From Rhodopirellula sp. SM50 (GTDB lineage Bacteria; Planctomycetota; Planctomycetia; Pirellulales; Pirellulaceae): a stretch of DNA of 64,000 nt. Below the pieces are notes generated by a model. That model was not told the origin of the DNA. It searched no databases and saw nothing but the letters and a program-made list of their open reading frames with translations. The stretch covers positions 62,001-126,000 of the forward strand of contig NZ_NTFY01000062.1 in assembly GCF_002289565.1 (NCBI RefSeq), written 5' to 3'. The position numbers and the translations under genes were made by a program. This document shows, piece after piece, positions 1 through 64,000 of this stretch. The first letter of the stretch is position 1, and each line of letters opens with the position of its first letter.

Positions 1-557
1 CGGCTCTCGCGATGGATCGAGTCGTCTTGACGGAGTTCCAATTCGATGGGCACCAGTTGTCTGGATTCCGGATCGTACCAGGGGGTGGAATCCAGCGACT
101 CGGTCACGCTCGCGTCCACCTCGATCGTCGTGGACGAGTTCGCAGCGTCACCGGTTTGCACCAGTGTGATGGCGAGGTCACGTTGTTCGTTTGGCATCAG
201 CCGGTTCGCGCCAGCGTCCGGGCCAGTCCCCAGATCCGACTCAACCGATCGACTCACCGGTGCAACGCCGGCGTTGGCGACATGCCCGGTCAGCGACGGA
301 GGCACCGCCATTGCCAAAGCGATCGCGAGCAGTCCCACCACGATTCCCGCCCGCTTCAGCTGCAACCGGTACCGCAACGCTGTGAAGCATTTATTTCCTG
401 TGTTTGACGAGGCTTTAGCGGCAGGGCGCAAGCCCTCCGGTTCGTCATCTTTACCAAAACACCGGAGGGCTCGCGCCCTACCGCTAAAAAAGGCTTCACT
501 GCGTTGCCGGTGACGCCGACCGTCTGCTGACGTTGGACTGAATTGATTGCGTCCCAT
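1..557 (-). CDS. membrane-anchored protein, last gene of RDD/SpoIIM operon, C-terminus off the left edge
   Basis: An open frame without stop runs from an ATG at 557 to the left edge (185 codons). The ATG overlaps the stop of the upstream gene as TGATG, which argues for translational coupling and for this start. Residues 1-69 are basic and of low complexity, one hydrophobic segment lies at about 70-86 (AGIVVGLLAIALAMAVPP), and the rest is probably extracytoplasmic. The N-terminal tail contains a dispersed palindromic repeat read in frame (residues about 21-49), and residues about 110-122 come from half of a second dispersed repeat. In related loci RDD and SpoIIM genes are followed by DUF4129, DUF4350, MoxR and DUF58 genes, so a DUF4129-like membrane protein is a reasonable guess. 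The visible part shows no decisive motif. Reading frame well supported, function not. Confidence 0.75.
   Translation of the reverse strand, partial: MGRNQFSPTSADGRRHRQRSEAFFSGRARALRCFGKDDEPEGLRPAAKASSNTGNKCFTALRYRLQLKRAGIVVGLLAIALAMAVPPSLTGHVANAGVAPVSRSVESDLGTGPDAGANRLMPNEQRDLAITLVQTGDAANSSTTIEVDASVTESLDSTPWYDPESRQLVPIELELRQDDSIHRES
197..224. repeat. half of a dispersed hairpin repeat inside a coding region
   Basis: The segment matches one arm of the repeat seen complete at 5996-6068 and 21719-21798 (tcagccggttcgcgccagcg followed by tccgggcc). Here it lies within the left-edge gene and is read as roughly GTGPDAGANRLMP. Confidence 0.75.
411..495. repeat. dispersed palindromic repeat in frame within the left-edge gene
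   Basis: The arms at 416-441 and 461-486 form a long hairpin (tagcggcagggcgc...ccctccggt against accggaggg...gcgccctaccgcta). The same arms occur in the four tandem copies at 62845-63230. In the minus-strand gene the element contributes about 29 residues without a stop or frameshift. Confidence 0.85.
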
Positions 558-1555
558 CACGGTGCCTCTCCGATTGCAGGAGCGGTGTCGAGCGGAATCG
601 GCGGCGGGACCGATTCGACCGGCCGCTGTGACGCAACTTTCGGCACGCCGGTTTCTTCGCCGAATTGACGCAAGGCCTCGGCCCGCACGGCCAGTTCGAC
701 GTCCCAACCCTCCAGCCGGATGCGTGTGTCCAGATAGGCGATCATGCGTACCACCACGCTCAACCCGCCGACCACCCAAAGGGCCAGCGGGTAAAGCACC
801 AACAGTGTCACCAGGCCAAAATTCCAATAGCCGGTGGCGATCCCACGCACCCAAACCAAACTATAAAACAGTCCGGCAAAGATGATGGTCAGCGTCGTGG
901 CGACCGCGATCCAGCGGCTGCCGACGTCGCTACCGGCGGGCCGATGCAAGGCGCGTGCGCGGCGGCCGAGCGTGATCTCGTTGGGATTCTTGCTTCGCAG
1001 CGGACACATCTCCAACAAAATCATCTCCGGCAGAAACGGCCGCCCGGCACGAACCACCAGGGCGACGAAAAAAATGATGATGGGAAGCGTGATGTCCAGG
1101 AACGTGTCGTAGGGCTGGAACAACCGCAAAGCGACCAGGATCATCACCGGGATTGCCAAGCGGCGAATCCCCAAGCAATAAAACCAACGCCAGAATTGTT
1201 GCCGTGAGATCTTCAGCGCGCTGCGCCAACTGGGCTTTTGCTCGAACACCGCTTGGCCCAAATAGATTGTCGTGACGACTCCCGCCGCCGGTGTCTGCAA
1301 AAACACCAGCAACGCCATCCAGGTCCCGTAGCGGATCAGTTCCCAAGTCGCCTCGGAATCATCCAAGCCATATTGGGCTTCGGTCAAGGGAATCCAAGAC
1401 AGCAGCAGCGCGTTGGCAACCATCCAAGGCCAGGCGCCCAACAAGAACCCGATCAACAGCATCGACGGGTAGCGGTGCAACAGCACAAGCGCCAAGTCGC
1501 CGATTTCCGTCAACGTTCGGACCCTGACGGCCACGTGGGTTTGATCAAGTTGCAT
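557..1555 (-). CDS. integral membrane protein of unknown function (RDD/SpoIIM operon)
   Basis: The 332-residue protein has about five or six hydrophobic segments (for example PSMLLIGFLLGAWPWMVANA, TLPIIIFFVALVV, TLTIIFAGLFYSLVWV, LVTLLVLYPLALWVVGGL) and a proline-rich cytoplasmic C-terminus. I chose the ATG at 1555 because AAGGAG lies six bases upstream of it; a GTG at 1582 is an alternative. The start overlaps the end of the SpoIIM-like gene by 11 bases, and its stop overlaps the next ATG (TGATG), so it sits in the middle of a coupled operon. No family was recognised. Co-occurrence with RDD and SpoIIM proteins suggests a shared membrane complex, which is inference. Confidence 0.85.
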   Translation of the reverse strand: MQLDQTHVAVRVRTLTEIGDLALVLLHRYPSMLLIGFLLGAWPWMVANALLLSWIPLTEAQYGLDDSEATWELIRYGTWMALLVFLQTPAAGVVTTIYLGQAVFEQKPSWRSALKISRQQFWRWFYCLGIRRLAIPVMILVALRLFQPYDTFLDITLPIIIFFVALVVRAGRPFLPEMILLEMCPLRSKNPNEITLGRRARALHRPAGSDVGSRWIAVATTLTIIFAGLFYSLVWVRGIATGYWNFGLVTLLVLYPLALWVVGGLSVVVRMIAYLDTRIRLEGWDVELAVRAEALRQFGEETGVPKVASQRPVESVPPPIPLDTAPAIGEAP

Positions 1556-2621
1556 CGCGGTCTCCTTCGTCAGCGGGGACACGCGAATCCACCAAATCCG
1601 CGTAGCGCGCCGTCCGCACCAACGATCCCCGCTCGCTTTCGTTTCGGGGGAATCCGAGCACGACGAAATACAGCGTGATCATGCCGCTGGAAAAAATCGA
1701 CCACGCCACCTTGATCAAATAGGGCGCCCCGCTGGGTGACAGAAAACCTTCGGTGAACGCTGCCAAAACAAACATCGTCGCGCTGGCCGCCATGACCGGC
1801 ACCGCGTCTCGTCCGGATTGGCGGACCGAGTCGACACGCGACATCCCGCGGGTGTAGAACAGCCCCATGCCCAATCGCAATCCCGCGCCGGCCGACAACG
1901 CGATCGCCGTCAGTTCAAACGGACCATGCGCGGTCACAAATTCGAAGAAATGATCGGCGCCTTCGATCCCGTCACGTGACATGTATCCGAAGGTTGCGCC
2001 CAGGACGATGGCGTTGTAGGCGAGTGTGACCAGACACGGAATCAACAGAATGCCATAGGCAAAACACTGCAGCCCGATCCCGGTGTTGTGGCGGATGTAG
2101 AACGCCGCCCGCGCGGTGTATTCTTCGGGACGCACCGCCAGCGGTTCTTTGAACGACTCCGCCGTCCCCTCCAACATCTTCGTGCCGCAGATCCGCTCGG
2201 CGAATCCCGGAAACTGTGCTTCACTGGCGCCCATCACCATCGAGAGCGCGAACAGTCCAAAGAAAACCAGCGTGGCGACGCGGACGCAGCCGTCGTTGAA
2301 GATCCGCTGCGGCGCTTCCTGAAATAAGATGCGAATCCAACCGCCGGGGGCCGGGGTATGGGTGCGATAAAGCTGGTTGTGCGCGCGGGCGACCAACCGG
2401 TGCAGGTAGGTGACCGTGTTGGGCGGCAGTTGGTAGGCATCGGCAAGCGCCAGATCCGCACAGGCCGCCCGATACAGCGAAGAAAACCGTGCCACGCCCG
2501 ACGCCCCACGGTGTTGGGGGCTGACCGAATCCGTGCTGCCACGCAATTCCATCGCCTCGCACAAACGCTCCAGCTCCGTCCAATCGACGCGACGTTTTTC
2601 TAACAGTTTGGCGACATTCAC
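1545..2621 (-). CDS. SpoIIM-like (stage II sporulation protein M family) membrane protein
   Basis: The protein has 358 residues. A soluble N-terminal helical part (VNVAKLLEKRRVDWTELERL, then RFSSLYRAACADLALA) is followed by the multi-pass region typical of SpoIIM-related proteins: a segment near RVATLVFFGLFALSMVMGAS, the FYIRHNTGIGLQCFAYGILL core, a GPFELTAIALSAGAGLRLG helix and a final hydrophobic pair. The GTG at 2621 shares GTGA with the stop of the RDD gene, so I preferred it to the longer frame starting with TTG at 2723. In non-sporulating bacteria such proteins accompany RDD, MoxR and DUF58 genes; their biochemical role is not settled. Confidence 0.88.
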   Translation of the reverse strand: MNVAKLLEKRRVDWTELERLCEAMELRGSTDSVSPQHRGASGVARFSSLYRAACADLALADAYQLPPNTVTYLHRLVARAHNQLYRTHTPAPGGWIRILFQEAPQRIFNDGCVRVATLVFFGLFALSMVMGASEAQFPGFAERICGTKMLEGTAESFKEPLAVRPEEYTARAAFYIRHNTGIGLQCFAYGILLIPCLVTLAYNAIVLGATFGYMSRDGIEGADHFFEFVTAHGPFELTAIALSAGAGLRLGMGLFYTRGMSRVDSVRQSGRDAVPVMAASATMFVLAAFTEGFLSPSGAPYLIKVAWSIFSSGMITLYFVVLGFPRNESERGSLVRTARYADLVDSRVPADEGDRDAT

Positions 2622-3715
2622 TGGCCGTCCCCCGCAGTCCGAGGTGGGTCGCTTGTCGGTGCAGCGGGCGCCGGAGCGGGCGGTGGAGGATTCGCCGCCG
2701 CGCTCGACGACGAGTGGCTCCAAACGTCGCCGCGCTGCGTTGTCTGTCGACGCTGAACGGGTTGTCGCTGTGCCGGTTTCCCCAGCTCATCGGGAATCTC
2801 GCTTTGCAGCGGTTCGGCCAACCCCGACGGTTTGTCGGCATCTTTGGCCAGCGGGCTGTAGCCGGCCAACGGCCCCAGATCGGCCGGCTCGGTCATCGAA
2901 TCGGCCAGAAACGTTTTGTAATAAAGCGCGTACAACAGCAAGTCGGGGTCAATGTCCTGGCGGAATTCAAAGCGTTCGATCAGCGGGTCGGACAGGTTTC
3001 TCGCGACTTCGCGACGACGCGGCGGGGTCAAAAAATGTCGCCGTTCGACATACGTCGCCAGGGTCCGCGCCATTTTTCGTGTGACCAAGTAATCGCCGGG
3101 AACGTACGACGCCAACGCCGGCACGCGTGCATCGTCGACTTTGGCGATCGGCAATTGCCACTTCCGCTCGTCCACCACGACCATCGTTCCGGCCGCCAAA
3201 TCGCCCAGGCGCTGCATCCGCTCGGTCATCATCATCGTGACCAACCCGATGATGCCCGTGGGGATGAAGTAGATCGGCGGAACGTCAGGGTCCCAGGTAT
3301 TGATCGCCGCGACGGGCGCCAGGTCCGCGATGCGGAGCAGATTGCGCAGCAACGCGCTGCGTGGTGAAACAGGGCGGCCATCGACCTCGATCACGCGGAT
3401 GCCACAAAACCACTTCCCCACCGTGCGGCCGTTGAAATACGCCTCGCCGATCGTTCCGTAAAACCAATTGATCACAAAGATCAAGATCACGATGAAGGCA
3501 AAGGTCAGCGGGCCGTAAAACGTCGACAACGCGCTGAGCATGCCGCCGATGATCAAAATCGCCAAGCCGACGGCCACAATCACGCCCCAGCGGACCGCCA
3601 AATCAATCAAATACGCCGGCAGACGACGGAACGGCCCCGCCAATTGGTACTCAAAGGCGATGTTCTCCGGCGTGACCACGGCGATGGTCGTGTCGAGCGG
3701 TTGGACTGCAGCCAT
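2618..3715 (-). CDS. RDD family membrane protein
   Basis: The protein has 365 residues. An RDD domain occupies about residues 20-185: RRLPAYLIDLAVRWG at its start, two hydrophobic hairpins, then the conserved GRTVGKWFCGIRVIEVDGRP and RNLLRIAD segments and MQRLGDLAAGTMVV. The domain is followed by a helical cytoplasmic part and a long Pro/Ala/Ser-rich tail. I chose the ATG at 3715 (MAAVQPLDTT) because residues upstream of it lack domain similarity. It is the first gene of the minus-strand operon and shares GTGA with the SpoIIM-like gene. RDD proteins are often linked to transport or to membrane complexes with SpoIIM and MoxR; no specific substrate can be read from the sequence. Confidence 0.9.
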   Translation of the reverse strand: MAAVQPLDTTIAVVTPENIAFEYQLAGPFRRLPAYLIDLAVRWGVIVAVGLAILIIGGMLSALSTFYGPLTFAFIVILIFVINWFYGTIGEAYFNGRTVGKWFCGIRVIEVDGRPVSPRSALLRNLLRIADLAPVAAINTWDPDVPPIYFIPTGIIGLVTMMMTERMQRLGDLAAGTMVVVDERKWQLPIAKVDDARVPALASYVPGDYLVTRKMARTLATYVERRHFLTPPRRREVARNLSDPLIERFEFRQDIDPDLLLYALYYKTFLADSMTEPADLGPLAGYSPLAKDADKPSGLAEPLQSEIPDELGKPAQRQPVQRRQTTQRGDVWSHSSSSAAANPPPPAPAPAAPTSDPPRTAGDGQ

Positions 3716-4047
3716 GCAAATGATTGAGAAGCGAAAATGGTCAACGGCGGTCCCCCGATTATCACCCCCCGAGGCCATCGGACGCAACCGTCGGAGATAG
3801 TAAGTTGCAAATGCATTCTCTGCGGCAACTGACCGGCTGGCTGGTCGATTTAATCAGATCACACGTAGGATTAGCCGTATCGCGCGAGCGTACGGGCCTC
3901 AACGACCAAGGAGTCTCTCAGGCCCAGCGGGCCGACACAATTCCCCAGCTCTTAGCAATACCCGCGGTTCATAAGACCGATTGTGCCGGCCTTTCAGGCC
4001 TCCGTGATCGAGGTCTTTCCATTCCGGACGTGCCGTTTAGGACGTCA

Positions 4048-4092
4048 CCCTCCTGGCAGGAGGGTCGAGCGAAGCGAGGGGAGGTCGAACCG
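4048..4092. repeat. dispersed gagggtcgagcgaagcgagggg repeat
   Basis: The text ccctcctggcaggagggtcg followed by agcgaagcgaggggaggtcg matches, in direct or inverted form, segments at about 15755-15868 and 52720-52772. Confidence 0.7.
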
Positions 4093-4171
4093 TGAATGGC
4101 CAATCCAACATCAAATTCGGAGTTGTATCCCAAACAATTCAAGCAACCCTCTCCGGCCGCTGAAACGGCCG

Positions 4172-4357
4172 ACTCTCCCAGGGGATATCGATTTTATAAG
4201 TGACGGGTTTGATCGTAGCGGAAGGCGCCAAGACTTTTACAGCGCGGGCCCTCTCTGGCGTATGCTTGCTGCGCAAACGCCGTCTCTCCCAGAGGGAGAG
4301 AATCTACATGGGTTGCCAAAAGCTGCTCTTATGCAATCGATATCCCGAGGGGAGAGT
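4172..4357. repeat. MITE-like element, family 1 copy A
   Basis: The copy of about 185 bp is bounded by imperfect terminal inverted repeats (ctctcccaggggatatcgat at the left; the right end, reversed, reads ctctcccctcgggatatcgat). The core with ggaaggcgccaagac, cttgctgcgcaaacgccg and ctctcccagagggagagaat recurs in inverted orientation at 15498-15679. No transposase lies nearby. Confidence 0.75.
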
Positions 4358-4451
4358 GAATACATAGAAAACGCTCGAGTCAGATAATCTCAAATCTCAA
4401 ACGTGGAGCCTCAAAACCCCCGCCCTCTCCGGCTCTGCTAAACTCTCCGCC

Positions 4452-5984
4452 ATGAATCAAGATCAAAGCGAAATCATTTCCCCTCCGACCTCGTTTGGGC
4501 GGATTTTGTTGGCGGTAGGGCCGGGGCTGATCGTGGCCGGGTCGATCGTCGGGAGCGGCGAATTGATCGCCACGACCAAGACAGGGGCCGAGTCGGGATT
4601 CAGTTTGTTGTGGCTGATCGTGATCGGTTGCGTGATCAAGGTGTTTGCGCAAATCGAATTCGGACGCTACGCATTGATCAGTGGCAAAACCACGCTGGTG
4701 GCGCTCGACGAAGTGCCCGGGCCGCGGATCAAGGGGCGGGGGAACTGGTTGGTGTGGTACTGGTTGATCATGTGGTTGGCCAGCATTTCGCAATTGGGCG
4801 GCATCGTCGGCGGCGTCGGCCAGGCACTGTCGATCAGCGCCCCGCTGACGCAGCAAGGCGTCGCGTACAACCAGGCCGCCGATGCGGAACAACTGGCCCG
4901 TTTCGACGCCTTTCGCGCCGCACATGATCGCGGCGAATCCGAATTGGAAGTCTCCACGCCGAACACCTGGGCCAGCTACGACGCCAGCTATCAACCGGCG
5001 ACTCCGGGCGAACACCGACAGCCCCATGACACGGCGATTTGGGCCGTCCTGATCGCGCTGATCACCAGCGTGATCCTGGTCGTGGGACGCTACAACCTGA
5101 TCCAATCGTTTTCCACTGCGCTGGTGGCGTCGTTCACGCTGTTGGTCGTCGTCAACGTTTACTGGTTGCAAAGCGAAGCCGAATTCGCCTTCAGCGCCAA
5201 AGAGTTTCTTTCCGGATTGATGTTTTCCTTTCCGGAAAAGACGGCGGGGGTCAGCCCGATCCGCACCGCTCTGGCGACGTTCGGGATCATCGGCGTCGGT
5301 GCCGCCGAACTGATCACGTACCCGTATTGGTGTCTGGAAAAGGGCTACGGTAAATTCACAGGCAAGAACGATGGCAGCCAGGCGTGGAAGCAGCGTGCGG
5401 CCGGATGGATGCGGGTGATGCACGTCGATGCGTGGGGGGCGATGCTGATCTACACCTTCGCCACCATCGCGTTCTACCTACTGGGTGCATCGGTGCTGCA
5501 TCGGATCGGCTTGAACCCCGAGAAAGGCGACATGGTGCGGACGTTGGCGGTGATGTTCCAGCCGGTTTTCTCGGAATGGGCCGCCACGGTGTTTCTCTTC
5601 GGTGCCCTGGCGGTGCTGTATTCGACGTTTTTTGTCGCCAACGCGTCGCACGCGAGAACGTTTTCCGACGCACTGCGGGTGATCGGCTTGATCGCCCACG
5701 ACGAACAGACGCGAGACCGCTGGATCCGGATCCTCAGCGGTGTTTTTCCGATCCTCTGTGTGATCATTTTCATCGCCTTTCCCGCACCGGCCCAACTGGT
5801 TCTGATCAGCGGAATCGCCCAAGGCATCATGTTGCCGATGCTGGCCGCAGCGGCATTGTTTTTCCGCTACAAACGCTCGGTCGAGGGATTGGAACCGAAC
5901 AAGATCTGGGACACGTTCCTGTGGTTGTCCGCCGCGGCGATGCTGGTCACCGGTGCGTGGACCTTCTACGCCCAGTTCATTTAG
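4452..5984 (+). CDS. Nramp-related membrane transporter with altered metal-site motifs
   Basis: This 510-residue multi-pass protein resembles the Nramp (PF01566) fold. It opens with GRILLAVGPGLIVAGSIVGS (about residues 15-35), the position of the first Nramp helix, but the metal-binding DPGN of that helix is replaced by VGSGE. The sixth-helix region reads GVGAAELITYPYWCLEKGYG and lacks the family's MPH motif. A long hydrophilic loop (about residues 135-195) separates the third and fourth blocks. It is convergent with the downstream gene and stands alone. A solute or ion transporter of the inner membrane is likely; a canonical manganese/iron proton symporter is unlikely given the missing ligands. 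Confidence 0.82.
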   Translation: MNQDQSEIISPPTSFGRILLAVGPGLIVAGSIVGSGELIATTKTGAESGFSLLWLIVIGCVIKVFAQIEFGRYALISGKTTLVALDEVPGPRIKGRGNWLVWYWLIMWLASISQLGGIVGGVGQALSISAPLTQQGVAYNQAADAEQLARFDAFRAAHDRGESELEVSTPNTWASYDASYQPATPGEHRQPHDTAIWAVLIALITSVILVVGRYNLIQSFSTALVASFTLLVVVNVYWLQSEAEFAFSAKEFLSGLMFSFPEKTAGVSPIRTALATFGIIGVGAAELITYPYWCLEKGYGKFTGKNDGSQAWKQRAAGWMRVMHVDAWGAMLIYTFATIAFYLLGASVLHRIGLNPEKGDMVRTLAVMFQPVFSEWAATVFLFGALAVLYSTFFVANASHARTFSDALRVIGLIAHDEQTRDRWIRILSGVFPILCVIIFIAFPAPAQLVLISGIAQGIMLPMLAAAALFFRYKRSVEGLEPNKIWDTFLWLSAAAMLVTGAWTFYAQFI

Positions 5985-5995
5985 AGATCAATGAA

Positions 5996-6150
5996 GGGGC
6001 CCGGACGCTGGCGCGAACCGGCTGATATCAAACGAATATCAGCCGTTTGGCGCGAGCCTACGGGCCCCAGTCCTGGGCAAGCCGCGTTAACTTAGCGGTA
6101 TTGGGCTTTAGCCGCCCACAATCGCTGCGTCGCAGCGATTGTGGGCGGCT
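5996..6150. repeat. composite hairpin repeats between convergent genes (possible bidirectional terminator)
   Basis: The first element (5996-6068) is a palindrome built on ggcgcgaaccggctgatatc and gatatcagccgtttggcgcg-like arms. The second (about 6071-6150) contains cgttaacttagcggtattgg and a near-perfect 41-bp palindrome ending the block (agccgcccacaatcgctgcg mirrored). Copies of both parts recur at 21675-21868. The location between two convergent stop codons fits transcription termination, although no T tract is visible. Confidence 0.75.
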
Positions 6151-6155
6151 AATGG

Positions 6156-7796
6156 CTATTCGTCCAGAAACACGTGGTCGGGTTGAACGGACTTGTACCA
6201 TTCGCGCCATTTTCGTTGCGCCGTTCGGACCTCGGCATTGGTCGGTTCATCGGGCATGCCGAAGCCTTCGAATTTTCGGCTGATAAAGCGTAATCCGTCG
6301 CGAGCGTAGGCGCGGACAATCTGATCGGGATCGCTCAGCGCAAAGATCAACGCGGGGGCGACGCGCAATTCGTCGCTGGCTCCGAGCACCTTGGCCGAAA
6401 CACGTCGGGCCTGCCACGATCGGCTGCCGCGGAGAAGACGAGAAAGTCGCTCCAGTTGCGCCGTTCGCTCCACCGGGTCGGTCGGCAATTTTGCGTTGTC
6501 GATCATCGCTTTCCCGTCCAGCTCGTCGGCATTGTCGCTCTCGAGCAGTTCCAGCATGTTGGACACCGATTGGGCCGGCACCGGAGAAACCGCTTGGCCG
6601 TTCTGCATCCTCGCACCGCTGACATCTTCACCAAACCCGAAACCACCGATCGTCGAGGCACTGGCGCCGGCACCGAGCGACTTTTTGGTGCTTCGGATCA
6701 GGAACAAGATCGCAAAGCAGGTGTTGCCCGGTCCGAAGATGTGTTGCGTTTCGCCCCAGCCACCCTCGGGCTTCTGCGACCGCCTCAGTTCACCTACGAT
6801 TCGGTTGTACCAATCGGGTTCCGACTCGATCGGCAACCCCCGTGCGATGTCGAGGAAACTGCGATAACGCTCGGTGGTGTAGCAGGTGTAGTAGTAGTAA
6901 CGGTCGTTGACGTGATCCGGAGTCGGGTTGGCTCTGAGCCAATTCTCCATGCGGCCGATCGCGCCGAAGATGGCGTCTTTCTTGACCCGAGCGTTGTTGG
7001 CCTTGCGCGCCGTGTTTTCATCATCGCGAAGCACCTTGACCGCTTTGGGTAACCCCACGATCCCGGCTTCCTCGGCGGTTTTGCTGGATCCCCACATGCC
7101 CATCACGTCCCCGGCGATCAACAGCGTCGCCCCGGCGGCGAGCGACATGCCTTCGGTGATCCGCTCCTGCTGGATCAAGCGACCTCCGGAGGGGATTTCG
7201 CCCTGGTAAGGCCACGCGCCGCGGATATCTTGGACCTTGAAGAACCACTCCATCGTGCGTTGCAGGCGACTGTAGTCGACCTTGTAACCGAGTCGGTCGA
7301 GCGTCCACAGCGCCAAGATCACGTATTGGGTTTGCGACGTGTCGCCCTTCTTCTCTTGCGGATAGGTGTAGGATCCGTGTTCGGGCTGGACCTCGTCAAA
7401 GTAACGCAACAGCGTCGTGAGTTCACTACGATATTGGTCCGGATCGACTTCACAAAACAGCAACGCCGACACCGCCGCGTGGTAGTTGGATTTAAACTCC
7501 TGGCTCCGAGAAACGATGCCGACAAACTTTTTCGCCTGCGCGAGCCCCTCTTGCACCACCGGATTGGTCGGATCTGGTGCCGCTTTCATGATCGTGTAAG
7601 CCGCCAGAACCAGCTCGCCTTCATCGGTGAACTTGGTCGATTCCAGGTATCCGATCGCCCGGCTCACCATTTGCTGCACCGCCGGATCCTCCGGCTTGAT
7701 GGCCTGGGCGGTCGGACTGACGACGAGTTGCAGGGAGACGGCCAACAAGCCGCCCAGGAGGACGAAACGATTCTGGCGTTGCATCAGAGAGACCAT
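6156..7796 (-). CDS. secreted prenyltransferase/squalene-oxidase-repeat protein with C-terminal HEAT-like part
   Basis: With the ATG at 7796 the protein has 546 residues; an ATG at 7784 is equally possible. A signal peptide ends near VVSPTAQA. The middle carries repeated helices of the alpha-alpha toroid type (VSRAIGYLESTKFTDEGELV, QTQYVILALWTLDRLGYKVD, RRSQKPEGGWGETQHIFGPG), as in squalene-hopene cyclase and prenyltransferase relatives. There is no DxDD or similar terpenoid-cyclase acid motif, so enzymatic activity is doubtful. The last 110 residues (SWQARRVSAKVLGASDELRV, PDQIVRAYARDGLRFI) look like HEAT-type repeats. Such exported toroid proteins are abundant in planctomycetes; the function is unknown. 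No operon partner is visible. Confidence 0.85.
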   Translation of the reverse strand: MVSLMQRQNRFVLLGGLLAVSLQLVVSPTAQAIKPEDPAVQQMVSRAIGYLESTKFTDEGELVLAAYTIMKAAPDPTNPVVQEGLAQAKKFVGIVSRSQEFKSNYHAAVSALLFCEVDPDQYRSELTTLLRYFDEVQPEHGSYTYPQEKKGDTSQTQYVILALWTLDRLGYKVDYSRLQRTMEWFFKVQDIRGAWPYQGEIPSGGRLIQQERITEGMSLAAGATLLIAGDVMGMWGSSKTAEEAGIVGLPKAVKVLRDDENTARKANNARVKKDAIFGAIGRMENWLRANPTPDHVNDRYYYYTCYTTERYRSFLDIARGLPIESEPDWYNRIVGELRRSQKPEGGWGETQHIFGPGNTCFAILFLIRSTKKSLGAGASASTIGGFGFGEDVSGARMQNGQAVSPVPAQSVSNMLELLESDNADELDGKAMIDNAKLPTDPVERTAQLERLSRLLRGSRSWQARRVSAKVLGASDELRVAPALIFALSDPDQIVRAYARDGLRFISRKFEGFGMPDEPTNAEVRTAQRKWREWYKSVQPDHVFLDE

Positions 7797-8066
7797 GCTG
7801 ACGTCGGGGAAAAGGCTGTCGCGGGCCGCAAGAGAGGGGGCCGGCACTGGATCGATCAAGTATAGCACAACGGCTGGAAAGTGGCGATTGTGGGGTTGTG
7901 CCCCCCGCACGGCCTTTAGACCTCTGTCCCAATTGAATTTGAGGGTTGCGTTGATCGAGCGTTAAAAAGTGGGCAATCCGTTCTCCCGAAGGGAGAAAAA
8001 CGCGTCGCCGGAGGGAAACGCAATACCGCTAAGCACTGAGCGGAATAGAAGTGTCGGATCTCTTGA

Positions 8067-8331
8067 AGTGGGATAGGCTTCCAGCCTGTCATCCCAGTGG
8101 GATAGGCTTCCAGCCTGTCATCCCAGTGGGATAGGCTTCCAGCCTGTCATCCCAGTGGGATAGGCTTCCAGCCCGTCATCCCAGTGGGATAGGCTTCCAG
8201 CCCGTCATCCCAGTGGGATAGGCTTCCAGCCCGTCATCCCAGTGGGATAGGCTTCCAGCCTGTCATCCCAGTGGGATAGGCTTCCAGCCTGTCATTTCAG
8301 CATCGACAGGCTGGAAGCCTATCCCACTTAT
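8067..8331. repeat. eight-copy 29-bp tandem array closed by an inverted copy
   Basis: The unit cagtgggataggcttccagc plus cYgtcatcc repeats every 29 bp (unit positions 8072, 8101, 8130, 8159, 8188, 8217, 8246, 8275) with only a C/T change in the middle copies. It ends with the reverse complement gacaggctggaagcctatcc at about 8306. A single inverted copy is at 49240-49262. No spacers separate the units. The rest of the gap 7797-8066 shows no gene; it has an aataccgctaag fragment near 8030. Confidence 0.95.
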
Positions 8332-8364
8332 TTTCCAGCTTACTCCTTCACTGCCAAAGTCTCG

Positions 8365-9189
8365 TTACAGCGGATAGCCGAATTCCTTCAACGCCTCTTC
8401 ATAACGCTCGTTGAACGCGGCGATCTGCTCGGCCGACATTTCGTCCTTGTATCCGCCGCTGACGCCGCGGCGAACGAAGCGTTTTTCCGCGGGCCAGAGT
8501 TTGTTGTCCCAACCGAATCGCCGCTCACGATCCTGCATTCGATCGACCCGGGTGGAGTCGGCGATTTTGGCAAGTTCCGCAGCGTCCAGGTCCAATTGCA
8601 AGAACGTCGCGACACGTTGCAACTGATTCGCGCAGTCAGTCTTCAAATCCTCATAGCGGATCGTCAGAATCTCTGCGTCAAAGGGGTTCTGTCGCCAGGC
8701 GATCACGTGGCGATGCCATTGACCCCAACGCATCTCCACCCTGCCGGCGATCATGTCGTCCACATCGGCCGCCTCGCCGAGCGCCTCGTTGAAACTGCGA
8801 TACGAACACAGCACGTCGCGTCCGTCACGCACGATGTTCAACACCCGCTTGTACTCGGGGTGGGGAAGCGCGTGGGTCTTGAAGCACGTCACCGGCAAGA
8901 ATCGTTTGTAAAACGCCTTGCTATGGATGTCCGGGACGAGTTCCTGGACCAGGGTATCGGGAGCGTGGCCCGGGTCCAGCCGATACAGCATGGCGGCGAC
9001 CATCAGTTGCATCCACGTGTTGCCCGACTTCGGATAGCCGGCGATGAAGACATCGGAATCCTGAAACTGGTCCGTCCGGAGAAACGAATCGGCGTGTCTG
9101 GCCAAAGCGTCACGCTCGGCCGTCAAGGTCTCAATCTCGGCACGCAGGATTCGTCTTGCGATTCGCTTTAAGATGGTTTCGTCTCCCAT
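8365..9189 (-). CDS. PAPS-dependent sulfotransferase family protein
   Basis: The protein has 274 residues. A short N-terminal helix is followed by the 5'-phosphosulfate loop FIAGYPKSGNTWMQL (about residues 48-62) and the 3'-phosphate motif NIVRDGRDVLCSYRSF (about 117-132), both diagnostic of sulfotransferases using 3'-phosphoadenosine 5'-phosphosulfate. The C-terminal segment has the family's WPAEKRFVRRGVSGGYKDEM region. The start overlaps the end of the Wzt gene by 22 bases. Lying last in a polysaccharide export operon, it probably sulfates a glycan, cytosolically before or during export; the acceptor is unknown. Confidence 0.92.
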   Translation of the reverse strand: MGDETILKRIARRILRAEIETLTAERDALARHADSFLRTDQFQDSDVFIAGYPKSGNTWMQLMVAAMLYRLDPGHAPDTLVQELVPDIHSKAFYKRFLPVTCFKTHALPHPEYKRVLNIVRDGRDVLCSYRSFNEALGEAADVDDMIAGRVEMRWGQWHRHVIAWRQNPFDAEILTIRYEDLKTDCANQLQRVATFLQLDLDAAELAKIADSTRVDRMQDRERRFGWDNKLWPAEKRFVRRGVSGGYKDEMSAEQIAAFNERYEEALKEFGYPL

Positions 9190-10565
9190 TGGAAACAGGG
9201 TTGAAGCACTCCCGAACGTCTGGTGCGCTGCGCCCGGTCGAGTTCGCTTTCATGAATCCTGAACTTCACCACCCCGGCTTTGTTGAAGAGATTCTCCACG
9301 TGCGGGATCCCGGCGTTGAGGGTCAAATAGTACCAGCCCGGACTAAGCAGGTGACCGGGGATCGTACAGGTACTGCAGTAGCGTCCCGGTGACCGGGGAC
9401 CGCGACAGTCGGGGGCGTCCGAATCGTAGGCTTCCACCACCACCGGGCCTTCGCCGGACAGGATCTGGAACCCGACTCGCATCGGCGGCAGCGGTTTACC
9501 GACGGTGTACTGGATCGTGATTTGAAAGGCCTCGTCAGGCGAAATCACATTGGATTGGTCCGTCGCGGCGTACGAGGGTTGTCCCTGACCGACGACGCTG
9601 ACATGCTCGACGGCGAACGCCGATGTCGGGTCGACGGTGCCATGCCAGTGCGCCCCGGTCTCCGCCCCCGCGTTGAGGTCAAAGTAATCGCGGATGGCGT
9701 CGGAAATCGGCGCCATCGTCACCACTTCGCCTCGATCCAAGACGACTCCTTGGCGACACAGCGACCGAACCGACCCCATGTTGTGGCTGACAAACAGAAC
9801 GGTTTTCCCGCCCCCGGCCGAAACCTCTCGCATCCGGCCGATGCACCGGTTTTGAAACTCCGCATCACCTACCGCCAGCACTTCGTCGACGACCAAGATC
9901 TCACAATCCAGGTGCGCCGCGACGGCAAAGCCCAAGCGAACGGTCATGCCGCTGCTGTAGCGTTTGACCGGCGTGTCGATGTACTTCGCACAGCCACTGA
10001 AGTCGATGATCTCGTCCAGTCGTGAGCGGATCTCGTGACGCCGCATGCCCAGTAACGCGCCGTTCAAATAGATGTTTTCTCGACCGGTCAATTCCGGCTG
10101 AAACCCGGTACCGACTTCCAGCAAACTTGCCACACGGCCCTTCGTTTTGATCCTGCCGGACGTCGGCGCGGTGATCTTGGACAGCAGCTTGAGCAGCGTC
10201 GACTTCCCGGCCCCATTGCGTCCGATGATCCCCAGGATTTCGCCCCGTGGGACTTCGAAATCGATGTCTTTCAACGCCCAAACGTAGTCATTTTGTCGCT
10301 TGGCTCGGCTGCCAACGGAGCGCTTTCCCGTCGTTTCATCGCGAGCGTTGTCGCCGGCGTTGTCGCTTGGCAGGTCATCGCGAGAACCGTCGCCGAACCC
10401 GTCGGCAACCTCGCGATCGTTGAGCGTCCCGACCAACGCAAACGGGTCCGGTCTGCCGAGCAAGCGGGCCACGAAACGATGCAGGTCATGCGATAGCGTT
10501 CCGGTTCCGACCTCTCCCAGTCGGTAACGTTTTGAAACGGATTCAAATCGAATGGCTGCCGACAC
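9168..10565 (-). CDS. wzt: polysaccharide ABC exporter ATPase with C-terminal carbohydrate-binding domain (Wzt type)
   Basis: The protein has 465 residues. The GTG at 10565 shares one base with the permease stop (TAGTG) and begins SAAIRFESVSKRYRLGEVGT; the longer frame upstream only reads through the permease gene. It has Walker A GIIGRNGAGKSTLLKLL, signature YSSGMTVRLGFAVAAHL, Walker B EILVVDEVLAVGD and the H-loop LFVSHNMGS. A hydrophilic, Asp-rich insertion precedes the first strand of the core. The C-terminal 150 residues match the beta-sandwich Wzt_C type that reads the exported glycan's terminus. It energises export of a surface polysaccharide together with the adjacent permease. Confidence 0.92.
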   Translation of the reverse strand: MSAAIRFESVSKRYRLGEVGTGTLSHDLHRFVARLLGRPDPFALVGTLNDREVADGFGDGSRDDLPSDNAGDNARDETTGKRSVGSRAKRQNDYVWALKDIDFEVPRGEILGIIGRNGAGKSTLLKLLSKITAPTSGRIKTKGRVASLLEVGTGFQPELTGRENIYLNGALLGMRRHEIRSRLDEIIDFSGCAKYIDTPVKRYSSGMTVRLGFAVAAHLDCEILVVDEVLAVGDAEFQNRCIGRMREVSAGGGKTVLFVSHNMGSVRSLCRQGVVLDRGEVVTMAPISDAIRDYFDLNAGAETGAHWHGTVDPTSAFAVEHVSVVGQGQPSYAATDQSNVISPDEAFQITIQYTVGKPLPPMRVGFQILSGEGPVVVEAYDSDAPDCRGPRSPGRYCSTCTIPGHLLSPGWYYLTLNAGIPHVENLFNKAGVVKFRIHESELDRAQRTRRSGVLQPCFQWETKPS

Positions 10566-11431
10566 TAGACCGAGTCCATAAAGGTGCGTTCGACGCGATT
10601 GAAAATCACCGTCGAAACCAGGAACGCAACGACCGCAAACGTCGCAGCATAGACCAAGCCGCCGATCGACACCGTGCCCGAGCCCAAGAACCCGAGACGG
10701 GTCAGTTCGAAGACCGGTGCCAAGGGGTTCCAAGCCAGCACGCCGGAAATCCCTGCGGGGATCTGTGACATCGGATAAATCACCGGCGTCGCATACATCA
10801 ACAACTGAACCCCGAACTGCAACAGAAAGATCAGATCGCGGTACTTGGTGGTCAACGCCGAAAACAGCATCCCGAAGGCAAGCCCCAGTGTCGCCATCAC
10901 AAAAACACTCAGCGGCAACAGCAACGCCCACGCATTGGGTGACACCTCACCGATCGCCACAAAGTAGACCAATAACGCCAGGAACAGCCCGAACTGGATG
11001 GCGAATCGAATCAGATTCGACGTGACGATCGATAACGGAATCAACAACCGCGGAAAGTAAACCTTGCCGAACAACGCGGCGTTATCGCGAAACACGGTCG
11101 CGGTCTTGTTGAAGCATTCCGAAAAGTAGTTCCACAGCACCACTCCCGACATGTAAAACAAGATCTGCGGGATGCCGTCGGAAGAGAGCTTGGCGATCTT
11201 GCCGAACACCAACACGTAGACGAGCGTGGTGAAGATCGGCTGAATGAAAAACCACAGCGGCCCCAAGATGGTCTGTTTATAAAACGAGACGATGTCCCGA
11301 TAGGTAAACAGATACAGCAGGTCGCGGTACAACCAGACTTCACGCAAACGCAAGTTGAAGACCGCGGCGTTGGGCTCGAGAATTTCATCCCAATCCTCGG
11401 AACCTAAATCGGATTCAGTTTCGATTGCCAT
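10565..11431 (-). CDS. wzm: ABC-2 type polysaccharide exporter permease (Wzm type)
   Basis: The protein has 288 residues, with an N-terminal cytoplasmic part (MAIETESDLG to RDLLYLFTYRDIVSFYKQTI) and six hydrophobic segments, including LGPLWFFIQPIFTTLVYVLV and LLMYATPVIYPMSQIP, the pattern of polysaccharide ABC-2 permeases. I chose the ATG at 11431 because the 32 residues of the longer frame are not hydrophobic and lack family character. It is followed without gap by wzt and preceded, 105 bases away, by the glycosyltransferase gene. The pair should move a lipid-linked glycan across the inner membrane. Confidence 0.92.
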   Translation of the reverse strand: MAIETESDLGSEDWDEILEPNAAVFNLRLREVWLYRDLLYLFTYRDIVSFYKQTILGPLWFFIQPIFTTLVYVLVFGKIAKLSSDGIPQILFYMSGVVLWNYFSECFNKTATVFRDNAALFGKVYFPRLLIPLSIVTSNLIRFAIQFGLFLALLVYFVAIGEVSPNAWALLLPLSVFVMATLGLAFGMLFSALTTKYRDLIFLLQFGVQLLMYATPVIYPMSQIPAGISGVLAWNPLAPVFELTRLGFLGSGTVSIGGLVYAATFAVVAFLVSTVIFNRVERTFMDSV

Positions 11432-11536
11432 CAGGTCCGTTGTGCCGTTCAGGAGTGAAACACGATGCTGTTTCAGCGGTGGACGCGACGCCCTTGGAAG
11501 TCGCGTGTGCCAGACCCGGTGAGTCAATCATCGAGA

Positions 11537-12625
11537 TCACTCGGCGTCCTGTCGCGACAGGAACAAGACGGCGCGCTCGTAATCGTCGACTCGTTTCGCA
11601 ACGGTGAACTCCGCACTGACTCGAACTTGCGCAGCCCGCCCCATAGTCTCTCGCAACGCAGCGTCCCCCGCAAGCCGATCGATGGCGGCCTGCCACTGCG
11701 ACAGATCTCGCACCAAAAACCCTTCCCGTCCGTCTTCGACCAGGGTCCGATTGAAACCGACGTCCGACGCCACCGTCGGCAGCCCGCTGGCCATGTACTG
11801 AATCATCTTGGCGTTGCATTTATACGTCGACCATTCGTGGTCCTCGGGTAATGGCATGATTCCGACATCGAGCTGTCTCAGTTCCGCCGCCACGTTGCAT
11901 CGATCGATGTCGATCCAACGCAGCAGGTCTTTCGTTCCCGCGTCCATGCTTTGGTGTGCCGCCCGCGCAGTAATGATATGAAACCTCAACGGCTTTTGTT
12001 CGGCGAGTTTCTCGATGGCCGGCAGGATTGTCTTGAGCAGTGCGACGTTGCCCGCCGATCCGACCCAGCCGATCTTGACAATCCCCGTCTCAGCGGCGGC
12101 CGAGCCCGCCGACACGCGCTGCTCCGATTCCCACTTCGACGCGTAATCACGCTCATCGACGCAGGTCGGAATGATCGAAACCGACGGATTGTGCGGTCGG
12201 ATCCAATCCGCGATCGCCTCGTTTCCGGCGATGACGTGATCGCACATCGCCGCAATCCTCTTGATTTTCTCGGGAAACAACAGAAACACGGCGTCGTCGA
12301 TGTCGTAGACCAGCCGCCTGGCCGCCCTGCGCAGTTCATGCTCCAGCACGTCATCATCCGAGTGAACGGCGCCGGTTTCGAGGATCACACTGTCAAACGA
12401 ACCGTTGGCGATGCGTCGAATTTGCCATCGACGAATCGCGTACTTCAGCGATTGACTGACTCGCCATCCCAATAGCGGCCAATGCTCATAACGGTTTGGG
12501 ATGCAGGGATAGCGACGAACATGATGCCCGCGTTCTTCCAAACGGCTCAACAGCGGCGTGCGGAAAATGACCGAGGGGACCCCCGAACCACCATTGAAGT
12601 ACGCGATTCGAGCTCGTTCGCTCAT
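11537..12625 (-). CDS. glycosyltransferase (GT4-like)
   Basis: The protein has 362 residues. The ATG at 12625 forms ATGA with the stop of the preceding glycosyltransferase gene. The sequence starts with the Rossmann strand ARIAYFNGGSGVPSVIFRTP, has an N-terminal half with RLVYDIDDAVFLLFPEKIKR, and a C-terminal GT-B half with KIGWVGSAGNVALLKTILPA, LDVGIMPLPEDHEWSTYKCN and MASGLPTVASDVGFN, the donor-binding region. The sugar donor cannot be told. Surface polysaccharide synthesis is inferred from the operon. Confidence 0.88.
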   Translation of the reverse strand: MSERARIAYFNGGSGVPSVIFRTPLLSRLEERGHHVRRYPCIPNRYEHWPLLGWRVSQSLKYAIRRWQIRRIANGSFDSVILETGAVHSDDDVLEHELRRAARRLVYDIDDAVFLLFPEKIKRIAAMCDHVIAGNEAIADWIRPHNPSVSIIPTCVDERDYASKWESEQRVSAGSAAAETGIVKIGWVGSAGNVALLKTILPAIEKLAEQKPLRFHIITARAAHQSMDAGTKDLLRWIDIDRCNVAAELRQLDVGIMPLPEDHEWSTYKCNAKMIQYMASGLPTVASDVGFNRTLVEDGREGFLVRDLSQWQAAIDRLAGDAALRETMGRAAQVRVSAEFTVAKRVDDYERAVLFLSRQDAE

Positions 12626-13785
12626 GGAGCCCCATCCCGCCAAAGTGATTCGTACGTGTCGACGAGCGTGGCGGCGGCGCGGTCCCACGAGAAGCGTTGC
12701 AGATTCGATTGCATCGTCGCCGGACCGACCTGGTCCGGTCTTTCGATCGCCGCTCGAACCGCACGGGCAAGCCCCGCCGGATCATTCGCAGGATGAAAGA
12801 TCGCAGCTTCACCGGCCACCTCGCGAAACACTCCGGTGTCACACAAGACCGGGATCGTGCCATGAGATTGCGCCTCCAGAACGGGCAACCCAAATCCTTC
12901 TCCCAAACTTGGGAAAACAAAACAGGCTGATTTCCGGTAGCACTCGCCCAACCGATCGTCGCCCACCGCGCCGAGTGAAACGATTTTGTCGGCAACCCCG
13001 TGCGATCGGATGAAGGCCTGTTCGGCCGCGTCGAACGGTGCGCCGACGACAACCAGCGGCAGACCATCAGGCCACTGGGGCGTGGCCAGCGCGCGAACGA
13101 CCGTCGGAAAGTTCTTGTACAGATTTCGCCCGCCGACAAACAGACCATAGCGTGGCGGCAGCACATCGGCGCCGCTGTGAGGTGCTGCATCGGAATCGCC
13201 CGTGGACTCGGGGGCGCCGACCGGCGCCGGGGCCAGTTGTCCGCGGTGGTCGGCGGCCAAGTGCATCACGGTCACCCGACCGCGCATCGCGGGAAAGTAC
13301 CGGACCAAGCGTTCGGCGGCATCGTGGGAAATCGTCAGCACGTGGTCGGACTGTTCCACGCACCGCTGTTTCATTTCGCGTTGCAGCGCGAAGTCGCCCA
13401 TCCAGTAAAAGTCCTCCGAAAGCATGTCATACACGGTCGCCAACCGTTTTGGATGGTCAGAGCCCACAGCCCTGCCGCGTGGATCGAGCGAGAAAAACGT
13501 CGGGTGCCAGATGTGATTGGAGAACCGTGAGCGCAGCCGACTGTGCAGCATCGGTCGGAGCATTCGCCAGACGACATGCCGCCTGGTGACCAACTCGGGA
13601 CCGCGAACAAAACGGGCCACGTTGACACCGGTCGGAATGTCCTGCTGTGGTGAGGCACCCACCAACAGCGTGTAATCCACTTCGTTTGTCGTTCGCGAAA
13701 TCAACTCATAGAACAGCCGCCAGACGCCGATTCGCCCGCGGCCTTCAAACACCGTGCCGTCGATCAGGACTTGAGGCTTAGCCAT
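12622..13785 (-). CDS. glycosyltransferase family 4 type
   Basis: The protein has 387 residues. The ATG at 13785 overlaps the end of the methyltransferase gene by eight bases, which decides it against the longer frame at 13890. The N-terminal half begins KPQVLIDGTVFEGRGRIGVW; the C-terminal half shows GLFVGGRNLYKNFPTVVRAL, VSLGAVGDDRLGECYRKSAC and FPSLGEGFGLPVLEAQSHGT, the typical GT4 donor site with the E(x7)E pair. It is likely to add one residue to the exported glycan made by this operon. Confidence 0.92.
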   Translation of the reverse strand: MAKPQVLIDGTVFEGRGRIGVWRLFYELISRTTNEVDYTLLVGASPQQDIPTGVNVARFVRGPELVTRRHVVWRMLRPMLHSRLRSRFSNHIWHPTFFSLDPRGRAVGSDHPKRLATVYDMLSEDFYWMGDFALQREMKQRCVEQSDHVLTISHDAAERLVRYFPAMRGRVTVMHLAADHRGQLAPAPVGAPESTGDSDAAPHSGADVLPPRYGLFVGGRNLYKNFPTVVRALATPQWPDGLPLVVVGAPFDAAEQAFIRSHGVADKIVSLGAVGDDRLGECYRKSACFVFPSLGEGFGLPVLEAQSHGTIPVLCDTGVFREVAGEAAIFHPANDPAGLARAVRAAIERPDQVGPATMQSNLQRFSWDRAAATLVDTYESLWRDGAP

Positions 13786-14680
13786 CGGCGGGTTCAATCG
13801 GCGGTGTGTTCTGGTTCGCTCCGTCGCGGTCCCAGGACTGATGCAGTCGCTGCAAGGCGAGTTGATAATCGGATTGGCGGAGTGCTTCACCGGCTTTCAG
13901 CGCCGCTTCCGTTTTCGACAACGTCCCCAGCCCCAATTTGGCTTTCAGCTTGTTGATGAACTGACGAATCGGGCTGGTGTCGCGGAACGGATCGTGCGCG
14001 ATCGTCTCGCGCGTCAACAGATGATGCGCCACGCCGTCGGTGTAGAACGCGGCACCAAAATGATCCGCGACGTATTGCAATGACTGTTGCGTATAGAACG
14101 ACACGTGTTGGCCCGTTTCAGGCAAAAAGTACCACCACTGATCCGCCGAAGTCGGCGTCGGATCGGGGACCAAGATTGTTGAAAAGAGGAGCGACCTTCC
14201 CCGACCAAGCAATTCGTCAAAGACCGTCATCGGATCCTCGAGGTGCTCAAAGACTTCCCAGGCCGTGATGCAATCGAACGTTTCTTCGCTGGGTGTGTCC
14301 GCCAAGTCCACCTCAAACCCTTTGGCAAACAGACATTCGCAATAGGCGTCGGTGTGCTGGAACGGGAACCCGCGATCACGCATCATTCGGGTGAACACGC
14401 CATAGCCACCACCATAGTCGAGCAGACGTCGTCGGTCGGGACAAATTCGACGCAACACCTCGCAAGCCAGTTCGACCTTCTCGGCATTGCGTTGCAACAA
14501 GCCGATGTCCAGATCCGCGATCACCTGCTGGTAGGCTTCGTCAAGCCAGTACGGCGGCTCGGTTTGAATGAACCCGGTCTGATCACAACGAGAGTAGACG
14601 ACGTCGTATTGTCCCAAGACCTTCGCCGAAAATAACGGTGAACAGGGACCGCCAGTCAATCGACTTTTCGAGGGGCTCAC
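13778..14680 (-). CDS. class I SAM-dependent methyltransferase
   Basis: The protein has 300 residues. The GTG at 14680 forms GTGA with the stop of the preceding short gene. Motif I is RRLLDYGGGYGVFTRMM (about residues 83-99), and the later ITAWEVFEHLEDPMTVFDEL fits the methyltransferase-23 type. About 60 C-terminal residues after the fold (QFINKLKAKLGLGTLSKTEA onward) form a helical tail ending in a polar stretch. In this operon it may methylate a sugar or cap a growing glycan, a known way of controlling chain length with Wzt-type exporters; that role is inference. Confidence 0.88.
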   Translation of the reverse strand: MSPSKSRLTGGPCSPLFSAKVLGQYDVVYSRCDQTGFIQTEPPYWLDEAYQQVIADLDIGLLQRNAEKVELACEVLRRICPDRRRLLDYGGGYGVFTRMMRDRGFPFQHTDAYCECLFAKGFEVDLADTPSEETFDCITAWEVFEHLEDPMTVFDELLGRGRSLLFSTILVPDPTPTSADQWWYFLPETGQHVSFYTQQSLQYVADHFGAAFYTDGVAHHLLTRETIAHDPFRDTSPIRQFINKLKAKLGLGTLSKTEAALKAGEALRQSDYQLALQRLHQSWDRDGANQNTPPIEPADG

Positions 14681-14868
14681 TTTTTCGTTTTGATTTCCGC
14701 CGCCTCGGCTTCCAATTTGGCGATCTCATCTTCCAGCTCTTTCAGCTCGCTCAAGTCATCCGCTTGCTGACGCGAGCCCGCCAATTGTTGCCGCAAACTG
14801 GTCAGTTTTTTGTTGATGACGTCCAGCCGCTTCTTTTGCTTTTTGTCCACGTAGATCCTGCTTTTCAA
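14677..14868 (-). CDS. short coiled-coil protein at the head of the polysaccharide operon
   Basis: The protein has up to 63 residues with a TTG start at 14868, or 57 from a GTG at 14850, which has AGGA about six bases upstream and may be the real start. The sequence is one heptad-rich helix (KKRLDVINKKLTSLRQQLAG, then LSELKELEDEIAKLEAEAAE) with a Lys-rich end. It shares GTGA with the methyltransferase gene, which strongly suggests that both are translated together. No known family was assigned. It might dimerise or scaffold the glycan enzymes. Confidence 0.7.
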   Translation of the reverse strand: MKSRIYVDKKQKKRLDVINKKLTSLRQQLAGSRQQADDLSELKELEDEIAKLEAEAAEIKTKK

Positions 14869-14960
14869 ACCGAAGTTGCGAGAGGGTGATTCGGGGTCGA
14901 TTCGTCAATCGAACCCCGAGCCCTCAATAGAACTTCACCGGCGGTCGGATCGCAAGACGC

Positions 14961-15308
14961 TTAGAACCCGATTCCGATCGAGATCCCGCTGCGGCCGTAG
15001 CCGTAACCCGGATAACCGCCAAAGCGGACGCTCGGTCCGATGTAACCGCCATAACCCGGTCGGTAACCATAGCCCGGTCGATAGGACGAGTAGGGGCGGT
15101 ATCCGGGGCGAACGTAGGGAGACACCGGAGCACGATAGACGCCGGAGTAAACGCGTGGCACGGCGACCGGAGCCCGGTATGCGTAGCCCGAGCGGACGAC
15201 CGGGCGGGCGACTGAGCGGCGGTAATAACAGTCCCCCGCCTGGCTGGTCGATTCGGATACGGCCAGCGAGCCGACGCAAACCGCGGCGGCGAGTAGTAGT
15301 TTGTTCAT
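14961..15308 (-). CDS. small secreted Tyr/Gly/Arg/Pro-rich protein
   Basis: The protein has 115 residues. The ATG at 15308 opens a clear signal peptide (MNKLLLAAAVCVGSLAVSES with cleavage near TSQA). The mature part is a run of short degenerate repeats rich in Tyr, Gly, Arg and Pro (RPGYRPYSSYRPGYGYRPGY, GGYPGYGYGRSGISIGIGF). Such low-complexity exported proteins are common in planctomycetes and resemble adhesive or matrix proteins in composition. The frame stays open upstream through a MITE-like repeat, which I take as chance. A stem (about 14888-14920, cggggtcgatt mirrored) follows the gene and may stop transcription. Confidence 0.8.
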   Translation of the reverse strand: MNKLLLAAAVCVGSLAVSESTSQAGDCYYRRSVARPVVRSGYAYRAPVAVPRVYSGVYRAPVSPYVRPGYRPYSSYRPGYGYRPGYGGYIGPSVRFGGYPGYGYGRSGISIGIGF

Positions 15309-15497
15309 GGGAACACGGTTCCTGGGGATTGGGAGTGACTTGGCTGGATGCCCGCGGCGAACCCTTCGGTCACGGGCAGCACCCGATTTGAGGATTCCAC
15401 CTGCACACGCCGGACCAAAAGTATCGCCGATTCGGTCGAATTCGGCTATTGGCGTTGCGGTGTTCACCGTTTCGATCCTCAACGAAGTTGTCGTTAA

Positions 15498-15679
15498 GGT
15501 CCCTCTGGAGGTCGATTCTATTGCTGCAGAATTTGGCAACCGATTGAGATTCTCTCCCTCTGGGAGAGACGGCGTTTGCGCAGCAAGCAAACGCCAGAGA
15601 GGGTCGGCGTTGCAAACGTCTTGGCGCCTTCCCCGACGGTCAAATCCGTCACTTCTACGATTGACGTCCCCTGGGAGGG
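15498..15679. repeat. MITE-like element, family 1 copy B (inverted relative to copy A)
   Basis: The reverse complement aligns over nearly its whole length to 4172-4357, including ggaaggcgccaagac, gcttgctgcgcaaacgccgt and ctctcccagagggagagaat. Its ends are cccaggggac at one side and ccctctggagg at the other. Confidence 0.75.
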
Positions 15680-15689
15680 TCACGGAGGA

Positions 15690-15900
15690 GTTTGCGCCCG
15701 GAGCGGGGAGGGTTGTTGCAACGCCAGGGTTGCTAGCCACGATGGAGCATCAATGCCGGACGCCCTCCCCTCGCTCCGCTCGACCCTCCCGCACACGGGA
15801 GGGTTGCTTCCTACCTTGATGCGTATGCCCCTCGCTCCGCTCGACCCTCCCTGCCAGGGAGGGTTACTTAAGAGGTGTAGATACCAACGCCCCCAGGGAG
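15690..15900. repeat. cluster of ccctcccctcgctccgctcg-type repeats
   Basis: Two or three copies of the cctcgctccgctcgaccctc motif with cacgggagggtt or cagggagggtt hairpin partners occur here. Related copies lie at 4048-4092 and 52720-52772. The gap 15309-16014 otherwise shows no gene. Confidence 0.75.
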
Positions 15901-16014
15901 GCTGCCTTGAGTTGCGTCGAACCCCATGTCGATAGGCGAGCGTGTTGTCAGACACTGCACGTCGCTTGCCAGAGGCTGACCGTCACATCGAAATGACGGC
16001 GCGCGGCTGTCTCA

Positions 16015-16635
16015 TTACCAGCCTTTCGCACGGCCCTCGGCGTAGATTTGCGCGATGTCTTCTTCGCTGATGCCGTGAACCAACGCCATGTGCGTGACTT
16101 CGCGATCGACGACCGACCCGAGTGTTTTGTTGAGCGCTTGGCCGGCGGCTCCCCCGCTGGGAATCTTCTTGGACTTGCCGAACGAAGACGCGATCATCTG
16201 GGAGTAGTCGCGATAGATCTGTTGACGCGTGGATTCGGGCAGATTGACTTCGCGATAGTCCGTGTCGGCGGGCGTCTCGTCCAGGTTCAGGTTTTCGACG
16301 ACGGTGGCTTGCGTCCGGACCGGAAGCTTGGGTTTTTCAGGCTCCTCCTCGCCCCCGCCCGAGAACAGAACCAGCAGAACCAGGGCGACGACGGCCAGCC
16401 CCGCGACGCCGCCGACGACCAGCCACTGTCCGATCCTGTCCTCCGAATGGCCGTCGTCTTCGTCGTCGATCGCGGCGGACTTGGAATCGGCATCGCGCTG
16501 TGGCTTTGCCTGCCCCGCCCCGGCTGCGGCGATCGCAAACGTTTCGCCACACGACGCGCATCGCGTCGAGGCCATCGAAGCGGGGACATTCATCGCCGCG
16601 TTGCAGCGAGGGCAGCTCACACGTTTAATCGACAT
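16015..16635 (-). CDS. zinc-ribbon protein with one transmembrane segment
   Basis: The protein has 206 residues. An N-terminal CxxC...CxxC ribbon (SCPRCNAAMNVPASMASTRC to CGETF, residues about 7-33) is followed by a charged linker, one transmembrane helix (WLVVGGVAGLAVVALVLLVL, about 71-90) and a soluble C-terminal region with a helical end (QIYRDYSQMIASSFGKSKKI). The ribbon side should be cytoplasmic. It lies 14 bases after the PilZ gene and probably belongs to the same transcript. Such MJ0042-like ribbon/TM proteins are common in planctomycetes, with unknown roles. Confidence 0.88.
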   Translation of the reverse strand: MSIKRVSCPRCNAAMNVPASMASTRCASCGETFAIAAAGAGQAKPQRDADSKSAAIDDEDDGHSEDRIGQWLVVGGVAGLAVVALVLLVLFSGGGEEEPEKPKLPVRTQATVVENLNLDETPADTDYREVNLPESTRQQIYRDYSQMIASSFGKSKKIPSGGAAGQALNKTLGSVVDREVTHMALVHGISEEDIAQIYAEGRAKGW

Positions 16636-16649
16636 CGACGGTTCCTGCG

Positions 16650-17189
16650 TTAGAGATCTTTGCGATGCATCATCCAGCGACGCTGCAGATCCATCACGAT
16701 TCGTCGCACCGTTGGCGGTGGATCGACGTGTTCGCCCTTGAAAGCTTCCGGGAAGAACAATCCGAAACCGTTCGGCTCGATGCGTCGCACGATCGCTTCG
16801 AGTTCGATCTCCGTCTTATTCATCGACAACCGAGCGCGGAGTTCGTCGTTGATGTCCAGGGGGATCTTGCGGTCTTTGGGGACTTGCACGAACACACCGG
16901 TCATGCTGATGTTGGTCGGCTTGGACTCGCAGCGTTCTTTGCCGGAGATCAGGGTGACGCGCAGTCCGCTGTCTTCGATCACCGGGACGCGAAACGACTC
17001 CCGGCGATTTTCGTCTTGTGTCTGTGTCTCGGTTTCTTCCGGCGGTGAGAGCAGGTGCACGAAATCAACGAGTCCCTTGACCGACTTGGGATCGAAGGAG
17101 ACGGATTTTTCGGGGTCTTCGCTGCTGGAGATCTTCAGCGTTTCGCCGTCATAGAAAATCTCAATGTCGCGTAGGGTGATTTCTGCCAT
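16650..17189 (-). CDS. PilZ domain protein (putative c-di-GMP receptor)
   Basis: The protein has 179 residues. The ATG at 17189 shares TGATG with the PPK2 stop, which selects it over the longer frame. After a variable 70-residue N-terminal part, the PilZ domain starts with RRESFRVPV (an RxxxR-type motif) and continues with PTNISMTGVFVQVP, the NxSxxG motif; together these usually bind cyclic di-GMP. The C-terminal helix ends WMMHRKDL. Coupling to a polyphosphate kinase 2 gene suggests joint expression. Confidence 0.88.
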   Translation of the reverse strand: MAEITLRDIEIFYDGETLKISSSEDPEKSVSFDPKSVKGLVDFVHLLSPPEETETQTQDENRRESFRVPVIEDSGLRVTLISGKERCESKPTNISMTGVFVQVPKDRKIPLDINDELRARLSMNKTEIELEAIVRRIEPNGFGLFFPEAFKGEHVDPPPTVRRIVMDLQRRWMMHRKDL

Positions 17190-18028
17190 CAGATTTTCTG
17201 GGCGTCCTTTGCTAAGTCGTACAAGCGTCGAATCTCGTCCAAGTCGACATCGACGGGTGGGAATTGTGGATCCATCTCGCTCAGCGTCTTGGCGACGATG
17301 GAGGAGATGGCGGCATCGCGAAACCATTTGTGGTCTGCGGGGATCACGTACCAAGGGGCATACTTGGTGCTGCAATGTTCAAATGCATCTTCATAGGCCC
17401 GACGGACGTCGTTCCATTGATTGCGGGCCTCGTAATCGCCGGGGTTCAGTTTCCAGTGTTTGGAGGGGTTTTCCAAACGCTTTCGAAAGCGTTCTAGCTG
17501 TTCTTCGGGGCTGATGTGAAGATAAAACTTGAGGATCCGTGTGCCGTTGGCGGCCAAATTGCGTTCAAAGTCGTTGATGATTTCGTAACGCGGGCGCCAA
17601 ACGGACTCGGGAACCAGGTTTTGAACCCGGACCACCAGCACGTCTTCATAATGCGATCGGTTAAAGATCGCAACCTTGCCGCGTGCCGGGGTGCAGGAGT
17701 GGATCCGCCACAAAAAGTCATGCGCCCGCTCCACACTGCTGGGGGCTTTGAACGGGTACGTTCGGCATCCCTGTGGATTCATCTTGCCCAGCACCTTGCG
17801 GATCACGCCATCCTTGCCGGCCGCATCGGGTGCCTGCAGAACAATCAACAACGACTGCTTGGCCTCGACGTACATGCGGTACTGCAGATCCTGGATCGTG
17901 GCGATGTTTTTTTCCGTCGCTGCGACCGCATCGGCCTTGTCCTCGAAGGGGCCTTTGGTTTTCGTTTCGCGTTTCTTCAGCGACACGGATTCGGAGGGCT
18001 TGATACGAAATTCTTTCTCAAAATCCAT
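17189..18028 (-). CDS. ppk2: polyphosphate kinase 2 family protein
   Basis: The protein has 279 residues from the ATG at 18028 (MDFEKEFRIKPSESVSLKKR). It carries the PPK2 Walker A APDAAGKDGVIRKVLG (about residues 67-82), the lid region with GCRTYPFKAPSSVERAHDFL, and Walker B KVAIFNRSHYEDVLVVRV, followed by HWKLNPGDYEARNQWNDV. PPK2 enzymes transfer phosphate between polyphosphate and nucleotides. Length and motifs fit the short single-domain class that phosphorylates NMP or NDP; the subclass is not certain. It is cytoplasmic and is the first gene of the PPK2-PilZ-zinc-ribbon unit, 68 bases after the ABC gene. Confidence 0.92.
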   Translation of the reverse strand: MDFEKEFRIKPSESVSLKKRETKTKGPFEDKADAVAATEKNIATIQDLQYRMYVEAKQSLLIVLQAPDAAGKDGVIRKVLGKMNPQGCRTYPFKAPSSVERAHDFLWRIHSCTPARGKVAIFNRSHYEDVLVVRVQNLVPESVWRPRYEIINDFERNLAANGTRILKFYLHISPEEQLERFRKRLENPSKHWKLNPGDYEARNQWNDVRRAYEDAFEHCSTKYAPWYVIPADHKWFRDAAISSIVAKTLSEMDPQFPPVDVDLDEIRRLYDLAKDAQKI

Positions 18029-18096
18029 TGAGCGATCGTGGTGGCTGGAGGAGCGTTGGGAAAAAATACGCTTTTTGACGATTCTGTTCAATCATT

Positions 18097-19086
18097 CTAG
18101 CTCGCCTGCTTCTCGCTCGTCTCCCGAAACAAACCCGCGATCACGTCTTCCAGTGGCGGATCTTCCACGGCCACGTCTTCAATCGGATGGTCGGCCAGAC
18201 AGCGCGACAAGACCCGCGGGACCTCGGCCCGGGGAACCTTCAGCCGCACTTTCGGCCACGTCTCGGACAACACCTCCCCGAACGCCCGCAAGTCCGGATG
18301 ATGCTCTTCAGCGAATTGCAGCGTGATGATTTTGTAGCCGGAGAACTTGTCGACAATTCCCGACAGCGAACCGTCGTACTCGATCGTGCCGCGGGCGATC
18401 ACCACCACCCGCTTGCACAGCGCGGCGACGTCCTTCATGTAGTGGCTGGTCAGCAGGATCGTGATCTTGCGTTTTTCTTGGTAGTAACGCAGGAATTGCT
18501 GGATGTTGTGCTGAGCGATGACATCCAACCCGATCGTGGGTTCGTCCAAAAACAGCACATCGGGACTGTGCAGCAGGGCCGCGATCAATTCCATCTTCAT
18601 CCGTTCGCCCAGCGACAGCTCGCGCACCGGCTGGCTCAGCAACGAACCGACTTCCAGCAAATCCGTCAGCTCATCCATCGTGCTGCGAAACTGATCTTCC
18701 GGAACGCCGTAAATCTGTTGCTGCAGCCGATAAGACTCCTGCGCCGGCAGATCCCACCAGAGTTGGTTCTTCTGCCCCATCACCAGCGCGAACCGGCGGC
18801 GATAGGCGTTTTTTCGTTGCCAGGGCACATAGCCCATTACGGTCGCATCGCCGCTGGTCGGGTCGATCACGCCGGACAGCAACTTCAGCGTCGTCGTCTT
18901 GCCGGCTCCGTTGGGTCCCAGAAACGCCACAAACTCCCCCGCCTGGACATCCAGATCGATTCCGCGGACCGCGTGAACCTCCTGGTATTCCCGGTGAAAG
19001 AGCCCCTTGAGACTCTCCCTGAGACCTTCGCCCTTGCGATAAACGCGATAGGACTTCGTCAGGTCTCGGACTTCGATGATCGACAT
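18097..19086 (-). CDS. ABC transporter ATP-binding protein (ABC-2 exporter type)
   Basis: The protein has 329 residues from the ATG at 19086 ([20 protein letters not shown]). Walker A is [20 protein letters not shown], the signature [17 protein letters not shown], Walker [15 protein letters not shown] and the H-loop [10 protein letters not shown]. The C-terminal 100 residues form the accessory domain of the NatA-like exporters. An ABC-2 permease pair would be expected next to it but none is present in this window, so its partners are elsewhere. Divergent from ispF. Confidence 0.9.
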
Positions 19087-19201
19087 GGCACTCGGGTGAC
19101 GCTGGAGAAAAATGAAAAGCGGCGGTATTGTAGTGGCGAGATCCATTTGCCACGAGACAGCCTATCCCACGTTTCCCGCCCCGCCCGAACCACACACAAC
19201 C

Positions 19202-19711
19202 ATGCCTTCAACGCCCGCCAACGTGCCGAACCTCCGTATCGGATTGGGGTACGACTCTCATCGATTGGGGGCCGGCGGGCCGCTGCGGATCGGCGGCATC
19301 GACGTGCCGGCAGAGCTGCACGCGATCGGGCACAGTGATGCCGATGTGCTGCTGCATGCGATCACTGACGCGTTGTTGGGCGCGATCTGCGCCGCCGACA
19401 TCGGGCGGCTGTTCCCCGACACCAGCGACGAAAACGCGGACCGAGACAGCCGCGACTTTGTCCAAGCGGCTCTCGACAAAGTTCACCAACGCGGGATGGG
19501 GATCGTCAACCTGGACTGCGTGATCCTGGCCGAACGCCCCAAAATGGCGCCGCACATCGACGCCATGCGGGCTCACGTCGCCGACATGCTGGGCGTCGAT
19601 GCCGATCGGGTCAGTATCAAGGCCAAGACCGGCGAAGGGGTCGGCGAAATCGGCACGGGGAAGTCCATCGCCACCCGCGTCGTCGTGTTGTTGGCCGGTC
19701 GCTTGCCTTGA
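19202..19711 (+). CDS. ispF: 2-C-methyl-D-erythritol 2,4-cyclodiphosphate synthase
   Basis: The protein has 169 residues. IspF converts CDP-methylerythritol 2-phosphate to the cyclic diphosphate in the MEP isoprenoid pathway. Its signature residues are present: the GYDSHRLGAGGPLRIGG start with zinc-binding Asp and His, the GHSDADVLLHAITDALLGA motif with the third ligand, and the late KAKTGEGVGEIGTG loop. The length equals that of typical single-domain IspF. I chose the ATG at 19202 because the RIGLGYDSHRLG core then lies about 13 residues from the start. IspD is not adjacent. Confidence 0.96.
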   Translation: MPSTPANVPNLRIGLGYDSHRLGAGGPLRIGGIDVPAELHAIGHSDADVLLHAITDALLGAICAADIGRLFPDTSDENADRDSRDFVQAALDKVHQRGMGIVNLDCVILAERPKMAPHIDAMRAHVADMLGVDADRVSIKAKTGEGVGEIGTGKSIATRVVVLLAGRLP

Positions 19712-19745
19712 CGTCGCGGTATAGAGCGGGAGCCCGAGCGGATCG

Positions 19746-20363
19746 TCAATCGCGGACTTTGCGCACCAACCGCATCTCGTTGGGCCCGATGAACATCAAC
19801 AGCAGCGCGCCATTGGCGGCGTAGCGATCGAAGACATCTTCGTGGAATTGGTCTTCGCCCGGCCAGGGATAGGAATAAACGAGCGCAAAATCGTCCAAGT
19901 CCAATTCCCACGCTTGGTACGCCGATTCGCCGGCGTGCCCCAGGGACGGCAAGGTCGGGTCGAAGGAGAGATCCGCGGCCCCGGGCGGCAGAAAGTTGCC
20001 TTCAAACAAATCCACCTTGGCCGGCCAACTCGCGATCGTCTTCCGCGCCTGGGCAATCAAATCCACATGGGCTTCGATCGCGTGGGAATTCCAGCCCAGT
20101 GCATCGGCCAAACAGGCCACGGCGGCAAATCCACAGCCCCACTCCAGAAATCGGCTCCCGATCAGCGGCTGGTGTTGGCGAACCCAGTCGAGCGTCTGGT
20201 AGACCAATTCGTAGTCCGCCGCGACGAACTGCTCGGCACGATGCTGATCCCAGCAATCTTGAAACGCTTCGATCCGCGCACGCATCGACGACAGTTGTGC
20301 GGCGACAGAGGACGGAATCGGTTGCGTGTCGACCTGGGACGGAATCTCGATGGGGTGCAACAT
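19746..20363 (-). CDS. methyltransferase-like protein
   Basis: The protein has 205 residues. A Rossmann-type motif I is seen as SRFLEWGCGFAAVACLADAL (about residues 70-89), with an acidic residue after the next strand (HAIEAHVDLIAQARKT). The later part has LVYSYPWPGEDQFHEDVFDR and the final strand ALLLMFIGP. This layout fits a class I SAM-binding protein, but no methyl-acceptor motif is clear. Convergent with ispF at 34 bases distance. Confidence 0.78.
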   Translation of the reverse strand: MLHPIEIPSQVDTQPIPSSVAAQLSSMRARIEAFQDCWDQHRAEQFVAADYELVYQTLDWVRQHQPLIGSRFLEWGCGFAAVACLADALGWNSHAIEAHVDLIAQARKTIASWPAKVDLFEGNFLPPGAADLSFDPTLPSLGHAGESAYQAWELDLDDFALVYSYPWPGEDQFHEDVFDRYAANGALLLMFIGPNEMRLVRKVRD

Positions 20364-20444
20364 CGCGGTACTATAGCCCGATTCGCCAGGGAGTTCACCG
20401 ATGGGAACGATCGAGCGATGAAACGATTACTGGGCCCACGGATA

Positions 20445-20500
20445 GCAGCGCGAACCCACGGATCTTTTGCACCCGGTCATCCGTGGGTTCGCGCTGCCAT
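20445..20500. repeat. hairpin repeat gcgcgaacccacggat
   Basis: The arms gcagcgcgaacccacggat and atccgtgggttcgcgctgc enclose a short loop. Diverged pieces of the same text occur at about 27640-27715. Confidence 0.75.
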
Positions 20501-20579
20501 CGGTGGGTATCGTTTTCGATGGTCGGTCCGGTGAAATTGCTGGCGTGCTTTGTCAAGATTGAATCTTAGGGTTGACGCA

Positions 20580-21623
20580 CTAGCACAACGTCACCGATTG
20601 CAATTGCAACCAATCCCGTTGCTCCGGTGTCAACGCGTCGAGTGAACTTGCCGTGAACTTGGTCGTCGCATCCATCACGGCAGCCTGCGAAAGCGCGCCG
20701 TGGGCATTCACCACGCCGAAGCTCACCCCGAACAGCGATGCATCGCGCAGGTCCGCTCCGCGCAAATTCGCGGCTGAGAAATCGGCGCCTTCCAGATCCG
20801 CCCCGCGAAAGTTCGCCTCACGCAGATCGGCCGATTGAAGATGCGCGTTGGAGAGATTGGCGCCTTGAAACTCCGCGCGACGCAGACTCGCGTTTCTCAG
20901 ATCCGCGTTGCGCAAGAGCGAATTGGCGGCATGCAGGTTTTCCAGATCCAAACCGCGCGCTTCCAGACTCAACAGATCGCGGCCGCGGAAATCGCGTTCG
21001 CGAATCAGCCGAGCGGCGTCTTGCTTGCTGAGACTTGCAGCGATGTACCGCTGCTGCTTCCAAGGATCCGCCCCGTTGTGGTAACCGGCTTCGGATTCCC
21101 AGTAACCGAGACGATCATCGGACAGGAATTCGATGCGTTGAAGCCACTTGATACTCTTGTAAAAATACCTGCCCGGCACGACCATCCGAACGGGTCCACC
21201 GTGTTCGACTGACAACGGCTCTCCGTCGGCCTTTAAAGCGATCAAGGGATCCAGCTCCAACAGTTCCTCCAGCGGCAGCGACGTGCGATGAGAACGCGTG
21301 CTGCGAGCGACGAACGAAACAAACCGGGCTTGCCGATTCCAAAGCGGCTGACCGTTTGAATCTGCGACCAGCTCCGCAAATCGAACGCCTTCAAATTCCA
21401 TCTGCAACTTCGACCACCGCGTCACACAATGCACATCGATGCATCGAGTCGTCTGCGGCATGGCGGTCAAGTCGCCCAAATCGACGCAACGTTCGCTCAG
21501 CACCTGGCCACAAACCGTGATCGTCCATGGTAGGTCACTGTTGCCGGGAGACCGTTCGCCGACAACCGGCCAACAATCGCGGCGGACCAATTGCTGATTG
21601 GGAGGGATTGATTTGGAGTTCAT
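20580..21623 (-). CDS. molybdopterin-binding oxidoreductase domain fused to pentapeptide repeats
   Basis: The protein has 347 residues from the ATG at 21623. Residues about 30-180 match the sulfite-oxidase/YedY-type molybdopterin domain: WTITVCGQVLSERCVDLGDL, then CIDVHCVTRWSKLQMEFEGV with the cysteine expected to bind Mo, and LSVEHGGPVRMVVPGRYFYK with KSIKWLQRIEFL. Residues about 225-320 are pentapeptide repeats of the A(D/N)LxX type (LRNADLRNASLRRAEFQGAN and following). No signal peptide or Tat motif is visible, so it should be cytosolic, unusual for this enzyme class. The acceptor is unknown. Confidence 0.88.
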   Translation of the reverse strand: MNSKSIPPNQQLVRRDCWPVVGERSPGNSDLPWTITVCGQVLSERCVDLGDLTAMPQTTRCIDVHCVTRWSKLQMEFEGVRFAELVADSNGQPLWNRQARFVSFVARSTRSHRTSLPLEELLELDPLIALKADGEPLSVEHGGPVRMVVPGRYFYKSIKWLQRIEFLSDDRLGYWESEAGYHNGADPWKQQRYIAASLSKQDAARLIRERDFRGRDLLSLEARGLDLENLHAANSLLRNADLRNASLRRAEFQGANLSNAHLQSADLREANFRGADLEGADFSAANLRGADLRDASLFGVSFGVVNAHGALSQAAVMDATTKFTASSLDALTPEQRDWLQLQSVTLC

Positions 21624-21674
21624 ACGGGGAAATAAAAACACATCGAAAGGAAATTCGCAACCTGCGCTGGTGTG

Positions 21675-21868
21675 CAGGCTTCAGCCCAATACCGCCAAGT
21701 TAAGCGTGGTTTCCTCAGGTCGGGGCCCGTAGGCTCGCGCCAAACGGCTGATAAACGATTGATATCAGCCGGTTCGCGCCAGCGTCCGGGCCTCCCCGTC
21801 GAGCTTAACTTAGCGGTATTGGGCTTCAGCCGCCCCGGCTCGCTGCTCCGCAGCGACCCGCCGAGAAT
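21675..21868. repeat. composite dispersed repeat (same parts as 5996-6150)
   Basis: The block contains cccaataccgccaagttaag, then a hairpin from gtaggctcgcgccaaacggc to gccggttcgcgccagcgtcc, then cttaacttagcggtattggg and a gcagcgagccgg-like palindrome. Order and orientation match a mirrored version of the 5996-6150 block. Confidence 0.8.
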
Positions 21869-21903
21869 CGCCTAAAGGCTGGACACCAACGTGCGACTCA
21901 AAC

Positions 21904-22809
21904 TCACTCCGGCGCCAATTTCAGCTGTTCGACTAAGTCCACCATCGGATTGGTCAGCAAACGCCCCTTGCGCCACATCAACACGATTCGGCGCTGACCA
22001 AGTTTGTCACTGAGTGATCGTGATGCGAGTTTCTTACTCAACTCGCCGTTGCTGCGGCCGGCCAAAATTCCGATCCCCATGCCGGCGGAGACACAGGCGA
22101 TGGTGAAGGCGCTGTTGTCGGTTTCGACGCTGATCTTGGCCTGCAAACCCTCGCGGTGAAACGCCTGGTCGAGCGCGTCGCGTCCATGCGTCCCCGCCAA
22201 CGTGACCACCAACGGGTGCTCCGCCAAATCCGCCAGCTGCGCCGATCGTGACTTCATGTAAGGATGCGATCTCTTTGCCACCGCCAGGAATTCGACGGTG
22301 TAGGCCGGTTCATAATGCAGGTGCGGTGACTTGCGGTCCGGCCCCGGTTCCAAGGCCATGGCGAGGTCAGCCTGGTCGTCCATCAGCAATTCTTCGGCGC
22401 GGCGATCACTGCCCTGGCGAATCACCAGATGGTTAGGGTGCCGTTTGTGAAACGCCGCCAAGGGAACCGCCAGATCTTCCAACATCATCCGCGCCCCGGC
22501 GACCATCCGGATCGTTTGGTCGATCGACGATCGTGCCACCACGTCAAACGTCGATTCGATCTGAACCAAGATCGAACTGATGTGTTCGTACAACGTCTCC
22601 GCCGCCGCGGTCGGCTCCACGTGTCGTCCCGCTCGGGCGAACAATTCCACACCATACGCCTTCTCCAACGCCTGGATATGTTGCCAGACCGAAGGCACCG
22701 AGAGATGCGAAACGCGGGCCGCTGCTGCGTAACCGCCTTCCTGCATCACCAACTGAAACGTCCGCAGATGGGCGATGTTTATCTCTTCAGACTGGATCGG
22801 ACGCGGCAC
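21904..22809 (-). CDS. LysR family transcriptional regulator
   Basis: The protein has 301 residues starting with GTG at 22809. The winged helix-turn-helix spans about residues 10-70 (NIAHLRTFQLVMQEGGYAAA, ARVSHLSVPSVWQHIQALEK); the periplasmic-binding-like effector domain follows from about residue 95. It is divergent from the dehydrogenase gene, the usual LysR-target geometry, so that gene is the best candidate target. The shared 275-base region also contains a hairpin element. The effector is unknown. Confidence 0.93.
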   Translation of the reverse strand: MPRPIQSEEINIAHLRTFQLVMQEGGYAAAARVSHLSVPSVWQHIQALEKAYGVELFARAGRHVEPTAAAETLYEHISSILVQIESTFDVVARSSIDQTIRMVAGARMMLEDLAVPLAAFHKRHPNHLVIRQGSDRRAEELLMDDQADLAMALEPGPDRKSPHLHYEPAYTVEFLAVAKRSHPYMKSRSAQLADLAEHPLVVTLAGTHGRDALDQAFHREGLQAKISVETDNSAFTIACVSAGMGIGILAGRSNGELSKKLASRSLSDKLGQRRIVLMWRKGRLLTNPMVDLVEQLKLAPE

Positions 22810-22922
22810 GACGCACCATTTATAATTACCGAATGAATGTTTCAGACTATTTTATTGTAGCAAATGAGCCCAAGGTTTTACAATTGGCACCTCAAAGCTT
22901 GTGTCGACACCACTGCGTTAGT

Positions 22923-23026
22923 AACGGTCGGTTAATTACTGGCGTAGTGGACGAGGTGACGAGTCCCCGCGTGAGGGACTCGTCACCTCGTCCACTACGA
23001 AATCCGACAATTATTGATCGTGCGTT
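22923..23026. repeat. MITE-like element, family 2 copy A, 104 bp
   Basis: The ends are imperfect inverted repeats (AACGGTCGGTTAATTA against AACGCACGATCAATAA read from the right). The centre is a hairpin of about 24-bp arms (gtagtggacgaggtgacgag mirrored). A copy of identical length lies inverted at 56616-56719. It occupies the leader of the dehydrogenase gene. Confidence 0.85.
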
Positions 23027-23084
23027 GCTTAGCTTCACCACCACGATCGACCTTCCTCTCCCCCTCCTTCTTTCCTTGAGTCGT

Positions 23085-24224
23085 ATGAGTTCTTATCGAA
23101 TCGCATTGTTGCCCGGCGATGGCATCGGACCGGAGTGCATGGACGCGACCTACCGGGTACTCAGCCACATGGTCGATCAGGTCGACGGATTGGATCTGGG
23201 GTTCACGTCCCACCGCGCCGGCGCCGAACTGTATCGCGACACGGGCGAAACGTTACCAGATGCAGTGTTGGACGATTGCTTGGCCGCCGATGCGGTGCTG
23301 TTGTCCGCGATCGGCCTGCCTGACGTGCGCTACCCCGACGGCACCGAAGTCCAACCGACGATGATGGTCGGATTGCGCCGTGCGTTGGCGGTGCATTCGG
23401 CGGTCCGTCCGGTCAAGCTTTATCGCGGCGCCCCATGCGTGCTCAAAGACACCGGTCCGGGAATCGATTTCGTCATCATCCGAGAGAACCTCGAAGGACT
23501 GTTTGCATCCTTCGGCGGCGGCAGCAAGGTGGGCGACGAAGTGGCCACCGACACGCTGGTCGTGACCCGCAAGGGAACGTCACAGGTCTCAGATTTTGCC
23601 TTCCGCCTGGCCCAGCGTCGCAAGGGACGTCCCGTCGACGGAAAGAAAATGGTCACCTGTGTCGACAAGGCGAACGTCTTCCAAAGCATGGCGTTCTTCC
23701 GCAAAGTCTTTTTCGATGTCGCGAAGAACTATCCCGACATCCAAGCGGACGCGGTGTATGTCGACGCGATGAGTTTGTACATGGTGCAGAACCCCTGGGA
23801 CTTTGATGTCCTGGTGATGGAAAACCAGTTCGGCGACATCCTGTCGGACCTGGGAGCCGGCTTGGTCGGCGGGCTCGGCGTCGGACCCTCGGCCGAAATC
23901 GGCGAAGAGCACGGTTTGTTCCAGCCTTCCCATGGGACCGCACCACAATTGGCCGGCAAGAACGTTGCCAATCCGCTGGCGACGATTCTGTCGGCCGCCA
24001 TGATGTTGGATTGGCTGGGCGACAAGCACAACGACACCGTTTGTCTGCGGGCGGCGGTGGACTTGGAACAGGCGGTCGAAAAAGTGATCGCCGACGGAAA
24101 CGTGATCACGCCCGACATGGGCGGAAACGCAACCACATCGCAAGTCGCCGCGGCGGTGTGTGACGCGTTGGGATGTGACGCGCCGGGCCGCGATGTCCAC
24201 AGCGTTGCCACCCCCGCCAGTTGA
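23085..24224 (+). CDS. isocitrate/isopropylmalate/tartrate dehydrogenase family protein
   Basis: The protein has 379 residues from the ATG at 23085 ([20 protein letters not shown]). The family's metal- and substrate-binding region is seen as [40 protein letters not shown], and the NAD-site segment [20 protein letters not shown]. These motifs place it among the NAD-dependent beta-decarboxylating dehydrogenases. Whether it is LeuB, tartrate dehydrogenase or a related enzyme cannot be decided; absence of leuCD nearby and the divergent LysR gene make a catabolic (tartrate-like) role attractive. The longer in-frame extension to 22833 runs through a MITE and is rejected. Confidence 0.9.
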
Positions 24225-24310
24225 ACCCGATCCCTTTGCTTCCGCAACGTCGTTCCCCGACGAAGTGTATCCCCATTCCCCTGCTTCCCTCCCTTCCCCA
24301 CCGGGCAAAC

Positions 24311-27300
24311 ATGATGAGACGATCAACACGATTGAACCCCCACATCGCAACCACATGGCTGCTTTTCGTTGCCGCAGTCACCGCCGCGTCTGCGCAAGCA
24401 CAGCAGCCGATCGTCGATGAGTCGGTCGTGTTCGCCGAGCAGGACGGCTTGGTGGCCGTCGAAGCGGAGCATTTTTTCAGACAAACCGCCAACGACGTTC
24501 GTTCATTTTACCTGACGCACGCAGACTCGACGCCGTCGATCACACCCGACGGCGATCCGTCGCACGTCGCCGGGGCCAGCGGTGGCGCCTACTTGGAAAT
24601 CCTGCCCGATACACGCCGCACCCACGGCGACAAACTCATCCGGGGCACCAACTTTTCACCCGAACCCGGTGCGATGGCCATCCTGCACTACAAGGTCCAT
24701 TTCTCGACGCCGGGGACCTACTACGTCTGGGTCCGCGCCCATTCGACCGGATCCGAAGACAACGGTCTGCACGTCGGCATCGATGGCACTTGGCCCGAAA
24801 GCGGCCAGCGGTTGCAGTGGTGCGAAGGCAAACAGACATGGCGTTGGGAAAGCAAGCAGCGCACCGAGAAACAACATTGCGGAGAACCCTACAAGATCTT
24901 TTTGGAGATCGACGAACCGGGCGAGCACGTCATTCATTTTTCGATGCGTGAAGACGGTTTCGAATTCGACAAGTTCTTGATGACGACCGAGCGAGAATTC
25001 CCCCGCCCCAACGGCGCCGGTCCGCAACCGCGTCTCAAACGTGGGACGCTGCCCAAAGCATTCCCCCCGGTTGTCGCACCCCGCAAAGACACCGCGTCAA
25101 CCACCACCGCGCCGAAAGCATCCGCGACGTCTGCGCGCAGTGACCGAGCGTCCTTGAAATTAACCGCTGCCGCATTCGCCGAAGGCAACAAGTCGGGCTA
25201 CTACCTGGACCAGGGCAAATGGCTGGCGATCAACCCCGATCAACACAAGCGGGCATCGACCGCCAAAACGTTTCCGTTCCCCACCGGGCGATACAACGTC
25301 ACGCTGGAAACCGTCGGCGAAAATGATGGTCAATCCAGTTACGAAGTGTCGGTCGATGAGACCAAGATCGGCCAGTACACCAACCCGCTCGCCGATGCGA
25401 TGTACCAGGAAGGCAAAGCGTTTCACAAGACGTGGAAAAACGTGCCGATCACCGAAGGCGCCATGATCGGCGTTTCCTCAACGATCGGCAGCAAGGACGG
25501 ACAGGAATTCAGCCGCGCCCGCTGGGCGGCCGTCGCCTTCACCGCCGCCGATGCGGCGACCGCTCAGGCGATCGTGCCGGTCCTGGCAAAACAGGCGGCA
25601 GAACCGCAACACGTCGCCACAGCCCATCGCAAATCCAGCCCCACCCAACCCTCCAGTGATCAACCGCTGCAACTGCCACGCGGCAATGACGGTGACGGCA
25701 GCGTCAACGTGTCCGGTGAATTGAAACAGTGGCACAAGGTCACGCTGGACGTGAACGGCCCCTTCGCCCACGAAAAAGACAATCGGCCCAATCCGTTCAC
25801 CGACTATCGCATGACGGTCCTGCTGAAACACTCCGGCGGAACCCAATACACCGTGCCCGGCTACTTCGCCGCCGATGGCAACGCCGGCAACAGCTCCGCA
25901 GAATCAGGCACAACGTGGCGCGCCCATTTTGCTCCCGATCAAACCGGCCAGTGGACCTACAACGTTTCCTTTCGTCAGGGCAACTTGGCGGCACTCGATT
26001 CCGACGCAGCCTCCACCCCGGTGGCTCCCTTTGATGGGACCAGCGGGACGTTCACCATCGCCGAAAGCGACAAAACGGGCCGCGACCTGCGTGGCCAGGG
26101 CCGATTGACGTACGTCGGCAAACACTACCTGCAATTCGCGGGATCGAAAAAGTACTTCTTGAAAGTCGGTGCCGACGCACCGGAAACCCTGCTCGCCTAC
26201 GCCGACTTTGACAACACGATTGCCGGCAACCCCAAGAAAGCTCCCGTAAAAACCTGGGCGCCGCACGTGCAAGACTGGAAACCGGGCGACCCGACCTGGG
26301 GCGACGGCAAGGGCAAAGGCTTGATCGGCGCGGTCAATTACCTGTCCGGCAAGGGCTGCAATGCGTTTTCGTTTCTGACGTACAACGCCGGAGGCGACGG
26401 GGACAACGTCTGGCCCTTCATCCAACGCGAAGACAAACTGCACTACGATTGCAGCAAGCTGGATCAGTGGGGAACCGTGTTCGATCACGGCACGGCCAAA
26501 GGCATGTACCTGCACTTCAAGCTACAGGAAACCGAAAACGACGATCACAACAAGCACAAGGCGTCCGGCGGTGTTCCGGAAAGTCTTGACGGGGGCGACC
26601 TCGGTTCACAACGCAAACTGTACTGCCGCGAATTGATCGCCCGCTACGGTCACAACCTGGCGCTCAACTGGAACCTGGGCGAAGAGAACACGCAGACGAC
26701 TGAGCAACAACAAGCGATGATCAACTACATCGCCGAGCTTGACGCCTACGGGCACAACATCGTCGTCCACACCTTCCCCTCGCAACAGGACACGGTCTAT
26801 CGTCCCTTGCTCGGTGATCGATCAAAACTGACCGGAGTCTCACTGCAAAACAGCAGCCTGGAAACCACGCACGCTCAAACGGTCAAATGGGTTTTCGAAT
26901 CCGCCAAAGCGGGCAAGCCTTGGATCGTCGCCTTCGACGAATCCGGCAGCGCCGCCCATGCCCAGTGCCCCGACCTCGGTTACAAGGGCTTTGACGGACA
27001 CGACCGCACGGGCAAGATGGCCTACACCCAACACAAAGTCCGCAAACAAACGCTGTGGGGAACCCTGATGGGCGGCGGTGCGGGCAATGAATACTACTTC
27101 GGTTACCAGTTCGACGAAAACGACATCGTCTGTGAAGACTGGCGCAGCCGCGATCAAAGTTGGGATTATTGCCGGATCGCGATCGGGTTCTTTCATGACC
27201 ACCAAATCCCCTTTTGGGAAATGAAGAACGCCGATGAACTGATCGGAAATCCAGACCGCAAGCCGACGAAATACTGTTTCGCCAAAGCGAACGACACCTA

Positions 27301-27514
27301 CCTGGTGTACCTCTGCGACGGCGGATCGTCGACGCTGGATCTGTCCGGCACCGCGGGCGACTATGACGTCCGCTGGTTCAACCCGCGTGACGGCGGAGCG
27401 CTGCAATCGGGCAGCACGACGAGCGTTGCCGGCGGCGGCACCGTCTCCCTCGGCGATGCCCCCTCCGATCCCGATCAAGACTGGTTGGTCGTCGTAAAGA
27501 AAAGTAGCCACTGA
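24311..27514 (+). CDS. large secreted carbohydrate-active protein with DUF5060-like domain
   Basis: The protein has 1067 residues. The signal peptide covers about 1-28 ([17 protein letters not shown]). Residues about 40-220 look like a carbohydrate-binding beta-sandwich ([40 protein letters not shown]). A second sandwich ([20 protein letters not shown], about 465-585) is DUF5060-like. A TIM-barrel-like region with [20 protein letters not shown] and [11 protein letters not shown], typical of DUF4038/apiosidase-like hydrolases, follows, and the C-terminal [18 protein letters not shown] sandwich resembles the collagen-binding-like domain of such enzymes. It probably cleaves or binds a polysaccharide outside the cell; the substrate is unknown. 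Confidence 0.85.
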
Positions 27515-27849
27515 CTCGGGGCACGCCGCTGGCTCGGAGAATACGGATCTGGGTCAGATCGAAACGGGCCGCCGATGGCAGTGGGAAACCATCGATGCCA
27601 TCGGCGGACTCAAACCGGGAGGCTGCAGTGCCCGATTTGAATGAACCCACGGATGGCAGAGCGTACCCACGGATGAAGAGCAGCCAGGGATCCGTGGGGC
27701 CGCGTTGCCATCGACCGATAGACGCTCGATGAGGTCGCTGTGCGTGACCGATGGCCGGCACAGTCTGCCCGATTCTTCTAGAATGCACCGCGTGGCCTCA
27801 ACCATCTGATGGTGTGCAAATCATCCTTCTAAGCTTGGTGTCATCGGGT
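27515..27849. other. intergenic region with acccacggat fragments
   Basis: No gene was recognised. Several gtacccacggatg / atccgtggg pieces (27640-27715) match the repeat at 20445-20500. Confidence 0.55.
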
Positions 27850-28965
27850 ATGAAACGAAGTCTCTTTTGGAATGCGTTGCGATCCGTCGCCGTGGCTTGT
27901 GTCGCGGTGCTGCTGTGTGTCGCCTCTGCCGCGTTGGGTTCGGTCGCGAGCGGCCAGGAATCAGCGAAAGCTGCGTCGCGCCCCGTGACCGATCGCAGCG
28001 CCGATGATCCACTGGTTTCCGGCGTCTTCCGTTGGCGCGTCGGACCTCCGATTCTGCAAGTCGACGCCCAGCGTTTGCCGGCATCGCCAGAGCATCCCTG
28101 GTTGGCGGTGAAGGATCCCAGCATCGTGCGTTACGCCGACCGCTGGCACTTGTTTTGCACGTTGCGGAAACGCAAATCAGGCGACGGCCGGATTCGAATC
28201 GGGTACCTTACCTTCGCCGACTGGGCCGATGCCAAGGATGCCGACTGGAGCGTGTTGGACTTGACGATGGGCTATCACGGCGCGCCGCAGATTTTCTATT
28301 TCCGGCCGCATCGCAAGTGGTACCTGATCTATCAGGCCAGCGATGAAACCCGCGGCTTGAAATACGGCCCCTGCTTTTCGACCAACGATTCGATCGACCA
28401 GCCCGACCGTTGGACGCGTCCCGAACCACTGTATGTCGTCAAAGACGGCGCCAAAGCGGGACTGGATTTTTGGGTCATCTGTGACGACGCCAAGGTGCAC
28501 CTCTTCTTCACGACCTTGAACGGTCAGATGTGGCGTGCCGAAACCTCGCTCGCCGATTTCCCGAATCGCGGTTGGTCGGATCCTCAAGTGGTCTTACAAG
28601 CCGACATCTTCGAAGCCAGTCACACGTACGCGATCCAAGGTCGACAAACTTATTTGACGGTGGTCGAAGCCCAAGCCGGCCGCAGGCGGTACTTCAAGGG
28701 CTTCGTCAGCGACCGGCTGGACGGAACCTGGACGCCGTTGGCTGCAAGCCGCCAGCAGCCGTTCGTCTCACCGATCAACGTGGTCAATCAAGACCAATCG
28801 TGGGCGACATCGTACAGCCACGGCGAACTGATTCGCAGCGGCTACGACCAGCGATTGGAAGTCAATCCCGACGATTTGCAATTGTTGTTCCAGGGAGCCA
28901 ACGACAAGGAGTACCAACGTGGCAATTACGGCGACATTCCCTGGCAGCTAGGAATTCTAAAGTAG
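27850..28965 (+). CDS. GH62 family alpha-L-arabinofuranosidase, secreted
   Basis: The protein has 371 residues with a signal peptide (MKRSLFWNALRSVAVACVAV through VASGQ). It follows the GH62 five-bladed propeller plan: the base Asp in WLAVKDPSIVRY (near residue 89), the modulating Asp in GLDFWVICDDAKV (near 205), the acid Glu in DIFEASHTYAIQGRQTY (near 255), and the late SYSHGELIRSGYDQRLEVNP with LQLLFQG. GH62 enzymes release arabinofuranose from arabinoxylan or arabinan. The length is that of the bare catalytic domain plus export signal; no binding module is attached. It stands 335 bases behind the DUF5060-type protein and may be co-regulated with it. Confidence 0.92.
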   Translation: MKRSLFWNALRSVAVACVAVLLCVASAALGSVASGQESAKAASRPVTDRSADDPLVSGVFRWRVGPPILQVDAQRLPASPEHPWLAVKDPSIVRYADRWHLFCTLRKRKSGDGRIRIGYLTFADWADAKDADWSVLDLTMGYHGAPQIFYFRPHRKWYLIYQASDETRGLKYGPCFSTNDSIDQPDRWTRPEPLYVVKDGAKAGLDFWVICDDAKVHLFFTTLNGQMWRAETSLADFPNRGWSDPQVVLQADIFEASHTYAIQGRQTYLTVVEAQAGRRRYFKGFVSDRLDGTWTPLAASRQQPFVSPINVVNQDQSWATSYSHGELIRSGYDQRLEVNPDDLQLLFQGANDKEYQRGNYGDIPWQLGILK

Positions 28966-29082
28966 CGACGCTCGCCAGAGCGTGGACGTTCAGGATGGTT
29001 TGAATTGGCAGAATGATACGGGGCAGAATCATGTTCTGACCGCTCCAAATCGCCGAGCCAATCCCCAAACGGCTCCCATCCT

Positions 29083-29178
29083 TCCGCCTTCCCTATCCTT
29101 CCGCCTTCCCCATCCTTCCGCCATCCCCATCGTCTGCGCATCGCTAAAAGCTAAAAGCTAACAGCTAACAGCTAACAG
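29083..29178. repeat. short low-complexity tandem repeats
   Basis: An atccttccgccttccc-type repeat (about 29083-29130) is followed by gctaaaagctaacagctaac-type heptads (29145-29178), just outside the next gene's stop. Confidence 0.85.
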
Positions 29179-29838
29179 CTACCCCCCAACCGCATCTTCC
29201 TGCAGCAATCGAGCAACCGGCGATGCCTCGCTCGCCGACTCGGACGCTTCGAATTCCGTGATCTCCATGAACGACACGCGGGCGCGATTGACAATGGCCA
29301 CACTCATCTGTTGCGGGCTTTCGGGCGACTCGGCATCGATGACGTTGGCATCGGCCACGGGGAAGAAGTCGCGGTTGGCATGCAAGAACTCTTTGACGGT
29401 TTTGTTACTGGTCATGTGCAGCCGCCCCCGGACGATCCAGCGATCGATGGCCACAACGGCTTGGAACAGTTGCAGCGCACGCCGACTGCCGATCCGTTTC
29501 TCAGCGGCTTCGTGATGGTTGCCCGCGATCCCCGCAATCATGATCTCGGGTTTGCGGACCTTGACGCTGTCGACGTGATCGATCGCTTGTCCGCGGCGAT
29601 ACAGGCTGGCGTTGGTGCATTCCATGTAACCGCTGATCGACTGGTTCATCACGTCGGACATCCGGCGCCCGCCCAAGTCGCAATCGGCATGGATTTCAAA
29701 ACCGGTCGTCAGCAGACGAATGGCCGTCGCCGGACGCTCATCGGTCTTCCGCACCAGCGACTGGCACACATTTAAGTTTTTTAGAAGCTCAGCTACATCG
29801 TCCATCGGAGCGCTCATCCAAGTTGATTCGGTGTTCAT
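29179..29838 (-). CDS. hypothetical protein
   Basis: The protein has 219 residues from the ATG at 29838; a longer frame reaches 29928. It has no signal peptide or transmembrane segment. Two segments look loosely alike, TGFEIHADCDLGGRRMSDVM and IDRWIVRGRLHMTSNKTVKE, each a pair of strands with a helix, as if a small domain were duplicated; the second continues FLHANRDFFPVADANVID. The C-terminus is acidic. No family was recognised. Confidence 0.72.
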   Translation of the reverse strand: MNTESTWMSAPMDDVAELLKNLNVCQSLVRKTDERPATAIRLLTTGFEIHADCDLGGRRMSDVMNQSISGYMECTNASLYRRGQAIDHVDSVKVRKPEIMIAGIAGNHHEAAEKRIGSRRALQLFQAVVAIDRWIVRGRLHMTSNKTVKEFLHANRDFFPVADANVIDAESPESPQQMSVAIVNRARVSFMEITEFEASESASEASPVARLLQEDAVGG

Positions 29839-30207
29839 CGGGCCGCGTTGCTGTTCTGACGCCAGTGCATCGGAGAAGCAGTGCTTCGGAAAAGCAATGG
29901 ATCGGAAAAACAGCGGGTATGGCTTCAATTAGGTCATCGCTTCACCACTTCCATTCGCAAAGGGTCAAAAATAGGGGCCAGCCTCACCGCGCCGGGTTAG
30001 CGTTTCCACCAAAATGTGAATAACCCGTAGGACAACGAGCATCGATGCGGGGGGAACACCCGCCCCGACCGAGCCCCAGCGTTGCGTTGGGGGGACGCGA
30101 ACGGTTCTGGTGCGGGGGCGAGTGGGGCAACGCGACCGCTGAGGTGGTTTTGGCCGGCATGGTTCACTACAACATGGCTTGCCCCGTCCCCGTAGGGTCG
30201 CCAGAAA
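29839..30207. other. intergenic region, nothing recognised
   Basis: This is a divergent spacer between the hypothetical gene and the sensor kinase. It is GC-rich around 30045-30160 and shows no convincing ORF, RNA or known repeat. It must contain at least the kinase promoter. Confidence 0.5.
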
Positions 30208-33200
30208 ATGCGTCGCTTTCACCGACTTTCTTTGTTTTCGCTTCTCGCGTCCCTATTCGCGATCAGCGGACTTGCGCAGCAACCGGCTCCGATCGCGCGA
30301 CAATGGCAAGTCGTCTCGTACTTTGATGACGCCCAGTTGGCGGAGAAGTCGGTCACGCATGCCGACGTCGCGGCCGATGGATCGGTTTGGCTTGCCGTTT
30401 CCGACGGGCTGTATCATTACGACGGGTATCGCTGGAAACGTTACACCACCGCAGACGGACTTCCCAGCAACTACGTGCGCTGTGTTTTGGTTACCGACGA
30501 TGGCGCACTCTGGGTCGGGACCGACCGTGGCGCAGGACGGTTTGACGGTGAAACCTTTGATGGCAGCATGCTGCATGGCCAATTGGCCGGCCCCAGCATC
30601 CGCCGCATCGTCCAAGACAGTGATGGGTCTCTGTGGTTTTGTTGCGACCAGTGGCCCAAGGGCGATGTCTCCGCCGGCCTGACACGCATGAAAGACGGGC
30701 GGTTCACCACCTGGCGCCAGAGCGACGGGTTGCCCAGCAGCTACACGTCCGACTACGTCCGAGTCTCCAGCGGTCAACAATTCGTCTTGACCAACCGAGG
30801 CCTTGCCGAATTCACCGACGACGGCTTCCGGCAACCGCTCAAGGAGGCCGGGCTGTGGGAACAAGACACCTACATCTGGTCCTTGGTTGAAAGTGCCCGA
30901 CATGGATTGATCGTCTCCACCGACGCCCATTTCTTTCAATTCAAAGACGGATCGTGGCGTCGCATCCCCAATCAGATCGCGGACCTGGAACAGCCGAAAC
31001 TGGTAGCCACCCGGGACGGCGAAGTCTTTACCTGCACGCCGGGACGGGGACCGGCGATCTACCGTTGGGTCGACGACGGTTGGGAGAAAACGTCGCGCCA
31101 GTTGACCGACGTCACCGGTGGCAACCACTACCTGTTCGAAGACAACCAGGGTGCGGTCTGGATCGCCGGCCCGGAGCGCCTGCTCCGCTGGAACCGAGGT
31201 GAGCCGGAGTGGCAGCTGCATCAAGATGTCAGCGGACCGGTCCATCGAGACTTACAGGGCGGAGTCTGGTTCAAACAGATTCAGGGCGGTTTGGTGCGTT
31301 GGGCCTCGGATCAAGCGACGCACTACCGCGACCTTTCCGAACCGATTTACGAAGACTCCCAAGGCGTGCTCTGGGCGGCGTCCGAAACGGGACTTTATCG
31401 ATGGGATCACGGTCGTCTCCAACAGGTGGATCTGGCAGACCACATCAAGCCAAAGCTGCTGGGAATCGACGGCCGCGATGTCGTCTGGGTCTCAGCAACA
31501 GACACCGATCGAAACCGATTCGTGATCGGGATCGCCGGCGATCAGTTGCACGTCAAAGATAGTTCGCATTTTCAAGATCGCGTTCGTGTCAGTCGCTCCT
31601 TCGCCGATCCGCGTTCAGGGATTTGGGCAGTCCTGGGCGCGAACAACTTTCCGCCGTTTCAACTGGTGCACTGTGATCCCGAATCGATCAACCCCATTGC
31701 GTTGCCGGACCGGGCTCAGATCAGTCATCCGCCGAATGTGACCGCGTTGGCCGACGGCACGGTTTTTGTGTCGGGATTCTTTGGGCTGATGCGGACGACC
31801 GATCGCGGCGCGAGCTGGTCCGAAGTCCCGATGCCCTCATCGGCCTTGGGCAAGATTCGCGTGCTCGGCGGAGAAGCGTGGGTGCAATGTCGCGGCGACT
31901 TGGGCGGTCAAGCCGCGTTGTCGCGGTTCCGCGACGGCGAGTGGGAAATGATGTTCGATCGTCAAGGCAAGATCGTCGGTCAAAACGGCAGGAAACAACT
32001 GTTCGCGTCGTCACAAGGCAAAATCGAAGTGTTGACCGCGGGCGTGGAAGAACTGCCGCCGCCGATCGCCACCACGCCGTTTGAAACACGCGTGTCAAGC
32101 GTCGTCGCGGGTGACTCCGGTGAGTTGTGGGTGGGGGTAGGCACGCGTTGCTATCGCTACCAGTCCGATGCCGATGCACCGGAAACTGAAATCATTGACG
32201 GCGATCGAACGCTCGGTGAAGACGAAACGTTGCGGTTGCGTGTCCGTGGTTTGGAACGGTTCAAACCGAAGCAACAGAAACGGTATTTCCGTGTCTCCAC
32301 TCGCCTCGACGACCATGATTGGACGTCCTTTGAAACGCTCGATGAAGAGATCGTCTTTCCGGCCCTGCCGCTGGGCGAACACCACGTTCAGGTGCGGGTT
32401 CAGGATGCCGCGGGGCAAACCGATCCGACACCCGCCGTGTTCCGTTTCAGCGTTCTACCGGTGCCGCTGCAATCAAGAGCCTGGTTCAAACCGGTCGTGG
32501 CCATCGGTTTTGGGTCCATGCTCGCCTTGGCACTGTTGGCGTTCTTCAATTGGGCCAGGGTTGGAAACATGGCTCGCGATCTGGAGCGTCAAGTTGCCCT
32601 GAAGACCAATCGAGTGGTCGCCAGCGAGCGAGAATTCCGGCTGCTGTTCGAAGACTCACAGGACGCGATTTGTTTGTTCGCCGATGATGGGAGGTTGCAA
32701 AGTTGCAACGGTGCCGGGACAGAACTGTTGGGCAACAAAGAGCACCAGAGCGCTCATCTGCGGACACTGTTTGTGGACCCAGTCGAAGCGGATCGGTTTG
32801 AGACGGAGTTGCGAAAAACCAATCATCTGCGCGGCAGCCGCTTTCGAATGCAAACCCTCGCTGGGAAACCCTTTGACGCGATCGTGTCGGTCAACACGCG
32901 AACCGACGCCGGCGGCAAGCAGACCGGGCATCAAGTCATCATTCGCGACATCTCCACGCTCGTCGATCTCCAGCAACAGCTCGCGGAGACCAAGAAGATG
33001 GAAGCGGTCGGCCGCATGGCCGGTGGCATCGCACATGACTTCAACAACTTCCTGGCGGTCGTGATGTACGGCGCCGAGTTTGTCCGCATCAGTGCCAAGG
33101 GCGACCCGGCGGTGGATCAAGGCGTACAGATGATCTTGGAAGCCGCCGAACGTGGACGAAACTTGACCGGCCAGATCCAAACTTTCAGTCGCGCGTCGAC

Positions 33201-34131
33201 GAACAAGATGGACATCGTCAAGACGGACAAGGTGCTCGCGGGCATCGAACCGCTGCTGCAAGGCGTCGTCGATTCGTCGGTCGCGGTGGAGTATCACGTC
33301 GCCGACGGTCTTGACAACATTCGCGCCGACGTCAGCCAACTGGAACAGATCTTCGTCAACCTGGCGATCAACGCCTCCCACGCGATGCCCGGTGGCGGAA
33401 CCCTGAGCATCCATGCGTCCAACGCGGACGTTACCGAAGAACAATTGCCGGAACTGTATCTCGATGTTCCCGGTCCCTACGTCGTCATCGAAGTCGTCGA
33501 CACCGGGCACGGCATGGACGCGGCGACCTGTGAACGAATCTTTGATCCTTTCTTCACGACCAAACCGCACGGCCAAGGAACCGGACTGGGGCTGGCAATC
33601 GTCTACGGCATCGTCCGACAGTTCCGCGGCCAGATCTCGGTGGACAGCCGGCCCGGTCGCGGGACGCGGTTCAAGATTTTCCTTCCAGCCACGAAAGAAC
33701 ACAGTGACGAGCCGACGACTGAATCCGCCGGCCAGGATCCCACCCAAGGCAACGAGACGATCTTGTTGGTCGAAGACGAACAGGCGATCCGTGATCTGGC
33801 GTGCAACTCGTTGCGACATTACGGGTACCGCGTGGTCGGCGCCATTGACGGTTTGGATGCCAAACACAAGATCGAAACCGGTGGCGAGTTTGATCTGGTG
33901 ATTTCAGACGTGCTGATGCCTGGAATGACCGGGACGGCGTTGTTGAAGTGGATCCGCAAGACGCGTCCGAATTTGCCGATCATGCTGATGACCGGTCACG
34001 CCGACAGTGGCTCCGATCAGGCGATGGACGAACTCGACGTGCCCTGTTTAAAAAAGCCGTTTCTTCCGGCGACGTTGGCCGCACAAGTCCGTCAATTGCT
34101 CGACGGTCGGTTGGCCGCGACCTCCTCTTGA
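30208..34131 (+). CDS. hybrid sensor histidine kinase with two-component propeller, PAS and C-terminal receiver
   Basis: The protein has 1307 residues. A signal peptide (HRLSLFSLLASLFAISGLAQ) leads into a periplasmic propeller of regulator-propeller repeats (YRWKRYTTADGLPSNYVRCV, DGALWVGTDRGAGRFDG and many W-rich variants) up to about residue 660, then a Y_Y_Y-type beta-sandwich (FRVSTRLDDHDWTSFETLDE). One transmembrane helix lies near 770, then a PAS fold (FRLLFEDSQDAICLFADDGR), HisKA with phospho-His in GGIAHDFNNFLAVV (near 943), HATPase (VVDTGHGMDAATCERIFDPF, GTGLGLAIVYG) and a receiver with Asp in DLVISDVLMPGMTG (near 1234). The propeller resembles that of polysaccharide-sensing HTCS kinases, but no DNA-binding domain is present, so a separate output is needed. 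Confidence 0.95.
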   Translation: MRRFHRLSLFSLLASLFAISGLAQQPAPIARQWQVVSYFDDAQLAEKSVTHADVAADGSVWLAVSDGLYHYDGYRWKRYTTADGLPSNYVRCVLVTDDGALWVGTDRGAGRFDGETFDGSMLHGQLAGPSIRRIVQDSDGSLWFCCDQWPKGDVSAGLTRMKDGRFTTWRQSDGLPSSYTSDYVRVSSGQQFVLTNRGLAEFTDDGFRQPLKEAGLWEQDTYIWSLVESARHGLIVSTDAHFFQFKDGSWRRIPNQIADLEQPKLVATRDGEVFTCTPGRGPAIYRWVDDGWEKTSRQLTDVTGGNHYLFEDNQGAVWIAGPERLLRWNRGEPEWQLHQDVSGPVHRDLQGGVWFKQIQGGLVRWASDQATHYRDLSEPIYEDSQGVLWAASETGLYRWDHGRLQQVDLADHIKPKLLGIDGRDVVWVSATDTDRNRFVIGIAGDQLHVKDSSHFQDRVRVSRSFADPRSGIWAVLGANNFPPFQLVHCDPESINPIALPDRAQISHPPNVTALADGTVFVSGFFGLMRTTDRGASWSEVPMPSSALGKIRVLGGEAWVQCRGDLGGQAALSRFRDGEWEMMFDRQGKIVGQNGRKQLFASSQGKIEVLTAGVEELPPPIATTPFETRVSSVVAGDSGELWVGVGTRCYRYQSDADAPETEIIDGDRTLGEDETLRLRVRGLERFKPKQQKRYFRVSTRLDDHDWTSFETLDEEIVFPALPLGEHHVQVRVQDAAGQTDPTPAVFRFSVLPVPLQSRAWFKPVVAIGFGSMLALALLAFFNWARVGNMARDLERQVALKTNRVVASEREFRLLFEDSQDAICLFADDGRLQSCNGAGTELLGNKEHQSAHLRTLFVDPVEADRFETELRKTNHLRGSRFRMQTLAGKPFDAIVSVNTRTDAGGKQTGHQVIIRDISTLVDLQQQLAETKKMEAVGRMAGGIAHDFNNFLAVVMYGAEFVRISAKGDPAVDQGVQMILEAAERGRNLTGQIQTFSRASTNKMDIVKTDKVLAGIEPLLQGVVDSSVAVEYHVADGLDNIRADVSQLEQIFVNLAINASHAMPGGGTLSIHASNADVTEEQLPELYLDVPGPYVVIEVVDTGHGMDAATCERIFDPFFTTKPHGQGTGLGLAIVYGIVRQFRGQISVDSRPGRGTRFKIFLPATKEHSDEPTTESAGQDPTQGNETILLVEDEQAIRDLACNSLRHYGYRVVGAIDGLDAKHKIETGGEFDLVISDVLMPGMTGTALLKWIRKTRPNLPIMLMTGHADSGSDQAMDELDVPCLKKPFLPATLAAQVRQLLDGRLAATSS

Positions 34132-34286
34132 ATCTTTTTTGCGAAGATCTGGTCGTCCCGATGGAGGCCGTTGGTTCTAGCGAACAACCAAGAATCGACG
34201 CACTCATGCCTCCATCGTCGCTCTGACCGGGCAACGAGCGATCTATGCTTCCGCAGATGTTTGCAACGTACACCTGCGGGGTTCCC

Positions 34287-35081
34287 ATGAGTCGTCTATC
34301 CGTCATCCTGGTCGCGTTTCTGTTCGTCGATTGTGGTCTTGCCCAGGCGCAATGGTTTGGCAATCGCTCTCGCGCGATGCGTTCCGGTCGCGCCACCAGG
34401 GGACACGCCAGTGCCAACGTGCCCAATAAGTATCAGACACCGTATCCGACCACGACGCGCGGCATCAGCATCGGTGTGTTCAGCTATCCGGACTACAACT
34501 ACCCGCGTCCCGGGGCGTTTGATCCCTACCGGTTCGACAACTACGTTTACGATCCCTATCGATTCGGCAGTTTCGAAGCACCGGATCTGTTGAACGATCC
34601 CTACTTTCGCGAACGACATCGATACGACAGTCATTTCCCGGGTCGGCGGAAGCCGCCCTTGGTGATGCAGACGCCACAGGCAAAATTCGCAACTCCGTCA
34701 CCGCGAAACCCCTGGCTGTACAAAGGCAGCCCGGAAGCGTTGCGGCATCCCTCGTCACGCAGTCTGTCGCAGACCGAGTCGGCTCCGGAGCGATTGGCCG
34801 CCAGCCTGTCGGCGATGGAGGACGGAGAAGCTTGGATCGAGTTTTTGGCCCCGGATCAAGTCGACAACTTGATCGCCCAGGGTGATTCACCCGAGCTGCG
34901 AGAACTGCTTTCGCACTACGACGGGATCCTCAACAGTCCGGCGCTGAAATCGATCGCCACCGCGCCGGGATTCGAAGCGACCCGACGACTGCTGCAACAG
35001 CGAGTTGAAACCGCCGACGAATCAACGCACTCACCGAGCGACACCCTGCCGATGGAAACCTTGCCGGCGCCACAGATCTAA
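34287..35081 (+). CDS. secreted protein of unknown function
   Basis: The protein has 264 residues from the ATG at 34287. A signal peptide (SRLSVILVAFLFVDCGLAQA) is followed by a Tyr/Pro/Asp-rich region (FSYPDYNYPRPGAFDPYRFD, DPYRFGSFEAPDLLNDPYF) and a more ordered acidic C-terminal part (GEAWIEFLAPDQVDNLIAQG, LRELLSHYDGILNSPALKSI). No family was recognised. It follows the sensor kinase by 155 bases on the same strand, so co-transcription is possible. Confidence 0.82.
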   Translation: MSRLSVILVAFLFVDCGLAQAQWFGNRSRAMRSGRATRGHASANVPNKYQTPYPTTTRGISIGVFSYPDYNYPRPGAFDPYRFDNYVYDPYRFGSFEAPDLLNDPYFRERHRYDSHFPGRRKPPLVMQTPQAKFATPSPRNPWLYKGSPEALRHPSSRSLSQTESAPERLAASLSAMEDGEAWIEFLAPDQVDNLIAQGDSPELRELLSHYDGILNSPALKSIATAPGFEATRRLLQQRVETADESTHSPSDTLPMETLPAPQI

Positions 35082-35310
35082 CCCGTATCCGCCCCGTTGG
35101 TGTCCAGGCTTCAGCCGCACCTCCCGAAAGCGAAGCGTGCCCGGCCCCCGCGCAAACGTCCCTGACGGATCGATGCATCGGCCGCCAGACCAAGGGGGAT
35201 AATCAACAGACGGTGCCTGGGCTGCGCAAAATCACCGTCTCGCGCCATTGTTAAATTCTGCCGAATTGATTCTTCGATTGACCATCGATGAGTGTGGAGC
35301 GGCTGGGTAT

Positions 35311-35432
35311 CAAAAACACGATTGACATCAGCCGATTCGCGCAAGCGTTCGGGCCTCGCCAGCAGCGAAGGCCCATCGGCTGGCGCCAAACGGCTGATTA
35401 AATCGACAGCTCGCTGACGCGTCCCGCTGGGA
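35311..35432. repeat. mosaic of two dispersed repeats
   Basis: The segment 35311-35400 carries a diverged copy of the catcagccgattcgcgcaag / ggcgccaaacggctgatt hairpin family. At 35408-35430 lies gctcgctgacgcgtcccgctgg, the core of the tandem unit at 39616-39711. The gap 35082-35470 has no recognised gene. Confidence 0.75.
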
Positions 35433-35470
35433 GCGACCGGGATGACAGGTCATTGCCCAGCCGGCAGCAG

Positions 35471-38400
35471 CTAAAACAAACCTGCGATTGCGAGGTCAAT
35501 CGCCTGCTGAGATTCGTCTGGTTCATGGACGTGCGGACCGATCGGCTCCATCAGCACGTGGCTCGAAGTTGGCGCCGCATCGTCGCGATCATCAAACGCC
35601 TCCGTTTCTGCATCGGCTGCTTGGCGTCCGAGATAGTTGATCACCATCAACGCGTCGATCGGGCTGAGCATCGAGTCGCCGGAGACATCGACAAAGCTCG
35701 GGTTCGCCTGCTGGAACGCACTCGGCGTCCCCAGCGCCAATTCGTCGTCCCCCCGGCGTGCGATTTCATTGATGACAATCAGTGCGTCCAATGGTGAAGC
35801 CGACTCGGACCGATCAACGTTGTAGCGATCGATGGGGTTTTGCCAAAGGGACGCGCCACTCACGATGACTCGATCCTCCCCTCGAACAATCTGGCGATGG
35901 AAGGCACCTTCGATCCAAACCAATGGCCCCGTGATCCACTGCGGTCCGGCAATCAGTGTTTCGCCCGCCGCGAGGGTCACCTGTGATTCCGAAGCACGAC
36001 TTCCTTGCAATCGAGCCGTGTAGACCGAGACGGTTTCCGAATCGACGGTTTGTCCGCTCTGGTCGACTGCGACCAACGACAGTTCGGCGACCGTGGTCTC
36101 GCCGGCAGTCGCAATCTGCTGCACCGTCACGAATTGGGGATCGTTCCAATTGTCGGTATCGAACACCAGCGATTGGCTGGACAGCGACAAGAAGTCTTGG
36201 AAAGGATGATCGATATGGACGGTGTGATCGGAATCCGGCTGCCGGCTCAGATGAACCGCGAAACGGACGGATGAATCTGGATGATCGGTGGAAAGGGCGT
36301 GGGCGGCCGTTCCGACCACGATTTCCGGCGTGGAGGAGGTCGATGGTTCTGCAACAAAGACGCCCGAATCGATGACCTCTCCGTCAGGCGCCAGGCCGGT
36401 TGGTCCCAAATCCCTCTCGGAACTGACACGGGTCCGCAGAAACGTGATTTGTCCCGCCAATGTCTCTGGGAGAGAGACAGGGATCGAGTACTCGGCGACA
36501 CTCTCCCAAGAACGAAGATTCAGCCAATGACCGCGTACGATCTGCTCCCCCGGATCGTCCCAGTCACCATCGCGGTTGAAATCCAACCAGGCGTTGACGA
36601 ACCCACTCTCGCCGCGAATCGGAACGTTCAAAACACTTGTCTCGCCGGCGACAAAATCAGTGCCAATGACATATCCATCGTTGATTTCTTCCGACGATGC
36701 GAACCGGTTGGGCATCGCATCATCATCAGGATCCACAAGGGTGGACATTCGCGGCCCGCCCGTCAGGTGCCTGGCACCGTTGTCAGCCAATTTTGTCGGA
36801 TAGCTGGACAGCAAATCACTTTGAAAATCGGCGGGGGCATCGCCGAAATCCATCAAACCGAAATCGATGACCTCGACCGAGTAATCTTCGACTTCGCCGT
36901 CCAACGCGATCCCCTCGACGCCGACGTCTGGTGAGTCACTCAATCGGATTCGCGCCCACGTCTTTCCCAGGACCGCATCGGTCGGAACATCAAAGCTGAA
37001 CAGTTGAGAATCGATCTCGCTGACCAGTGCGGCGACGACGACTTGTTCCGAGTCGGACCAGATCCCATCTTGATTGAAGTCGATCCAGGCGTTCACGAAC
37101 AAATCTACGCCATCCGCACCACGAACATCGACGTCGAAGTAATTCGCCTGGCCACGAACAAGCCACTTAGACGTTTTTAGCGAGCTTCCGTCGTCGCTGG
37201 AACGTCCCCATCGTGAGCTAATTTCAGCGTTGATCCCCGAGCCGATAGAGATCAAGTCGTGTCGGCCATCGTCATTCAGGTCGACTCGAACAGCGGCATT
37301 CGACCTCACGCTTCGACCGGCGCTGAACGCTTCGTCGGCGACGATGGTACCATGCAACGCATAAACCAAAAGCGTGCTTCGATCACCCTCGATCAAAACT
37401 TCGTCAACGCCATCTCCGCTTGAATCATCCGCACTGAGTTGTACGGCATAACCAGAAAACTCCAGTTCGACGAGTTCGTATCCTCCCGATCCGTCACTCA
37501 CGTAGACTTCTTGGGGTGCATTATAGACTTTGCGACTGACGACGAAGTCGGCGATGCCATCGCCATTGAGATTGACTGCAAGAAACCGGTGGATCTCTTC
37601 GGGCGCATCGATCGCAAACAGGACCTCGGTTGTCGCGGTCGGACCGTCCGTCGTCAATTCAATGCTTCGTACGATCCCGTCGGCATGGAGGCTCAACAAT
37701 CGATCATCCAGCAAACGCTCGGAGGCGAACAAGGTCCTCGAGGGGAACACGCTTTGGTCAGAATCATAGACAAAGTCGCCGTTCCCGTCTCCGCGCCAAA
37801 TCTGCAACCGCTCCTCGCCCGCCCGTTCGGTGATCGCCACCACGTCCACGTTGCCGTCGCCGGTGACGTCATCGACAACGAAACCGTCGAGCGTCGCGCC
37901 GGCCTGGATAACCAGGTGCTCGGGCGGCGCGAAGGTTCCGTCTCCGCGTCCGGTCATCCGCACCATTGCCGCCGATCCGTCCTCGGGGACTCCGATCAGA
38001 TCGGCGAACCCGTCGCTGTTGTAATCCGCTGCGAACGCGTGGCCAATCGCAAGGCTGCCGGGCAAGTCGTGCCGAATCACCTCAAATTGGCTGCTGTTCT
38101 CCAAACCACGCGCCCCCATGATCATCGAAAAATGGTCGGCACGCCGATGAAAATAAACGACATCGTCGACCCGATCACCGTCAAAGTCTGCGGCGACCTG
38201 AGAAATGGGAGGCGGACTGTCAAACAACGTCACGTCGCGAAGCCGCGAAAAAGAATACGCTTCATCGACGTCCAACACGCTGGCAACCGTCGAGTGCTGG
38301 ATCACGACATCGTCGATCGCATCGGCATTGATGTCGGCCAGTCGCAAACTGGAACCGTCGGGTACGTTGATCGTGTCCAATCGCCTCACAGACGATTCGT

Positions 38401-39505
38401 CAACAATTTGAAGCAGATCGATCCGCCGGCCGGGAAAGTTGCTGGTGTTTTGCATCATGACGTACACCAGCGGTCCACCGTCGGTTGGTGCGTCTGCCAC
38501 GTCCACGTCGAGGACAAAGTCCGGCATCGCAATCGCCTCAGGCCGATAACCCGATGAGTCTTTGTACCAGACGATGAGGTGCCGGTGATAATCGGATGTG
38601 ACCAGATCGGTCGTCCCGTCGCCATTGAAATCCGCCGCACCGATGGCAAGAAAACTCCTGTTGCTATCGATACCGACCAGGCTTTCGAGGTCGCCAAAGG
38701 TGCCGTCCCCGTTTCCGCGCTGGACCCAAACCAGATCGGTATCATCCAACACGAAAACAAGGTCATCCTTGCCGTCATCGTCGACATCACCCAAGTCAAA
38801 GTGTCTTACATACGAATCGTTGTTTTGCGACGTCGGCTGCGGTACCAACGTTCCGGTTCCCGTTCCCAATAGAACCCGCGTTTCGCTATGTCGCTGGTTG
38901 GACACGAACACGAAATCGGCAATCCCGTCGCCATTGAGGTCTGACGTTGCTGCCATATCAGCGCTAAAACGAAGCTCCTCGGATTGATAGAGAACGCGGT
39001 CAAATCCCTGCTGCGCATCAAATTCCAGAACTAGCACGCGGTCCAGACAGGCGAACACCACTTCCGACGCCGTATCGCCATTGGTGTCGGCCAGGGCAAA
39101 GTCTTCGTTTGCGCATGTACCGTACGGTGACAGGTCGACGAGATTGCTATACGTCCTGGGTCCCAACGAACCGTCGGGCTGTTGCAGACGCGTCATCAGT
39201 GTCGTGTACGACAGGCTGACGATGTCGGAAAGGCCGTCGCCATTGACGTCTGCGACACGTGTACTTCGTGCCGCCTCTCCCAACGAAAAGTCTCCGTGAT
39301 CACTGGGGACGTCAAAAAGTTGCTGGAGCATCTGATCCTGGGTCGGAACCAAGTTTCCGCCGACCTCGCCGAGCGTCGCCTCCACACGCACGTGCGCGGC
39401 GGATTGATCCATCGGAGCCCACCCAAAGTCAACCGGCGCGACGTCGCCTGCCAGCAGGCGGCGATCTTCAAGCGTTTGAAACCTTCGCGGTGATCGTTTC
39501 TTCAT
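35471..39505 (-). CDS. giant secreted FG-GAP/GEVED protein with C-terminal dockerin-like repeat
   Basis: The protein has 1344 residues from the ATG at 39505. The N-terminus MKKRSPRRFQTLEDRRLLAG is the planctomycete LExRxLLA surface-protein signature. Residues about 60-820 contain many FG-GAP/VCBS calcium loops (VADVNGDGLSDIVSLSY, DLNGDGIADFVFVSN, DVDDDGKDDLVFVLD). Two GEVED-type domains follow (FVNAWIDFNQDGIWSDSEQV, FVNAWLDFNRDGDWDDPGEQ), then a sandwich region and a terminal pair of dockerin-like calcium repeats (YNVDRSESASPLDALIVINE, FVDVSGDSMLSPIDALMVIN). It is probably an exported adhesin or a cohesin-binding surface protein; a classical cleavable signal peptide is not obvious, as is usual for this signature. 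Confidence 0.93.
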   Translation of the reverse strand: MKKRSPRRFQTLEDRRLLAGDVAPVDFGWAPMDQSAAHVRVEATLGEVGGNLVPTQDQMLQQLFDVPSDHGDFSLGEAARSTRVADVNGDGLSDIVSLSYTTLMTRLQQPDGSLGPRTYSNLVDLSPYGTCANEDFALADTNGDTASEVVFACLDRVLVLEFDAQQGFDRVLYQSEELRFSADMAATSDLNGDGIADFVFVSNQRHSETRVLLGTGTGTLVPQPTSQNNDSYVRHFDLGDVDDDGKDDLVFVLDDTDLVWVQRGNGDGTFGDLESLVGIDSNRSFLAIGAADFNGDGTTDLVTSDYHRHLIVWYKDSSGYRPEAIAMPDFVLDVDVADAPTDGGPLVYVMMQNTSNFPGRRIDLLQIVDESSVRRLDTINVPDGSSLRLADINADAIDDVVIQHSTVASVLDVDEAYSFSRLRDVTLFDSPPPISQVAADFDGDRVDDVVYFHRRADHFSMIMGARGLENSSQFEVIRHDLPGSLAIGHAFAADYNSDGFADLIGVPEDGSAAMVRMTGRGDGTFAPPEHLVIQAGATLDGFVVDDVTGDGNVDVVAITERAGEERLQIWRGDGNGDFVYDSDQSVFPSRTLFASERLLDDRLLSLHADGIVRSIELTTDGPTATTEVLFAIDAPEEIHRFLAVNLNGDGIADFVVSRKVYNAPQEVYVSDGSGGYELVELEFSGYAVQLSADDSSGDGVDEVLIEGDRSTLLVYALHGTIVADEAFSAGRSVRSNAAVRVDLNDDGRHDLISIGSGINAEISSRWGRSSDDGSSLKTSKWLVRGQANYFDVDVRGADGVDLFVNAWIDFNQDGIWSDSEQVVVAALVSEIDSQLFSFDVPTDAVLGKTWARIRLSDSPDVGVEGIALDGEVEDYSVEVIDFGLMDFGDAPADFQSDLLSSYPTKLADNGARHLTGGPRMSTLVDPDDDAMPNRFASSEEINDGYVIGTDFVAGETSVLNVPIRGESGFVNAWLDFNRDGDWDDPGEQIVRGHWLNLRSWESVAEYSIPVSLPETLAGQITFLRTRVSSERDLGPTGLAPDGEVIDSGVFVAEPSTSSTPEIVVGTAAHALSTDHPDSSVRFAVHLSRQPDSDHTVHIDHPFQDFLSLSSQSLVFDTDNWNDPQFVTVQQIATAGETTVAELSLVAVDQSGQTVDSETVSVYTARLQGSRASESQVTLAAGETLIAGPQWITGPLVWIEGAFHRQIVRGEDRVIVSGASLWQNPIDRYNVDRSESASPLDALIVINEIARRGDDELALGTPSAFQQANPSFVDVSGDSMLSPIDALMVINYLGRQAADAETEAFDDRDDAAPTSSHVLMEPIGPHVHEPDESQQAIDLAIAGLF

Positions 39506-39615
39506 CGAGAAGTTGGCGGAGTAGTAGCATGCGGAGAGTTGAAGCGGGGGGGTTGAGCATATCTGGCCGGCACGCCGATCGCAATCATCTGCGGTTGCAT
39601 TGCTTGACGTCAAAA

Positions 39616-39711
39616 CCACGCGCCGCTCGCTGACGCGTCCCGCTGGAAGACGCGCCGCTCGCTGACGCGTCCCGCTGGAAGACGCGCCGCTCGCTGACGC
39701 GTCCCGCTGGT
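39616..39711. repeat. three tandem 32-bp units
   Basis: The unit gctcgctgacgcgtcccgct plus ggaagacgcgcc begins at 39625, 39657 and 39689. The core recurs once at 35408. The gap 39506-39829 has no other recognised feature. Confidence 0.92.
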
Positions 39712-39829
39712 GTGTGTGTTTCGGCGCGTGATCTGGCCTCGATCATTTTCCTGGCATCGCTACAATTGGCACCACGATCGGCGATTCCACGATGAATTGA
39801 ACCTGCCCCCGAATGGATTGGTTAACAAC

Positions 39830-42800
39830 ATGACGTTGACAGCGGCCACAAGGAACGAATTTGATTCTGGTGATCGTCGCCGCGGTGACACGGTGGAGAT
39901 GATCGGAAAGGTTCAATTGGTCGATGTCGGAAAACTGGGGGTGCGTGCCGAAGTCGAGGGATCGATGGGCGGCACCTACGAGGTCCTGCTCGATTTCAGT
40001 GAACTCGTCGATTCCTCTCTGGGCGTCTCGTGCGACTGCCCGAGGTTTGCCGATGGGTTCAACTGCAAACACCTTTGGGCGACGATCGCAAAGTTCGATC
40101 TGCTCTACCCCAGCCCCTTCGTGGACATCGACACGCTGGATCTATTCGAGGTCGACGACGTATTGATCGGAGACGCATTGACGTCGAGAATCGCGAGCCG
40201 CGTGTCTGGGGCTGTGAGGGGTGCGAAAAAAGCGGTGTCCGGTTCGAAAACCCAGCCACCGCGCAAAACCCAGCCGCGAGACTGGAAGTCACAACTGGTC
40301 GGCATCGCGAGTTCGCTGACCGCTTCGCCCCGCCCCTGCCCGTTGGGCTTGCCCTCCAAACATCAGCCCGATTCGATTCAACAAGCTCAACACTGGTTTG
40401 TTTTTTCCATCTCTGATCCCGCCAATACCGACGCGCTGCGCGTCGCCTCGATGCAGAGTTACCGCAAGGCAGACGGCGATTGGAGCCGGCCGACCTCTGT
40501 CGAACTGCTGGACTCGGACATCGCCGATCTAAGCGACCCCCAAGAACGGCACGCGTTGGCCATGCTGGAACCTGTCAGGGAAACCAACGGCTATCGCTTC
40601 TACGGGAATTATCGCCAGGGCCATCGATTGTTCTCCGTCGAGCCGCTGTTGGTGCGGGAATCGCTCGAAGCCTTGCATGCCACCGGACGGCTGGCCTGGA
40701 AACTCGGTGATTCCAAACAACACTTTGAAGACGCCCGCCCGGTCGACGACGCTTCGGTTGCGGAGTCGACGACGATGCGGTTGCGAGTCGCGCCCGATCC
40801 CGATCAACCGTCCAAGTTGATCGTCACGCCAGAATTGGTCGTTCCCGACGTCGGGGTCTGTTCGATCGAGCAACTGATGTGGTCGTCGACGATCGGTTGC
40901 GCGCTGCTGCAAATCGACTCGGAGCCGACGGCTGTTGATGACGACGCGGAATCCAGCGATCCGCAAGAGACGCTCCGTACCCGCCTGGTTCGGATCACTC
41001 CCAATGATTGTCGTCGGATTCGGGCGTGGCAACAGACGCCATCGATCCGGGTGCCGCGCAAAAGTTTGAAAAGCCTGTTGGCAGAACTATCCACACACCA
41101 CGGCGACGTTGATCTGGTCTTGGATGATTCCCTGGAAATTCCAACACGCATCGACGAACCGTCGGCGCACTGCTTGCTGGAACAGCGCGAACCCAAGGCG
41201 ACCGACTTCACCGTTTCGATGTCGATCCAGTATCCGAATCGAGACTTGGCGTTAGACTCCACGGCACGGTGGTGGTTCGACGATGATGCCGGCGCCGTGC
41301 AGCTTCGCAACTGGGACGCCGAACGGAATTGGTTGTCAAAGCTGGACCACGACGTGCTGGACTTTTCAATCGATCGCTATTCGTCCAATGTAAGTCTGGC
41401 TCCCGATCGGTTCCTGACGGTCGTCGAATCGTTGCGTGAATCGGGATGGAGCGTGACGGCCAACGGCGCGCCGCTGCGGATCGCATCCGACATCGACATT
41501 CAAATCACCAGCGGTGTCGACTGGTTTGACCTGGACGCGGAAGTGAGCTTCGAGACGATCAACGCTTCGCTGCCCAAGTTGTTGGAAGCGCTTCAAACGG
41601 GTGCACCCACCATCCAACTGGACGACGGCACGGTCGGGATGTTGCCTAAAGATTGGTTGTCCAAATTCGTCGGGATTCGCGAATCGGGACAAGAACACGA
41701 CGGTTCGATTCGCTTTCACCGATCCCAAGGCCTGTTGTTGGACCTGTTGTTGGAAGAACAAGGCGGTGTCAAACGCGACCGCGACTTTTCAAAGTTCCTG
41801 CGTCAGGTGAAATCGTTCGACGGCATCAAGCCGGCCGCCCCGCCGAAGACCTTTGCGGGCGAGTTGCGTGATTATCAACGGACCGGATTGGGATGGTTGC
41901 GGTTTCTGCAAAAATTCGGCTTCGGCGGTTGCCTGGCCGACGACATGGGACTGGGGAAAACGATTCAAGTGCTGGCGCTGCTTGAGGCGCGTCGAAAACG
42001 GCGTCTGCCCAAGGGACAAACGCGCAACCCGTCGATCGTCGTGGTTCCAAAAAGCTTGGTGTTCAATTGGCTGGACGAAGCATCAAAGTTCACGCCTAAA
42101 TTGCGCGTCCGCAATCACACCGGAACCGATCGAAAATCCGATTGGGACGCCTTTGCCGAGTCCCCCGATTCGATCGATGTCCTGTTGACCACGTACGGCA
42201 CGATGCGTATCGACGCGCCGCTGTTGGCGCAGATGCAATTCGACTACGCCATCTTGGACGAGGCCCAAGCGATCAAGAACCCGAAGAGTCTGGTCGCCAG
42301 GGCGTCACGATTGCTGCCCGCCGAACACCGCTTGGCGATGACGGGGACTCCGATCGAAAACCACTTGGGCGACTTGTGGTCCTTGTTCGATTTTCTGAAT
42401 CCGGGAATGCTTGCCAACGCCAAGCCCTCGTCGGGTCAGTTGCCTGACCTGGAAGACGAGGCGCAACGCCGGCACGTCGAACGTCTGGGGAAGTCGCTGC
42501 AACCGTTCATCCTGCGTCGCACCAAGTCGGAAGTCTTGACGGAACTGCCGGAGAAGGTCGAGCAGACCTTGGCGTGCTCGATCGACAAGAAACAACGCAA
42601 ACTATACGACGAACTGCGGGAGCACTATCGCGTCCACCTGAGCAACAAGGTGAAGGAACTCGGTTTGAAGAAAGCCAAGATCCATGTGCTCGAAGCGTTG
42701 TTGCGATTGCGCCAGGCCGCGTGTGATCCGCGGTTGATCCATCCCGATTGCGGCGTGCGAGGGGCCAAAATCGAAGAACTGCTCGAACGCTTGGACGAGC

Positions 42801-43267
42801 TTCATCGCGAAGGCCGCAAGGCACTCGTGTTTTCGCAATTCACTTCGCTGTTGGGGCTGCTGAAACAAGATCTGGATCAACGGGGCTGGAACTACGAATA
42901 CCTGGACGGCAAAACGCGAAAACGTGCCGAGAAGGTGCGGCGTTTCCAAAACGATCCCGAATGCCAATTGTTTTTGATCAGCTTGAAGGCCGGCGGCAAC
43001 GGTTTGAACCTGACGGCGGCCGAGTACGTGTTCATCTTGGATCCCTGGTGGAACCCGGCCGTGGAAGCCCAGGCGATCGATCGTGCCCATCGCATGGGAC
43101 AGACCCAGAGCGTGAACGCCTATCGAATGATCTGCAGCGAGACCGTGGAAGAGAAGATCGTCGAGTTGCAAAAGTCCAAATGCAATCTGGCCGATGCCAT
43201 CGTCAGCCAAAACAAATCGCTGATCGGACAACTGACGGCCCAAGACCTGCAAGACCTGCTGGGATAA
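39830..43267 (+). CDS. SNF2-family ATPase with N-terminal SWIM zinc finger
   Basis: The protein has 1145 residues from the ATG at 39830. A SWIM-type zinc finger at about residues 65-85 reads CDCPRFADGFNCKHLWA (CxC...CxH). A long middle region of unknown fold follows, then the SNF2 motor: GCLADDMGLGKTIQVLALLE (motif I), the DEAQ variant of motif II in YAILDEAQAIKNP, RLAMTGTPIENHLGDLWSLF, and the C-terminal lobe with ALVFSQFTSLLGLLKQDLDQ and QAIDRAHRMGQTQSVNAYR (motif VI). Bacterial SWIM-SNF2 proteins are double-stranded-DNA translocases of unclear cellular role. It stands alone, without a methylase or nuclease neighbour, so it does not look like part of a DISARM-like defence locus. Confidence 0.95.
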   Translation: MTLTAATRNEFDSGDRRRGDTVEMIGKVQLVDVGKLGVRAEVEGSMGGTYEVLLDFSELVDSSLGVSCDCPRFADGFNCKHLWATIAKFDLLYPSPFVDIDTLDLFEVDDVLIGDALTSRIASRVSGAVRGAKKAVSGSKTQPPRKTQPRDWKSQLVGIASSLTASPRPCPLGLPSKHQPDSIQQAQHWFVFSISDPANTDALRVASMQSYRKADGDWSRPTSVELLDSDIADLSDPQERHALAMLEPVRETNGYRFYGNYRQGHRLFSVEPLLVRESLEALHATGRLAWKLGDSKQHFEDARPVDDASVAESTTMRLRVAPDPDQPSKLIVTPELVVPDVGVCSIEQLMWSSTIGCALLQIDSEPTAVDDDAESSDPQETLRTRLVRITPNDCRRIRAWQQTPSIRVPRKSLKSLLAELSTHHGDVDLVLDDSLEIPTRIDEPSAHCLLEQREPKATDFTVSMSIQYPNRDLALDSTARWWFDDDAGAVQLRNWDAERNWLSKLDHDVLDFSIDRYSSNVSLAPDRFLTVVESLRESGWSVTANGAPLRIASDIDIQITSGVDWFDLDAEVSFETINASLPKLLEALQTGAPTIQLDDGTVGMLPKDWLSKFVGIRESGQEHDGSIRFHRSQGLLLDLLLEEQGGVKRDRDFSKFLRQVKSFDGIKPAAPPKTFAGELRDYQRTGLGWLRFLQKFGFGGCLADDMGLGKTIQVLALLEARRKRRLPKGQTRNPSIVVVPKSLVFNWLDEASKFTPKLRVRNHTGTDRKSDWDAFAESPDSIDVLLTTYGTMRIDAPLLAQMQFDYAILDEAQAIKNPKSLVARASRLLPAEHRLAMTGTPIENHLGDLWSLFDFLNPGMLANAKPSSGQLPDLEDEAQRRHVERLGKSLQPFILRRTKSEVLTELPEKVEQTLACSIDKKQRKLYDELREHYRVHLSNKVKELGLKKAKIHVLEALLRLRQAACDPRLIHPDCGVRGAKIEELLERLDELHREGRKALVFSQFTSLLGLLKQDLDQRGWNYEYLDGKTRKRAEKVRRFQNDPECQLFLISLKAGGNGLNLTAAEYVFILDPWWNPAVEAQAIDRAHRMGQTQSVNAYRMICSETVEEKIVELQKSKCNLADAIVSQNKSLIGQLTAQDLQDLLG

Positions 43268-43491
43268 TCGCAGTCCATCGGATGGTCTGCAGCGAAACCG
43301 GTTCAGCTACCGTTGGTGTTCAGCCTCGAGGTGCTCGGCGGGGCCGTTTGGTAACGGTGGGAGATGGCAGAAAAACTGTGGGGCAAAAAAATGGGGCGGG
43401 ACCGTTGGGAGAGGGGCGACAAGAAAATTGGTGACAAGAAAATAGGGTGCAGCGGTGGTCCACGCATCCGCGATAAATCACTGCCTACTGC

Positions 43492-44184
43492 CTACTCATT
43501 TACAGCATCGATCCTCAAATCGTCGACTCCCTCGTCCCAAACGATGACCTGCTCGTCGCCTTCAACTAAATGGCCGGCAATCGTGTCCATCACGCGACGA
43601 GCGAATTCGGGGCTGTCGTTGGGGCCTTGAATGAAACAGGGCCTGCCATCGCGACCGAATTGAAACGTGCGGGTGCACTGCGATTCGTCGACATCGTGCC
43701 AGATGCCACTGATTCGCTCGTAGTCGCGATGGGGGGCCAGTCCGAACTGTTTCGCCCATTCGACCGAGTCGGTCACCAATTTCTTGCCCACCACGGGATC
43801 GCACTTGGCGACGTTCCCCGCCGACCGCAACCGGCGAAGATGATCGGAAAATTGGCTTGGCGTGACCAAGTTTGCAAACGAGTCTTTGACGCCCATGCAA
43901 TACATGTCGACCAAGAAACAGGCGAACACCAGCCTCCCATCCGGGATCGGGCGGGTGACCAAGACACCACCGATGCCAGCGTCCAGGTCCTGTTCTGAGA
44001 GGTTGTCGTCAAGAATCGAGCCGGAAACATAGCATTGGCTGATCTTGGATCGTGCTGCGATCGCAATCTGGCCCGCCACGGAACTCATCGCATTCTTCTC
44101 CGCCGCCAATCGCTTCCGTTTGGCGATTTCTTTGCTGCGTTTTTTCGCCAGCTTCTTTTGACGACTCTGTTCCGTTTTCGCCAT
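43492..44184 (-). CDS. conserved hypothetical protein
   Basis: The protein has 230 residues from the ATG at 44184. The N-terminus is strongly basic (MAKTEQSRQKKLAKKRSKEI, then AKRKRLAAEKN), suggesting nucleic-acid or ribosome contact. The remainder is globular with GGVLVTRPIPDGRLVFACFL, VDMYCMGVKDSFANLVTPSQ and a C-terminal acidic end. It has no signal peptide and no transmembrane segment. No family was recognised. Confidence 0.78.
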   Translation of the reverse strand: MAKTEQSRQKKLAKKRSKEIAKRKRLAAEKNAMSSVAGQIAIAARSKISQCYVSGSILDDNLSEQDLDAGIGGVLVTRPIPDGRLVFACFLVDMYCMGVKDSFANLVTPSQFSDHLRRLRSAGNVAKCDPVVGKKLVTDSVEWAKQFGLAPHRDYERISGIWHDVDESQCTRTFQFGRDGRPCFIQGPNDSPEFARRVMDTIAGHLVEGDEQVIVWDEGVDDLRIDAVNE

Positions 44185-44572
44185 CGTGGTATCTCCATAG
44201 GAACGGTGGGAATCATTTTGCGGTCGTAAACACGCCGATCGATTTCGAATTTGACCGTTGCGGTTGTCGGTTTGTCCAGCCCAGTCTCCGGCCTGTTGTC
44301 CAGGCCAGAGCGAACGCGTCGCGGCAATCGAAATCGCACGGTCCGGGAGGCATTCCAACGACCCGATGGAACTGTCCAGCTGCCACTGTCGTCAAATTGC
44401 GTCCTATCTTGTGCAGAGAGTGGGTTTCTGTGCGGCGATTGTTAGAGTAGCAGAGTTTTCCAGCCGTTCGTACCGATCCATGATCAAGCGGTGCTCGCCA
44501 GAGGTCAGCGAAGCAACGTCGCGGCTAAGATGAGACGGTGATCACGCGTGCACGGACATTGAGAGGCAAAGC
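44185..44572. other. divergent intergenic region, nothing recognised
   Basis: The space separates the hypothetical gene from the sigma-factor gene. No repeat, RNA or clear promoter was identified. Confidence 0.5.
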
Positions 44573-45265
44573 ATGACCAGTATTTCCATCGACCGAACCG
44601 ACACGACCGAAATCGACGTCCCGCAATTGCTGTGCGCGGCTCGTCAGGATGCGGCTCGTCAGGATGCGGCCGGTCAGGAGGCCGACGTCGTTGACGCGGA
44701 GGCACTCGGGCAACTGCTGCAGCTGTACCGCAATTATCTGACGATTCTGGCGACCACACAACTCGATCGCCGGCTGCGGCGGCGGATGAGTCCGTCCGAT
44801 CTGGTCCAGGACACCATGCTGGCGGCCCATCGCGATTTCCGGTCCTTTCGAGGGGTCAGCGAGCCGGAGTTGCTGTGTTGGTTAAGACAAATCTTGGTGA
44901 ACTGTCTGCGTGATGCCGTCGACATGCATTTGAACGCGCAAAAACGCGACATGCGGCGCGAAGTGTCGATTGAACAGGTCGGCGCCACGCTGGACAAAAG
45001 TGCCTGTCAGCTCGCCAACGTGCTGGCCGATCGCGGGCCCTCGCCGAGCGAGCCGGCCAGGCGGCGCGAGCGTGCGGTCGAGCTGGCCGATCAACTGGCA
45101 AAGCTTCGCCCGGAGTACCGCGACGTGATCGTGCTACGCAATTTGCAGGGACTCTCGTTCAACGAAATCGCCGACCGACTCGATCGTCGCCCCGGCACGG
45201 TTCGCATGCTGTGGTTGCGGGCGATGGACAAGTTCAAACAGACTTACGACCATCCCCGAGCGTAA
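44573..45265 (+). CDS. ECF-type RNA polymerase sigma factor
   Basis: The protein has 230 residues; GAGAGG precedes the ATG at a good distance. Region 2 is visible as RRRMSPSDLVQDTMLAAHRD with FRGVSEPELLCWLRQILVNC, and region 4 as KLRPEYRDVIVLRNLQGLSF with NEIADRLDRRPGTVRMLWLR. The N-terminus carries an Ala/Gln/Asp-rich stretch encoded by a 15-bp tandem duplication (QDAARQDAAGQ). No anti-sigma factor is adjacent. A Ser/Thr kinase follows 12 bases later, the arrangement of the planctomycete kinase-linked ECF groups, so phosphorylation may control it. Confidence 0.92.
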   Translation: MTSISIDRTDTTEIDVPQLLCAARQDAARQDAAGQEADVVDAEALGQLLQLYRNYLTILATTQLDRRLRRRMSPSDLVQDTMLAAHRDFRSFRGVSEPELLCWLRQILVNCLRDAVDMHLNAQKRDMRREVSIEQVGATLDKSACQLANVLADRGPSPSEPARRRERAVELADQLAKLRPEYRDVIVLRNLQGLSFNEIADRLDRRPGTVRMLWLRAMDKFKQTYDHPRA

Positions 45266-45277
45266 CGACCAAGCGAC

Positions 45278-48070
45278 GTGTTGGACTATTCTTCGATTTC
45301 CGATTTAAGCGTCGAACCTGCGGCGACACGGCACCTGTCCGAAGCCCAAAAGGATCGGATGACGTTGTTGCTGGACCGTTACCTGTCGGCATTGGAACAG
45401 GGTGTTCCGCCGCCACTGGAGGATCTGGCGGTCGACGATCCGGAGCTGGTTCATCCGCTGCGTTGCTACATCAATGGGCTGGAAGATCTGCATCAGATCG
45501 CAGCCGGGTTCACGCCGCAATCCGATGCCGATCGCGGCGACGCAATCGATGGAGGTTGCGACGACGAACGCTTGTTGGGCGATTTTCGATTACTGGAGGA
45601 AGTCGGCCGCGGTGGCATGGGAGTCGTCTATCGTGCGCGACAGTTGTCGTTGGACCGAACCGTTGCGATCAAATTATTGCCTTTTGCGGCCGTCCTGGAC
45701 GCTCGTCAAATTGCTCGCTTCAAAAACGAAGCTCACGCGGCGGCGCAGCTGAATCATCCCCACATCGTGCCGGTCTACACCGTCGGCGTTCAGCGTGGCG
45801 TCCACTACTACGCGATGCAGTACATCGAGGGACACTCACTCGATGCGGTGATTGCAAAACAATCCGACCGTGGGCAGATGCCTGACATCGACGTCACGTT
45901 GCAACGAGCGATCGACGTCGCCCATGCACTGCACGCTGCCCACGAGTTTGGCGTCGTGCACCGGGATGTGAAACCGTCCAATTTGATCTTGGACAACGAC
46001 GATAAAATCTGGGTGACCGATTTCGGATTGGCACGTTGTCAGACCGACGCCAGCATGACGAAGACGGGTGACATCGTCGGAACGATGAAGTACATGAGTC
46101 CCGAACAGGCTCGTGGCGAATCGGCAATCATCGACGGACGGACCGACGTCTATTCGTTGGGTGCGACGGTGTACGAGATGCTGTGCTTGCGTCCGGCACA
46201 TGATGGCAACGACACGCCGGCGGTGCTGCGCCAAATCGGTGAACGCTCGCCCGCCCCGCTGCGGACGATCCGCAAAGACATTCCCGGGGACCTGGAAACC
46301 GTGGTTGCCAAAGCGATGTCCAAGTCCCGTGACAACCGGTACGAAACCGCGTTGCAATTCGCCGAAGACATGCAGCGCGTCTTGCGTGGCGAACCCACCG
46401 TCGCACGACCGCCGACGATGATCGACCGGTTGTCTCATTGGGCACACGCCCATCGCAAGATGGTCGCCACGACGTTTGTATTTGGACTGCTTTCCGTCCT
46501 CGGGCTCTCGGTCAGCATCGCGATGGTTGCCGCGGCGAAACAGGAATCTGACGCCAACGCGGTGCTGGCCAAACGCAGCGACGCCCTCGCCCGCGCGACG
46601 GTCGATCGCCTGGGCGCGCAAATGGCAGAACTGCTGTCCGAGATCCCTGCGGCCAGTTCCGTGCGCCAACAACTGCTCCGCGAGACGCTGAACTATTACC
46701 AGGCGTTCGCCAACCAGGCCGACGACGATGTCAGCTTGACCAAAGACTTGGCGATCACCTACGGCAAGATCGGATCGTTACAAAACGAAATCGGCTCGCC
46801 CGGCGAAGCGATCGAGTCATTACAAGAGTCGATGCGGTTGTTTCAACAGTTGTCGGTCAGCGACCAAGACAGCCGGTCGATCAATCACCAGCTGGCGACC
46901 AGCGAAAACAATTTGGCATTGGCGTTGGAACGCGCCGGCCAATACCGAGACGCCCAACTGCACTACGAATCCGCAATCCAGCGTTGGCAATCGCTTGTCG
47001 ACGACGCCCCCCAGGACGTGGAAACCCGCGCGGGATTGGCGATGTCGCTCGGCAACTTTGCATTGTTGTTGAGCAAGACCGATCGCTTGGACCAAGCCGA
47101 AGCGATGTTTCAACGCAGTTTGATGATTGCTCAAGACGAACCGCAAAACGAGGTGTTGGTCAAGCAACTTGCGTCGACCTACCAGAATCTCAGCGGATTG
47201 TTGGCCGAACGCGATCCGCAGCGGGCGGTCGGCTATGCCCGAGCCGCCCTGGAGCATCAGATGCAGGAACTGTCCGACGACCACGCCAGTCCCACGTCAG
47301 CCGGCCGTGTCGCGTTGACGATGAACAGTTTAGGCGCGGCCCAATCGGCCAGCGGAAACTTAGACGCCGCGATCGAATCCTACCGCCAAGCCGCTCAGAT
47401 CCAGCAACAATTGATCGAGCGCTGGCCGGACGAGTTGACCTACCAACGCGACTTGGCCGTCACGCAAAACAACCTCGGCATGGCGTTGGCCTCACAAGAC
47501 CAATTCGACGCGGCGAGGCAGGCCTTTGACCATGCATTGAAGTACCAAGTCGGCTTGACCGAAGTGTTCGACGATGACGCAGAGCTGCAAAGTACCCTGG
47601 GCGGAATCTACAACAACCACGCCTTTGTGTTGGAGCAATTGGGGCGTCCGCATCAAGCACTGAACTCCTATCGACTGGCAGTCGAGCATCAACACTTGGC
47701 CCATCTGGTGGCCCCGGAAGTCCCACGCTATCGCGACTACCTGAGTAAGCATTTTTTCAATTGCGGCAGGCTGTTGCGGGAGGGCCGAAACTTCCGCGAT
47801 GCGATCGAGTTCGCGCTCCGTCGACGCCAATTGTGGCTCGACGACGGTGAACGTCTGGCCGGTGTCGCCGAAGAGTTTTTGACGACCGCGTTGCTGATCG
47901 ATCGCAGGGGTGCCACGCCAGAGGGCCAGCTGACGAAGTCTGATTGTGTCGACTATGCCAACGAGACGCTACGGTTGGCGATCCAGGCAGGCTATCGAGA
48001 CGACACCGACTTGCTCGATCGTCCAGAGTTCGCGGAATTGCTGCAAAAGCAACCTCTCGACGAAACATGA
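45278..48070 (+). CDS. transmembrane Ser/Thr protein kinase with TPR tail
   Basis: The protein has 930 residues starting with GTG at 45278. After a helical N-terminal part, the kinase domain spans about residues 100-370: EVGRGGMGVVYRARQL (P-loop), Lys in VAIKLLPF (near 132), HRDVKPSNLIL, and DFGLARC. All catalytic residues are present. One transmembrane helix (VATTFVFGLLSVLGLSVSIA) lies near 400, and the distal part carries TPR-type helices (SENNLALALERAGQYRDAQL, AVTQNNLGMALASQDQFDAA). It probably acts with the adjacent ECF sigma factor; the signal is unknown. Confidence 0.95.
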   Translation: MLDYSSISDLSVEPAATRHLSEAQKDRMTLLLDRYLSALEQGVPPPLEDLAVDDPELVHPLRCYINGLEDLHQIAAGFTPQSDADRGDAIDGGCDDERLLGDFRLLEEVGRGGMGVVYRARQLSLDRTVAIKLLPFAAVLDARQIARFKNEAHAAAQLNHPHIVPVYTVGVQRGVHYYAMQYIEGHSLDAVIAKQSDRGQMPDIDVTLQRAIDVAHALHAAHEFGVVHRDVKPSNLILDNDDKIWVTDFGLARCQTDASMTKTGDIVGTMKYMSPEQARGESAIIDGRTDVYSLGATVYEMLCLRPAHDGNDTPAVLRQIGERSPAPLRTIRKDIPGDLETVVAKAMSKSRDNRYETALQFAEDMQRVLRGEPTVARPPTMIDRLSHWAHAHRKMVATTFVFGLLSVLGLSVSIAMVAAAKQESDANAVLAKRSDALARATVDRLGAQMAELLSEIPAASSVRQQLLRETLNYYQAFANQADDDVSLTKDLAITYGKIGSLQNEIGSPGEAIESLQESMRLFQQLSVSDQDSRSINHQLATSENNLALALERAGQYRDAQLHYESAIQRWQSLVDDAPQDVETRAGLAMSLGNFALLLSKTDRLDQAEAMFQRSLMIAQDEPQNEVLVKQLASTYQNLSGLLAERDPQRAVGYARAALEHQMQELSDDHASPTSAGRVALTMNSLGAAQSASGNLDAAIESYRQAAQIQQQLIERWPDELTYQRDLAVTQNNLGMALASQDQFDAARQAFDHALKYQVGLTEVFDDDAELQSTLGGIYNNHAFVLEQLGRPHQALNSYRLAVEHQHLAHLVAPEVPRYRDYLSKHFFNCGRLLREGRNFRDAIEFALRRRQLWLDDGERLAGVAEEFLTTALLIDRRGATPEGQLTKSDCVDYANETLRLAIQAGYRDDTDLLDRPEFAELLQKQPLDET

Positions 48071-48120
48071 CAAACTAATCTTCAACGCGGTTTCTTGTTC
48101 AACCGATCCAGACGCCCCCC

Positions 48121-49203
48121 ATGAGACACGACTCCGTGAACCGTTCCCCACGCCCCCGCCGCGACGCCGCCCGTCGAACCATGCGCTTCACGGTCGAAAG
48201 ACTGGAGTGCCGGACGATGCTGGCCGGTGATGTCGATGGGGGACCTGTGATGGACGTCGAAACGGACGATGCAGTGCGGCTGCCCGCGGCACAGGTTTTT
48301 TCGCCGCGAGCCGGGGCGACAGCTTCGTCAACCGCGCCCACAATTCGGCTGGAGTCCATACGGCCGACATCGCCTGATCCCCTGGCTCGAACCGCGAACC
48401 GTCAAGCGTCCGACGCCCCGGATGATGATCTGCCGCAAGAACCGTCGGACAAAAAACGCAAAACCGGCCTGTCGGTCCCATCGACCGATGACGCATCACC
48501 GTCGGACAAGCCGCCGACGGATGATGAAGGAGGCATGATTGCGGTACGGAGTCCAGAATTGCCCTCCGATCACGCCGACGAACTGGCCGCTTTTGATTTC
48601 ACCGCCGATTTGGGAATGCAGTTCCTGACCGTTGAATCCGACATGAGCGATGTTCAGCGGACGCCTGCGGATTCGCCGGCAACCCTTCGATCGTCGAACC
48701 TGTCGCAATCGGCCGTCACGGCATCGGCGCCGTCGAACACGCAATCGGTGCCCCCGCTGGCGGACAGCCCGATTCGGCCGCTGGTTGAAAACCCGGTGAA
48801 GCCGTTGGTCGAAAATCCGGTGCAGCCACCGGCCGCCTCCGGCAGTGCCGAGGGTGGCATGATCCGCGTCTACAGCACCGCGCTTCCCACGTTGGGACCG
48901 ACGGCATTGTCGTCCAAGATTCGAATCGAACTTGCGCCCAGCACGGGGCACTATCGAAACTTTCGAATCGCCGAAACGCCGGGGCTAAATTCAGAACGCG
49001 ATTCTGAAAGCTCCGCCACCTTGGTCAGCCGATGGACGCAAGGCGATTCGGTCGACAAGAATCGAATCAAACGGAAATCCATGGGGGTCCTTGGATTTCC
49101 CCGTTCCGTCACGAACACGCCATCGGTGGTCTCGGGAAGCGCCCTGTTGAGTGGCGAAATCGCCGGCCGCAGCGAACCGGCCAACGCCGCGCGTTCGCAG
49201 TAG
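48121..49203 (+). CDS. secreted protein with planctomycete LExRxLLA-type signature
   Basis: The protein has 360 residues; an internal ATG at 48181 (MRFTVERLECRTMLAGDVDG) is an alternative start. The basic stretch followed by LECRTMLAGD is the planctomycete surface signature. The rest is Ser/Pro/Ala-rich and of low complexity, with a short duplication (PLVENPVKPLVENPVQP) and two similar GGMIxVxSxxLP segments. No domain was recognised. It lies directly behind the kinase gene (50 bases), so it could be a target of the same control. Confidence 0.82.
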   Translation: MRHDSVNRSPRPRRDAARRTMRFTVERLECRTMLAGDVDGGPVMDVETDDAVRLPAAQVFSPRAGATASSTAPTIRLESIRPTSPDPLARTANRQASDAPDDDLPQEPSDKKRKTGLSVPSTDDASPSDKPPTDDEGGMIAVRSPELPSDHADELAAFDFTADLGMQFLTVESDMSDVQRTPADSPATLRSSNLSQSAVTASAPSNTQSVPPLADSPIRPLVENPVKPLVENPVQPPAASGSAEGGMIRVYSTALPTLGPTALSSKIRIELAPSTGHYRNFRIAETPGLNSERDSESSATLVSRWTQGDSVDKNRIKRKSMGVLGFPRSVTNTPSVVSGSALLSGEIAGRSEPANAARSQ

Positions 49204-49239
49204 TGGTACGTCAACTCTCAAACTGAGTGTGCCGCGGAA

Positions 49240-49262
49240 TTGACAGGCTGGAAGCCTATCCC
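49240..49262. repeat. single inverted copy of the 29-bp array unit
   Basis: The segment gacaggctggaagcctatcc plus cac is the reverse complement of the unit repeated at 8067-8331. Confidence 0.85.
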
Positions 49263-49479
49263 ACTCCAACCGATCCGACACCTGTTTTCCGCTCGATCCT
49301 GACCGGTGCGTGATCTTTTCTGGAAAAACGTTCTGCATGCCGTGACACTTGCAGCGGGGTTTCCGCCTGGAACCAGATCGGCAGCGTCTTGTTTGGCGTT
49401 ACCGCATCAGGTCCCAGCGGTATTGGATTGACATTTCATTTGCGTCGATCGGTACCCGCAGCTGCGGCCCACTACGCCA

Positions 49480-50637
49480 ATGAACGTTTATCTGATGAAT
49501 CCCTTGGAATCCGATCCGGTCACAGAACTCTTGTCAAAGCTGTACCTGCCCCGGTGGCAGGCCGCCTATTGGCATCTGCCCACTCGTTGGGGCCTGGAAG
49601 TCCCCGCCGGCATCGTCAGCATGTACGTCATCACGCGTGGCGGAGGCTGGTTTGTTCCCGGTGGCAACGGCACCAGCGGCACCATTTCAGGCAACGGCTT
49701 GGCAGGCAGGACATCCGATGCACCGCCCGCCAAACCGATCCGCGTTATCGCCGGTGACCACCTGATTACCACCGACGGCGGTCAACACCAGTTGGTGCGG
49801 GAACTCGGCAGCGACACCGAACCGGTCGCCGAACGACTCTCCGATTGCATCTGGCCGATCTTGCCGGGCCCGCACGATTCGACCACCGTGCTGTACGGAC
49901 AATTTGAGCTGACAGGATTGTCGATCAACCCCTTGGCGATCGGATTGCCGTCCCTGATCCACCTCAATCATCGCCGGGACCGTGAATTAAAAACGTGTCT
50001 GCCGCTTCTGGATCTAACGCACCAGGTGATCCGCGATGCGGCGCCGGGTTGGCAGTTGACGGTCCGCAAGTTGTCCGAGCTGGTTTTGATTCAAACCATT
50101 GCGACGCAACTGCATCGCAACACTCAGTCGGTCGACGAAGTGGATCAATCGGGATTGCTGCGGGCGATGACCGACAGCGTCATCGGTCCGGTGCTGAAGA
50201 CGATGATCGAAACCCCCGAGTCTCCCTGGACCGTCCCCACGATGGCTCAGCGGGCAAGGGTTTCCAAGTCCGCGTTTTCCGACCGATTTCGAAATTTTCT
50301 CGGACGCGCGCCGCTGCAATACTTGACCGAGTTGCGGATGCAAAAAGCGCGTCGTTTGCTTCGCGAAACCGACGTCGAAATTTCACACATCGCCACCCAA
50401 GTCGGCTACGAATCTCCGTCATCGTTCAGCAGCGTGTTCAAACGATGGAACGATTGTTCTCCGGCCGAATTCCGACGCTCACGGTCTCTGGTCACCAACC
50501 GGACATCAACACGTCCACTCGATCGGGGCGCAACGGCCCCATCGGCGGATCGATTGTATGATGGACTCGACGGGACGCAGGACCGGCGAGTTCCGACAGG
50601 GGTTGTGGGACCGGCTGGCGATCGACCGGCGCGGTGA
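49480..50637 (+). CDS. AraC family transcriptional regulator with cupin-like N-terminus
   Basis: The protein has 385 residues; an ATG at 49495 is a second possible start. The N-terminal half is a cupin-type sensory domain (AAYWHLPTRWGLEVPAGIVS, DHLITTDGGQHQLVRELGSD) and the C-terminal half has the two AraC helix-turn-helices: MAQRARVSKSAFSDRFRNFL and EISHIATQVGYESPSSFSSV, with FKRWNDCSPAEFRRS. About 45 residues follow the usual end; they overlap the convergent cohesin-like gene by 146 bases. Its target is unknown. Confidence 0.9.
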   Translation: MNVYLMNPLESDPVTELLSKLYLPRWQAAYWHLPTRWGLEVPAGIVSMYVITRGGGWFVPGGNGTSGTISGNGLAGRTSDAPPAKPIRVIAGDHLITTDGGQHQLVRELGSDTEPVAERLSDCIWPILPGPHDSTTVLYGQFELTGLSINPLAIGLPSLIHLNHRRDRELKTCLPLLDLTHQVIRDAAPGWQLTVRKLSELVLIQTIATQLHRNTQSVDEVDQSGLLRAMTDSVIGPVLKTMIETPESPWTVPTMAQRARVSKSAFSDRFRNFLGRAPLQYLTELRMQKARRLLRETDVEISHIATQVGYESPSSFSSVFKRWNDCSPAEFRRSRSLVTNRTSTRPLDRGATAPSADRLYDGLDGTQDRRVPTGVVGPAGDRPAR

Positions 50638-51076
50638 CCGGCGTGGTGACCGACAATGCGGCGGCACGTTCATCGAAATGCACGTGGCTGACGGTGATCG
50701 CTGCCGAACCGGGTTGGCTCACACAGGCCTCCTCTTGGAATCCGATGCTGATCAGATCGCCGCCGCTCGCCTCAACCGGCTCTGCAGTGAACAAGAACGC
50801 GGTGATCGTCCCGGCATCCTGATCGATATTGACGGACATGGAGACTCTCCCGTTCCAAAACTCGCCCGGTTCGACGGTCCATGCTTCGGCGCGGACCACG
50901 GTGGGGTCGTATTCGATTCGGATTTCCGCGGCGCGGATGTCATGGGCGTTTTCAACGCGTAGCGGCAAACGAAGCTCGCGCGCCGATTCGTCGAACGATT
51001 GCGTGACGGAAACGGTTGCCAACAATCGCCTGGATTCCAACCGCTCCGCGGCAAGCCTGCGTGTCTGAACTGCCAT
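50492..51076 (-). CDS. secreted cohesin-like domain protein
   Basis: The protein has 194 residues from the ATG at 51076. The N-terminus MAVQTRRLAAERLESRRLLA bears the LExRxLLA signature. Residues about 25-150 form a cohesin-type sandwich: LRLPLRVENAHDIRAAEIRI, EYDPTVVRAEAWTVEPGEFW, and DQDAGTITAFLFTAEPVEAS. The last 50 residues are proline-rich. Its 3' end overlaps the AraC gene on the other strand by 146 bases. Together with the next gene it suggests a scaffold-type role. Confidence 0.85.
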   Translation of the reverse strand: MAVQTRRLAAERLESRRLLATVSVTQSFDESARELRLPLRVENAHDIRAAEIRIEYDPTVVRAEAWTVEPGEFWNGRVSMSVNIDQDAGTITAFLFTAEPVEASGGDLISIGFQEEACVSQPGSAAITVSHVHFDERAAALSVTTPVTAPVDRQPVPQPLSELAGPASRRVHHTIDPPMGPLRPDRVDVLMSGW

Positions 51077-51251
51077 CCTGGTACCACTGATCGAGAAGCG
51101 TGGCGTCCCGCCACGGTGCGCCACGATCTGTGCTGTACCGATTGTCGGCCCCATCGAACAAGACCAACCGATGGAGGTTGGTGAAGTGCGCGAGCCATTT
51201 GGACGATTGAGCAAGCCGCAATGCCGATGGTGCCGCTTCCCCGCCGGCCGC

Positions 51252-52439
51252 CTACCAAAGCTGCGTCGTCGCGTAGACCTGATCGAGGGCTTCGTCTTCG
51301 TCTTGGGTTTTGTTTTCAGGCAATACAGCGCTAATTGCTGCGGGCGAACGGAACGTGTCATTGATCGCGTCGCCGGCAGCGGCAACCCTCTCCCCCTCGC
51401 CAACTGAAGCACTCAGCAACGATTCGGAGGTCGCAGCAGCAGCCGTCACCGATTCATTCGCCGCATCCGACGAACTCAGAGACGCCGAGGAGACCGCGGC
51501 GGAGGTGATCGTGGGTGCCATCGCGACGCTGCCAGATTCTGCGTCGTCGTTGATTCGACCGATTTCGTCGGACCAGGCATCCGAACCGACCGGCATTACA
51601 AGTGTCGTCAGCAGTCGGTTGTACAAAAATGATGGAAGCAGGCCGAGTTCGGTGAAATTCTGATCTTGTAACGCGTCGCCGGCCGTCAGCGTCGCGGTCA
51701 ATTCATTGTCCCCGCCATCCAAGTAGGCGACGGGTTGTTGTTGAGTGATCGTGTACGTCCCCACCGGAAGTTCGGTGAACTGGTAGCTTCCATCGGCTGC
51801 TGTCACGGTCTGCTGCTGCGCGCCGGACGTCGTGTTGACCAACGTGATCGTGACCCCCGAAATTGCCTCTCCGGCATCCAAGCTGCCGTTGGCATTGGCG
51901 TCTGCGAACACGAAACCGGAGATCGTCTCCGAGCCGCTTGCGACAATCGTCAGGGTCCCGTCAGTTTCGTCGTCCCCCGCGATCGGTGACGGCGTGACGC
52001 TGAGCTGGCCTTCGTTTAAAACGACGGAGGTCAGGTCGAGCACCGTCGACGTCCCGACCGTTGCATCCCCGTCGACGGTGAACTGCAACTCGACCAGGCT
52101 TCCCGCGGTCGCGGTTAGTTCGGATGACGACGAGACGAAGATGACAATGGTGCCGGTTGCATCGTCGACATTCACGGTCAGCTGGGTGTCATTGCCACTG
52201 TCCCAGACCGAGCCTGCGGTGACATCGGCTTGTTCCAGATCCAACAGGTCGCTGTCGTAGCTGAGCCGAATCTCGGCACCGCGGACTCCATCGGCGTCAT
52301 CGATGTTGACGGGAACGGAAACGATCGAGGCCGCCGCCGCCGTCAAATCATCGGCAATGTCGACCGCGGCGAGCAACCGACGGGCCGAAAGATTCTCGAT
52401 CGTCGGGCGTCGTCGTCTGATTCTGGGAATCAATTTCAT
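51252..52439 (-). CDS. secreted cohesin-like plus carboxypeptidase-regulatory/SdrB-like protein
   Basis: The protein has 395 residues. It begins MKLIPRIRRRRPTIENLSAR with RLLAAV, the surface signature. Residues about 30-160 are a cohesin-type sandwich (VPVNIDDADGVRGAEIRLSY, DSDLLDLEQADVTAGSVWDS). Residues about 170-260 match an SdrD-B/carboxypeptidase-regulatory-like fold (GFVFADANANGSLDAGEAIS, GVTITLVNTTSGAQQQTVTA). The end is Ser/Ala-rich. It lies 175 bases ahead of the smaller cohesin-like gene on the same strand, with probably shared transcription. Confidence 0.88.
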   Translation of the reverse strand: MKLIPRIRRRRPTIENLSARRLLAAVDIADDLTAAAASIVSVPVNIDDADGVRGAEIRLSYDSDLLDLEQADVTAGSVWDSGNDTQLTVNVDDATGTIVIFVSSSSELTATAGSLVELQFTVDGDATVGTSTVLDLTSVVLNEGQLSVTPSPIAGDDETDGTLTIVASGSETISGFVFADANANGSLDAGEAISGVTITLVNTTSGAQQQTVTAADGSYQFTELPVGTYTITQQQPVAYLDGGDNELTATLTAGDALQDQNFTELGLLPSFLYNRLLTTLVMPVGSDAWSDEIGRINDDAESGSVAMAPTITSAAVSSASLSSSDAANESVTAAAATSESLLSASVGEGERVAAAGDAINDTFRSPAAISAVLPENKTQDEDEALDQVYATTQLW

Positions 52440-52510
52440 GGGGCTGTCAGGCGGGGATTCGGGTAGGTGCTCAGGGAAGAGTGCTTCGTCAACTTTTAAA
52501 CTTGGGGTGC

Positions 52511-52590
52511 CGCGGAAAAGGGGTCAGGTACCAAAACTGCGAAGCACCCTGCGGGCCATTTGGTTTTTGGTACCTGACCCCTTTTCCGCG
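52511..52590. repeat. long-armed inverted repeat (ggggtcaggtacc type)
   Basis: The arms cgcggaaaaggggtcaggta plus ccaaaa (52511-52536) and their reverse complement (52565-52590) enclose a 28-base loop. Elements with this ggggtcag core are common bacterial REP-like sequences; a RAYT-type transposase was not found here. The gap 52440-52978 otherwise holds only the repeat at 52720-52772. Confidence 0.9.
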
Positions 52591-52719
52591 CGACAAACGC
52601 AACCCGGAAATTAAATCTGGATGAAGCACTAGGCGGATTCGCAGCCCCTGGTGTCACAGAGATTTCGAAGAAAACCATGCTCGACTCTTCCTAGAAGGCA
52701 TTGGTCACTACACATCCTA

Positions 52720-52772
52720 AGTCACCCTCCCTGGCAGGGTAGGTCTGGCGCAGCGCGGGGAGGGTCGAATGG
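52720..52772. repeat. copy of the gagggtcg/ctggcagggt repeat
   Basis: The text gtcaccctccctggcagggt followed by cgcagcgcggggagggtcg is a diverged copy of 4048-4092 and 15690-15900. Confidence 0.65.
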
Positions 52773-52978
52773 TTGTCCCCAAAAAACTTTTTTTGCGGTG
52801 TGACATCCCTGCTGACGATTCCGCCTGACAAGCACGGGCGGATCGTCGGTGTCGGCGGATCTGCCCTATTAGCCGAACGCCGCAAAATGGATTTTTCGAC
52901 GGCGATTGATCTTCCGCGATGGACTGCCCCACACCGCTTTTTTGCACCGGCATGCCCCGGACAAGGTCACACGTCAAT

Positions 52979-55900
52979 ATGCGTCAACACACCAAGGGAT
53001 TTTTCTCGCGTCTCGCGTCACGCCGCTGGTCCGCCAAGCCTTCCGGAAACCGTTCGCGGAAGCAATTCGGGCGACGAAGTCGATTGGAAACACTTGAATC
53101 GCGACGTGTGTTGGCCGCCTCGATCGCTTCGTTTAGCCCCACGTCCAGCGGGTTTGTGGCCGAACTGAGCGAAGAAATTGACACGTCCGTCATCAACCTT
53201 TACGACTCCGAAAACGGGCTGGCCGGTGCCGCCGATGTCACCTTGACCGGGGCGAGCAGCGGAGACGTTGCGGGGTCGTTGATCATTGATGGAACGTCGC
53301 TGACGTTCATCGCCAGCGGTGGACCGCTGGCGGCCGACACCTACACCGTGACGCTGCGCAGTGCGACCGACGGGTTCAAGGATCTGGCCGACGGCGAATT
53401 ATTGGACGGCGACGATGATTCCGTGGCGGGCGGAGATTTTGTGGACACTTTTACGGTTGCCAGCGGACCGGCGCTCGTCGTCAGCTTGCCGGACTTCGTG
53501 CGCGGCCCGACGCAAGCGATTCAGGTTCCGGCCGCCGGCAGCGGACAGGACCTGCCGCCGGGATTGCCGATTCAATTGAGCGATGCCGACGGCGTCACGT
53601 CGTTGACGTTGACGATCCAATACGATCCGACGTTGCTGGACATCAGTGGCGTTCAATTGGGCAGTGATGCCCCGGCAAACAGTCAAGTCGACGTCAATTT
53701 GACGGTCTCCGGTGTCGCCACCATTTCCTTTTTCAGCCTCGCTCCCTTGGCCGCCGGCGCCGCCGATCTAGTCGACATCATCGCCACGGTCCCCGAAGAC
53801 GCTCCGTATGGCACCAGCCAATCAGTCCGCATGACGGCGATCGAAGTCAATGCGGGTGCCATGGACGCGGCCGCGGATGATGCGTTGCATGTCGTAGCGT
53901 TCCCCGGCGACGTCAATCGGAACCGACGCTACGACGCCGAAGACGCGCGACTGATCGCCCGGGTCGGTGTGGATCTGGATTCAGGATTCGTATTCACCAA
54001 CCCGACCGGCACCACCGCGTCGACTCGCTTGTTCCCCAACATTGATCCGGTTCTGTTGGGCGACGTGACCGGTGTCGACGGAGTGAGCCCGTTGGATGCC
54101 AGCGATGTGCTACGCCGAGTGGTGGGGCTGTCGACACCGAACATCCCCGACCTACCCGATGCTCAAGCTCCCACGGGAATCAGTTTGTCATCCGACAGCA
54201 TCGATGACTCGTCCGCCGTCGGCACGACCGTGGGAACCTTCACGACCTCCGACCCCGATTCCGGTGACACGCACACTTACACGCTTGTCAGTGGTACCGG
54301 CGACAGCGACAATGCGTCCTTCACCATCAACGGCAACTCGCTCGTCACCGCGCAGACCTTCGATGCCTCGGCCCAGAACTCGGTCACGATCCGCGTGCGA
54401 TCCACCGATTCGACCGGACGTTTCGTCGAGCGTGTGCTGACGTTGACCGTCGAACATGTCAACGCCGCACCGACGGCACTGGCGATCAGCAGCACGACGG
54501 TTGATGAAAACGTTTCCAGCGGAACATCCGTCGGTACCTTCAGCACCACCGATGCGGACAGTGGTGACACCCACACCTACAGCATCGTTTCCATCGACGG
54601 TAGCACCACCAGCACCGCGTTCACCATTTCCGGAAACTCTCTGCTGGTCGCAACGGCGTTGGACTTTGAAACCAAATCCAGCTACAGCGTCGTCGTCCGA
54701 AGCACCGATGCGGGTGGATTGTCAGTCGACCAAACGTTTACCATCACCGTTTCGGACGTCAACGAAACACCGACCGCGCTGGCTCTTAGCAATGCCACCG
54801 TCGGTGCCGATGCGGCGGTCGGCACAACGGTCGGCACACTTTCCACCACCGATGTCGATTCCGGCGATACGTTCACGTACTCGCTCGTCAGTGGAACCGG
54901 AGACGATGACAACACCTCGTTCTCCATCTCCGGCGACGAATTGCAGACCGCCGCGACGTTGGATTTCAGTTCGCAATCCAGCTATAGCGTGCGGGTGCGG
55001 ACGACCGATGCCGGCGGTGAATCCTTCGAACAGGCCTTGACGATCACGCAAGGTGATTCGGCACCCTCGGAAGTCACACTCAGTAGCGACACGGTTGTCG
55101 AAAACAGCGCGACCGCGACCGTGGTCGGTGACCTGGAAACCACCGATTCCAACCCCAGTGACACGCACACTTACACGCTTGTTTCCGGCGACGGTGACGA
55201 CGACAACGCATCCTTTACGATCTCGGCCGGTCAACTTTTGACCGCGGAGTCGTTCGATTTTGAGTCGCAAAATTCCTACTCCATCCGCGTCCGCAGCACC
55301 GATTCGAGTGGCTTGTTTGTCGAGCAGGTGCTGGCGATCTCCATCACCAACGTCAATGAGTCAGCAACCGCGGTTTCACTCAATCATTCCAGCGTCGCCG
55401 ACGGCCAACCCAGCGGCACCGTCGTGGGAACGCTCTCCAGCGATGACCCCGACAGCGGCGACACGCTGACGTACACCCTGGTGTCCGGAACCGGTGACGA
55501 TGACAACGCATCCTTCACGATTTCCGGCGACGAACTGATCACGGCGTTCGCAGCGGACCAAAGCACCAAATCCAGTTACTCGATTCGGGTACAGGTCACC
55601 GATGCCGACGGCCTCTCCGTCGAAAACACCTTCACGATCGACATCACCAGCGAAAACGTCGCTCCAACCGCGGTCGCGCTGAGTAATTCGACGATCGCCG
55701 AAGACGCTGCCTTGGATTCGTCCATCGGAACATTGACCACCACCGACGCGAACAGCTCGGACGTGTTTGTCTACACCCTCGTCTCCGGCACCGGCGATAC
55801 CGACAACGCGTCGTTCGCCATCGACGGCGACACGCTGACACTCAATACCACCCTGGATTTCGAAACCCAGTCCAGCTACAGCGTTCGTGTTCGCAGCACC

Positions 55901-56557
55901 GATCCGTTCGGGTTGTTTGTCGAAGACGTGTTCACGATCTCGGTGACCGACGTCAATGAAGCGCCGGAGAACCTGAGCCTCAGTTTCGCGTCGGTCGCCG
56001 ACGAGCAACCAGCCGACACGGTGATCGGAGACCTGTTCGCCGACGACCCCGACGGCGGTGATACGCTGACGCTGTCACTCGTCTCCGGTGACGGCGACGC
56101 CGACAACGCCGACTTTAAGATCGAGAACAATCAATTGGTGATCACCGAAGCGGTCGACGATGCGATCCAATCCCTGTATTCGGTTCGGGTGCGAGTCGAA
56201 GATTCGCAAGGGCTGTTCACCGAACAGGTCTTCAGCATCGACGTGACCGAAGCGAACGTTGCACCCTCAGCGGTGGCACTCAGCAATTCGACGCTCAACG
56301 ACGGCGACCCATCGGGCACCGTCGTCGGAACGTTGACGGCGACCGATTCCAATTCAACCGACGTCCATAGCTTCAGCTTGGTAGCCGGATCAGGCGATAC
56401 CGATAACGCCTCCTTCACGATCGACGGCGATCAACTGAAGTCCGCGGTGCCCATCGATTCCGGATCGCCCAACTCCTTCAGCATTCGTGTGCTCGCGCAA
56501 GATCGCTACGGCCTGACGGTCGAGCAAACGCTGACGATCACCGTCCAGTCGTCCTAA
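52979..56557 (+). CDS. giant surface protein: cohesin- and dockerin-like parts plus eight cadherin-type repeats
   Basis: The protein has 1192 residues from the ATG at 52979. A basic N-terminus ends in LETLESRRVLAA (residues about 36-47), the planctomycete signature. A cohesin-like sandwich (LPIQLSDADGVTSLTLTIQY) and dockerin-like calcium loops (PGDVNRNRRYDAEDARLIAR, LGDVTGVDGVSPLDASDVLR) follow. From about residue 400 to the end run eight cadherin-type repeats of about 100 residues with the pattern APTAxxLS, VGTLxTTD, DTHTYTLVSGTGD, DNASFTI, YSVRVRSTD. It is probably an adhesin or matrix protein. Confidence 0.94.
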   Translation: MRQHTKGFFSRLASRRWSAKPSGNRSRKQFGRRSRLETLESRRVLAASIASFSPTSSGFVAELSEEIDTSVINLYDSENGLAGAADVTLTGASSGDVAGSLIIDGTSLTFIASGGPLAADTYTVTLRSATDGFKDLADGELLDGDDDSVAGGDFVDTFTVASGPALVVSLPDFVRGPTQAIQVPAAGSGQDLPPGLPIQLSDADGVTSLTLTIQYDPTLLDISGVQLGSDAPANSQVDVNLTVSGVATISFFSLAPLAAGAADLVDIIATVPEDAPYGTSQSVRMTAIEVNAGAMDAAADDALHVVAFPGDVNRNRRYDAEDARLIARVGVDLDSGFVFTNPTGTTASTRLFPNIDPVLLGDVTGVDGVSPLDASDVLRRVVGLSTPNIPDLPDAQAPTGISLSSDSIDDSSAVGTTVGTFTTSDPDSGDTHTYTLVSGTGDSDNASFTINGNSLVTAQTFDASAQNSVTIRVRSTDSTGRFVERVLTLTVEHVNAAPTALAISSTTVDENVSSGTSVGTFSTTDADSGDTHTYSIVSIDGSTTSTAFTISGNSLLVATALDFETKSSYSVVVRSTDAGGLSVDQTFTITVSDVNETPTALALSNATVGADAAVGTTVGTLSTTDVDSGDTFTYSLVSGTGDDDNTSFSISGDELQTAATLDFSSQSSYSVRVRTTDAGGESFEQALTITQGDSAPSEVTLSSDTVVENSATATVVGDLETTDSNPSDTHTYTLVSGDGDDDNASFTISAGQLLTAESFDFESQNSYSIRVRSTDSSGLFVEQVLAISITNVNESATAVSLNHSSVADGQPSGTVVGTLSSDDPDSGDTLTYTLVSGTGDDDNASFTISGDELITAFAADQSTKSSYSIRVQVTDADGLSVENTFTIDITSENVAPTAVALSNSTIAEDAALDSSIGTLTTTDANSSDVFVYTLVSGTGDTDNASFAIDGDTLTLNTTLDFETQSSYSVRVRSTDPFGLFVEDVFTISVTDVNEAPENLSLSFASVADEQPADTVIGDLFADDPDGGDTLTLSLVSGDGDADNADFKIENNQLVITEAVDDAIQSLYSVRVRVEDSQGLFTEQVFSIDVTEANVAPSAVALSNSTLNDGDPSGTVVGTLTATDSNSTDVHSFSLVAGSGDTDNASFTIDGDQLKSAVPIDSGSPNSFSIRVLAQDRYGLTVEQTLTITVQSS

Positions 56558-56615
56558 GGTCCATCGGAAAAACAAGTGGCGTAAGCTTCCAGCTTGCGAT
56601 TCCACCAGCGTAAGC

Positions 56616-56719
56616 AACGCACGATCAATCAGTGTCGTTCTTGGTAGTGGACGAGGTTACGAGTCCCTCGCGATAGGACTCGTAACCTCGTCCACTACGC
56701 CTGCAATTGACCGAGCGTT
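56616..56719. repeat. MITE-like element, family 2 copy B, 104 bp
   Basis: The ends AACGCACGATCAATCA and, reversed, AACGCTCGGTCAATTG mirror those of 22923-23026. The centre is gtagtggacgaggttacgag with its inverted partner. It has the same length as copy A, inverted, and is flanked by gcttccagcttgc-like pieces. Confidence 0.85.
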
Positions 56720-56738
56720 GCCAAGCTGGAAGCGTACG

Positions 56739-58142
56739 CTAGAACGAAACCATGGCACCAAAGCTCAGCCCGTGAGCGATGAAGGTATCGGTTTCGAATT
56801 CAAACGACGGGTCAAGCGTTCCCGACGGGACCTCCGGAGGGAACTGCGAGACGTTGCGATCAATCATGTCCGCAACACGCAACGTGTTGGACCAGATGAT
56901 CACGTTGTAGCCGACCGATAATTCGATGTAGCGATCCAAACGCGTCGTGAACATCACACCCAACTCGGGGATCACACTGAATTCCGATTCATCATAGCTG
57001 CCGAGGTTGGTCGATTGAGCCAGCAGCCCGCCGGTGAAGGTGCTCGATCCCGCGCCGGGAACGCTGTTGGTGGTTTGACCGTTGATCCGCGCTTCGGCCT
57101 GATTGACGCCGAAGCCGAGCTTGGCCATCGCGTTGAAGGTCGAGGAGCTGCGGCACCGGCGCAGGTAATGCAGTCCGATCTGAGCTCCGTGGAATCGGTT
57201 TTCGGCCTGAAACTCGTCAAACAGGGTTTGGGTTGTTCCCGAGATGATTTGCCCCTGGGCGGCAGTGAATGCGCCGACTTGGTCGATCCGCAGCGATTCA
57301 TCGAGGCGCCCATGACGGTAGCCGACCAACAGGTCCAGCTGATCGCACGATGAGGTGCAAAGTCGTTGACGACGCATGGCGTCAAAGGCATACAACTCAC
57401 TCTCGACCTGCACGGAAACGCTGCCGGTCAAGAAGTCCGGATGGGCGATCAGCATTGCGCTTTCGCTGTTCGACCCGGTGTCAAAGACGGGGCGGGCCAA
57501 CAAGGCGCGGCCGTCGCGAAAACTCTCGCTGTCCTCAAAGACGCCCAGGCCGCTCAATTCAAACCCATCGCCGCACGCATTGATGCCCCAACTCAACGTG
57601 ACACGGGCGCCCGAACGCAATTCGTCTCCGACCCCGGTTCCGCCAAACAAAATCGACGTCCCGGATTGATCCAGACGCCCCGTGTCTTCCGGCGCCGTCC
57701 CGGCGGGGCTGGTCGTGACCAAGACTGGTAGCTCGACCGCATCGAGTGACCACAGCAGGTACTCGGCGTGGATAGAAAATGGTGTTCGATGACCTCTCGT
57801 CGCGCCCATGCTGTCACAACCGAGTCCGTCGCAGCCCAGGGTGTCACATTGGGCGTCGAACGATTCGGCGGGGAGGTACTCGTGCGACACCGTAGCGACC
57901 GATGGCCGTTGATGGTTCCGGGGACGAAATTCTCGTTTTCGTCTGGCGTCGACCGTGCCTGTCGAGACGGGTCGCCAGGTCATCAGCGGCGAATCCTGCT
58001 CCGACTGCGCCCCGATCGTTGTTTCCGCAGCTGAACGCCCCTCGGCGGCGGGTAGCGAATCGAGGGTGGAAGCGAAAGTGATCCACACACCGCCAGCAAC
58101 GGCGGCAGTCCAAGGGTTTCGCAGCAGCGATAGAAACGACAT
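56739..58142 (-). CDS. BBP7 family outer membrane beta-barrel protein
   Basis: The protein has 467 residues with a signal peptide (RNPWTAAVAGGVWITFASTL). The region with FSIHAEYLLWSLDAVELPVL begins the barrel; GVGDELRSGARVTLSWGINA, LGVFEDSESFRDGRALLARP, YRHGRLDESLRIDQVGAFTA, FHGAQIGLHYLRRCRSSSTF and the end DTFIAHGLSFGAMVSF fit a BBP7 (DUF1551-like) barrel with terminal aromatic residue. A Cys-rich motif (DTLGCDGLGCDSM) precedes the barrel. This family is expanded in planctomycetes; its function is unknown, outer membrane location inferred. Confidence 0.9.
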   Translation of the reverse strand: MSFLSLLRNPWTAAVAGGVWITFASTLDSLPAAEGRSAAETTIGAQSEQDSPLMTWRPVSTGTVDARRKREFRPRNHQRPSVATVSHEYLPAESFDAQCDTLGCDGLGCDSMGATRGHRTPFSIHAEYLLWSLDAVELPVLVTTSPAGTAPEDTGRLDQSGTSILFGGTGVGDELRSGARVTLSWGINACGDGFELSGLGVFEDSESFRDGRALLARPVFDTGSNSESAMLIAHPDFLTGSVSVQVESELYAFDAMRRQRLCTSSCDQLDLLVGYRHGRLDESLRIDQVGAFTAAQGQIISGTTQTLFDEFQAENRFHGAQIGLHYLRRCRSSSTFNAMAKLGFGVNQAEARINGQTTNSVPGAGSSTFTGGLLAQSTNLGSYDESEFSVIPELGVMFTTRLDRYIELSVGYNVIIWSNTLRVADMIDRNVSQFPPEVPSGTLDPSFEFETDTFIAHGLSFGAMVSF

Positions 58143-58315
58143 TTTGCAGACTCAGCGTCATCGACGTAGGGAACGAGTTGCACGCACACAACTTCCTCGA
58201 ATCCATTTATCGGCTACCAGCCACCTAATCGTTAATGCTTGCCTAATCGATAAACTCGATTGTTGGATCCAACCATTGCAAGTCAGCAACGTCCAGCGGT
58301 CCGCCGCCGCGTCTC

Positions 58316-58622
58316 CCCCTGCGGGGTCTGTCCCCACCGCGGTCGCCTGTCCCCACCGCGGTCGCCTGTCCCCACCGCGGTCGCCTGTCCCCACCGCGGT
58401 CGCCATTGAAAATAGGACCAATGTGACAGATACGACACATGGGTCGTCTAGGTCCTATTGGTCCCATCTCTCCAACCACCTGGGGTCTGTCCCCAATCGC
58501 CTCTCTGTCCCCAATCGCCTCTCTCGGGCGGGCGTTGAGAATGGGACCAATGGGACTGATAGGACCTATGCGTCCCCTAGGTCCTATTGGTCCTATTTCC
58601 CCACCCGCCCCGTCGCCACCGC
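58316..58622. repeat. ctgtccccaccgcggtcgc tandem and gggacctatgggacc repeat block downstream of 16S
   Basis: Four 19-bp units (58328-58403) are followed by pieces such as aggtcctattggtcccat, with gggaccaatgggactgatag later. The same words make up 63780-63975. The segment 58628-58682 adds ccaactgtcaactg short repeats. The gap 58143-58846 has no gene. Confidence 0.85.
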
Positions 58623-58687
58623 AGGCCCACTGCCAACTGCCAACCGCCCACTGCCAACTGTCAACTGTCAACTGTCAACTGCGCACG

Positions 58688-58739
58688 AAAAAACCCGCGT
58701 TGGCTGGCGACAGTCCAACGCGGGTCTTCGTGATTTTTT
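58688..58739 (-). terminator. rho-independent terminator behind the 16S gene (may act on both strands)
   Basis: The stem acccgcgttgg/ccaacgcgggt (58693-58703 with 58715-58725) is flanked by A6 on the left and T6 on the right of the plus strand, so transcripts from either side end in a U run. Confidence 0.85.
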
Positions 58740-58839
58740 GGTGGTGAAATGGAAGCAAGCTTCCCTGTTGAGTTCTCTTCGCGAGATCACTTCCACGGAT
58801 TCGATTCCCACTGTCACCAGTGAAAACCTATTTCTAAGA

Positions 58840-60379
<1,540 letters not shown>

Positions 60380-61034
60380 TGTATTGCATCACGAGCGGCC
60401 AAGGCCACTCGGGAAAATCAAAGTTAAACCGAAAGTTCAATGCTGCTCCGGGCCGTTCGGTTAACGACCCAGCGATTCGCCATTTTGCTGCCGGGAAAAA
60501 CACCCCAAGGGGCATCCAGCTTCCCAGCAAAGCGATCTCGCAAATGCTGAACTCAACAGAAGTTTCACCACCAAATTGTCAATGATCAGTTGGCTCGGGG
60601 AGAAGCGACTTGCGTCGCTCGCCCTCACCAAGGAGGCGGAAAGATAGGGGCGGGTTCGCTGATTGGCAAGAGGCATCGGTGAAATTTCTGAAAATTAATT
60701 GCGAGGAGCGTTTTTTGGCAGGCTAATTGCCCTGCCCGCCGCGTCCGCCCCCGCATCGGCCACCATCCGGCCGCGCTCTCCCGGCAGACCCTCTGAGCCG
60801 GCTTTCCCGCAAATGCCCGCTCCAATGCCTCTCCAGATACGCTTCGGCGGCTCTCCAGATACGCGATGGCGGAGGGAACTCCGCCATCGCGGCGACCCCC
60901 ACGCGGACTGACTTGTTTAACCCGAAAGGTCCGATGATTGGAAGAGTCGCGATCGCGTCAGTCCGATACCGAAGAAGCGGCATGCTCCGTTGGTCCCCCC
61001 CACCGCCCACTCTCATTTCGAAGGTCGATTCTCG
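60380..61034. other. upstream region of 16S and leader of the AAA+ gene
   Basis: No gene was recognised. A TTGACA box on the minus strand (60577-60582) is a weak -35 candidate for 16S, without a good -10. A hairpin with 12-bp arms (cgcgatggcgga, 60862-60873, with 60880-60891) lies next to a duplicated ctccagatacgc. Confidence 0.5.
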
Positions 61035-62792
61035 ATGTCACTTACGCCTCCTTCTGCCGGCAACGGCGCGGATGCAGATCGCCAACTTGATGCCCTGATC
61101 TCTCGAATCCAATCCCTCACCGGTGGCGAATCGGTCGCTCCGGCTGCCAAACAACAGCCACGGCCCGCCCAAGCCGCGAGCGGGCCGGGCCCGATGGCGA
61201 CGAACCAATCGGCCCCGGGACAGGCGGCCCCGCCGGCGGGACTCTCCGGCGGACCGCAGCCGGCTCAACGGCCGACCGTGCCGCAGCGACCGGCCTCCCA
61301 GAATCTGACGCCAGCGGCCGGAGACGCGCCTGTGACGCCGCAGGGCGGCCCAAGAACCCAACGGCCGGGACCTCCCCAGGCCGGAGCACCGGGCGGCGCC
61401 AAGCCGCCCCAACGCACGCGCCCGCAACCTGCCAACCCGCCCGCCAAAGAAGCCGCCGGTGGGCCGAAGCAGTCGCTCGGCGGAGGCGTCGACATCCCTC
61501 CGGGCCCGCTCGGGTTCGAACCCTCACGCGACGAAGCCTGGCGGCCGGTCGAGCCGGAATCGATGGAAAAAGCTGGGATCAATGAATCGATCCTGGAGGC
61601 GATCATGTATCGCTTTCTGCTGACTGCTGGTGAATCCGAAGGCCGTAAGATCGCCGATCAAGTCAAGGTGCCGTTCCGTCTGGTCGAACCGATTCTGACC
61701 CGCATGAAGATGGAACAGAACATCGCCTACAAGAACGCGACGGCGACCAACGATTACGTCTACATCCTGACCGAAACCGGACGACAAATCGCCCGCAACC
61801 ACGCCTCCGATTGCACCTATTTCGGGGCCTGCCCGGTTCGGCTGGAGGATTACATCAAGAGCGTTCGCTACCAGACGATCGAGGGACAGTATCCGAAAAA
61901 GGCGGATTTGGTTCGCGCGTTCAGCGACCTGTTGATCAACCCCAAGATGCTCAACCGCCTGGGACCGGCGATCGCCAGCGGGCGGGGGATGTTTTTGTTC
62001 GGCTTCCCGGGGAACGGAAAGACATCGATCGCCGAGCGGGTCACCGGGGCGTTTGGCAAGTACATCTGGATCCCGCGCAGCGTCGACATCGACGGCGACG
62101 TGCTACGGGTCTTTGACCCGATGAACCACGTGCTGGCGATGCCCGAAGAAAACACCGGGTTGCTGGACATCGGCGGTTTCGACAAACGCTGGGTGCGAAT
62201 CGAACGCCCCACGATCATCGCCGGTGGTGAATTGACGATGGAAATGCTCGAAGTGCTATGCAACTCCGACACCAACATCAGCGAATCCCCCCTGCAACTG
62301 AAAAGCAACTGCGGCACGCTGGTCATCGATGACTTCGGCCGTCAAAAAATGCGCGTCGACGAGTTGCTCAACCGCTGGATCATTCCGCTGGAAAAACGCT
62401 ACGACTTTCTCAACATGGCCAGCGGAAAAAAGATCCAAGTCCCCTTCGACCAGCTGGTGATTTTCAGCACCAACCTGGAGCCCAAGGATCTGGTCGACGA
62501 CGCGTTCTTGCGACGGATTCCCTACAAGATCGAAGTCGAAAACCCGCCGGAGCAGGACTTTCGCAAACTGTTCGAAATCATGTGCCGGATCACCAAGGTG
62601 CCTTACAACGCCGACGCGATCGACTACTTGATCAAGACCCACTATTTGCCCGTCGGCCGCCCGTTCCGAAACTGCCAGCCCCGTGACCTGTTGCTGCAAG
62701 TTCGCAACTTCTGTCTCTATAACGACTTGGAAGTCGAACTGAAGAACGAGTACTTCGACTTCGCCTGCGACAACTACTTCTCGGTGATGTGA
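61035..62792 (+). CDS. AAA+ ATPase with low-complexity N-terminus
   Basis: The protein has 585 residues from the ATG at 61035 ([20 protein letters not shown]). Residues about 45-155 are a Pro/Ala/Gly/Gln-rich linker. A winged-helix-like part follows ([36 protein letters not shown]), then the ATPase: Walker [20 protein letters not shown] (about residues 318-336), Walker [14 protein letters not shown], a sensor-1 type [10 protein letters not shown] and a lid with [19 protein letters not shown]. Resembles ATPases of planctomycete genomes often annotated only as AAA family. The client is unknown. Confidence 0.9.
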
Positions 62793-62844
62793 TCGGTGGC
62801 ATTTCCCCGATGCCATCTACTTTGACACCGAACCGGGTGTTTCT

Positions 62845-63230
62845 TGTTAGCGGTAGGGCGCGAGCCCTCCGTTTTTTCACGGTATTTTTGAAGCGCGACC
62901 GGACGGCTCGCGCCGTTCCGCTAACACCTTCAAGTTTCTTGTTAGCGGTAGGGCGCGAGCCCTCCGGTCTTTCACGGTATTTTTGAAGCGCGACCGGACG
63001 GCTCGCGCCGTTCCGCTGACACCTTCAAGTTTCTTGCTAGCGGTAGGGCGCGAGCCCTCCGGTTTTTCACGGTATTTTTGAAGCGCGACCGGACGGCTCG
63101 CGCCGTTCCGCTAACACCTTCAAGTTTCTTGCTAGCGGTAGGGCGCGAGCCCTCCGGTCTTTCACGGTATTTTTGAAGCGCGACCGGACGGCTCGCGCCG
63201 TTCCGCTAACACCTTCAAGATGACACCGGG
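62845..63230. repeat. four tandem 95-bp hairpin units
   Basis: Units begin at 62850, 62945, 63040 and 63135 with gcggtagggcgcgagccctc and end with gctcgcgccgttccgc before the spacer accttcaagtttcttg. The two halves of each unit pair into a long stem. One diverged copy of the arms is at 411-495. The stretch between 62793 and 63246 has no gene. Confidence 0.95.
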
Positions 63231-63246
63231 CCTTTTGCGCCTGCGA

Positions 63247-63693
63247 TCATTGCCGCGGCGCAGTCACGATGCCCGAATTGGATTGCTGGCGCAGCCCGTC
63301 GGCCCTGGCGATGATCTCCTCCGACGCCGGTAGCGTCTTGGGGACCAACGTCACGTCGATGATGCGTTCGTCACGAATCTCTCCAGGCCAGAGCGTTTCG
63401 GCGACGAAGTCGATGCCCGGCCACTGGTACCAGGGCGGGTTGAATCGGCGACGGATCGTTTCGGTGCGATACCCGTCGGCCTCGATGCGGAATTCGCGCG
63501 TCCCGTAATAGACAAACGGGGTCGAAGCCGGTGACGCACCGATCACCTGGTTGTCGACCGACACCATCGCACCGGGAGGATTGGTGCGAACCGTCATCCG
63601 CCGACGGACACAGCCTGACGACGCCAAGCAGAAGCACGACACGGCCACAACGAAAAACAAGCGGCGATCAAGACGGCTGGAGGGGATCGGCAT
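63247..63693 (-). CDS. PEGA domain lipoprotein
   Basis: The protein has 148 residues from the ATG at 63693. A lipoprotein signal (RLFFVVAVSCFCLASSGC) puts the lipidated Cys near residue 29, followed by VRRRMTVRTNPPGAMVSVDN, the PEGA strand pair, and VYYGTREFRIEADGYRTETI. PEGA domains are small surface sandwiches; planctomycete lipoproteins of this kind are usually periplasmic or outer-membrane located. The longer frame to 63855 runs through a repeat encoding a pseudo-collagen peptide and is rejected. Confidence 0.88.
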   Translation of the reverse strand: MPIPSSRLDRRLFFVVAVSCFCLASSGCVRRRMTVRTNPPGAMVSVDNQVIGASPASTPFVYYGTREFRIEADGYRTETIRRRFNPPWYQWPGIDFVAETLWPGEIRDERIIDVTLVPKTLPASEEIIARADGLRQQSNSGIVTAPRQ

Positions 63694-63779
63694 GCGAAAC
63701 AGGACCCAAACGGCGGACGGAAAGACAGACCCAAAAACGTAGTAGCACGTCGGGGGCCCGCTGTTCCAGGCCAATCTCG

Positions 63780-63975
63780 CCAGCCGCCGGGGTCTGTCCC
63801 CGGTGGGGATGGGACCTATGGGACCCATGGGACCTATGTGTCGTATCTGTCCCATTGGTCCTATTTCAACCGCGTGTGCCGTGTCCCCGCGTGGGCCTGC
63901 GGTGGATTGGGACCTATGGGACGCAGGGGACCCATGTGTCGTATCTGTCCCATTGGTCCTATTTCCCCGCGTGGG
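63780..63975. repeat. gggacctatgggacccatg repeat block
   Basis: Two long copies (about 63806-63866 and 63909-63966) share gacctatgggac..., catgtgtcgtatctgtccca and ttggtcctattt. The same words surround 58405-58605 in reshuffled order. The rest of 63694-64000 has no recognised gene. Confidence 0.88.
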
Positions 63976-64000
63976 CGCGGATCACTTGGGCAATGTCACG

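Follow-up and report, generated by a model that had tools for sequence, protein, structure and literature searches.

Palindromic repeats lying in frame within a DUF4129-domain gene of a planctomycete

The Rickettsia palindromic elements (RPE) are said to have been described by Ogata et al. in 2000 and 2002. In the available portions of PMC10969869 and PMC2229807, palindromes lying in frame within genes are established for the RPE and for the ERIC, Correia and Yersinia elements; REPs inside genes are recorded for Opitutus terrae, Thauera and others in the available portion of PMC3733652, and in-gene tandem repeats are covered by that of PMC6749651. In-frame insertion of palindromes is already known, and the case presented here is unusually well documented by comparison between species. 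Our literature search found no report of such insertions for Planctomycetota, but absence from print is not claimed, since PMC3733652, as far as it was accessible, includes Rhodopirellula baltica, of the same phylum and with several REP families, among its REP-bearing genomes, and its list of intragenic REPs was outside our reach.

The window, i.e. the whole stretch of DNA that was analysed, comprises 64,000 nucleotides of the marine bacterium Rhodopirellula sp. SM50 (the source genome, G000), a 9.8-Mb draft whose relatives belong to Stieleria (S. neptunia Enr13x, G001; S. maiorica Mal15, G002; S. sedimenti ICT_E10.1, G003; TBK1r, G012). The minus-strand frame that the earlier note had described as open from 557 to the edge is free of stop codons, and the full gene was traced beyond the left edge (Table 1). 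Its ATG at 557-555 shares one base with the stop codon of the upstream gene (TGATG). Pfam places DUF4129 at residues 317-377 of the focal protein (E 4.7e-6), hydrophobic 19-residue windows start at 65-73, 76 and 217-232, and the prediction for the protein is an N-terminal segment resembling a signal peptide, followed by a single membrane segment. The two repeats were initially assigned to a cytoplasmic tail and to the linker after a membrane helix. This placement had to be corrected: element A precedes the N-terminal hydrophobic segment, where the n-region of a signal peptide would be, and segment B lies between the two hydrophobic segments.

Table 1. Features discussed in the text, in window positions.
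Feature	Position	Strand	Basis
DUF4129-domain gene, 5' 557 nt	1..557	-	ORF reading and Pfam; 393 codons, 3' end 625 nt past the left window edge
Upstream gene, membrane-protein-like by eye	557..1582	-	its stop codon overlaps the focal gene start
Element A, ~134-nt palindromic MITE-like element, residues 17-62	374..507	-	inverted ends GCAACGC.GTGAAGC / GCTTCACAGCGTTGC around a GC-rich hairpin; relative without insert
Upstream target-site duplication copy, GTCACCG in gene orientation	508..514	-	comparison with relatives; statistics over 21 copies
Downstream target-site duplication copy, decayed: GGTACCG, 5/7	367..373	-	perfect GTCACCG in S. sedimenti
Segment B, one arm and loop of a 69-nt palindrome family, residues 112-124 (GPDAGANRLMPNE)	186..224	-	repeat match; absent in S. 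neptunia
Family B, full-length intergenic copy	5998..6066		repeat comparison, profile search
Family B, further intergenic copy	21719..21798		repeat comparison
Intergenic tandem array of the family-A hairpin core, 95-nt period, 4 units	62845..63230		repeat comparison

Element A behaves as a non-autonomous MITE. Of the full copies, 20 out of 21 measure 134 nt and one measures 135 nt, within the size range of MITEs (about 70-300 bp, no transposase gene). Terminal inverted repeats are present (GCAACGCTGTGAAGC / GCTTCACAGCGTTGC), and their sharing is partly a matter of selection, as the 21 full copies were chosen by both ends with at most three mismatches; copies found by similarity over the whole element show the ends too, and at least 7 of 25 are a subtype with other ends (CCCTACGCCGTGAAC). 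The arms form a 28-nt GC-rich pair, 93% complementary, and the folding energy is -84.5 kcal/mol (z -12). A target duplication, as in MITEs, is seen in the flanking 7-mers of the 21 full copies, whose identity is 0.82 against a permuted mean of 0.39 and a maximum of 0.53 (500 permutations); 16 of these copies are from the source genome, four from TBK1r and one from S. sedimenti, and several single copies agree poorly at their flanks. An element of 134 nt with a 7-nt duplication and one of 133 nt with 8 nt are indistinguishable, and the net gain is 141 nt, or 47 codons, in both. The hairpin repeat delimited at 411-495 in the earlier note is real but drawn too small (about 374-507 or 508, 134-135 nt), and the tandem array at the far end of the window was rightly assigned to the same family, having the same hairpin core as a subtype of its own period.

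At least 87 matches at E<=1e-3 were found in the same genome, with 40 of 702 first-look candidates scored, and a profile search yielded 77 copies, full or partial and not overlapping one another, in a genome sample of 1.22 Mb, about one eighth of the genome, including six small stretches picked because they hold matches. Chance is not a plausible source of the repeat matches of either element A or segment B. Rfam returned for the repeats only matches far below family gathering scores, to microRNA and sRNA look-alikes, which were taken as hairpin noise.

The likeness to the RPE, proposed at the outset, is largely right as an interpretation. Compared with the RPE by features, element A is likewise palindromic, of 100-150 nt and dispersed both intergenically and in frame in unrelated genes (PMC10969869 and PMC2229807, in the portions available); in-frame insertion into a gene whose relatives are without the insert was found, as for the RPE, in the focal gene and two more genes. 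It differs in belonging to another phylum, in showing terminal inverted repeats and a clear duplication of 7-8 nt at the target, and in that genes contain few of its copies: in the sample, 74 of 77 fall outside genes and three inside, according to a simple self-written codon-usage caller. This caller trimmed the start of the focal gene and so misplaced the focal copy, and one of the three inside copies (on contig C131) is doubtful. The intragenic MITEs ERIC (127 bp), Correia (107 bp) and Yersinia (168 bp) are similarly small and non-autonomous, with open frames fused to genes (PMC2229807, in part), whereas for element A orthologues provide an insert-free site and a net gain in codons, and the core is amplified in tandem and in frame in one species. 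With the GTAG/CGTC REPs (accessible part of PMC3733652) it may share a GTAG-tagged hairpin, a GTAG being visible beside the stem in the core and followed by a GC-rich palindrome. Unlike these REPs, it duplicates its target and ends in inverted repeats, and a RAYT as its mover found no support: none of the eight Y1_Tnp matches in the source genome had the A profile, the A core or the B arm within 1.5 kb. That two families have entered one gene, as first noticed, is borne out, but its newness is weaker, double REP insertions in single genes being known from Opitutus terrae and R. conorii in the same part of PMC3733652.

A transposase that would move element A was sought in the 1.22-Mb sample and in TBK1r and not found. 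The search of the 1.22-Mb sample for an autonomous relative gave two pairs of ends 0.25-4.5 kb apart with no transposase between either, and one pair spans a class II tRNA synthetase. In TBK1r, where exact ends only were searched, one pair of ends 4.4 kb apart has two transposase genes between them, one of the IS66 family and another of DDE type; we take these to be insertion sequences that jumped into an element copy, seen at L180:772-5241 as a copy split by about 4.3 kb with IS66-family transposase and DUF772/DDE transposase genes.

The comparison of orthologues from close relatives, which the earlier note had proposed, carries the main finding. The S. neptunia orthologue is without both segments. 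At A its net difference from the source genome is exactly 141 nt, and S. sedimenti likewise has +141 nt when aligned with S. neptunia; at B the corresponding figures are 81 nt for the source genome and 69 nt for S. sedimenti. The A insertion in S. sedimenti is the same one, with a perfect duplication on both sides, of which the source genome keeps 5/7 downstream. Among the 15 orthologous loci (L010-L024), the profiles of A and B give matches at E<=0.01 only in the source genome, S. sedimenti and TBK1r; ten more distant loci of the same genus (L014-L022, L024) and one of another genus (L023) are without A and B at this threshold. An insert-free site in a relative, a target duplication, an open frame and a conserved start are all observed at this locus.

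The TBK1r orthologue has a GTG start that overlaps the same upstream stop and an N-terminal stretch unlike that of the source genome. Here the ends of element A enclose seven tandem 90-nt cores, all open and in another phase, which adds 711 nt, a multiple of three, up to a conserved VPPS. In P0004, a protein from a metagenome, one core is present, at the site seen in TBK1r. No clear target duplication was seen at the flanks of the TBK1r insert. Since the right flank is about 32 nt nearer the hydrophobic segment and the phase differs, the insertion in this second clade (TBK1r and P0004) is, to judge from the sequences, probably independent of that in the source genome, though a shared insertion followed by rearrangement could also have led to it. 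A multiple-of-three array period was tried as proof of coding and rejected; the period of 90 in the TBK1r gene is no evidence for coding because other arrays have periods of 84, 94, 95, 96 and 108. Core arrays with 84- and 108-nt periods lie, apparently outside genes, at L177:1999-2721 and L179:1702-2499 of TBK1r, and the L177 array has the terminal repeats of the element at both outer ends, i.e. it is an element with an amplified inside. Two copies in S. neptunia (L182:3381-3513 and L186:2510-2644) lie directly before signal-peptide-like sequences, with the frame open through them.

Segment B matches positions 5998-6036 of the window at 37 of 39 nucleotides and is found by nhmmer at E 3.3e-7 against the 1.22-Mb sample when its own sequence is left out of the profile. 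A half repeat had been described at 197-224, with its family at 5996-6068 and 21719-21798; the repeat is real, but it extends over 186-224, i.e. 39 nt. About 30 distinct full copies of family B in the sample all measure 69 nt between conserved ends, and of 74 matches there 69 lie outside called genes, four inside and one, the focal segment, partly inside. No clear target duplication was found for this family: the best of 100 combinations of length and offset scored 0.38 against a permuted maximum of 0.31, with most copies counted on both strands. Segment B is common to the source genome, TBK1r (weak, E 0.0011), S. sedimenti (with a 12-nt deletion, E 0.0016) and P0003, and is absent from S. neptunia and P0004. 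The direction of change at B would be that of a gain.

The most plausible explanation, which we hold with good confidence, is that the MITE-like element A transposed into the gene, was kept and is read through, and that segment B is an older, truncated insertion. Element A would have transposed into the part of the gene that encodes the n-region of the signal-peptide-like N-terminus, with 7-8 bases of the target duplicated, presumably in the common ancestor of the source strain and S. sedimenti, and one clean insertion would add 141 nt, or 47 codons. The open frames per copy average 2.8 of six, against 1.1 in shuffles, with three in the focal copy; the mean is taken over 21 copies that are related and so do not amount to 21 independent observations. 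Because stops are absent on average from about half of the six frames in this family, insertions of A into genes often leave the frame open. Insertions in unstructured, non-catalytic stretches would be tolerated and kept. Translation would begin at the conserved start overlapping the upstream stop and continue through the insert, which sits ahead of the membrane-inserting segment and is probably neutral there. Segment B would go back to an earlier, truncated insertion from the other palindromic family, placed in the variable region that follows the N-terminal segment.

The translation of the insert and its neutrality are matters that we infer. All 15 orthologous loci, the focal one included and whether or not they carry an insert, have a start codon in the frame of the gene that overlaps the upstream stop, which puts element A inside the reading frame. 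The S. neptunia gene has no other in-frame ATG, GTG or TTG for 75 nt after the overlapping ATG, and the database protein P0005 (319 aa) of this species begins there, so the site was coding before the insertion. It is probable on these grounds that the ribosome would read through the insert from the overlapping start, with the insert becoming part of the protein; a start downstream of residue 60, which had been considered earlier, is unlikely given the overlap in all loci.

The alternative that survives best, albeit as rather improbable, is that a new start arose inside or just after the element following insertion, e.g. the TTG near its right end, which would make the element a 5' leader instead of protein. 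An in-frame TTG or GTG does occur at the right end or just after it in the source genome and S. sedimenti; possible in-frame starts within the element are the TTG at the right end in the source genome and an ATG in the first TBK1r unit. The Phycisphaera sp. RhM database protein P0003 appears to start with residues matching the inside of the element. Two further points tell against read-through as such: the codon-usage caller saw no coding signal for the N-terminal part and cut the focal gene at window position 197, and ribosomes would be hindered by a hairpin of such stability some 50 nt into the gene. N-terminal ORF extensions through such elements may be spurious, as the genes on C131 and C111 look to be and as the available part of PMC3733652 says of several species. 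The N-terminal case of A on C131 was dropped, the upstream sequence in S. sedimenti being unrelated and the copy probably lying upstream of the true start. Against a new start in the focal gene, the overlapping start is kept in all 15 loci, three of which have inserts, the frame is open from it through +141 nt, and +711 nt in TBK1r, and the stretch from start to insert is identical at 20 of 38 positions between P0004 and TBK1r.

Somewhat less probable still is that the element was kept as a regulatory RNA hairpin in the operon mRNA, where it would weaken or tune translational coupling to the DUF4129 gene, with the peptide as a by-product. The position of the very stable hairpin so close after a coupled start and the presence of the family in the same short stretch in two clades speak for such a role, whereas copies elsewhere lie in mid-gene stretches and intergenic DNA alike. 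The source genome and S. sedimenti share one insertion, and 12 of 15 loci have nothing there. The insert differs between these two genomes at 2 of 134 positions, which is no evidence for constraint because the flanks are equally low (2/50 and 1/120), compared with 53/780 in the last 780 nt of the gene. Over window positions 232-557 the N-terminal pieces differ from S. sedimenti at 5 of 304 nt against the 53 in the last 780, perhaps reflecting local recombination. That the coding stretch came first and the focal gene gave rise to the intergenic repeats has the repeat identity itself in its favour and nothing more, and is hardly credible in view of the insert-free site, the target duplication and the 12 of 15 orthologous loci without the element.

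The earlier note placed A and B in regions that look structurally tolerant, for which alignment columns and a poor structure model give limited support. The invariant columns of 12 aligned orthologues, four rows of which were cut at starts of our choosing, all begin at residue 155, past A and B. In the predicted model residues 1-67 and 85-148 have a pLDDT below 50 and no secondary structure, and they look as a tolerated stretch would; the model, built from 12 sequences, has a mean pLDDT of 49.6, inserts without homologues score low anyway, and it was used as weak support.

Insertions in frame are not confined to the focal gene. The gene at 6280-7909 of contig C125 carries an in-frame A (7208-7341) with a perfect duplication, and all six matching genomes (seven searched) are without the insert. 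This stretch also has AAAAGGTGTCCGACACCTTTTT, a near-palindrome in frame that occurs twice in S. neptunia and S. sedimenti, once in TBK1r and not in S. maiorica or genome G013. In the minus-strand gene at 50050-51310 of contig C57 a shorter A (51063-51161) lies between two GGGATCGC, a perfect duplication, and adds a net 102 nt or 34 codons from residue 50; this copy may represent a subfamily ending near element position 102. All seven genomes searched match the C57 gene only from residue 83-91 onward, and the insert is absent from the four N-terminal sides inspected (S. sedimenti, TBK1r, S. neptunia and S. maiorica).

Family B occurs twice in frame in a linker (20309-20377 and 20417-20487) of a polyketide-synthase-like gene at 16099-24244 of contig C104. 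The number of B copies in this linker is zero in S. neptunia, one each in S. sedimenti, TBK1r and G013, two in the source genome and six, at about 108-nt spacing, in S. maiorica; two further genomes searched had no match. The neighbouring synthase gene has two diverged in-frame B copies (12354-12422 and 13787-13850) beside carrier-protein domains. A TBK1r gene (L142:13189-15588) with Caa3_CtaG at residues 66-294 has two in-frame A cores, at residues 45-75 and from 304, one per domain edge; no orthologue, and hence no insert-free site, was found in five genomes searched. The doubt about start codons does not touch the C125, C104 and Caa3_CtaG cases because their inserts are internal, and it is lesser for the C57 gene because that insert begins at residue 50. 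Some genes bear names, FHA-like, acyl-CoA-dehydrogenase-like, DUF1549-like and glycosyltransferase-like, that are our own presumption, and Pfam gave no match for the FHA-like and acyl-CoA-dehydrogenase-like genes.

The protein-coding palindromes of Planctomycetota described here come with an insert-free site and a target duplication; a sister clade probably acquired its insertion in parallel, and the copy number of an in-frame element varies between species. One may speculate, more tentatively than for the focal insertion, that Stieleria holds several unrelated palindromic families made safe to insert by their length and open frames (47 codons for A; 69 nt, or 23 codons, for the B palindrome), and that the genus keeps making linkers and signal-peptide extensions from them, also by in-frame amplification (sevenfold in TBK1r, from zero to six copies in the polyketide-synthase linker). 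With its complete genomes and cultured strains, Stieleria could be used to measure how often mobile DNA becomes protein linkers, and with what effect on the protein. The window itself holds a further dispersed repeat family, seen as an inverted pair of 181 nt at 4171-4351 and 15501-15681 (83% complementary), and a tandem array at 8038-8356 with about 11 units of 29 nt.
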